Of a stretch of DNA of 23,000 nucleotides, positions 1-23,000 are shown piece after piece; within the stretch, counting starts at the first letter, position 1; each line of letters opens with the position of its first letter. This DNA is from a virus. Made by a program: the position numbers and the translations under genes. The stretch is taken from positions 1 through 23,000 of the IMG/VR virus record IMGVR_UViG_3300048023_000067. One strand, written 5' to 3'. The notes beneath the pieces were generated by a model. That model was not told where the DNA came from. It did no database searches and saw nothing but the letters and a program-made list of their open reading frames with translations.

Positions 1-35
1 TCTGCGGTTAGTAATATATATATTATAGGAAATTA
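1..35. promoter_or_regulatory. AT-rich leader with 14-bp perfect palindrome
   Basis: Positions 12-25 form a perfect palindrome of alternating A and T (TAATATATATATTA), followed by an AGGA ribosome-binding site at 27-30, five bases before the ATG at 36. The stretch could be part of a promoter or operator, since it sits ahead of the packaging and head genes. The window edge cuts it off, no convincing -35 element can be seen, and alternating AT runs arise easily by chance in AT-rich DNA. Confidence 0.25.
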
Positions 36-230
36 ATGGATCCACCCATGGATGAAGATCTAAAAGATTTAATTGCAATGGTGTTTTATGACGATGGCAC
101 AAAGAGTGTGTTTATAAACATCACAGGCTTTCGTAATTCTATACACGGCAGAGATGTGTCCGAGCATATATGCAATCAATTAAATATAGACTTAATGGAT
201 CTATACGGTGATCAGCCAACAGTACACTAA
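36..230 (+). CDS. Hypothetical acidic 64-aa protein upstream of terminase
   Basis: I do not recognise this protein. It is 64 residues, acidic at the N-terminus (MDPPMDEDLKD), with a short mixed alpha/beta-looking middle and no membrane segment or known motif. The ATG at 36 is preferred because AGGA at 27-30 is correctly spaced; an in-frame ATG at 48 is the alternative. The stop codon overlaps the terminase ATG by one base (TAATG), so the two are probably translationally coupled. Position suggests a role near packaging. A small terminase subunit would normally lie here, but those are usually well over 100 residues with a helix-turn-helix, which is not evident. Function unassigned. Confidence 0.75.
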   Translation: MDPPMDEDLKDLIAMVFYDDGTKSVFINITGFRNSIHGRDVSEHICNQLNIDLMDLYGDQPTVH

Positions 231-1510
231 TGCAAATAACAATTCCGTACAGCCCACGAGAGCTGCAACAAGAAATACATACAGAGTTAAGTAAACACAG
301 ATGGGCGGTACTCTCAATTCACAGACGTGCTGGTAAATCTGTTTTATGCATAAATGAATTAATTAAACGAGCTTTAACTAACGATATGTGGAACCCCAGG
401 TACGCATACATCGGCCCGACATACAAACAAACAAAGGCAATTATATTTGACTATTTAAAATTTTATGCCGGTGTCATACCTGGAACCAAATTTAACGAAC
501 AAGAACTAAGCTGCACGTTTGCAAACGGTGCTAAGATTGTATTGCTTGGTTCTGAAAACCCAGACAGTTTAAGGGGTAGTTACTTTGATGGTATCATCTG
601 TGATGAGTACGCACAAATTAATCCACGATTGTTTCCTGAAGTTATCAGACCAGCTCTATCAGATAGAAAAGGTTTTTGTTACTTCGTTGGCACACCCCAA
701 GGAATGTCAAATGATTTCTATGCTAAGTACCAACACGGACTAAAAGATAAAACGTGGTACACAAAAATAGCAAAAGCATCTGAAACAAACATTGTTGATG
801 AAGATGAATTAGAAGCAGCTCTTGAGCTGATGGGTAAGAATAAATACAGACAAGAGTTTGAATGTGACTGGGTAGCAGCATTAGAAGGTGCTATCTATGG
901 TGACGTTATTGAAAAGATAGAAGATCGAAAACAAGTTGGCCGTATACCTTATGATCCAACCTACCAGGTCAGCACAGCATGGGATATTGGCATATCAGAT
1001 AAAACAGTCATTATATTTTTTCAACAAGTAGGCAAAGCCATACACGTTATTGATTATTATGAAAGTAGCAATGAAGGACTGCCCCACTATATTAATTTAA
1101 TTAAAAGCAAAGATTACGTTTACAACAACCATTACGGCCCACACGATTTAGAACAACGTGAGTTTACAAATGGTAAATCAAGACGTGAGATTGCATACGA
1201 GCTAGGCTTACGATTTAAAATTGTACCAAAACTCAGCATAGAAGATGGAATACACTATACACAACTGCTGCTTAACCGTTGTTGGATAGATGTCGATAAC
1301 TGTAAGAAACTGATAGATGCCTTGAGGAACTATCACCGCAAGTTCAATGACACCTTGCAAACTTTTAATTCTAAACCCGTACATGATTGGTCAAGTCATG
1401 CAGCAGATAGCATGAGAGTTTTAGCTGTAGGTTTAGAAGAATTACGAGATGACAATCAGATTAAACAACAAACAGCTGACAACAGCTACAACCCATTAGG
1501 AATACAATGA
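230..1510 (+). CDS. terL: Terminase large subunit
   Basis: This is the DNA-packaging motor: an N-terminal ATPase that pumps DNA through the portal and a C-terminal RNase H-fold nuclease that cuts the concatemer. The Walker A motif is HRRAGKS at residues 31-37. The Walker B motif is DGIICDEYA at 120-128 (Asp125, Glu126), and the coupling motif is GTPQG at 154-158. The nuclease starts with WDIG around Asp252, with a further Asp257, and ends with HDWSSHAAD at 385-393, whose last Asp is the expected C-terminal metal ligand. The length of 426 aa is short for a large terminase but the essential motifs are present. The start overlaps the previous stop by one base, and the end overlaps the next ATG by four (ATGA). 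Its position just before the portal differs from T7, where it follows the fibre genes. Confidence 0.96.
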   Translation: MQITIPYSPRELQQEIHTELSKHRWAVLSIHRRAGKSVLCINELIKRALTNDMWNPRYAYIGPTYKQTKAIIFDYLKFYAGVIPGTKFNEQELSCTFANGAKIVLLGSENPDSLRGSYFDGIICDEYAQINPRLFPEVIRPALSDRKGFCYFVGTPQGMSNDFYAKYQHGLKDKTWYTKIAKASETNIVDEDELEAALELMGKNKYRQEFECDWVAALEGAIYGDVIEKIEDRKQVGRIPYDPTYQVSTAWDIGISDKTVIIFFQQVGKAIHVIDYYESSNEGLPHYINLIKSKDYVYNNHYGPHDLEQREFTNGKSRREIAYELGLRFKIVPKLSIEDGIHYTQLLLNRCWIDVDNCKKLIDALRNYHRKFNDTLQTFNSKPVHDWSSHAADSMRVLAVGLEELRDDNQIKQQTADNSYNPLGIQ

Positions 1511-1704
1511 GTATATTTAAAGCACCAAAAATGCCACCTCCACCAAAACCTAGAGTTATGCTGACACCATCGGGATCGATGGCAAAAGAAGATCCAAAGG
1601 TACAGGAAAAAAGAAGGCGTGGCAAAAAAGCAACCATACTGACATCAAACAGTGGATTAACAAACACCGATGATGATTCATACAAACCATCACTACTAGG
1701 ATAA
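1507..1704 (+). CDS. Small basic protein with C-terminal KPSLLG tail
   Basis: A 65-residue protein with three visible parts: a proline-rich N-terminus (PKMPPPPKPR), a basic cluster followed by a Thr/Ser stretch (KRRRGKKATILTS), and an acidic linker leading to the C-terminal tail YKPSLLG. The Arg/Lys-rich, ATILTS and terminal LLG pattern is familiar from tiny proteins between terminase and portal in many podophages, whose function I do not know. It overlaps the terminase stop by four bases, so it is likely translated by coupling. It shares its tail and general layout with the 1860-2063 protein and its last residues with the 1709-1849 protein. The identity as a gene is fairly secure; a role at the portal or packaging vertex is inference from position. 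Confidence 0.8.
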   Translation: MSIFKAPKMPPPPKPRVMLTPSGSMAKEDPKVQEKRRRGKKATILTSNSGLTNTDDDSYKPSLLG

Positions 1705-1708
1705 CATT

Positions 1709-1849
1709 ATGTCATTATACGAAAACATTAATAAACGTAAAAAAGCTGGTACATCCAGGTCAAAATCAAAATCAACTATTTCTGCAAAATCTTATGCCAA
1801 CATGAAGGCTGGGTTTCCAAAGAAAAAAAAGAAAACACTATTAGGATAA
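1709..1849 (+). CDS. Tiny basic 46-aa protein ending KKTLLG
   Basis: This short reading frame encodes 46 residues and starts with MSLYENINKRKK. It is very rich in Lys, Arg and Ser, contains YANMKAGFPKKKK near the end, and finishes with KKTLLG. It lies exactly between two other small genes, four bases after the first one stops and ten bases before the third starts, and GGA in the preceding gene's last codons can serve as a weak ribosome-binding site. The common ending with its two neighbours, intact reading frame and tight spacing argue that it is real. The high positive charge suggests binding to DNA or an acidic protein surface, but no function is known to me. Confidence 0.75.
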   Translation: MSLYENINKRKKAGTSRSKSKSTISAKSYANMKAGFPKKKKKTLLG

Positions 1850-1859
1850 GGAGAACACT

Positions 1860-2063
1860 ATGAGTGGAATAATCGGAGGTCGTAGGCCAAAAGTCGAAAT
1901 GACTAAAACAAAAGATTTGCAAACGACCAAAACACAAGACATAGCACAAGATGTCCAGGCTGCTAAGAAAAAGAAAAAGCCAGGACAATCTTCATTGATT
2001 GAAACAACATCAATGGGCTTAGGTGGTGATGCACCAACTTACAAGCCAACCCTATTAAGCTAA
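1860..2063 (+). CDS. Small Lys-rich protein with C-terminal YKPTLLS tail
   Basis: A 67-residue protein beginning MSGIIGGRRPKVE, with a polar Thr/Lys/Gln middle, a run of five lysines (KKKKKPG), a hydrophobic/Thr patch (SSLIETTSMGL), an acidic-glycine linker and the tail YKPTLLS. The order of basic cluster, Thr/Ser-rich patch, GL, acidic linker and YKP-S/T-LL tail matches the 65-aa protein at 1507-1704, so the two look like diverged paralogs. A strong ribosome-binding site (AAGGAGA) lies upstream. The identical 15 bases AAGGAGAACACTATG recur at the start of the gene at 3672. The portal gene begins two bases after its stop codon. Function unknown; a partner of the portal or packaging complex is a guess from location. 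Confidence 0.82.
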   Translation: MSGIIGGRRPKVEMTKTKDLQTTKTQDIAQDVQAAKKKKKPGQSSLIETTSMGLGGDAPTYKPTLLS

Positions 2064-2064
2064 T

Positions 2065-3660
2065 ATGAAAAACAAAAACGCAGAAATGCTAGTAGACCGT
2101 TTTGCTACGTTAAGAACAAATCGGTCAACATGGGAAAGTCATTGGCAAGAAATAGCTGATTACATGCTGCCTCGTAAAGCTGACATTACTACACAACGTA
2201 CTCGTGGTGATAAAAGAACTGAGGTTATCTTTGATGGTACGGCTATTCATGCATTAGAACTATTAAGTTCAAGTTTACATGGCATGCTGACTAACGCAGC
2301 TTCACCTTGGTTTACACTTGCATTTAAAAATCCATTGTTATCTGAAAACGATGAAGCTCAAGAATGGTTAGACTCCGTAACGCAAGATATGTACGTTGCA
2401 TTTAACAGATCTAACTTTCAGCAAGAAATACAGGAACTGTATCAAGATCTAATCTCTTTTGGCACATCTGCCATGTTTGTTTCCCCTGATGAAAAAAACC
2501 TAGTACGTTTCAATACGAGACACGTTAAAGAAATATTTATTGCCGAAAATGAAAGAGGACAAGTTGATACAGTCTTTAGACATTTTACATTAAGTGCCAG
2601 GGCTGCTGTTAATTTATTTGGTGAAAAAAATGTAGGTGTAGGCATATTAAATAAATTTAAAAAAGATGTTGATGCAGATGTAAGCATACTGCACGCAGTC
2701 ATGCCACGAGACACATACAACGAAAAGAAAAAAGATACACAGAACATGCCATTTAAGTCATGTTATGTAGATCCTGATGATGTTCACATGATCAGTGAAA
2801 GTGGTTTCAATGAGTTTCCATACGTTGTTCCACGTTATTTAAAAGCTAGTTATGAAATTTATGGAAGATCACCTTCTATGAATGCATTGCCTGACGTAAA
2901 GATGTTGAATAAAATGTCTGAGGTAACAATCAAAGCTGCACAGAAACAAATAGATCCTCCCCTTATGGTTCCTGATGACGGTTTTATGTTACCAGTCAGG
3001 ACAGTGCCAGGTGGTTTAAACTTCTACCGTTCAGGTTCACGAGATCGTATTGAGCCATTACAAATTGGAGCAAACAATCCTGTGACTGTTAACATGATCC
3101 AGGACAGACAACTTGCAATACAAAAAACATTTTATGTCGATCAGTTGCTAACATCACAAGGTGGCAACATGACGGCAACAGAAGTGTTGCAACGTAATGA
3201 AGAAAAAATGAGATTACTAGGCCCAGTCCTAGGTCGATTGCAATCAGAACTATTACAGCCGTTGATTGAACGGGTGTACAATATCTTAGAACGACAAAAC
3301 ATATTCAGACCAGCACCTGAAATATTAGCAGAACAAAATGTTGAGATTGAATATGTAAGTCCACTAGCCAAAGCACAAAAATCAAGTGATCTTAATTCCG
3401 TCATGCGTGGGATTGAAATCTTTGGAGCTATGTCACAATTTGCTCCAGTGCTTGATTATTTGGACTCTGACGGTTTGGCTAAGTATGTGCAAAGTGTTCT
3501 AGGACTACCAGCTAAGATTATGAAATCTGATGCTGAAGTACAACAAGTCAGACAAGAACGGCAACAAGCCGAACAACAAGCAGCAGAACAACAAGAGTTG
3601 ATGCAACAAGCACAAGCAGCGGGTGCAGCAGCTCCTATGGTGAAAGCTGTCAATAACTAA
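2065..3660 (+). CDS. Portal (head-tail connector) protein
   Basis: The dodecameric ring at the head vertex through which DNA is packaged and ejected, and onto which the tail tube is built. The protein matches the T7 gp8 type head-to-tail connector family in overall pattern. The N-terminal region has WESHWQEIADYMLP and the typical FDGTAIHALELLSSSLHGML segment followed by PWFTL. The central wing/stem region includes the P-PLMVPDDGF and YRSGSRDRIEPL elements. A late segment has the TATEVLQRNEEKMRLLGPV helix common to this family. Length of 531 aa is normal for it. The C-terminal 45 residues are Gln/Ala-rich (repeated QQAEQQAAEQQ), probably a flexible or coiled tail. It begins two bases after the preceding stop and is probably read by coupling. 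Confidence 0.94.
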   Translation: MKNKNAEMLVDRFATLRTNRSTWESHWQEIADYMLPRKADITTQRTRGDKRTEVIFDGTAIHALELLSSSLHGMLTNAASPWFTLAFKNPLLSENDEAQEWLDSVTQDMYVAFNRSNFQQEIQELYQDLISFGTSAMFVSPDEKNLVRFNTRHVKEIFIAENERGQVDTVFRHFTLSARAAVNLFGEKNVGVGILNKFKKDVDADVSILHAVMPRDTYNEKKKDTQNMPFKSCYVDPDDVHMISESGFNEFPYVVPRYLKASYEIYGRSPSMNALPDVKMLNKMSEVTIKAAQKQIDPPLMVPDDGFMLPVRTVPGGLNFYRSGSRDRIEPLQIGANNPVTVNMIQDRQLAIQKTFYVDQLLTSQGGNMTATEVLQRNEEKMRLLGPVLGRLQSELLQPLIERVYNILERQNIFRPAPEILAEQNVEIEYVSPLAKAQKSSDLNSVMRGIEIFGAMSQFAPVLDYLDSDGLAKYVQSVLGLPAKIMKSDAEVQQVRQERQQAEQQAAEQQELMQQAQAAGAAAPMVKAVNN

Positions 3661-3671
3661 AGGAGAACACT

Positions 3672-3914
3672 ATGGCTGATGAGCAACAAAATCAGAACCA
3701 AGAACAAAACCAAGAACAACTAAAAGAATTAATTACAAACTACAAACTTACATTTGAAAGTGAAGCTGGAGCAAAAGTTTTAGAAGATTTACAAAAACGA
3801 TGCCATTTGTTTTCAACAACTAATGTAAAGAATGATTCACATGAGTCAGCTTTTATGGAAGGCCAACGTGCCGTCATATTGTTTGTCATTAATATTTTAA
3901 AAAGGAAAATTTAA
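3672..3914 (+). CDS. Bbp19-like small phage protein
   Basis: An 80-residue protein with a low-complexity Gln/Asn/Glu N-terminus (about residues 4-18) and a compact second half. That half carries FESEAGAKVLEDLQKRC, then AFMEGQRAVILFVINILK near the C-terminus. The two conserved elements, a 'G-x-x-VLxDL' helix and 'EGQRxVxLxI', match the Bbp19-like phage domain family as I remember it. Members sit next to portal and scaffold genes in podophages and have no established role known to me. The start is set by AAGGAGA five bases upstream. The stop codon overlaps the next ATG by one base. Confidence 0.78.
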   Translation: MADEQQNQNQEQNQEQLKELITNYKLTFESEAGAKVLEDLQKRCHLFSTTNVKNDSHESAFMEGQRAVILFVINILKRKI

Positions 3915-4021
3915 TGGAAGAATTAAAACAATATTTTTTACTATGGTGGAACGCAGATAAGAAAATAAAAATTATCTCAGCTGCTGTCGTATTAATTTTA
4001 ATTTATTTAATAATAACATAA
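3914..4021 (+). CDS. Tiny single-span membrane protein (35 aa)
   Basis: A 35-residue reading frame: a short amphipathic N-terminus (MEELKQYFLLWWNADKK) followed by an uninterrupted hydrophobic helix from about residue 20 to the end (IISAAVVLILIYLIIT). It starts on the TAATG overlap with the preceding gene, with AAGGAAA close upstream, and stops ten bases before the scaffold gene, so it fills the gap exactly. A single C-terminal transmembrane segment with a charged, Trp-containing N-terminus would be consistent with a tail-anchored phage membrane peptide. No catalytic or holin-specific motif is seen. The gene is supported by context and composition only. Confidence 0.65.
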   Translation: MEELKQYFLLWWNADKKIKIISAAVVLILIYLIIT

Positions 4022-4031
4022 GGAGACAACT

Positions 4032-4859
4032 ATGTCAGAAGATCAGGTAACGGCTGTCGAAGAACAAAGCCAACCGTCTGAGTCAACTGCAACAGAAGCT
4101 CCAGTAGCAGAAGCTAGCTGGAGAGACAGTTTACCAGAGGAACTAAAAACAAATGCATCACTAGAAAAGTTTAGTGACGTATCAACATTAGCAAAAAGCT
4201 ACATCAATGCTGAGTCAATGATTGGCAAAGACAAGATGGTAGTGCCAGGAGCTAATACAACTGAAGAAGAATGGAGTGACATCTACAATAAATTAGGTAG
4301 GCCGTCAGATCCGAATGGTTATGAACTAAAAGCAGAACTTGCTGAAGGTGAACAAATTGATGAACAATTGATGAGTAGTTTTAAAGAAACAGCTCACAAG
4401 CATGGATTGTCACCAGCACAAGCACAAGGACTGCTTGATTATTATAATAGCATATCAAGTCAATCAATGGTTGATTTAGAAAACAATGCTGTACTAGCAC
4501 AAGAACAAAGCCAAAGAGAATTGCGTGAAGAATGGGGCCGAAGTTACGAAGAAAATCTTAACAAAGCATCCAATGTTGGAAAACAATTTTTTGGTGAAGA
4601 TGTGTTTGGTTTGCAAATGGCAGATGGATCAAAGCTCGGAGATAATCCAGCATTAATTAAAGGTCTATCAAAAATGGCAAGCATAGTATCAGAAGATGTA
4701 TTTGCTGGAGACAAAACAGCTGCATCGTCTAGTGCAAACATGCAACAACAGATAAACGATTTAACTGCACCTAATGGTCCGTACTGGAACAAGATGGATC
4801 CTCAACACGAGGCAACGGTGCAAAAAGTTTTAGCATTGAGAGAAATAGTCTCAGGCTAA
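4032..4859 (+). CDS. Capsid assembly scaffolding protein
   Basis: Scaffold that directs coat subunits into a procapsid and is absent from the finished head. The 275-aa sequence is acidic with a disordered Ser/Thr/Glu/Gln-rich N-terminus. A conserved-looking segment WRDSLPEELKTNASLEKFSD at about residues 30-49 is followed by LAKSYINAESMIGKDKMVVPG. A helical middle with GLSPAQAQGLLDYYN comes next, and the C-terminus is helical. The WRDSLPE-L and K-VS-LAKSYI-AE-MIG pattern is characteristic of the podophage (T7 gp9-like) scaffolds. It lies between portal and major capsid gene as expected. AAGGAGA lies upstream at good spacing. Confidence 0.88.
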   Translation: MSEDQVTAVEEQSQPSESTATEAPVAEASWRDSLPEELKTNASLEKFSDVSTLAKSYINAESMIGKDKMVVPGANTTEEEWSDIYNKLGRPSDPNGYELKAELAEGEQIDEQLMSSFKETAHKHGLSPAQAQGLLDYYNSISSQSMVDLENNAVLAQEQSQRELREEWGRSYEENLNKASNVGKQFFGEDVFGLQMADGSKLGDNPALIKGLSKMASIVSEDVFAGDKTAASSSANMQQQINDLTAPNGPYWNKMDPQHEATVQKVLALREIVSG

Positions 4860-4998
4860 CCACTATTTAGAACAACTGGTTTACCAGCTCTAAAAGACAA
4901 TAGGACAGACTATCACCTACCAGGTGTTAAATGTAAGACAACCCTACGGGATAATTGGCTGACAATAAAACTTTAACTTAACAACAAGGAGACATTTT
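4860..4998 (+). other. Non-coding leader of the capsid gene with two small hairpins
   Basis: This 139-base gap, one of the longest in the window, precedes the gene likely to be most highly expressed. It contains two short inverted repeats: CTGGT/ACCAG at 4876-4887 with a two-base centre, and CACCT/AGGTG at 4914-4926 with a three-base loop. Neither is followed by a T-run, so they are not convincing terminators. The distal part (4951-4990) is AT-rich and ends in the AAGGAGA ribosome-binding site. A promoter or RNA-processing site driving the capsid gene is plausible, but no recognisable promoter could be fixed, and no open reading frame of note is present. Confidence 0.4.
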
Positions 4999-5871
4999 AT
5001 GTCAACACAAATAACCACAGCCTTCGTAGAACAGTATAGTTCTAACGTGGCTATGTTAGCTCAACAAATGGGAAGCCGTTTGAGAGCTGCTGTGGATGTT
5101 GAAACTGTGACGGGCAAAAATTCGTTCTACGATCAGGTCGGAATTACTGCGGCCCAACAAAGAACGTCAAGACATGCAGATACGCCACAAATTGACACTC
5201 CGCACTCAAGACGTAGATTAAGTTTGTCCGATTACGAATGGGCCGATTTAATTGACGATCAAGACAAAGTAAGAATGTTAATTGATCCAACTTCTTCTTA
5301 TGCAAAAGCTGCTGCTGCTGCAATGGGAAGATCAATGGATGATGTTATCATTTCTGCTTTACAAGGATCAGCACAAGCTGGTGTTGCTGGTGCAACTTCT
5401 GTTGCATTACCAACTGCTAGTAAGTTTGCAACAGTAGACCAGTCTGACGGACTAACAATTACAAAAATGATTGCAGCTAAAAAGTTCTTTGATCTGAACG
5501 ATGTAGATCCTTCAATCCCTAGATACATTGTATGTGGGGCAACTCAGATTGCTGACTTACTTGGTACTACTCAAGTAACATCAAGTGATTTTAACACAGT
5601 CAAAGCTCTTGCAGCTGGTGACGTTGATACTTTTATGGGTTTCAAATTCATCTTGTCTAATAGATTAAACTTTGACGCAACACATACGGATGACCGTCTA
5701 GTATTTGCATTTACACAAGATGCTATCAAACTTGGCGTTGGCAAAGACATCACTGCTAAAATTGATGTTCGACCTGACAAAAGTTATGCAACTCAAGTGT
5801 ACACATGCATGAGTATTGGTGCGGTAAGAATGGAAGAAAATAAAGTATTCCAAATTCCGTGTGATGAATAA
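4999..5871 (+). CDS. Major capsid protein
   Basis: The HK97-fold coat protein forming the icosahedral head. At 290 aa it is of normal size for this podophage coat group. The N-terminus (TTAFVEQYSSNVAMLAQQ) is typical, followed by a VGITAAQQR segment, a Ser/Arg-rich loop near residues 70-76 (SRRRLSLSDY), and DPTSSYAKAAAAAMGRSMDD. The GATQIADLLGTTQVTSSDFN and MGFKFILSNRL elements are the usual A-domain/P-domain hallmarks in this coat group. The C-terminus CMSIGAVRMEENKVFQI is also characteristic. It sits after the scaffold and ends with tandem in-frame stops (TAA TAG), consistent with strong expression. No frameshift extension (T7 10A/10B style) is evident. Confidence 0.93.
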   Translation: MSTQITTAFVEQYSSNVAMLAQQMGSRLRAAVDVETVTGKNSFYDQVGITAAQQRTSRHADTPQIDTPHSRRRLSLSDYEWADLIDDQDKVRMLIDPTSSYAKAAAAAMGRSMDDVIISALQGSAQAGVAGATSVALPTASKFATVDQSDGLTITKMIAAKKFFDLNDVDPSIPRYIVCGATQIADLLGTTQVTSSDFNTVKALAAGDVDTFMGFKFILSNRLNFDATHTDDRLVFAFTQDAIKLGVGKDITAKIDVRPDKSYATQVYTCMSIGAVRMEENKVFQIPCDE

Positions 5872-5888
5872 TAGATAGGAGATAAATT

Positions 5889-6368
5889 ATGGGTACTAAA
5901 AACTCAGACTTAGTGGCTAATTTTGAAGCTGCTCCTCAGGTTGCAAATGATGCTGGATTATTACACGGAGTTGTCCGTGTAGCACAAGGCACTATTGCAC
6001 TTGCTGCTGGTGACAGTGATAACGATGATGTCGTTATGCTTGCACCAATACCAAGTAATGCTGTTGTATCTCAACTATTTATTGGTTCAGATACGTTCGG
6101 TGGATCGTGTACTTTCAATGTTGGAATCTACACATCTGCTGGAGTAGTTAAAGACGAAGATGTATTTGCAACGGCTGTTGCAGATGCTGCTGCTATGGCA
6201 GACGTTCGTTTTGAAGCTGCTGACATCAACACTGCTGGTCAGAAGATGTATGAGCTTGCTGGAGACTCAAGTGATCCAGGTGGATATTACTATGTAGCCG
6301 CTACAATGGCTGCTGCTGGTGGTACTGCTGGTGATATGAGCTTCAACATTCACTACGTTGTAAACTAA
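5889..6368 (+). CDS. Probable head decoration protein
   Basis: A 159-residue Ala/Gly/Asp-rich, beta-type protein with no membrane segment or cysteine-rich motif apart from one cysteine. The sequence alternates short strands (VVRVAQGTIALAAGD, VVMLAPIPSNAVVSQLFIG, TFNVGIYTSAG) and ends in FNIHYVVN. Similar proteins lie directly after the coat gene in many marine podophages and are usually called structural or head proteins. I infer that it decorates the outer capsid surface, but nothing in the sequence proves it. Upstream AGGAGA defines the start, and the next element is a strong hairpin. Confidence 0.75.
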   Translation: MGTKNSDLVANFEAAPQVANDAGLLHGVVRVAQGTIALAAGDSDNDDVVMLAPIPSNAVVSQLFIGSDTFGGSCTFNVGIYTSAGVVKDEDVFATAVADAAAMADVRFEAADINTAGQKMYELAGDSSDPGGYYYVAATMAAAGGTAGDMSFNIHYVVN

Positions 6369-6385
6369 GCACTAAGCAAAAAACT

Positions 6386-6414
6386 ATGGGGGTAGTCGAT
6401 ATGGCTACCCTCAT
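6386..6414 (+). terminator. Ten-bp hairpin after capsid/decoration genes
   Basis: ATGGGGGTAG at 6386-6395 pairs with CTACCCTCAT at 6405-6414: ten base pairs with one G-T wobble and a nine-base loop. This is the strongest stem in any intergenic region here. It lies between the head genes and the tail genes. There is no T-run after the stem on the + strand; instead a six-A tract precedes it, which would read as a T-tract on the - strand. It may therefore be a weak, leaky + strand terminator, an RNA-stabilising 3' end for the abundant capsid message, or a - strand terminator. Confidence 0.6.
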
Positions 6415-6433
6415 ACATTAAGAGATATTTTAT

Positions 6434-7000
6434 ATGAGTTCACAAGTCGATATTTGTAATGGAGCATTAAACCAATTAGGGGCTTCAACAATTATAAGTC
6501 TGTCAGATGACAGCAAAAATGCACGAATGTTAAATCAACGATACGACATGGTAAGAGATCGTGTGTTTCGTGAACATCCGTGGAATTGTTTATTAAAACG
6601 AGTCAGTATTGCAGCTGACGCAACAGCACCAACGTATGAGTATTCGTATGCTTATACATTGCCAGCTGATTGTCTAAGAGTGCTACAAACATTTGAAATG
6701 AGAGATGATGTCGATTTTAAAGTAGAAGGAAGAAAAATTTTAACAGATGCCACAACAATGAAAATTTTATATGTGGCAAAAATTACTGACACCACACAAT
6801 ACGATACAAGTTTAGTAGAGACATTAACAGCTGCACTTGCAGCTGATATTGCATACGGCATAACTGGATCAACAACAATGATTCAGATTATGGAAGAACG
6901 ATACAAAGAGAAATTAAAAGATGCACGATTTGCAGATGCTACCGAAGGTATGCCAGATGAAATTGATGCAGACTTTCCATTTATTGCATCGAGGTTTTAA
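6434..7000 (+). CDS. Tail tubular protein A (gp11-like adaptor)
   Basis: The 188-aa gatekeeper/adaptor ring that binds below the portal and closes the head. The N-terminus carries ICNGALNQLGASTIISLSDD and a downstream element MVRDRVFREHPWNCLLKR. Then comes a long stretch with YEYSYAYTLPADCLRVL, and a C-terminal helical region including the pattern ALAADIAYGITGS. This set (D-CN-AL-LGA, R-HPWN-A-KR, Y-Y-LP-DCLRVL) is that of T7 gp11-type tail tubular A proteins. The stop codon overlaps the next ATG by one base, as is usual for the A/B pair. Confidence 0.93.
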   Translation: MSSQVDICNGALNQLGASTIISLSDDSKNARMLNQRYDMVRDRVFREHPWNCLLKRVSIAADATAPTYEYSYAYTLPADCLRVLQTFEMRDDVDFKVEGRKILTDATTMKILYVAKITDTTQYDTSLVETLTAALAADIAYGITGSTTMIQIMEERYKEKLKDARFADATEGMPDEIDADFPFIASRF

Positions 7001-10000
7001 TGGCAAGATCAGCCTATCCGTACACCAGTTTTACTGGTGGTGAATTATCAGATCAGTTAGATGGTCGTATAGATTTAGATAAGTACAAAGTTGGATGTAA
7101 GACAGTTGAAAACATGATTGTCTATCCACATGGTACTGCTGCTAGACGGCCAGGCACTAAATTTATTGCCGAGGCTAATCAAACTATTGTTGATGGCAGA
7201 GCATATAGATTGATACCGTTTGAATTTTCAACAACACAAACGTATGTGCTTGAATTTGGTGATCAATATGTACGTTTTTTTAAAGACAACGGCATTATTA
7301 CAAAAACTGGTATTAATATATCAGGCATTACCAAAGCCAATCCAGGTGTAGTGACATCTGCTACACACGGATTATCAGCTGGAGATTATGTTATATTAGA
7401 TGGTATAGTTGGCATGACAGAATTAAATGGCCGACAATTTAGAGTTGGTACAGTGCCGTCATCTACAACTTTTAATTTAAAATCAACAGATGGAACTGAT
7501 TTTAATACATCAGCATTAACAACGTATGCATCGGGAGGTGTTGTCTATCCAATATATCAAATTGCATCTCCATACGGTTTTGACTCATTGCCTGATTTAA
7601 AATACGCACAATCAGCTGATGTTCTATACATTACACACCCTAGTTTTCCAATCCGTAAACTATCACGAACTGCACACACATCATGGTCATTTTCAACACC
7701 AACATTAACAACGGGAACTGATTTTATTGTATCAGGCATCACACAAGCTAATCCTGGAGTTGTATCAACTATTTTAGATAATGGTTTACGCAAAGGTGAT
7801 TTTGTTACATTTGCAAACATCGGTGGAATGACACAATTTAACGGTGGTGTTTTTAAAGTTGGGGAACAAAAAAATAAAATTACTATTAGTGGCATTACAA
7901 AAGCTAATCCTGGTGTAGTTACGACATCAGCAGCTCATGGATTAATAGCTGGTGATAGTTTTGATATTTCAGATGTTGTTGGTATGACACAACTAAATGG
8001 TAATTCATTTAAAGTTGGAACCGTGCCATCTACAACTACATTTCAATTGCAAAACGGCAACGGCATTAATATTGATACAACTGATTACACAACATTTGTT
8101 TCAGGTACATTAACTGGCCCTGATCAACATTTTGAAATACAAGACAGCACTGGCACTAATGTTGATACATCAGGTTATAGTTCATTTAGTGGATCAACGG
8201 GTACTGTTACAAAACTAAACAATCCAGTTTTAAATTTAGGTACAGATAATTATCCATCTTGCGTATCGTTCTTTGAACAACGTCTTGCATTTGCTGGCAC
8301 AAACAATAATCCTCAAACATTGTGGTTGTCACAATCTGGTGATTACGAAAACTTTACAGAAGGTACAGATGCAGATGATGCAATGAACTTTACCATTGCT
8401 AGTAACAAAGTGAATGCCATACGTTATTTAGCTGCATCACGATCATTATTAATTGGCACAACGGGTGCAGAATTTTTAGTAACAGGATCAGATAGTGTTA
8501 ATGGACTATCCCCTACTAACATTAATATTCGTAAACAATCAGCATACGGCAGTGCCAACAAAGATGCTATTACAGTTGGCAATCTTGTGTTGTTTATACA
8601 TCGTGCCAAACGCAAGATACGAGAGCTAACATATAACTACGATAGTGATAACTACATTGCACCTGATCTTACGGTTCTTGCTGACCACATAACTGAAAGC
8701 CTGGTTGTTGACTTTGCATACCAACAAGAGCCAGCTTCTATTTTATGGGTTGTGCGTACTGATGGTGTGTTAGCTGGACTGACATATCAACGTACAGAAA
8801 ATGTTATAGCCTGGCATCGACATATTCTTGGAGGATATTCAGATACTGGCAAAACAACAACGACACAAAAATTAAGTTTTACATCAGTTGATACTGGTGA
8901 AAATACAATTGCCATAAGTTCACATGGATTATCAACGGGTGATCCAGTAACGTATTACACAACTGAAACACCAGTTGGAGGTTTATCACAAGGTATATTT
9001 TATTTTGTAATTGTTGTTGATGCTAACAATATTAAATTAGCATTGACCCCTGAAGATGCTACAGCTGGCACGCCAGTCATAGATATTACATCAGGTGCTG
9101 GTAGCAAAACGCATTATATTTATTTAGGTTTTAATAAATCTAACAATGTATTTTATGCAACTGGTCATGGTTTTGGTGAAGATGAAGAAATTTATTATTA
9201 TCCAACAAATGACACACACAAACTTACTAACTTAAATAAAAATGTACCATACATAGTTGATCCTATAACTAATTATAGTTTTCGATTAAAAAACAAATTT
9301 GTATTTAAAGATTATCAAACTGCTGGTGTTAATTATCAAATACGAGATTATTTAGATCCTGGAACAGTTAGCACAACAAAGACAACTCACAAATGGTTGA
9401 CACATGCAAAAGTAAAAACAATTGCAACAATACCAACTGAGAATGCAGAAGATGAATTGTATATGATTGTTGAACGATACATCAACGGTGCAACAGTTCA
9501 TTATGTAGAATTTTTAACACCATTTGATTACGGCAATGATGACGAGGATGCATTCTTTCTTGATAGTGGTTTGACGTATGATGGCAGCAAAACATTAACT
9601 ATAACCAGGCTGCATCATTTAGAAGGTGAATTGTGTAATGTGTTAAACAACGGTGCAACTCACACTGATGAAACAGTGGCATCAGGTAACATAACATTAG
9701 ATGATCATGGTGAAAAAGTGCATGTTGGATTGCAATATGACTCAATTTTGGAAACCATGAGAATAGAATCAGGATCACAAGATGGAACAGCCCAGGGCAA
9801 AACAAAACGTATTCATGGAGTAACAGTAAGAGTAGATCGGTCTATGGGTGGATCAGTTGGGCCTAACTTACAAAATTTAGAATTATTAACGTACCGTACT
9901 TCAGCATTACCATTGACATCATCTATACCCTATTACACTGGTGATAAAGATGTTGAGTTCCGTGGTGATTATGAAACAGATGGACATATAGTTGTAAAAC

Positions 10001-10065
10001 AAGAACAACCATTACCATTAAATGTTGTGGCACTGTTCCCTCGATTAAATACATTTGATGGTTGA
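7000..10065 (+). CDS. Tail tubular protein B (gp12-like nozzle) with inserted repeats
   Basis: The nozzle of the short tail, which the fibres attach to and DNA leaves through. The N-terminal 55 residues are diagnostic (SFTGGELSDQLDGRIDLDKY, then VYPHGTAARRPGTKF), as is a C-terminal half with LAFAGTNNNPQTLWLSQSGD and a repeated MNFTIAS/VNAIRYL set. T7 gp12 is about 800 residues, whereas this protein is 1021 residues. Part of the difference is explained by three copies of an FCCH-like repeat (SGITKANPGVVT...HGL-AGD...GMT-LNG-F-VGTVPS-TTF) from about residue 107 to about 370. A second beta-rich insert lies at roughly residues 620-780, with two HGL-GD / HGFGEDEEI motifs. The gene end overlaps the next start. 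Confidence 0.93.
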   Translation: MARSAYPYTSFTGGELSDQLDGRIDLDKYKVGCKTVENMIVYPHGTAARRPGTKFIAEANQTIVDGRAYRLIPFEFSTTQTYVLEFGDQYVRFFKDNGIITKTGINISGITKANPGVVTSATHGLSAGDYVILDGIVGMTELNGRQFRVGTVPSSTTFNLKSTDGTDFNTSALTTYASGGVVYPIYQIASPYGFDSLPDLKYAQSADVLYITHPSFPIRKLSRTAHTSWSFSTPTLTTGTDFIVSGITQANPGVVSTILDNGLRKGDFVTFANIGGMTQFNGGVFKVGEQKNKITISGITKANPGVVTTSAAHGLIAGDSFDISDVVGMTQLNGNSFKVGTVPSTTTFQLQNGNGINIDTTDYTTFVSGTLTGPDQHFEIQDSTGTNVDTSGYSSFSGSTGTVTKLNNPVLNLGTDNYPSCVSFFEQRLAFAGTNNNPQTLWLSQSGDYENFTEGTDADDAMNFTIASNKVNAIRYLAASRSLLIGTTGAEFLVTGSDSVNGLSPTNINIRKQSAYGSANKDAITVGNLVLFIHRAKRKIRELTYNYDSDNYIAPDLTVLADHITESLVVDFAYQQEPASILWVVRTDGVLAGLTYQRTENVIAWHRHILGGYSDTGKTTTTQKLSFTSVDTGENTIAISSHGLSTGDPVTYYTTETPVGGLSQGIFYFVIVVDANNIKLALTPEDATAGTPVIDITSGAGSKTHYIYLGFNKSNNVFYATGHGFGEDEEIYYYPTNDTHKLTNLNKNVPYIVDPITNYSFRLKNKFVFKDYQTAGVNYQIRDYLDPGTVSTTKTTHKWLTHAKVKTIATIPTENAEDELYMIVERYINGATVHYVEFLTPFDYGNDDEDAFFLDSGLTYDGSKTLTITRLHHLEGELCNVLNNGATHTDETVASGNITLDDHGEKVHVGLQYDSILETMRIESGSQDGTAQGKTKRIHGVTVRVDRSMGGSVGPNLQNLELLTYRTSALPLTSSIPYYTGDKDVEFRGDYETDGHIVVKQEQPLPLNVVALFPRLNTFDG
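7315..8215 (+). repeat. Three FCCH-like repeats inside the tail tubular B gene
   Basis: Protein repeats starting at residues 107 (ISGITKANPGVVTS), 245 (SGITQANPGVVS) and 296 (ISGITKANPGVVTT). Each is followed within 15-35 residues by a Gly-Asp turn, then GMT-LNG or GMTQFNG and VG. The first and third also share VGTVPSSTTF / VGTVPSTTTF and a D-T-Y-T-F/A-SG end. A shorter echo occurs near residues 375-400 (NVDTSGYSSFSGSTG). These resemble the FCCH beta domain first named in ubiquitin-activating enzymes, which recurs in phage tail proteins. The extent is a by-eye alignment. Confidence 0.82.
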
Positions 10066-10489
10066 TTACAGTATTGAAAAATTTACTTCTGCACATGCAG
10101 ATATAATTTTAAACAATGGTGAAAAAGAAAATGCAAGTGTTGAATATGATACTAAGGCATTAGAATGTGAAGATTCATGGACTGGATTTTACAAAGGTCA
10201 ACCCATTGTATCTGGTGGAATTATAGAATTATGGAAGGGTGTTGCTGATATTTGGCTGATCATTGCAGATAACAGTACCAAGCATAAATTTTTTTTAATT
10301 AAAAATATTAAAAGACATTTAGAAAACACTATTGCACAAAGACAGTATGTAAGAATACAAGCAACTGTTCGAGAAGATTTTAAAATCGGTATGAAGTTTG
10401 CTGAATTGTTTGGAATGAAACAAGAAGGCTTAATGGAAAAATACGGATTAGACGGAAAAAACTATTTTAGATATGTGAGGATTAATTAA
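10058..10489 (+). CDS. gp13-like internal/assembly protein with GNAT-like fold
   Basis: A 143-residue protein between the nozzle gene and the gp14-like gene, exactly where T7 places gene 13. N-terminal FTSAHADIIL and later FYKGQPIVSGGIIELWKGVA, IWLIIADNS and FAELFGMKQEGLMEKYG resemble the acetyltransferase (GNAT)-like fold of T7 gp13-type proteins (DUF2833). Known gp13 proteins assist assembly of the internal core in T7. No claim of enzymatic activity is made; the acetyl-CoA-binding loop is not clear. The start is taken as ATG at 10058 inside the nozzle gene, which ends at 10065; a TTG at 10055 in frame is possible but less likely. No ribosome-binding site is visible, so coupled translation is likely. 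Confidence 0.8.
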   Translation: MVDYSIEKFTSAHADIILNNGEKENASVEYDTKALECEDSWTGFYKGQPIVSGGIIELWKGVADIWLIIADNSTKHKFFLIKNIKRHLENTIAQRQYVRIQATVREDFKIGMKFAELFGMKQEGLMEKYGLDGKNYFRYVRIN

Positions 10490-11031
10490 TGGCACAAGCA
10501 ATACCATATGTACTTATGGGAACATCAACAGCATTAAGTGCTGGATCTGCCTTGGCTGCTGGATCAGCTGCAAAGAATGAGGCTAATTACAATGCTGCAA
10601 TAAAAGATAACCAGGCTTTAGCAATAGAACGTAACGTACAATCAAATCAATTTTTAGCAGAAGCAGAAATACAACGTATGAGAGACAGCTTTGCTGCATT
10701 TAAAGGACAAAATGTAGTTAATTTTGCTGGTAGTGGTGTTGATTTAGGATCAGGTTCTGTTGCAACTATTGAACGTAAAAATTTAGAAAAATATTTAGAT
10801 GACGAATACATGTTTAAATTTAATGAAGCTAAACGAAATACAGCAGATTTAAACAATGCACAAATGTTACGAGTGGATGCACAAGCAACTCGTATGCGTG
10901 GTAAGTTTGCTAGAAAAATGAGTTACATAAAAGCTGGTACAACACTGTTGAGTGGTGGATCACAAATGTATTCTTACAATTCATTAAATCAAATAAATCC
11001 TAGCAGTACAAGTAGTGGAGAAATAGCATAA
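10489..11031 (+). CDS. Internal virion protein B (gp14-like)
   Basis: A 180-residue protein. It has a hydrophobic Ala/Gly/Ser-rich N-terminal stretch (about residues 4-30, AIPYVLMGTSTALSAGSALAAG). A helical body follows with AIERNVQSNQFLAEAEIQRMRDSFAAFKG and the turn NFAGSGVDLGSGSV. This is the layout of T7 gp14, which forms a pore in the outer membrane during DNA ejection. The hydrophobic start is consistent with membrane insertion. It begins on a one-base overlap with the previous stop (TAATG). The next gene also overlaps it by one base. Confidence 0.85.
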   Translation: MAQAIPYVLMGTSTALSAGSALAAGSAAKNEANYNAAIKDNQALAIERNVQSNQFLAEAEIQRMRDSFAAFKGQNVVNFAGSGVDLGSGSVATIERKNLEKYLDDEYMFKFNEAKRNTADLNNAQMLRVDAQATRMRGKFARKMSYIKAGTTLLSGGSQMYSYNSLNQINPSSTSSGEIA

Positions 11032-12644
11032 TGGTTATAAGAGTTTATCAAAGTCAAATCAGAGCAGACAAAAGACCAACTGTTTCTGGTTCACCATCAA
11101 TTAATACTGGTGCATCAGAATTTTACTCATCTCTTGCTGATACAATAAGTCGTACTGGTACAGAACTTGGTGAGTTTTACATTAAGAAAAAAGAAAAAGA
11201 ATTAGAGTTAGAGTCACAAGTGGAAACTGGTGCAATTAATGATGAATTAACAGACTTGTATAATTCTTATTTAGATCCACAAAATGATATAAATTTAAGT
11301 CCTGAAAAATGGCTTGAAGGTGATGATAGTTTTCAAGATAAAGCACAATCTTTAATAAATAAAAAATATAGCACCATAGAAAACAAAATTGTTGCTGATA
11401 CTGTCAAAGCAAAATTTCAAGAAAACTTTTTAACTTTAGAAAAAGATTTGACCAAAGAATCTTTTAAAAGAACAGATCAATTATTAGAACAAAATCTTAA
11501 TTTAAGACAAGATAACCTTATAGATGATATGTCAAAAAGTAATAGCATGATGGACATGTCAAGACTAACTGATGATCTTTATGAAGTTATTAATGTAAGA
11601 ATTAGATCTGGTTATTATGATAAAGGTGAAACAGCACAATCAATTTACATGGGTGCAATGCAAACTGTAGTAAAAAATAGAATTTTAGAAAAAAGTCAAG
11701 ATATGGATATGTCTGATTTTATGATGGCATATGAAGATGATGCATTTGGACAAGATGATGAAATAACAAATGTTATGTTGGGTGTATTAGGAACTGAAGA
11801 AAAGACAGAAATAATAAATTCTATTTTAGATTTAAAAATTGAAAAAATAGATAAATTAGAAAAATACAATAATACTATAGATGATCTAAACGACAACATA
11901 TTAGAAAATGGACTGATAAAAGCACAAAACGAATCTGATCCTATTGCAAAAGCAGAAATATATAAAAATTTAGAAACACAATTTCAAGGTGATATTACTA
12001 GAACAAATCTAATAAAATTATCACAAGGCACTTTTAATTATGCTTCTATAGATACAATCGATCCATTGTTTATTAAAGGTAAAATTAATTTTGGTGAAAT
12101 AGATATAGCTGATTTGACTCAAATAAGAACCGAAGTAACAAAAGAAACTTATGAAGATCTTTACACAACTTACGTTAATGTTGTAGAACCTAGCTCACCA
12201 TTAGTTAATAGATTGCGTCAAGATATTAAAGGATCTATTTATTCTACTGATGATGAATACATAAAATCTTTACAAGAATCTAACCCTGAATTAGCAGATG
12301 CATATAATGATGCTGCAAGTATTTATGTTGATAAATTTAACAAACTTATACAAGCAAGAAAATTAAGTCCAATAGAAGCTAAAAGTCAAGTTATGGCAGA
12401 GGCACAAATTTTTATTGAAGGTAAAAAAATAAGAGCAGCACAAACATTAATAGATGGTCTAAATGATCGAGCTGATTTAAATGATGCTGGATTATTTATA
12501 GATACAAAAAATATTGAACAGTTTAAACTAGATATTAAAAACAGTGATTTTCCTGACTTTAAAAAATCACAAATTATTGGTCAATTAGACGGATTAAAAA
12601 CTATTTTTGGTTCTGATATATTTACTAAATTAGCAAATCAATAA
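11031..12644 (+). CDS. Internal virion protein C-like (gp15 position)
   Basis: A 537-residue, highly charged, mostly helical protein rich in Glu, Asp, Asn and Lys with no membrane segment. It begins with MVIRVYQSQIRADKRP. A likely coiled-coil region spans roughly residues 255-300, with ILDLKIEKIDKLEKYNN and heptad-like Ile/Leu spacing. The sequence itself is too divergent for me to identify by motif. The assignment rests on size, helical character and its place between gp14-like and gp16-like genes, where T7 gp15 (747 aa, tube across the periplasm) lies. The gene is AT-richer than its upstream neighbours (sample lines 22% and 13% GC, versus 35% in the preceding gene). Confidence 0.72.
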   Translation: MVIRVYQSQIRADKRPTVSGSPSINTGASEFYSSLADTISRTGTELGEFYIKKKEKELELESQVETGAINDELTDLYNSYLDPQNDINLSPEKWLEGDDSFQDKAQSLINKKYSTIENKIVADTVKAKFQENFLTLEKDLTKESFKRTDQLLEQNLNLRQDNLIDDMSKSNSMMDMSRLTDDLYEVINVRIRSGYYDKGETAQSIYMGAMQTVVKNRILEKSQDMDMSDFMMAYEDDAFGQDDEITNVMLGVLGTEEKTEIINSILDLKIEKIDKLEKYNNTIDDLNDNILENGLIKAQNESDPIAKAEIYKNLETQFQGDITRTNLIKLSQGTFNYASIDTIDPLFIKGKINFGEIDIADLTQIRTEVTKETYEDLYTTYVNVVEPSSPLVNRLRQDIKGSIYSTDDEYIKSLQESNPELADAYNDAASIYVDKFNKLIQARKLSPIEAKSQVMAEAQIFIEGKKIRAAQTLIDGLNDRADLNDAGLFIDTKNIEQFKLDIKNSDFPDFKKSQIIGQLDGLKTIFGSDIFTKLANQ

Positions 12645-12645
12645 A

Positions 12646-13566
12646 ATGGACAATACTTTAGAAAATGCACTTCAGCCTATCTATGATAGTATAGAGAAAG
12701 CTAATACTTATTCACCTGACAACCCTAACAGTCCTTTGCCAACTGAATATTATGACAATGCTACAAAATCAAAAAAACAACAAATAAATTTTGGCAATGG
12801 AGTTATGTTAGAACAAACTGTAGCTGCACCAACATTTGCTAGTGAAACAATAAAAGTAGGTCAATCAGTTTTATTTGATATAGGTGATGAATTAGGAAGT
12901 GCGTATCAAGACATAGACGAATCTACAAATCATTTATTAACAAAAACACATCCTTTGTTAGGTATGGCTGTTTATAAATCTTTAGATCAATTTAAAAAAA
13001 TAAAAAGCAAATTTGAACCTAAAACAGAAACTGGTGTACTAATTAGAGATGTTGCATCAGAAATAGGAATAATGGTTGTTAATAATGCATTGCTAAAAAA
13101 AATAAAATTATTATCTGGTGTACCAAAAAATAGTCAAAAATTTGTAAACTGGACTAAAAGTATTGCTTCTAGTTCTTTGCGTTGGGGGTTAGCAGAAGGT
13201 GGAGCTGCTGCTATTGCTCGAAACGATGAAAAACCATTTGTGTTAATGATTAGTGATTTAACAGGAATTACAGATGAAAACGATCTAACAGAAATAAGAG
13301 AAATTTTTCAACAAGGTACAGCAACCAATGAACCTTGGGATAAAATTCAAAAAAGACTTTTATTTGCAGCGGATGGATTTGTTACTGGATCAGCATTTGA
13401 AACTATAATGCCTATTTTAAGTACAGTTTATGGAATGGTGTTAGCTTCTGGTGGAGCTGGTTATATTAGTGATGATTTAACTCAATCAGCTGTGCAAGAT
13501 CAACAAGAATTTAAAATAAAAAAAGATATGCAAAAATCAGACAATACTGATTTAAGTCAAAATTAA
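12646..13566 (+). CDS. gp16-like N-terminal portion encoded separately (306 aa)
   Basis: A 306-residue protein immediately after the gp15-like gene. The N-terminal 60 residues are Asn/Tyr/Pro-rich and probably extended. Two hydrophobic helices are visible, near residues 140-162 (IGIMVVNNALLKKIKLLSG) and 251-275 (ETIMPILSTVYGMVLASG). Between them, the segment with GGAAAIARNDEKPF, then KIQKRLLFAADGFVTGSAFE, is like a helical part seen in large phage internal/polyvalent proteins. No lytic transglycosylase motif is visible, although T7 gp16 has one at its N-terminus. Together with the next protein (998 aa) the sum is 1304 residues, close to T7 gp16's length of about 1318. It ends in tandem TAA stops. 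Confidence 0.72.
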   Translation: MDNTLENALQPIYDSIEKANTYSPDNPNSPLPTEYYDNATKSKKQQINFGNGVMLEQTVAAPTFASETIKVGQSVLFDIGDELGSAYQDIDESTNHLLTKTHPLLGMAVYKSLDQFKKIKSKFEPKTETGVLIRDVASEIGIMVVNNALLKKIKLLSGVPKNSQKFVNWTKSIASSSLRWGLAEGGAAAIARNDEKPFVLMISDLTGITDENDLTEIREIFQQGTATNEPWDKIQKRLLFAADGFVTGSAFETIMPILSTVYGMVLASGGAGYISDDLTQSAVQDQQEFKIKKDMQKSDNTDLSQN

Positions 13567-13649
13567 TAAAAAAAAACTACACAATAATCAACAAATCAAT
13601 TATTAATAAATAAAATTAGGGATGTTGCGTTCCTAAAGGATTTCATTAC
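13567..13649 (+). promoter_or_regulatory. AT-rich gap with hairpin abutting the ribosome-binding site
   Basis: An 83-base gap between the two gp16-like genes. It holds nine A at 13568-13576 and AT-rich sequence to 13615. A hairpin follows: TTAGGGA at 13616-13622 pairs with TTCCTAA at 13630-13636, seven pairs with one G-T, and a seven-base loop. The right arm runs into the ribosome-binding site AAAGGA at 13635-13640 for the gene starting at 13650. It may restrain initiation, mark an RNA end, or be chance. A promoter is possible but no defined motif could be assigned. Confidence 0.4.
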
Positions 13650-16646
13650 ATGGCTATTAAAACAAACCAAGATCCAGCGGATCTATTGGCAGCTGATACT
13701 AAATCAGGCATAATTGATATGCAAAAAACTGCAAACAATAAACAAAAAAACTCTGATTTAGTTCAAGTTGCTTCACTTTCTAATATTGTAAATACAGTAA
13801 ATAAAGTTGTTAAAGAAGGAGCTGAGGGTGCAACAAAGAAAAAAGCCAAAGATCCAGTAGTACCAAAAAATGTAGAGACTGTTGAAGAAGCTATAACATC
13901 TGTTAATAAATCTAAAGAAATATTAGATGAAGGTGATACAACTTTAAAAGGTTTTGAAAGTTCAGATGATATTATTAGTAACTTAAAAACATTTACTGAT
14001 GATATAGAAACACCAATAAACAAAGTTACTACAGCTGAAAGTAAAGCTGGGGCTAATGAAGAAATGGGTGCAATTCTTAACATGAGTAAGAATTGGAATA
14101 AAGATAATACTATGTTTACTGCATCTCAAGTTGTGGCTGCAAAACAAAGTCTAGTAAATTCTTCAGAAACATTAAAAAAAATAGCTTTAAAAATAAATAG
14201 TGGAGATGACAGTTCTGCTACATTATTTCTGTTTAGAGAACAAATAGCACGGCATGCATCTATAGTTCAAACTTACAAACAAGGTAGAGCTAACGTAGCA
14301 AGAGCTTTAAATGCATTTAAGATACCTGGTGATTATGTTGGTAGCCAAGCTAATTTTGAACAATTGGTAGTTGAAGAATTAGGTGGCTCTACAGCTGCTA
14401 AAATGATGGCTGAGTCTATTTTAGATCCTAAAAAATCTTTAGCAGATATTAATGATTTTGCTTCAAAAACATGGGGTAGCAAAACGTCAGATAGTGTTAT
14501 GGAAATTTATATGAATGGTTTACTTTCATCACCTCGTACACAATTTAAAAACACTTTTGGTAATGCGTTTTACCAAGCATGGAAATTACCAGAAACATTT
14601 GCTGCTGCATCTATAAATAAATTAGAAGAAGGTATAAAATTTTCTGGCAGTAAAATTCCTATTATAAAAAATGCAAATTATTTTAAAACACCAGCTCAAG
14701 GTGTAGCCTTTGAACAATTTTTTGCTCGTGCATATTCTTACAGTTACAGTTGGAAAAAAGCATTTGAAGCTGCTGCTATTGCTGTGCGTGAAGGCCCTAG
14801 TGTTGATAAATTAGAAATATCTCAATATCAAAAAAAGACTATAGCAGCTGAAACTTTTGGTTTTGACTCTAATTCATCTTTAGGTTTTGGAATAGATGTT
14901 TTAGGCAAAGCAATAAGGATGCCAGGTACAGCTTTAGTGTGGGGTGATGAATTTTTTAAAACTATGGCTAAGTATTCTGAAGAAGCAGATTTAGCTGTGC
15001 AACATGCAATGGATTTACAGAAAAAAGGTTTTGATGATGAATATATTAAAGAAGCTGTAACAGATTATATTTACACAAATCCAGTTGCATTAAAAAAAGT
15101 TGATGATGCAAAAAAAGAAATGGTGTTTCAAGAAGATTTAAGTTCTGGTTTAGCAAACACACAAAAATTAATTGGTGATATTAAAATAGGCAATTTTCCA
15201 GTTGCAAGAGTTGTAATGCCGTTTTTTAAAACACCAGTAAATATATTTAAAGCTGTGTATGATCGAAGTTATGGAGGAGTAGTTAAAGCTGGTAAACTAG
15301 GATTTGATACTATTTACTCAACTTTTACTGGCAGACCTTATACAGATTACGGCAAAAAATTTACAAGTGATCCACAGTTTAGAACTATGGAAATGGGTAA
15401 GTATTCTATGTCTGCTGGTGCATTTAGTTATGCTTATACGTTAAAACAAAATGGAAGTTTAACAGGCCCACCAGAACGTGATCCTAGAAAACGTGCTTAC
15501 CAAATGGATGTTTTAGGTATTCAACCACACAGTTTTGTTTTTTATGGGCCTAACTCAGATACAAGCAAACCTAAATTTGATGACAACGGTGTACCAAATG
15601 GTGATTTAAAATATGTTTCATATTTAGGTATAGAGCCATTTGGATCATTTTTTGGTATTACAGCAAACTGCATTGATTTGATGGAAAACTCAGACAACAC
15701 TGCATTTAGAGATAATATGGCAACATCGTGTGCTGTAGCTGGTGCAATGTATTTTAAGGAAATACCATTTTTACACGGCATATCTTCTATCTATGAAATG
15801 TTAGGTTTGTCTAGTTATAGTGAAGATCAACTGGTTAATTTTGAAAAAATTATAAAAAATTATTCTAAAACTATAGCTCCGTTTAGTGGGATTGCTCGTG
15901 ATGTAGAACGAATATTTGACCCACAAAAAAGATATATTGGGCCAGATTATGAATTAGATTTGGAACCATTTTTAAGAAACGATAAAGGTAAAATTGTTTT
16001 TAACGATCAAGGTGTAGGAAAACCAAATCCTAATTATGGTTATCCAAAAGATCCATCTATGGTTACTGGTGCAAAAAGTTTTGCAAACAATGTTTTCAGC
16101 ACTTACCCAGTAGCATCATCATCTTTTGCTCCTGTATATGATTATGAGTTTAAACCAGTTGATGGAAGCAATGGAATGAAACAAGGTATTGGTCAAAGAA
16201 TTTACAATGCATTTGTTCCATTTACCTACAAACAAAGTGCTGAAATTAAACCTTATCAAGCAGATATATACAGACTGAATGTACCTGGATATTCAACTAT
16301 AAAAAAATATAAAGGATTAGATTTTAGTGATCGTCAATGGAGTATGCTAAATGAACGAGCTGGACAAGTTTTAGGAACAGGCATCAATAGAAATTTTACA
16401 TTTACGGAAGCATTAGACAGTTTGTATTCTGGTATAAGTGGTTCATCAAGAACATTTTTATCAAAAACTGGAAACACTGGAAGTAATGATGATTTAAGAA
16501 GGGCAACATTAACTGACATTAGAAGTAAATATTTAAAAATAGCTTTTGAAAGTTTAGCTGCTGAAGATGAAGAATTTTTTAACATGCAACAAGCAATTGA
16601 ACAAAGACAAGAATATTTAGAAACTAATCAATTATCGAGATTTTAA
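13650..16646 (+). CDS. Large internal virion/ejection protein (gp16-like, 998 aa)
   Basis: A 998-residue helical protein in the position of T7 gene 16, whose product leads ejection across the inner membrane. The N-terminal 150 residues are polar and Lys/Ser/Thr-rich. Residues 288-307 hold MNGLLSSPRTQFKNTFGNAF, a pattern (LLS-P-TQ-KN--GN) recurrent in large phage ejection/polyvalent proteins. Residues 523-529 give MPFFKTP, another element of that group. The C-terminal part has several aromatic, Gly-Pro-rich segments. Hydrophobic stretches near 640-690 may be membrane-active. No lysozyme or transglycosylase motif was found. The block is AT-rich (sample lines 27-28% GC). The C-terminal residues are charged and helical. 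Confidence 0.82.
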   Translation: MAIKTNQDPADLLAADTKSGIIDMQKTANNKQKNSDLVQVASLSNIVNTVNKVVKEGAEGATKKKAKDPVVPKNVETVEEAITSVNKSKEILDEGDTTLKGFESSDDIISNLKTFTDDIETPINKVTTAESKAGANEEMGAILNMSKNWNKDNTMFTASQVVAAKQSLVNSSETLKKIALKINSGDDSSATLFLFREQIARHASIVQTYKQGRANVARALNAFKIPGDYVGSQANFEQLVVEELGGSTAAKMMAESILDPKKSLADINDFASKTWGSKTSDSVMEIYMNGLLSSPRTQFKNTFGNAFYQAWKLPETFAAASINKLEEGIKFSGSKIPIIKNANYFKTPAQGVAFEQFFARAYSYSYSWKKAFEAAAIAVREGPSVDKLEISQYQKKTIAAETFGFDSNSSLGFGIDVLGKAIRMPGTALVWGDEFFKTMAKYSEEADLAVQHAMDLQKKGFDDEYIKEAVTDYIYTNPVALKKVDDAKKEMVFQEDLSSGLANTQKLIGDIKIGNFPVARVVMPFFKTPVNIFKAVYDRSYGGVVKAGKLGFDTIYSTFTGRPYTDYGKKFTSDPQFRTMEMGKYSMSAGAFSYAYTLKQNGSLTGPPERDPRKRAYQMDVLGIQPHSFVFYGPNSDTSKPKFDDNGVPNGDLKYVSYLGIEPFGSFFGITANCIDLMENSDNTAFRDNMATSCAVAGAMYFKEIPFLHGISSIYEMLGLSSYSEDQLVNFEKIIKNYSKTIAPFSGIARDVERIFDPQKRYIGPDYELDLEPFLRNDKGKIVFNDQGVGKPNPNYGYPKDPSMVTGAKSFANNVFSTYPVASSSFAPVYDYEFKPVDGSNGMKQGIGQRIYNAFVPFTYKQSAEIKPYQADIYRLNVPGYSTIKKYKGLDFSDRQWSMLNERAGQVLGTGINRNFTFTEALDSLYSGISGSSRTFLSKTGNTGSNDDLRRATLTDIRSKYLKIAFESLAAEDEEFFNMQQAIEQRQEYLETNQLSRF

Positions 16647-16649
16647 ACT

Positions 16650-18611
16650 ATGACAATATCAACCACAACATTACTAAACAGCTTCTCAGGTAACGGATCT
16701 GTTGTAGATTTCACATATACCTACCCTATTAACTCAGCATCAGAATTGCTGGTTATAATTAAAACAGACGCAACTGGGGTTGAAACTACAAAAACTTTAA
16801 CAAGTGATTATACCGTTGCACTGGCTGGTGACTCTGGTGGAACTGTTACGATGGGAACTGCCCCAGCATCAGGTGAAACATTATTCTTAATTAGAAACAC
16901 AACTAAAACACAAGGCACTGATCTTATTGAAAACGATCCGTTTAGTGCTGAAGGCTTAGAAGATAGTTTTGACAATCTGCAAATGCAGATCCAAGAAGTT
17001 AGTAACGCAGTTGATAGATCATTTAAAGTATCAAAAACTAACAGCATTACGACATCAGAAATCACAACGTCAGCTGCTGATCGTGCTAATAAAATCTTAG
17101 CATTTGATGCATCAGGTAACTTAGATGCAACTGCTTATAACAATTTAGATACCGTTGCTGAATTAACAGATACAACTATTACAAGTCCTGGTGATAACGA
17201 AGTCCTGGCATACGACAGTTCTAGTTCCAAATGGATTAACCAAACGGCAGCAGAAGCTGGCCTAGTTGCAACTGGTGCTGTTACTGGTATTACATCATTG
17301 CTTGCCACTGATATTAAGATTGGTGAAGATAACGAAACTAAAATAGATTTTGAAACTGCTGATGAGATACATTTTTATGCAGCTAATGCTGAACAAGCAT
17401 ATGTAGCTGATGGTGTCTTTGGGCCACAAACAGATAGTGATGTTGATTTAGGTACAACGTCTGTACGTTGGAAAGATGCTTATATTGATAGCATTACAAC
17501 TACTGGGAATATTACATCTGCTGGTACTGTATCATTTGGCAGCATTACAGATGGAACAATTACAGCTACTGCATTTGTAGATGAAGATGACATGAGTTCT
17601 GACTCAGCAACTTTGATCCCTACTCAGCAATCAGTCAAAGCATACGTTGATGCTAAAAAAGCTGACATGCAATTTGTACTAGAAGATGGTGATGGCACTG
17701 AAGTACAGATTGTAAAAGATAGTGAAGTTAAGTTTGTTGAAGGTGGTGGTATAGATATTAACTGGACTGACACGTCAACTGGTTCTGATGCAGATCCATT
17801 TGATCTGACATTTGCCATAGACTCAACCGTTGCTACCTTAACTGGTTCACAAACATTAACCAACAAAACATTAACGTCACCAGTTTTTAATACGGGTGTT
17901 AGTGGTACGGCTGTCAAAGACGAGGACAACATGGCCTCAGACTCTGCTACTCACCTTGCAACCCAACAATCTATTAAGGCATACGTTGATGCTGTTACAA
18001 CATCATTAAATGCACAAGACCTGGATGTATCTGATGGATCATCTGCTATTGCAATTGATCTTGATTCAGAAACATTAGGCATCTTAGGTGGCACAGGATT
18101 AACGTCAGCTGCATCTGGCAACAACGTCACATTATCTGTTGATGCATCACAAACACAGATTACAGCTGTTGGTACAATTGGAACTGGTGTTTGGCAAGGT
18201 ACAGCTATTGCGTCAGCTTACATTGCAGCAGATGCAATCACGGGTGCTAAAATAGCAGACGATGCTATTAACAGTGAACACTATACTGATGGTTCAATTG
18301 ATACAGCTCACATAGCTGACGATCAGATCACACAAGCTAAAGTTGCTAACGATGCAATCGGTGCTGATGAACTGGCAAGCAATGCAGTTGTTAATGCAAG
18401 TGTAGCATCAGGAGCTGCAATAGCATTTTCTAAGATGGCTGACTTAACAGCATCACGAGCATTGGTATCAGATGGTAGTGGTGATGTATCTGTAAGTGCA
18501 GTGACATCAACTGAAATAGGTTATTTAGATGGAGTAACATCCTCAGTACAAACACAACTCAATGACAAAGCATCTCAAGGATTTGCCGTTGCTATGGCAA
18601 TTGCTTTGTAA
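16650..18611 (+). CDS. Tail fibre with T7 gp17-type N-terminal anchor
   Basis: The 653-residue protein begins with a clear T7 gp17-like attachment domain over about residues 1-130. This includes LLNSFSGNGSVVDFTYTYP, then a long beta-helix-like section ending FKVSKTN. The shaft has two copies of a 25-residue DEDxM-SDSA-TQQS-KAYVDA repeat (residues 311-335 and 424-448) and a 'NLTNKTLTSP'-like element. Residues about 527-600 have repeated ADDAI/AKIADD segments, as in trimeric shafts. The end EIGYLDGVTSSVQTQLNDK resembles a short fibre tip. Expected function: trimeric fibre bound to the nozzle and responsible for, or carrying, receptor recognition. It starts three bases after the previous stop. 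Confidence 0.92.
   Translation: MTISTTTLLNSFSGNGSVVDFTYTYPINSASELLVIIKTDATGVETTKTLTSDYTVALAGDSGGTVTMGTAPASGETLFLIRNTTKTQGTDLIENDPFSAEGLEDSFDNLQMQIQEVSNAVDRSFKVSKTNSITTSEITTSAADRANKILAFDASGNLDATAYNNLDTVAELTDTTITSPGDNEVLAYDSSSSKWINQTAAEAGLVATGAVTGITSLLATDIKIGEDNETKIDFETADEIHFYAANAEQAYVADGVFGPQTDSDVDLGTTSVRWKDAYIDSITTTGNITSAGTVSFGSITDGTITATAFVDEDDMSSDSATLIPTQQSVKAYVDAKKADMQFVLEDGDGTEVQIVKDSEVKFVEGGGIDINWTDTSTGSDADPFDLTFAIDSTVATLTGSQTLTNKTLTSPVFNTGVSGTAVKDEDNMASDSATHLATQQSIKAYVDAVTTSLNAQDLDVSDGSSAIAIDLDSETLGILGGTGLTSAASGNNVTLSVDASQTQITAVGTIGTGVWQGTAIASAYIAADAITGAKIADDAINSEHYTDGSIDTAHIADDQITQAKVANDAIGADELASNAVVNASVASGAAIAFSKMADLTASRALVSDGSGDVSVSAVTSTEIGYLDGVTSSVQTQLNDKASQGFAVAMAIAL
17580..17993 (+). 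repeat. Two copies of a 25-residue fibre repeat
   Basis: Copies at 17580-17654 and 17919-17993, within the gp17-like fibre. Aligned by eye they match at 19 of 25 residues (shared D-E-D, M, SDSAT, TQQS, KAYVDA). This repeat appears in many marine phage fibres and tail proteins and probably forms a trimeric shaft element. Between them lies the more variable segment with GGIDINWTDTSTGSDADPFD. Confidence 0.85.
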
Positions 18612-18629
18612 ATTTAATAAGGAGAAAAC

Positions 18630-18968
18630 ATGGCTCAAGACTTTAGGAGACATTTAAACGATGATCTACCAACATCACATCACGACACTAATTCGTTGTT
18701 GTGGACTGGTGGAGATTACGATGCAATCATAAGCTGCCGATTGTGTAATATTACAACAGCAGAAGTAACTGTTGATGTATATATTAGAAATTCAAGCACT
18801 GATTATTACCTTGCAAAAAATACTGCAATTACACCTGGAGGTTCATTAGAATTAATCCAGGGTGGTTCTAAAATTGTATTGGCTAATGGTGATGTGTTGT
18901 ATGCAATTTCAAACACAGCTAGTGCAGTAGATGCCGTAACATCAGCAGTAGATACAATTAGTTCATAG
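18630..18968 (+). CDS. Small beta-rich structural protein (112 aa)
   Basis: 112 residues with a polar N-terminus (RRHLNDDLPTSHHDTNSLLW) and a likely beta-sandwich (YDAIISCRLCNITTAEVTVD, then a VLANGDVLYAIS strand). The pattern CRLCNITTAEVTVDVYIR, TPGGSLELIQGGSKIVL and NGDVLYA is of a type seen in fibre-neighbouring small proteins of marine phages. It may cap or link fibres. Function unassigned. A strong AAGGAGA precedes it with the same spacing as the gene at 20952. No transmembrane segment. Confidence 0.8.
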   Translation: MAQDFRRHLNDDLPTSHHDTNSLLWTGGDYDAIISCRLCNITTAEVTVDVYIRNSSTDYYLAKNTAITPGGSLELIQGGSKIVLANGDVLYAISNTASAVDAVTSAVDTISS

Positions 18969-18976
18969 GATATAAC

Positions 18977-19156
18977 ATGGCAAAAATGGAACAAGTCGGT
19001 GGGATGATGTATATTGGTTCAGCACCTGAATCAGAAACCATCCCTGAACACGACAGTCAAGTCGATCTCAGTCAAACAATAGGCAATGCAGTTCTTGCTG
19101 GCCCTATCACGTTTGCTGCAACAATAACAATAACTGGAACGGTAGTAATAGTATGA
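18977..19156 (+). CDS. Small protein ending in a hydrophobic beta tail (59 aa)
   Basis: A 59-residue reading frame with MYIGSAPESETIPEHD, a linker, and a C-terminus LAGPITFAATITITGTVVIV. The 'N-A--AGPIT-------T-TG-VVIV' ending is familiar from small structural proteins of marine phages that accompany fibre genes. It starts eight bases after the previous stop, with a weak upstream AGGA (18967-18970). Its stop overlaps the start of the next fibre gene by four bases (ATGA), which strongly supports its reality. The hydrophobic end could form beta strands rather than a membrane helix because it alternates Thr and Ile. Function unknown. Confidence 0.75.
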   Translation: MAKMEQVGGMMYIGSAPESETIPEHDSQVDLSQTIGNAVLAGPITFAATITITGTVVIV

Positions 19157-20103
19157 GTTTAGAATTAGATGGTGTTAACGGTATAATTAAAAACACTACA
19201 AGTGATGGTGATGTAACGATCAAAGGTAATGATGGAGGTAGTGAAATATCTGCACTAACACTTGATATGTCAGACGCTGGTACAGCTACTTTTAATCACG
19301 ATATAAAATTAAATGATAGTGGGGCATTACGTCTTGGAGACGATGGGGATGCTGAAATTTATCACAATGGTAGTGCAACTGTCGTAAGAGAAGCAAGTTC
19401 AGGTAATCTTGTTCTTGCTGGAAACGATGTTCAAATTACTGGTGGTTCAATGTTAGAAACACACATTGATTGTAATAATAATGGTTCAGTTGATTTATAT
19501 CACAACAATGTAAAGAAATTTGAAACAACATCTTCTGGTGTAACAGTTACAGGAGCTACATATTCAAGTGGTGGGGTTTTTAACACAGTTAATAATAGTT
19601 TATTAATTTTTGGTGGTGGTAATGCAGGTAATGTTGGCTCTAACTTAACTATGTATGGTGGTGCTGATGGTAGTGCAGGAACATTTAGATTTAGAAATGC
19701 AACAACCACACATTTTAATATTGCTGGTAATGGAGATCTTACTGGTACTGATACAAGTATTGGATCTATTTCTGATTCAAGATTAAAAGAAAACATAACA
19801 GATTTTACTTATGATGTTGTTAAATTTAAACAGTTCAAACCAAAAACTTTTGATTGGAAAAATCCAGCAGAACATAATGGTAGAACAGATAACAGAGGTT
19901 TTATTGCACAAGAAATTGCTGAAATAGATGACTATTGGACAGATCAAATTACTATAAATTCTGATACAGAAGATGCTAAATTAATTAGTGCAGATTCTGA
20001 TGGTAATCATAATTCATATTCTTTAAAACTTGGTAAAAAAGACGCAATGTATATTTCAGTTATTCAACAATTAATTACAAGAATAGAAACATTAGAAGGA
20101 TAA
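19153..20103 (+). CDS. Tail fibre/spike with C-terminal S74 chaperone domain
   Basis: A 316-residue fibre protein. Residues 1-130 hold repeated beta-strand units typical of marine phage fibres (LELDGVNGIIKNTTSDGDV, ALRLGDDGDAEIYHNGSATV, GNLVLAGNDVQITGG). From about 204 the C-terminal domain begins: ISDSRLKENI, with Ser207-Asp208 as the expected dyad at the cleavage point, then F-PKTFDWKN, NRGFIAQEIAEI, and a closing helix YISVIQQLITRIETLE. This is the S74 intramolecular chaperone, which helps the trimer fold and then cleaves itself off. The coat part and chaperone differ in base composition (sample lines 47% and 23% GC). Confidence 0.88.
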   Translation: MSLELDGVNGIIKNTTSDGDVTIKGNDGGSEISALTLDMSDAGTATFNHDIKLNDSGALRLGDDGDAEIYHNGSATVVREASSGNLVLAGNDVQITGGSMLETHIDCNNNGSVDLYHNNVKKFETTSSGVTVTGATYSSGGVFNTVNNSLLIFGGGNAGNVGSNLTMYGGADGSAGTFRFRNATTTHFNIAGNGDLTGTDTSIGSISDSRLKENITDFTYDVVKFKQFKPKTFDWKNPAEHNGRTDNRGFIAQEIAEIDDYWTDQITINSDTEDAKLISADSDGNHNSYSLKLGKKDAMYISVIQQLITRIETLEG

Positions 20104-20106
20104 CCT

Positions 20107-20931
20107 ATGAGTGAAATAAGAGTCGATACCATATCAGAACGTACCAATGCAAACGGTGTAACGATAGATGGTCTTACTATTAAAGATGGTGGGATTACAG
20201 CTACAACTGGTGCTATTGTTTTAAACGAAGCCAGTGCCGACCTAGATTTTCGAATAGAAACCAATGGTAATTCTAAAATGTTTTTTGTTGATGGTGGTAA
20301 TGATGCAGTTATCTTTAATGGTAACTCTAGTGATTATGAAGCCTCATCACAAATGGTTCAAATTCATAATGCAGGATTACACATAACATCTGGATATGGC
20401 ATTCAAGGTGGAGTAAACGCTGACAGAGCACAAATAGGATTAACATCTGGTAGTGGTGGTAATGTTTTATTTAAAGTTAATAACTCAGAAGTTGCAAGAT
20501 TTACTTCAGGTGGTTTAGCCATTGGTGGCACAGGTGCAGCTAACACACTCGATGATTATGAAGAAGGTACATGGACTATAGTTAATGGTGCAGTTAATGG
20601 TATTACTTATCAAGTATCTTCATCAAGTGGAGTTACCTATACAAAAATCGGTAGACAAGTAACTGTAACAGGAACTTTAGCTTATGGCGGACACACAGCA
20701 GACAATAATGCAACTTACATAGGAAACTTACCTTTTACTTCTGCATCTGGAACTAATTTTATTGGTAAATGTTCCATTAACGATAATACACTTGATGGTG
20801 TTGGAGTTTTATTAGCTGGTGGAGTTACTTATTTAAAATTGTTTAAAGCTGGTAGTGGTACATTTGATTATGTCACAAGGTCAGAATCAGCAAATCAATC
20901 AATTAGTTTTACTATTACATATCACGTTTAA
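20107..20931 (+). CDS. Tail fibre-like protein, shares N-terminal module
   Basis: A 274-residue protein without membrane segments. Residues 1-70 form an N-terminal module almost the same as in the 21212 gene, with a run of 16 identical residues (DGLTIKDGGITATTGA). The middle has beta-strand units (LFKVNNSEVARFTSGGLAIGG). NTLDDYEEGTWT at 146-157 is a well-known motif near the receptor-facing tip of marine phage fibres, followed by YTKIGRQVTVTGTL. The C-terminal 110 residues are Gly/Ser-rich strands ending FTITYHV. It begins four bases after the previous stop. No ribosome-binding site is strongly evident; coupling is likely. A receptor-binding role is likely; the receptor is unknown. Confidence 0.82.
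   Translation: MSEIRVDTISERTNANGVTIDGLTIKDGGITATTGAIVLNEASADLDFRIETNGNSKMFFVDGGNDAVIFNGNSSDYEASSQMVQIHNAGLHITSGYGIQGGVNADRAQIGLTSGSGGNVLFKVNNSEVARFTSGGLAIGGTGAANTLDDYEEGTWTIVNGAVNGITYQVSSSSGVTYTKIGRQVTVTGTLAYGGHTADNNATYIGNLPFTSASGTNFIGKCSINDNTLDGVGVLLAGGVTYLKLFKAGSGTFDYVTRSESANQSISFTITYHV
20110..20316 (+). repeat. Duplicated fibre N-terminal module, copy 1
   Basis: Encodes residues 2-70 of the 20107 fibre. Aligned by eye with residues 3-71 of the 21212 fibre, 46 of 69 positions match. The DNA has diverged far more at silent positions, so the duplication is old or the copies were acquired separately. The module probably anchors the fibre to a common partner. Confidence 0.85.
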
Positions 20932-20951
20932 TATTTTATAAGGAGAAAACA

Positions 20952-21203
20952 ATGGCAATAACAAAAGAAAAAGAAATAGCAAAGATAGAAGTAGTTGGAG
21001 AGTATAAAGCTGTGCAAGTAAGAACTGATACTGTTATCAAAGAAGATGATGCAGAAATATCACGTTCCACTCACAGACATGTATTACACCCAGATATGGA
21101 TATATCTGCTGAAGATGCAGAAGTACAAGCAGTAGCCAATGCTGTATGGACTGATGCTGTAAAAGCTGCCTGGACTACATTTCAAGAAAACCAAACAATT
21201 TAG
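20952..21203 (+). CDS. Small fibre-associated protein (83 aa)
   Basis: An 83-residue protein between two fibre genes. It has a charged, beta-type N-terminus (KEIAKIEVVGEYKAVQVRTD), a central ISRSTHRHVLHPDMD element, and a C-terminal helix (AVANAVWTDAVKAAWTTFQ). Small proteins with this pattern lie beside fibre genes in marine phages; a fibre chaperone or adaptor role is inferred. A strong AAGGAGA site lies upstream. The next fibre gene begins eight bases after its stop. No enzymatic motif is visible. Confidence 0.78.
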   Translation: MAITKEKEIAKIEVVGEYKAVQVRTDTVIKEDDAEISRSTHRHVLHPDMDISAEDAEVQAVANAVWTDAVKAAWTTFQENQTI

Positions 21204-21211
21204 GATAACCA

Positions 21212-22459
21212 ATGACAAGTACAATTAAAGTTGACACCATTGCTGAACATACATCAGGGGGTGGTGTAACTGTTGACGGACTGACTATCAAAGATGGTGG
21301 AATAACGGCAACGACTGGGGCTACAGTATTTAATGAAGCATCTGCTGACATAGACTTCCGAGTAGAATCTAATGCAAATGCAAATAGATTTAAAATAGAT
21401 GGTGGTGATGATGTTGTTGTCATGGGAACTGGAACAGTTGAAGATTCTATATACGGAGCTAAACCAGCACTTCAATTAACTGGAACTGATTTTAATACTT
21501 CTGCATTTTCAATTATTAGAAATGCTGCTGATGCAAATTCACCTAATTTAATTTTTGGTAAAAGTCGATCTGCTGATGGAAACACAGTTGTTCAAGATGG
21601 AGATGACTTAGGTAATATTACCTTTGCTGCTGCTGATGGTACAGATCAAAATAATACTGCTGCTAGAATTTATGCTGAAGTTGATGGAACACCTGGAGCT
21701 AATGATACACCTGGCAGACTTGTATTTGCAACAACTGCTGATGGTGCTAATTCTGCAACAGAGAGAGTTAGAATCACCAATGATGGAAAAATAGGAATCG
21801 GGACTTCTTCGAGTCCAGCGGCTAAAATTCATCTTGATATTGGAACAGATAATCTTGGTTTATATATAAACAGTACAGACGCAACAGCTGGATTTGCTTT
21901 AGCTGATAATGGTGGTTCAATTAATTTAGCCACAACTAGTTCTGGTGCTTTTAGGGTTATGACTGGTGGTAGTGCCAATACAGCTGCTGATGGTAGTGCT
22001 GTTTCAATGTTAATAGATGCAAGTGGTGCAGTAACCAAGCCACTACAACCAGCTTTTTCTGTTAAACCTTCATCAAATCAAACTAACCTAGGTAATAATG
22101 ATACTATTGCTTTTGGTACAGAAACTTTTGATCAAAATGCAGACTTTGCATCTAACACATTTACTGCTCCAGTAACTGGAAAATATTTATTAAGTTTTAT
22201 GGTAAGACTTGATGATATAGCAGAAAATTCTGATTATGCTGTAGTTGATATAGTAACCTCTAATAGAGAATATTTATTTTTTTATTCACCAGGTACAAGT
22301 GATGAAGCAATAGGTTTTCATACTTTTTCAAATACTTTGTTATGTGATATGGATGCAAATGACACAGCAAAACTAACTTATCAAGAAGCTGGAGGCACAA
22401 CTGGTCAAGCTGACGTAAGTGCAAACAATTCAAGATTTACTGGGGTTCTAATATGCTAA
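21212..22459 (+). CDS. Tail fibre-like protein with C-terminal C1q-like head
   Basis: A 415-residue protein in four parts. Residues 1-75 are the module shared with the 20107 gene. Residues about 128-200 form a peptide-type shaft (DGDDLGNITFAAADGTD, then TPGRLVFATTADG, ERVRIT, GKIGIGTSSS), common in marine phage fibres. A Gly/Ala/Thr linker follows. Residues about 279-415 look like a C1q/TNF-like beta jelly roll, with PAFSVKPS, FGTETFDQNADF, NTFTAPVTGKYLLSFMVRL and a closing FTGVLIC. Such a trimeric globular head would suit a receptor-binding tip. The N-terminal module is GC-richer than the head (sample lines 48% versus 27%). Confidence 0.86.
   Translation: MTSTIKVDTIAEHTSGGGVTVDGLTIKDGGITATTGATVFNEASADIDFRVESNANANRFKIDGGDDVVVMGTGTVEDSIYGAKPALQLTGTDFNTSAFSIIRNAADANSPNLIFGKSRSADGNTVVQDGDDLGNITFAAADGTDQNNTAARIYAEVDGTPGANDTPGRLVFATTADGANSATERVRITNDGKIGIGTSSSPAAKIHLDIGTDNLGLYINSTDATAGFALADNGGSINLATTSSGAFRVMTGGSANTAADGSAVSMLIDASGAVTKPLQPAFSVKPSSNQTNLGNNDTIAFGTETFDQNADFASNTFTAPVTGKYLLSFMVRLDDIAENSDYAVVDIVTSNREYLFFYSPGTSDEAIGFHTFSNTLLCDMDANDTAKLTYQEAGGTTGQADVSANNSRFTGVLIC
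21218..21424 (+). repeat. Duplicated fibre N-terminal module, copy 2
   Basis: Encodes residues 3-71 of the 21212 fibre, matching copy 1 at 20110-20316 (46 of 69 aligned residues). Conserved core: VDTI, DGLTIKDGGITATTGA, NEASAD and DFR. The rest of the two proteins is unrelated by eye. Confidence 0.85.
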
Positions 22460-22476
22460 CGAAACAATTAACCTTA

Positions 22477-22484
22477 AAGGAGGT
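22477..22484 (+). promoter_or_regulatory. Full-length Shine-Dalgarno site AAGGAGGT
   Basis: AAGGAGGT is a complete anti-16S-tail match, five bases before the ATG at 22490. The other genes in the window mostly use AAGGAGA. A strong site suggests high initiation and fixes the start of the following small gene. Confidence 0.8.
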
Positions 22485-22489
22485 AACAC

Positions 22490-22783
22490 ATGGCTGAACA
22501 TAAAAAAGAAATAACATTAACAGATCTTCAACAAAAAATTCTGTCTAATGATTTATATAACGACACAGATAATGCTGGTGTAGATAAATGGATCCAAGAT
22601 GCAGTTGATGGTAAGATCAGCAACTGTTGGAAACGTATGCAACGTGAATGGACTGATAAGTTGATGAATGATGATTCATTTACAGATCCTATTCCATCTA
22701 ACCAGGCTGACTTTGTAACATTGGTCACAGCACGAGAAGATTATAAAAATCGTAAAGCTCGTGATGATGCATCAGCAGAATAA
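22490..22783 (+). CDS. Hypothetical 97-aa helical protein
   Basis: A 97-residue, mostly helical, charged protein with an N-terminal ITLTDLQQKILSNDLYND. The middle is VDKWIQDAVDGKISNCWKRM and the C-terminus is FVTLVTAREDYKNRKARDD. The pattern K--NCWKRM--EW is one I associate with small proteins of marine phages found near fibre and lysis genes, but I know no function for it. Start fixed by the AAGGAGGT site. The next gene begins 19 bases after it. A soluble accessory role (fibre assembly or lysis timing) would be a guess. Confidence 0.75.
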   Translation: MAEHKKEITLTDLQQKILSNDLYNDTDNAGVDKWIQDAVDGKISNCWKRMQREWTDKLMNDDSFTDPIPSNQADFVTLVTAREDYKNRKARDDASAE

Positions 22784-22801
22784 CATGGAGCTTGATTTCT
22801 A

Positions 22802-23000
22802 ATGTCTGAACTAGACAACAAGTTAGCCATCACGGAGATCCGTGGGGAACTTAAACTAATCAATCAAAAATTAGACACTCTGGTGTCAAATCATATTTGG
22901 CATTTGAACCGTGATGTTGGAGTCTTAACTAAGATTTTAATAACGGTATCAACAATCTTGTTTTCAGGTGTCGTAACTTTACTAATCAAAACATTTTTTA
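22802..23000 (+). CDS. Holin-like (XhlA-type) membrane protein, 3' truncated by window edge
   Basis: 66 residues are visible and the reading frame continues past the window edge. The N-terminal half is a charged amphipathic helix (ITEIRGELKLINQKLDTLV), followed by NHIWHLNRDVGVLTK. A hydrophobic helix runs from about residue 43 to 64 (LITVSTILFSGVVTLLIK). This coiled-coil-then-membrane-span layout resembles the XhlA-type small holin-like proteins and holds a T7 gene 17.5-like position after the fibre genes. GGAG at 22788-22791 is a plausible ribosome-binding site. Identification as holin is inference from topology and context. Confidence 0.6.
   Translation, partial: MSELDNKLAITEIRGELKLINQKLDTLVSNHIWHLNRDVGVLTKILITVSTILFSGVVTLLIKTFF

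Follow-up and report, generated by a model that had tools for sequence, protein, structure and literature searches.

A modular C-terminal tail on small proteins encoded between the terminase and portal genes of podophages, a candidate virion docking tag

Three consecutive small genes between the terminase and portal genes of a podophage encode proteins, here called P1, P2 and P3, that close with one short C-terminal tail, and across related phages this tail is a module that occurs on unrelated proteins and depends on its genomic context. The tail is probably a docking tag, whatever its partner. By analogy with phage T7 we give a probability of about 0.5 to a more specific reading, in which it is a virion docking tag, P1 and P3 resemble T7 gp6.7 and gp7.3, P2 is a passenger, and all three would be seated in the channel of the portal and tail.

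The three genes and their surroundings

The window (the whole 23 kb stretch of DNA analysed, from an IMG/VR virus record) has a podophage gene layout, and profile matches give the order TerL, the three small genes, PF12236 portal, a Bbp19-like gene (PF25181), a scaffold-like gene, PF19821 coat, a decoration-like gene, adaptor and nozzle. By portal sequence the closest isolates belong to the HTVC010P group of pelagiphages (about 60–63% identity). A preliminary description made from the sequence had placed three ORFs starting at 1507, 1709 and 1860 between TerL and portal, with the endings YKPSLLG, KKTLLG and YKPTLLS, and they are exactly as described. The features discussed below are:

230..1510, + strand: TerL, the upstream border of the interval (profile searches)
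1507..1704, + strand: P1, 65 aa, a type A phrog_831-family protein ending ...DDSYKPSLLG (ORF; phrog_831 match; P3 paralogue)
1621..1659, + strand: P1 core motif GKKATILTSNSGL, the first of the two parts of the C-terminal motif (conservation across aligned relatives)
1681..1701, + strand: P1 tail YKPSLLG (sequence; survey of relatives; alignment)
1709..1849, + strand: P2, 46 aa, phrog_25774 family with an apparently grafted tail, ending ...KKKKKTLLG (profile match; composition; relatives stop before the tail)
1829..1846, + strand: P2 tail KKTLLG (missing from Syn5 gp59, HTVC028P gp48 and HTVC021P gp36)
1860..2063, + strand: P3, 67 aa, phrog_831-related, in the portal-adjoining slot (type B position), ending ...PTYKPTLLS (profile matches)
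1983..2027, + strand: P3 core motif GQSSLIETTSMGLGG, in the register of the T7 gp7.3 nozzle-docking loop (the type B profile reaches significance, the P3 subset by itself does not)
2040..2060, + strand: P3 tail YKPTLLS (sequence; survey of relatives)
2065..3660, + strand: portal, PF12236 Head-tail_con, the downstream border and a candidate partner (PF12236 E 6.5e-151; PDB relative 8ck0 E 6.5e-91)
6434..7000, + strand: tail adaptor (tail tube A type), a candidate partner (phrog_394 E 2.7e-55)
7000..10065, + strand: tail nozzle, the first-choice candidate partner (phrog_376 E 2.2e-194; PDB relative 8ck1 'Tail Nozzle' E 2e-92)

P1 consists of a PKMPPPP N-terminus, a basic patch, the core motif, an acidic linker and the tail; P2 is very basic, with 14 K/R and 1 D/E; and the end of P3 is 1 base from the start of the portal gene. 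Only 4 of the 152 window ORFs of at least 30 aa have an ending of the form L[LMI][GS]x0-1, namely P1, P2, P3 and a short ORF on the minus strand. Inserts that recur in the nozzle protein (ITISGITKANPGVVT...) match a domain of the eukaryotic ubiquitin-activating enzyme E1 (best E 3.2e-6).

Two gene families

In profile searches against PHROGs v4, P1 matches phrog_831 over residues 3–65 (E 1.4e-7) and P3 matches it weakly (E 0.013); of the 15 relatives that were aligned, 11 match this family too. Homology between P1 and P3 extends over their length (BLASTP E 9e-5; profile comparison E 3.5e-11), the P3 profile matching type A at the latter value and type B, the last gene before the portal in relatives, at E 4.3e-12. 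By these comparisons the two are paralogues that arose by duplication, which rules out their independent convergence, so that their common tail and common order of patches reflect common descent and are not two independent cases. The earlier picture of three separate proteins with one ending thus holds for P2 and does not hold for P1 and P3, whose identical patch order, correctly described, is inherited.

The P2 body is unrelated to that of P1 (shuffle p 0.87), and its weak resemblance to P3 (shuffle p 0.054) includes the common ending and runs of K. P2 is therefore the one telling case inside the window, and it is its tail that needs explaining. It does not match phrog_831 in profile searches and instead matches phrog_25774 over residues 1–42 (E 6e-25), a basic module found in 34 phage records from pelagiphages, Syn5, P60, roseophages and Methylophilales phages. 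Homology of P2 to these relatives usually stops before the KKTLLG tail; the module in Syn5 gp59 and HTVC028P gp48 has the same body as P2 (about 90% identity to Syn5 gp59 over 37 residues), and members elsewhere lack the KTLLG tail. This 37-residue body is about 80–90% identical across Synechococcus podophages, pelagiphages and others (related loci L084, L097 etc.), unusually conserved for so small a protein, and the conservation is suggestive of either recent exchange or strong constraint.

No fold is predicted for P1 (mean pLDDT 64, pTM 0.16, from a seven-sequence alignment). Pfam searches gave no match for P1, P2 or P3; PDB sequence searches with P1, epsilon15 gp3 and the family profile gave nothing meaningful; and tblastn with P1 and P3 matched no phage record, because the family is short and divergent.

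Both families are already catalogued. phrog_831 includes epsilon15 gp3, HTVC010P gp03/gp04 and similar proteins, the Bbp22-type proteins share its C-terminal motif, and its members have the same slot as P1 and P3, as the first or second gene ahead of a PF12236 portal; the difference is that these proteins have been catalogued one by one, and a tail common to unrelated neighbours was not noted. The suggestion that the three genes are an undescribed system must accordingly be narrowed, since the families (phrog_831 for P1 and P3, phrog_25774 for P2) were on record without a function; what survives of it is the shared tail, as the searchable literature, which covers few subscription papers, yielded no account of a transferable C-terminal tag shared by genes in this slot.

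The two-part motif in related phages

P1 and P3 have a C-terminal motif in two parts, GRxSTILTG..G...KTLLGx, of which the tail forms the second. In epsilon15 and BPP-1 the gene just before the portal carries it: gp3 of epsilon15 ends ..GRSSTLLTGAQGDTSTANTSGKTLLGQ and Bbp22 of BPP-1 ends ..GQSGTMLTGPQGVDQSALTLGKSTLLGQ. The motif is also found in HTVC010P gp03/gp04, Pseudomonas Ab31 ORF03, PfDIW6 gp03 and Xanthomonas 10KY502B, with looser versions in Piluca and a Nostoc phage; judged from this distribution of sequences, it is old and widespread.

A survey for K/P-S/T-LL-G endings in short ORFs between terL and portal had been proposed, and it bore the idea out: among 205 related loci in which both terL and a PF12236-like portal were found, an LLG-type ending closes 372 of 702 ORFs in the terL–portal interval versus 1 of 776 downstream of the portal (ATG ORFs of at least 50 aa from the same loci). 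The 702 include spurious frames, which lowers the apparent tailed fraction, and many loci are close relatives from sets chosen by similarity to the query. Sharing of the ending far exceeds what chance would give. Applied to HTVC010P and epsilon15, a related tail pattern selects the terL–portal genes and otherwise only short ORFs, probably by chance, and some genomes have six tailed genes. VP2 (whole genome examined) and ZP6 have related portals yet lack such interval genes, so these phages either dispense with the function or have replaced it.

A tail shared by unrelated proteins

The tail is found on at least eight unrelated bodies in this phage group. These include phrog_831, the ENINKRK and YANIHAKRKR families, a DFALLRKK protein with an EF-hand-like loop, the MPYGxGTYGS and MYGDKxKITRGD proteins, a TSVADTTGAGSTLLG protein, and DUF6321 in L100. 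A tailed 38–43 aa protein (KGKQKKIDANNNNKIDAQDFALLRKK) in the terL–portal interval of L005, L008, L012 and relatives has an EF-hand/dockerin-like calcium loop, whose match to Dockerin_1 (E 0.0017) is below the curated cut-off. In the intervals of L001–L055, untailed basic mini-genes (the DUF6321 family and a MAKELTKRQ..KTLKKHS family) are shuffled as cassettes among tailed ones, and only in L100 does DUF6321 have a KTLVG tail.

Presence of the tail follows the neighbourhood. In the two passenger families with good sampling, ENINKRK proteins are tailed in 8 of 12 cases with a phrog_831-type gene within 2.5 kb and in 2 of 67 without one, and YANIH proteins in 31 of 31 and 1 of 66, respectively. 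At loci without a PF12236-like portal the tail is found in 0 of 55 (ENINKRK) and 0 of 49 (YANIH) by a strict pattern that scores the S-type tails of L192 and L151 as absent. The association is not complete, since the tail is missing from four P2 relatives near a phrog_831-type gene and from some P2 relatives between terL and portal, and strict dependence on position can be rejected: three unrelated genes with KTL[VI]G tails lie between the decoration and adaptor genes in L100, and the L192/L247 group has K-S-[LM]-M-type tails on unrelated passengers directly before terL. Within a genome the tails of unrelated genes agree more often than expected (0.84 versus 0.71, permutation p 0.0026, in ten distinct genomes with at least two tailed passengers), and in each genome the tail seems co-adapted with some other component.

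A tree of P2-family bodies, weakly resolved from few columns, requires nine tail changes, at least four of them forced by well-supported branches, and the identical bodies of L192 and L227 differ in tail; on this evidence the tail is repeatedly gained or lost. GGA encodes its Gly in 180 of 307 distinct tails, Ser endings draw on both codon boxes, and the Gly is often not the last residue. This variety of codons indicates selection on the protein. Neighbour dependence, within-genome agreement, varied codons and repeated gain and loss together support a selected linear docking motif, much as the preliminary description had supposed in proposing a motif that docks on a common partner; the occurrence of particular bodies in both tailed and untailed forms points the same way. 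Neither reduction to one gene nor tail loss among relatives speaks against it, for epsilon15 and BPP-1 keep one gene, with its tail, and tail loss follows context.

Comparison with T7 and a proposed function

In T7 the genes for gp6.7 and gp7.3 lie just ahead of the portal gene, and the proteins are located on the portal barrel and at the adaptor–nozzle junction until they leave the virion at infection; the nozzle anchors six copies of the gp7.3 C-terminal loop (residues 84–98), whose residues K84/K85 lie on the DNA end (PMC11784390). The T7 gene order is 6.7-7-7.3-7.7-8. Beyond the close relatives of T7, orthologues of the two proteins are difficult to recognise. Similar roles have been suggested by the authors of the Peru-2 study for small ORFs just upstream of the portal gene, although orthologues are not readily identifiable in Peru-2 or ICP3, perhaps having no recognisable sequence motifs (PMC13320782).

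Like P1 and P3, the T7 proteins are small and basic and occupy the slot just upstream of the portal. Type B proteins have a K-rich N-terminus, a long linker, an acidic stretch and then KKxGRKSL.TSS.GLGG, an arrangement resembling the K-rich start, acidic stretch and GKKSL..SSGGG loop of gp7.3, and the type B profile aligns with gp7.3 over that C-terminal loop at E 9.4e-5 and 59% probability, a moderate match. The P3 subset profile takes the same register without reaching significance, and the Pfam family of gp7.3 (PF11653, VirionAssem_T7, phrog_1320) has no match in P1, P2 or P3. Unlike the proteins described here, gp7.3 lacks an LLG end, so that the part matching T7 is the core motif and not the tail. 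For gp6.7 (PF17570) there is no Pfam match in P1–P3, and the comparison with the type A profile is not significant (E 0.12), leaving P1 unsupported as a gp6.7 homologue; type A shares with it a PKxPxP start only. The end of gp6.7 resembles the motif only by a hand-made pattern written with T7 in view, which hits 2 of 21,046 control ORFs and is suggestive only. T7 gp6.7 and gp7.3 (L418) themselves have a common short patch G[GR]K..L.V (GRKGLKV / GGKKSLSV), possibly a parallel to the shared motif here. In ctEw122 an acetyltransferase gene before the tailed genes resembles T7 gp7 (E 0.0027), a weak parallel given that acetyltransferases occur elsewhere in these genomes.

The common slot before the portal, the type B match to the nozzle-docking loop and the absence of a predicted fold in P1 suggest a role like that of gp6.7 and gp7.3, and we put the chance that P1 and P3 work in this way at about even. 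The T7 case points to the channel of nozzle, adaptor and portal rather than to TerL or coat as the partner. P1 and P3, related by duplication, would be small and mostly unfolded virion proteins that are synthesised beside the portal and take their place in or on the portal–adaptor–nozzle channel during assembly, their basic patches probably touching the DNA end, and they would be the first out at infection. The contact would be the two-part C-terminal motif (GRxSTILT..G plus K-[TS]-L-L-G), its LLG part binding nozzle, adaptor or portal, and P2 would be a basic passenger that gained the tail and was hence brought to the site of P1 and P3. More tentatively, podophages with PF12236 portals may have a C-terminal sorting code in which a genome-specific K-[TS]-[LM]-[LMVI]-[GS] tag fits one site in the portal–tail channel and loads interchangeable small basic proteins from a pool shared among marine phages, so that the virion would hold several unrelated proteins and release them before the DNA.

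We rate as new the putative targeting tail shared with unrelated passengers, beside portal-side proteins of the gp6.7 and gp7.3 sort. With the motif, candidates of that type could be sought by sequence in abundant marine phages, epsilon15, BPP-1 and Pseudomonas phages, and a tag that does send proteins into virions would offer a simple rule predicting which mini-proteins a phage injects and possibly a cargo tag for engineering.

Alternative explanations

One short terminal peptide common to several proteins brings them into one assembly in the case of the T4 capsid targeting sequence and of encapsulin cargo peptides, the T4 sequence being N-terminal and cleaved whereas the tail here is C-terminal; encapsulin cargo peptides are not known to be linked to phage tails. 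The tail might similarly be an encapsidation signal for scaffold or coat that takes small basic internal proteins into the procapsid and leaves the tail channel untouched. The tailed proteins are basic and DNA-binding in character, the L100 genes lie between decoration and adaptor, and HTVC021P gp36, an untailed P2 relative, is encoded between scaffold and coat; but the commonest place of tailed genes is next to the portal and the core motif matches the T7 nozzle-docking loop, and we think this explanation unlikely. Less likely still, the tail would attach small basic proteins to the packaging motor (TerL or the portal clip) for packaging only, as accessory or small-terminase-type factors. The genes adjoin terL, the tailed L192/L247 passengers directly precede it, and so does Syn5 gp59, an untailed P2 relative; such untailed relatives beside terL indicate, however, that this neighbourhood does not need the tail, and VP2 and ZP6 package DNA without these genes.

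A C-terminal degradation signal that times removal of the proteins seems very improbable. ClpX signals of the MuA type have basic residues followed by a hydrophobic end, and the K/R-rich, then hydrophobic C-terminus resembles them. T7 gp6.7 and gp7.3 are indeed degraded by host proteases after ejection (PMC11784390), but a general degron would not track phrog_831-type neighbours or agree within genomes, and the two-part motif is longer than a degron. The least probable explanation is an ending without function, owed to the common descent of P1 and P3 and to a DNA-level effect in which ...TTAGGATAAGGAG supplies the ribosome site of the next gene: P1 and P3 are paralogues and P1 ends CTAGGATAACATTATG, a usable ribosome site, yet the unrelated bodies (P2 and at least seven others) and the codon variety given above largely rule out such an artefact.

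Annotation of the interval in relatives

PfDIW6 gp03 (NC_070881, 2026–2379; L091) carries the annotation 'portal protein', but it is a small protein of 117 aa with an LLG tail, and gp04 is the actual portal. HTVC010P (NC_020481; L081) has an unannotated gap at about 2438–2640, between gp03 and gp04, where relatives such as L258 have an ORF of 55–69 aa ending KSSLTFGE, possibly a weakened form of the tail.

Follow-up and report, generated by a model that had tools for sequence, protein, structure and literature searches.

Small genes that follow particular fiber ends in the tail fiber region of a pelagiphage-like virus

The phage fiber assembly chaperones T4 gp38 and Tfa are each encoded by a small gene directly 3′ of the fiber gene whose end they serve, and the T2-type gp38 caps the fiber tip. 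Anchor-branched systems of receptor-binding proteins (RBPs), in which an anchored protein is accompanied by anchor-less RBPs, two of the latter sharing an N-terminus, are described for Klebsiella phages, G7C, and K1-5 (PMC6872550). For HTVC010P-type pelagiphages, variable fiber genes and C1q proteins 3′ of the fiber are described (Mizuno 2014, PMC3909814; Skadi paper, PMC10504331). Extra fiber genes with C1q are already known in these pelagiphages; the role of the small genes among them is new here.

Layout of the fiber region

The window, the whole stretch of DNA analyzed, is a 23,000-nt fragment (positions 1 to 23,000 of IMGVR_UViG_3300048023_000067). Its virus resembles HTVC010P-type pelagiphages, abundant phages of ocean SAR11-type bacteria: the portal has 63% identity to those of HTVC034P and Skadi, and the order terminase-portal-capsid-tail-internal proteins-fiber, judged from ORF sizes and positions, is that of HTVC034P, HTVC035P, Skadi, and Lederberg. 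The fiber region contains the following features.

16650..18611, plus strand: anchored gp17-type fiber (the stalk), 653 aa; anchor at residues 3-122 (16656-17015)
18579..18608, plus strand: stalk C-terminal tag GFAVAMAIAL, large and small residues alternating, as in C-termini 5′ of the s18630 family
18630..18968, plus strand: s18630, 112 aa, weakly matching phrog_26609; goes with the tagged stalk as its partner gene
18977..19156, plus strand: s18977, 59 aa, YIG motif near the start and a GPITF...TITGTVVIV end
19153..20103, plus strand: P1, 316 aa, with its own N-terminal module (residues 12-45) and a C-terminal S74 chaperone (207-258 = 19771-19926)
20107..20931, plus strand: P2, 274 aa, with N-module (residues 2-70) and E head (148-274 = 20548-20928), E being our short name for the NTLDDYEEGTWT head
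20542..20577, plus strand: NTLDDYEEGTWT motif, the stretch with which E starts, conserved in both residues and DNA
20952..21203, plus strand: s83, 83 aa, a phrog_6228 member and, by pairing counts, the E-head partner gene
21212..22459, plus strand: P3, 415 aa, with N-module (residues 3-72), shaft, and C1q head (271-411 = 22022-22444)
22490..22783, plus strand: s22490, 97 aa, by pairing counts the partner gene for C1q heads of the P3 type

A first-pass annotation had placed three fiber-like proteins with differing C-terminal domains, none carrying the gp17 anchor, 3′ of the anchored fiber, and this layout held: P1, P2, and P3 are intact ORFs ending in S74, E, and C1q domains, respectively, and none matches the anchor profile. 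The interleaved small genes that it listed at 18630, 18977, 20952, and 22490 all have relatives, which are numerous for s18630, s83, and s22490 and were also found with a profile of s18977. These genes, recorded there as interleaved only, are the most informative part of the region; a particular fiber end precedes each of three of the four (s18630, s83, and s22490).

The loci compared below are partly redundant, and three of the underlying scans contributed their best 80 loci; ORFs with too little flanking sequence, up- or downstream, were left out before counting.

The anchored stalk, its C-terminal tag, and s18630

The N-terminal tail anchor of the 16650 fiber was recognized by the tail and tail fiber families PHROG 1640 (residues 1-122) and 13893 (residues 1-159), and stalk residues 1-125 match the tailspike Dpo31/Dpo36 in the PDB (E value of 1.3e-10). 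No other ORF in the window matched the gp17-anchor profile. The Pfam T7 tail model PF03906 did not match this fiber, and the stalk, in which a T4gp10-like docking domain was sought with Pfam, gave no Pfam match of any kind at E values up to 1. The gp17-type protein would be an anchored stalk without a recognizable head. As in the anchor-branched RBP systems, the first protein is anchored and the others are anchor-less; the window differs from those systems in having, in place of a Pfam-recognized T4gp10-like docking domain in the stalk, a C-terminal tag and a small protein.

Among 114 unique C-termini 5′ of the s18630 family (duplicates removed), 71 are of the same tag kind, 25 have an IALG end, and 18 have neither. 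An s18630-family gene follows 100/100 ORFs with the strict tag (duplicates retained, window copies L001 and L002 kept in the “other(s)” or “rest” class), a figure that measures specificity and not discovery since the tag patterns were written with C-termini already seen; ATALAIALG ends escape the strict pattern, and of the ORFs 5′ of s18630, 41 do not fit it. The stalk tag occurs with s18630 in 7/7 phage records examined. For s18630 genes beyond the s18630-found loci, a tag-like end stands in front of only 33/55 (duplicates retained). A genome scan with the s18630 alignment returned two loci. In several relatives, s18630 is annotated as “putative (virion) structural protein.” The best match of s18630 in the PDB (E value of 0.013) was taken as chance.

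The ORF directly 3′ of s18630 has [YF][ILVM]G within its first 24 residues at 79/89 tagged-stalk loci, against a background of 67/2176 (duplicates removed, window copies left out). In many relatives, this first protein carries a YIG N-module homologous to the first domain of the gp17 anchor (hhalign 97.7%, E value of 1.4e-12), so that the same tail site could be bound, and an HMO-2011 protein matches Pfam Phage_T7_tail slightly below the cut-off (E value of 4.4e-5, 23.7 bits against 25.2). Such homology would fit extra proteins that attach to the tail (or head) itself and not to the gp17 stalk, giving several independent fibers per virion. We regard this arrangement as unlikely for the window, however, where P1, P2, and P3 lack an anchor-profile match and the 59-aa s18977 has the YIG motif only. 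The reading that we favor, and hold to be rather probable, is a multi-part tail fiber whose heads can be exchanged and each have a dedicated assembly helper. The last ten residues of the stalk would form a conserved tag that s18630 handles or caps, and P1, P2, and P3 would be distal parts whose three types of head mature in different ways. P1 to P3 are presumably present on the virion and may be joined to the stalk, as branches or as alternative tips, via the tag and s18630.

Chaperone-usher pili use donor-strand plugs. By analogy only, the terminal strand of the window stalk is similar in having five alternating large hydrophobic residues; it differs in lying at the C-terminus of a phage fiber, and its acceptor is putative. 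Tentatively, a plug-and-socket principle could be common to marine phages of different virion types: the stalk strand would be donated into s18630, s18630 would link the stalk to distal proteins that are interchangeable and bear a YIG or anchor-like module, and each exchangeable head would bring its own conserved partner gene or be inserted 5′ of it. A literature text search, a weak test of novelty, found no publication for the motif strings or PHROG numbers, nor for “donor strand” together with “phage tail fiber.”

The heads of P1, P2, and P3 and their partner genes

P1 matches Peptidase_S74 (PF13884) at its C-terminus with 42.2 bits (cut-off of 22). By eye it contains SDSRLK, which may hold the S74 catalytic Ser/Lys for self-cleavage, and P1 would be matured by its built-in S74 chaperone.

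P2 matched nothing in Pfam at E values up to 1, nor in PHROG or NCBIfam at E values up to 0.01. Its residues 119-274 belong to a large unnamed family with a DDYEEGTW motif, and residues 148-154 are 92-100% conserved in 143 pairs (duplicates removed, window copies left out). DNA conservation peaks at 20500-20599 (mean of 16.5 loci) in a profile whose loci include 80 selected with s83 and 32 selected with P3, which biases it at s83 and at the C1q head, respectively. Modeled as a single chain, E has the fold of a viral receptor-binding head: its predicted structure matches Noumeavirus NMV_189 (Z of 13.5), the Dettilon tailspike C-terminus, residues 666-797 (Z of 12.5, rmsd of 2.5 over 123), and the receptor-binding protein gp15 of Listeria phage PSA (Z of 9.1, rmsd of 2.8 over 99). 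The E sequence profile also matches Dettilon tailspike entries (E value of 8e-5).

s83 lies directly after 58/69 E ORFs in P2-found loci (duplicates retained, window copies in the “other(s)” or “rest” class); in the reverse test, E lies 5′ of s83 in 70/73 s83-found loci (duplicates retained) and in 68/73 P2-found loci. Control heads were not followed by s83 (C1q, 0/81; S74, 0/46). The pair occurs in 12/13 phage records examined, of 67 with s83, and these include podo-, sipho-, and myoviruses. Ribosome sites are stronger in the partner genes (s83, 97/143; E ORFs, 31/112). Where s83 does not adjoin E (11/69 E ORFs), an endonuclease gene intervenes in locus L023 and a 571-aa ORF in L040; an HNH endonuclease gene sits exactly between E and s83 in L023 and in L231 and L238, two of the three s83-found exceptions. 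Since endonuclease genes do invade fiber/small-gene junctions and linkage alone does not show interaction, the small genes might be passengers, homing endonuclease-like or regulatory, linked to fiber genes without acting on them. This is improbable: each small family goes with one kind of fiber end, the s83 and s18630 families span different virion types, s83 is predicted to be a well-folded single domain (pLDDT of 96.3), and searches of Pfam, PHROG, and NCBIfam matched none of s18630, s83, and s22490 to a nuclease family. The pairings suggest that these genes are partners of particular fiber ends in many marine phages and that host cells are recognized by a system assembled from parts. A pairing rule of this kind would allow small genes annotated as “hypothetical” to be predicted from sequence as fiber partners, and would indicate which proteins form one fiber and where heads swap. 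Both the head-partner pair and the combination of tag and small protein are compact enough for direct laboratory tests.

As with T4 gp38 and Tfa, the small genes of the window adjoin fiber genes, but s83 has no Pfam match to the gp38/Tfa chaperone families. Its sole Pfam match is a weak one to GH43_C (E value of 0.11), phrog_6228 carries no functional annotation, and its sequence matched nothing in the PDB at E values up to 1. Fold comparison (best Foldseek E value of 0.069, best VIA-align Z of 3.9) indicates neither a new nor a known fold; in BFVD, two uncharacterized phage proteins match at E values of ≤0.001.

P3 matches C1q (PF00386) with 30.8 bits (cut-off of 23.7). In P3-type loci, s22490 follows 27/41 C1q ORFs and is missing after 14/41 (duplicates retained, window copies in the “other(s)” or “rest” class). 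Elsewhere it follows 5/50 C1q ORFs, two of these 5 being those of the window and of its copy L002, and is absent after 45/50; it follows none of the other heads (E, 0/167; S74, 0/47). The E head of P2 would be matured with s83 and the C1q head of P3 with s22490.

The shared N-terminal module reported in the first-pass annotation is common to P2 and P3 only (55% identity), and P1 starts with another module. The P2/P3 N-module is a possible counterpart of the shared N-terminal peptide of branched RBPs; it also occurs internally in long fibers and so may be shaft. HTVC034P and Lederberg differ from the window in having YIG proteins where the window cassette has P1N and N-module proteins.

Exchange of heads between lineages

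Median identity between loci is ~20% for E residues 186-271 and 44-73% for s83. When the comparison was redone on P2-chosen loci, the medians against the window were 0.21 and 0.50, respectively. Among 106 locus pairs with s83 at least 85% identical, E residues 186-271 were <35% identical in 78. A conserved partner beside a variable head bears on whether s83 and s22490 are adhesin caps that sit on the head and bind the receptor themselves. Adhesin caps share their position directly 3′ of the fiber gene, but the fastest variation is expected in adhesins, and for s83 it is the E head that varies; we consider a cap role very doubtful and s83 and s22490 to be more probably assembly partners. Distances of E and s83 correlate weakly in the metagenomic sets (r of 0.19 and 0.24) and clearly in 12 phage records (r of 0.62), each value exceeding all 999 permutations, so that head exchange is not free.

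Long inverted repeats were not found in 16600-23000, where the longest pair is 26 nt at 77%. Phase variation by inversion was set aside as having no support in the window, itself a fragment, and the “switchable” host range of the first-pass annotation likewise has no support when read as switching within one phage. The accompanying suggestion, that the distal parts are linked to the gp17 fiber, is supported at the sequence level. L216 encodes a single anchored 1009-aa fiber in which the gp17 anchor, the module of P2 and P3, and an E head are combined. Over 181 aligned positions, the shaft of this fiber has 53% identity to the P3 shaft; over 153 positions, its E head has 74% identity to that of an anchor-less P2-like protein from L229. 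The same head thus occurs on anchored and anchor-less proteins, and L006 is a second fused form. Among 151 unique E ORFs with an intact 5′ end (duplicates removed, window copies left out), only 5 have the full gp17 anchor and 118 have no profile-recognized start.

An origin of P2 from a frame-broken one-piece fiber was rejected for the window, where the genes are complete with stops between them. In HTVC120P, the separate E protein resembles a broken one-piece fiber; being likely broken, it was left out as an example of a split.

These comparisons strongly support an exchange of heads from one lineage to another. Heads would swap between phages while N-terminal modules, the DDYEEGTW motif, and partner genes are kept, and lineages would consequently differ in their host-recognition sets. 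In cryoconite phages, C1q variants are reported 3′ of tail fibers, consistent with exchange (PMC7468147).

Composition of the fibre cassette

The 23-kb window derives from an IMG/VR virus record, and its portal protein is 63% identical to those of the HTVC034P and Skadi phages. Judged by ORF sizes and positions, its genes are ordered terminase, portal, capsid, tail tubes A and B, internal virion proteins, and fibre, the same order as in HTVC010P-type pelagiphages. Because of these pelagiphage relatives, the host is probably SAR11.

The first-pass annotation had described three fibre-like ORFs with different C-terminal domains behind a gp17-type fibre, interleaved with four small genes. All of these were present, and the cassette had been seen correctly. 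We refer to the ORFs as P1 (S74 end), P2 (E head, with a DDYEEGTW motif), and P3 (C1q end) and to the small genes as s18630, s18977, s83 (at 20952), and s22490. As proposed, only the fibre at 16650 (here, the stalk) matched the gp17 anchor, and P1, P2, and P3 did not. The N-terminal module said to be common to the three was confirmed for P2 and P3 (N-module; 55% identity, also a 159-nt direct repeat at 72%), while P1 begins with another module. The general phenomenon is already known: two reports (PMC3909814; PMC10504331) place extra fibre genes and C1q proteins in a variable region behind the fibre of these phages. Neither the pairing rules nor the stalk terminus described below was found in the literature searched, a weak test of novelty.

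Pairing of fibre ORFs with small genes

We used ten profiles, each built from a segment of the window, to search all ORFs of 293 sequences (the window, two copies of it, metagenomic loci, and phage records), and then counted gene neighbours. For the main counts, loci were taken from scans whose query was not the tested gene; the P2, s18630-family, and s83 scans each supplied their best 80 loci.

In the P2-found loci, 69 E ORFs had 600 nt or more of sequence behind them, and s83 directly followed 58 of these at gaps of 1 to 115 nt. Conversely, an E ORF lay directly ahead of 68 of 73 s83 genes in these loci and of 70 of 73 in the s83-found loci; in all groups, s83 followed none of 81 C1q ORFs and none of 46 S74 ORFs. 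Among the 11 of 69 E ORFs without an adjoining s83, one has an intervening endonuclease gene and one (L040) a 571-aa ORF, and s83 was not found at the other nine. An HNH endonuclease gene separates E from s83 in two of the three exceptions in the s83-found loci (L231 and L238) and also in L023. These endonuclease genes, with a NUMOD4-like motif, sit exactly between fibre gene and partner (L023:1840-2388; L231:958-1494; L238:3430-3966). Of 67 phage records with a match, 13 were read (one an uncultured fosmid); 12 carried the E-s83 pair, the exception being phage DSL-LC05, and 12 of their 14 E ORFs were followed by s83. Phages with the pair include podo-, sipho-, and myoviruses of SAR11, OM43, Roseobacter, and cyanobacteria.

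The C1q-s22490 pair is weaker than the other two and limited to the P3 type. s22490 followed 27 of 41 C1q ORFs in one scan's loci. Elsewhere the count was 5 of 50, including the window and its copy, and other C1q ORFs had other genes behind them. No E ORF (0/167) or S74 ORF (0/47) was followed by s22490.

The stalk ends in GFAVAMAIAL (the tag), with large residues at -9, -7, -5, -3, and -1 and small ones between. A tag-like end preceded the s18630-family gene in 77 of 82 cases in the s18630-found loci and in 33 of 55 in other loci, where the misses included PFAIALG-type ends outside the pattern and several s18630 genes preceded by an ORF with an RR or GGR end. With the strict pattern, s18630 was next after the tagged ORF in 100 of 100 cases. 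The 114 unique C-termini ahead of s18630 comprised 71 GFAIAMAIAL-like ends, 25 IALG ends, and 18 that were neither. Position -7, left free in the pattern, was large in 96%. A YIG-type motif lay near the start of the ORF after s18630 in 79 of 89 tagged loci versus 6 of 24 untagged s18630 loci (background near ORF starts, 67/2176), and all seven records read, of 14, had the tag, then s18630, then a protein with this motif at its start. This order recurs even though the stalks themselves differ: by eye, those of HMO-2011, HTVC103P, and CRP-9 start unlike gp17. In the longer YIG proteins, hhalign identified the YIG module as a homologue of the gp17 anchor (97.7%; E value, 1.4e-12).

Many marine phage proteins, among them the one at L293:5338-5787, begin with a MAYIG/MPFIG module that is a homologue of the T7 gp17 anchor's first domain. 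In HMO-2011, small fibre-like genes, two beginning MPYIG, form a long run behind s18630 (L293:5001-10258). HTVC100P has an endonuclease VII gene (L299:3582-3986) exactly between fibre gene and partner, that is, between tag and s18630. In the SAR11 single-cell genome SAG-MED28, one 275-kb contig carries a fibre that is gp17-like by eye and ends GFGIAMAIAL, with s18630 (L300:1922-3327), possibly a prophage or a co-sorted phage.

Exchange and predicted fold of the E head

Over 143 E-s83 pairs, median identity was 0.29 for E and 0.50 for s83, and s83 was the higher in 8647 of 10153 comparisons. Against the window, the P2-found loci gave 0.74 for the DDYEEGTW segment (136-158), 0.21 for E residues 186-271, and 0.50 for s83; within these loci, s83 exceeded E in 1403 of 2016 comparisons. 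Among the 106 locus pairs in which s83 identity reached 85% or more, E residues 186-271 were <35% identical in 78 and at least 85% identical in 5; L213 and the window share 93% identity in s83 and 26% in E. Along the window, DNA similarity peaked at s83, s22490, the fibre end and s18630 start, the DDYEEGTW motif, and the N-modules. It fell almost to zero in the P1 and P2 heads, and the C1q head retained some (4 to 9 loci). The choice of loci biases this profile at s83 and C1q. Together, the identity comparisons and this profile indicate that E heads change while their flanks stay conserved. Head and partner distances nevertheless remained correlated (r = 0.19 and 0.24, and 0.62 in the 12 phage records), each value exceeding all 999 permutations; for the whole head over all 143 pairs, r was 0.07, reached by 19 of 999.

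AlphaFold modelled the C-terminal 100 residues of P2 with pLDDT mostly ~80 to 94 and the N-terminal 110 at ~62. The E head fold matched Noumeavirus NMV_189 (Z = 13.5), the Dettilon tailspike C-terminal domain (Z = 12.5), and Listeria phage PSA gp15 (Z = 9.1). Lactococcal phage receptor-binding proteins and reovirus sigma1 scored 6 to 8, and values below 8 may reflect a common arrangement. The E sequence profile retrieved the same Dettilon tailspike entries (E value, 8e-5). The s83 model (pLDDT, 96.3) has three long strands and two helices. That s83 stays conserved next to a variable head favours a function in assembly or structure over one in receptor binding.

Fused fibres and a proposed assembly

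In L216, one 1009-aa fibre combines the gp17 anchor, N-module, and E head. Its s83 is 88% identical to that of the window, its residues 697 to 870 are 53% identical to the P3 shaft, and its E head shares 74% identity with the head of an anchor-less P2-like protein in L229. The relative closest to the window by internal protein (80%), L006, encodes a single protein with anchor, N-module, and S74. Of the 151 unique E ORFs with a complete 5' end, 5 had the full gp17 anchor and 10 had a YIG-type module. The N-module stood at the start of 12 and in the interior of 6, and the other 118 had no such element. Because relatives have such fused forms, the separate proteins of the window may be parts of one fibre. 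The HTVC120P tail fibre (L130:1532-4983) resembles a one-piece fibre with a frame change between gp38 and gp40, compared with Bylgja gp13.

Beyond the anatomy, pairings, predicted head fold, exchange pattern, and fused forms established here, we propose that s18630 would bind the tag at the stalk end, that P1 to P3 would be distal parts bearing the heads, and that S74, s83, and s22490 would each aid maturation of their own head. Strand donation by the tag is an idea drawn from its residue pattern. Strong ribosome sites preceded 97 of 143 s83 genes versus 31 of 112 E ORFs, consistent with a need for excess partner protein. The ribosome-site leaders of s18630 (18612-18630) and s83 (20933-20951), which belong to different gene families, match at 95% over 19 nt.
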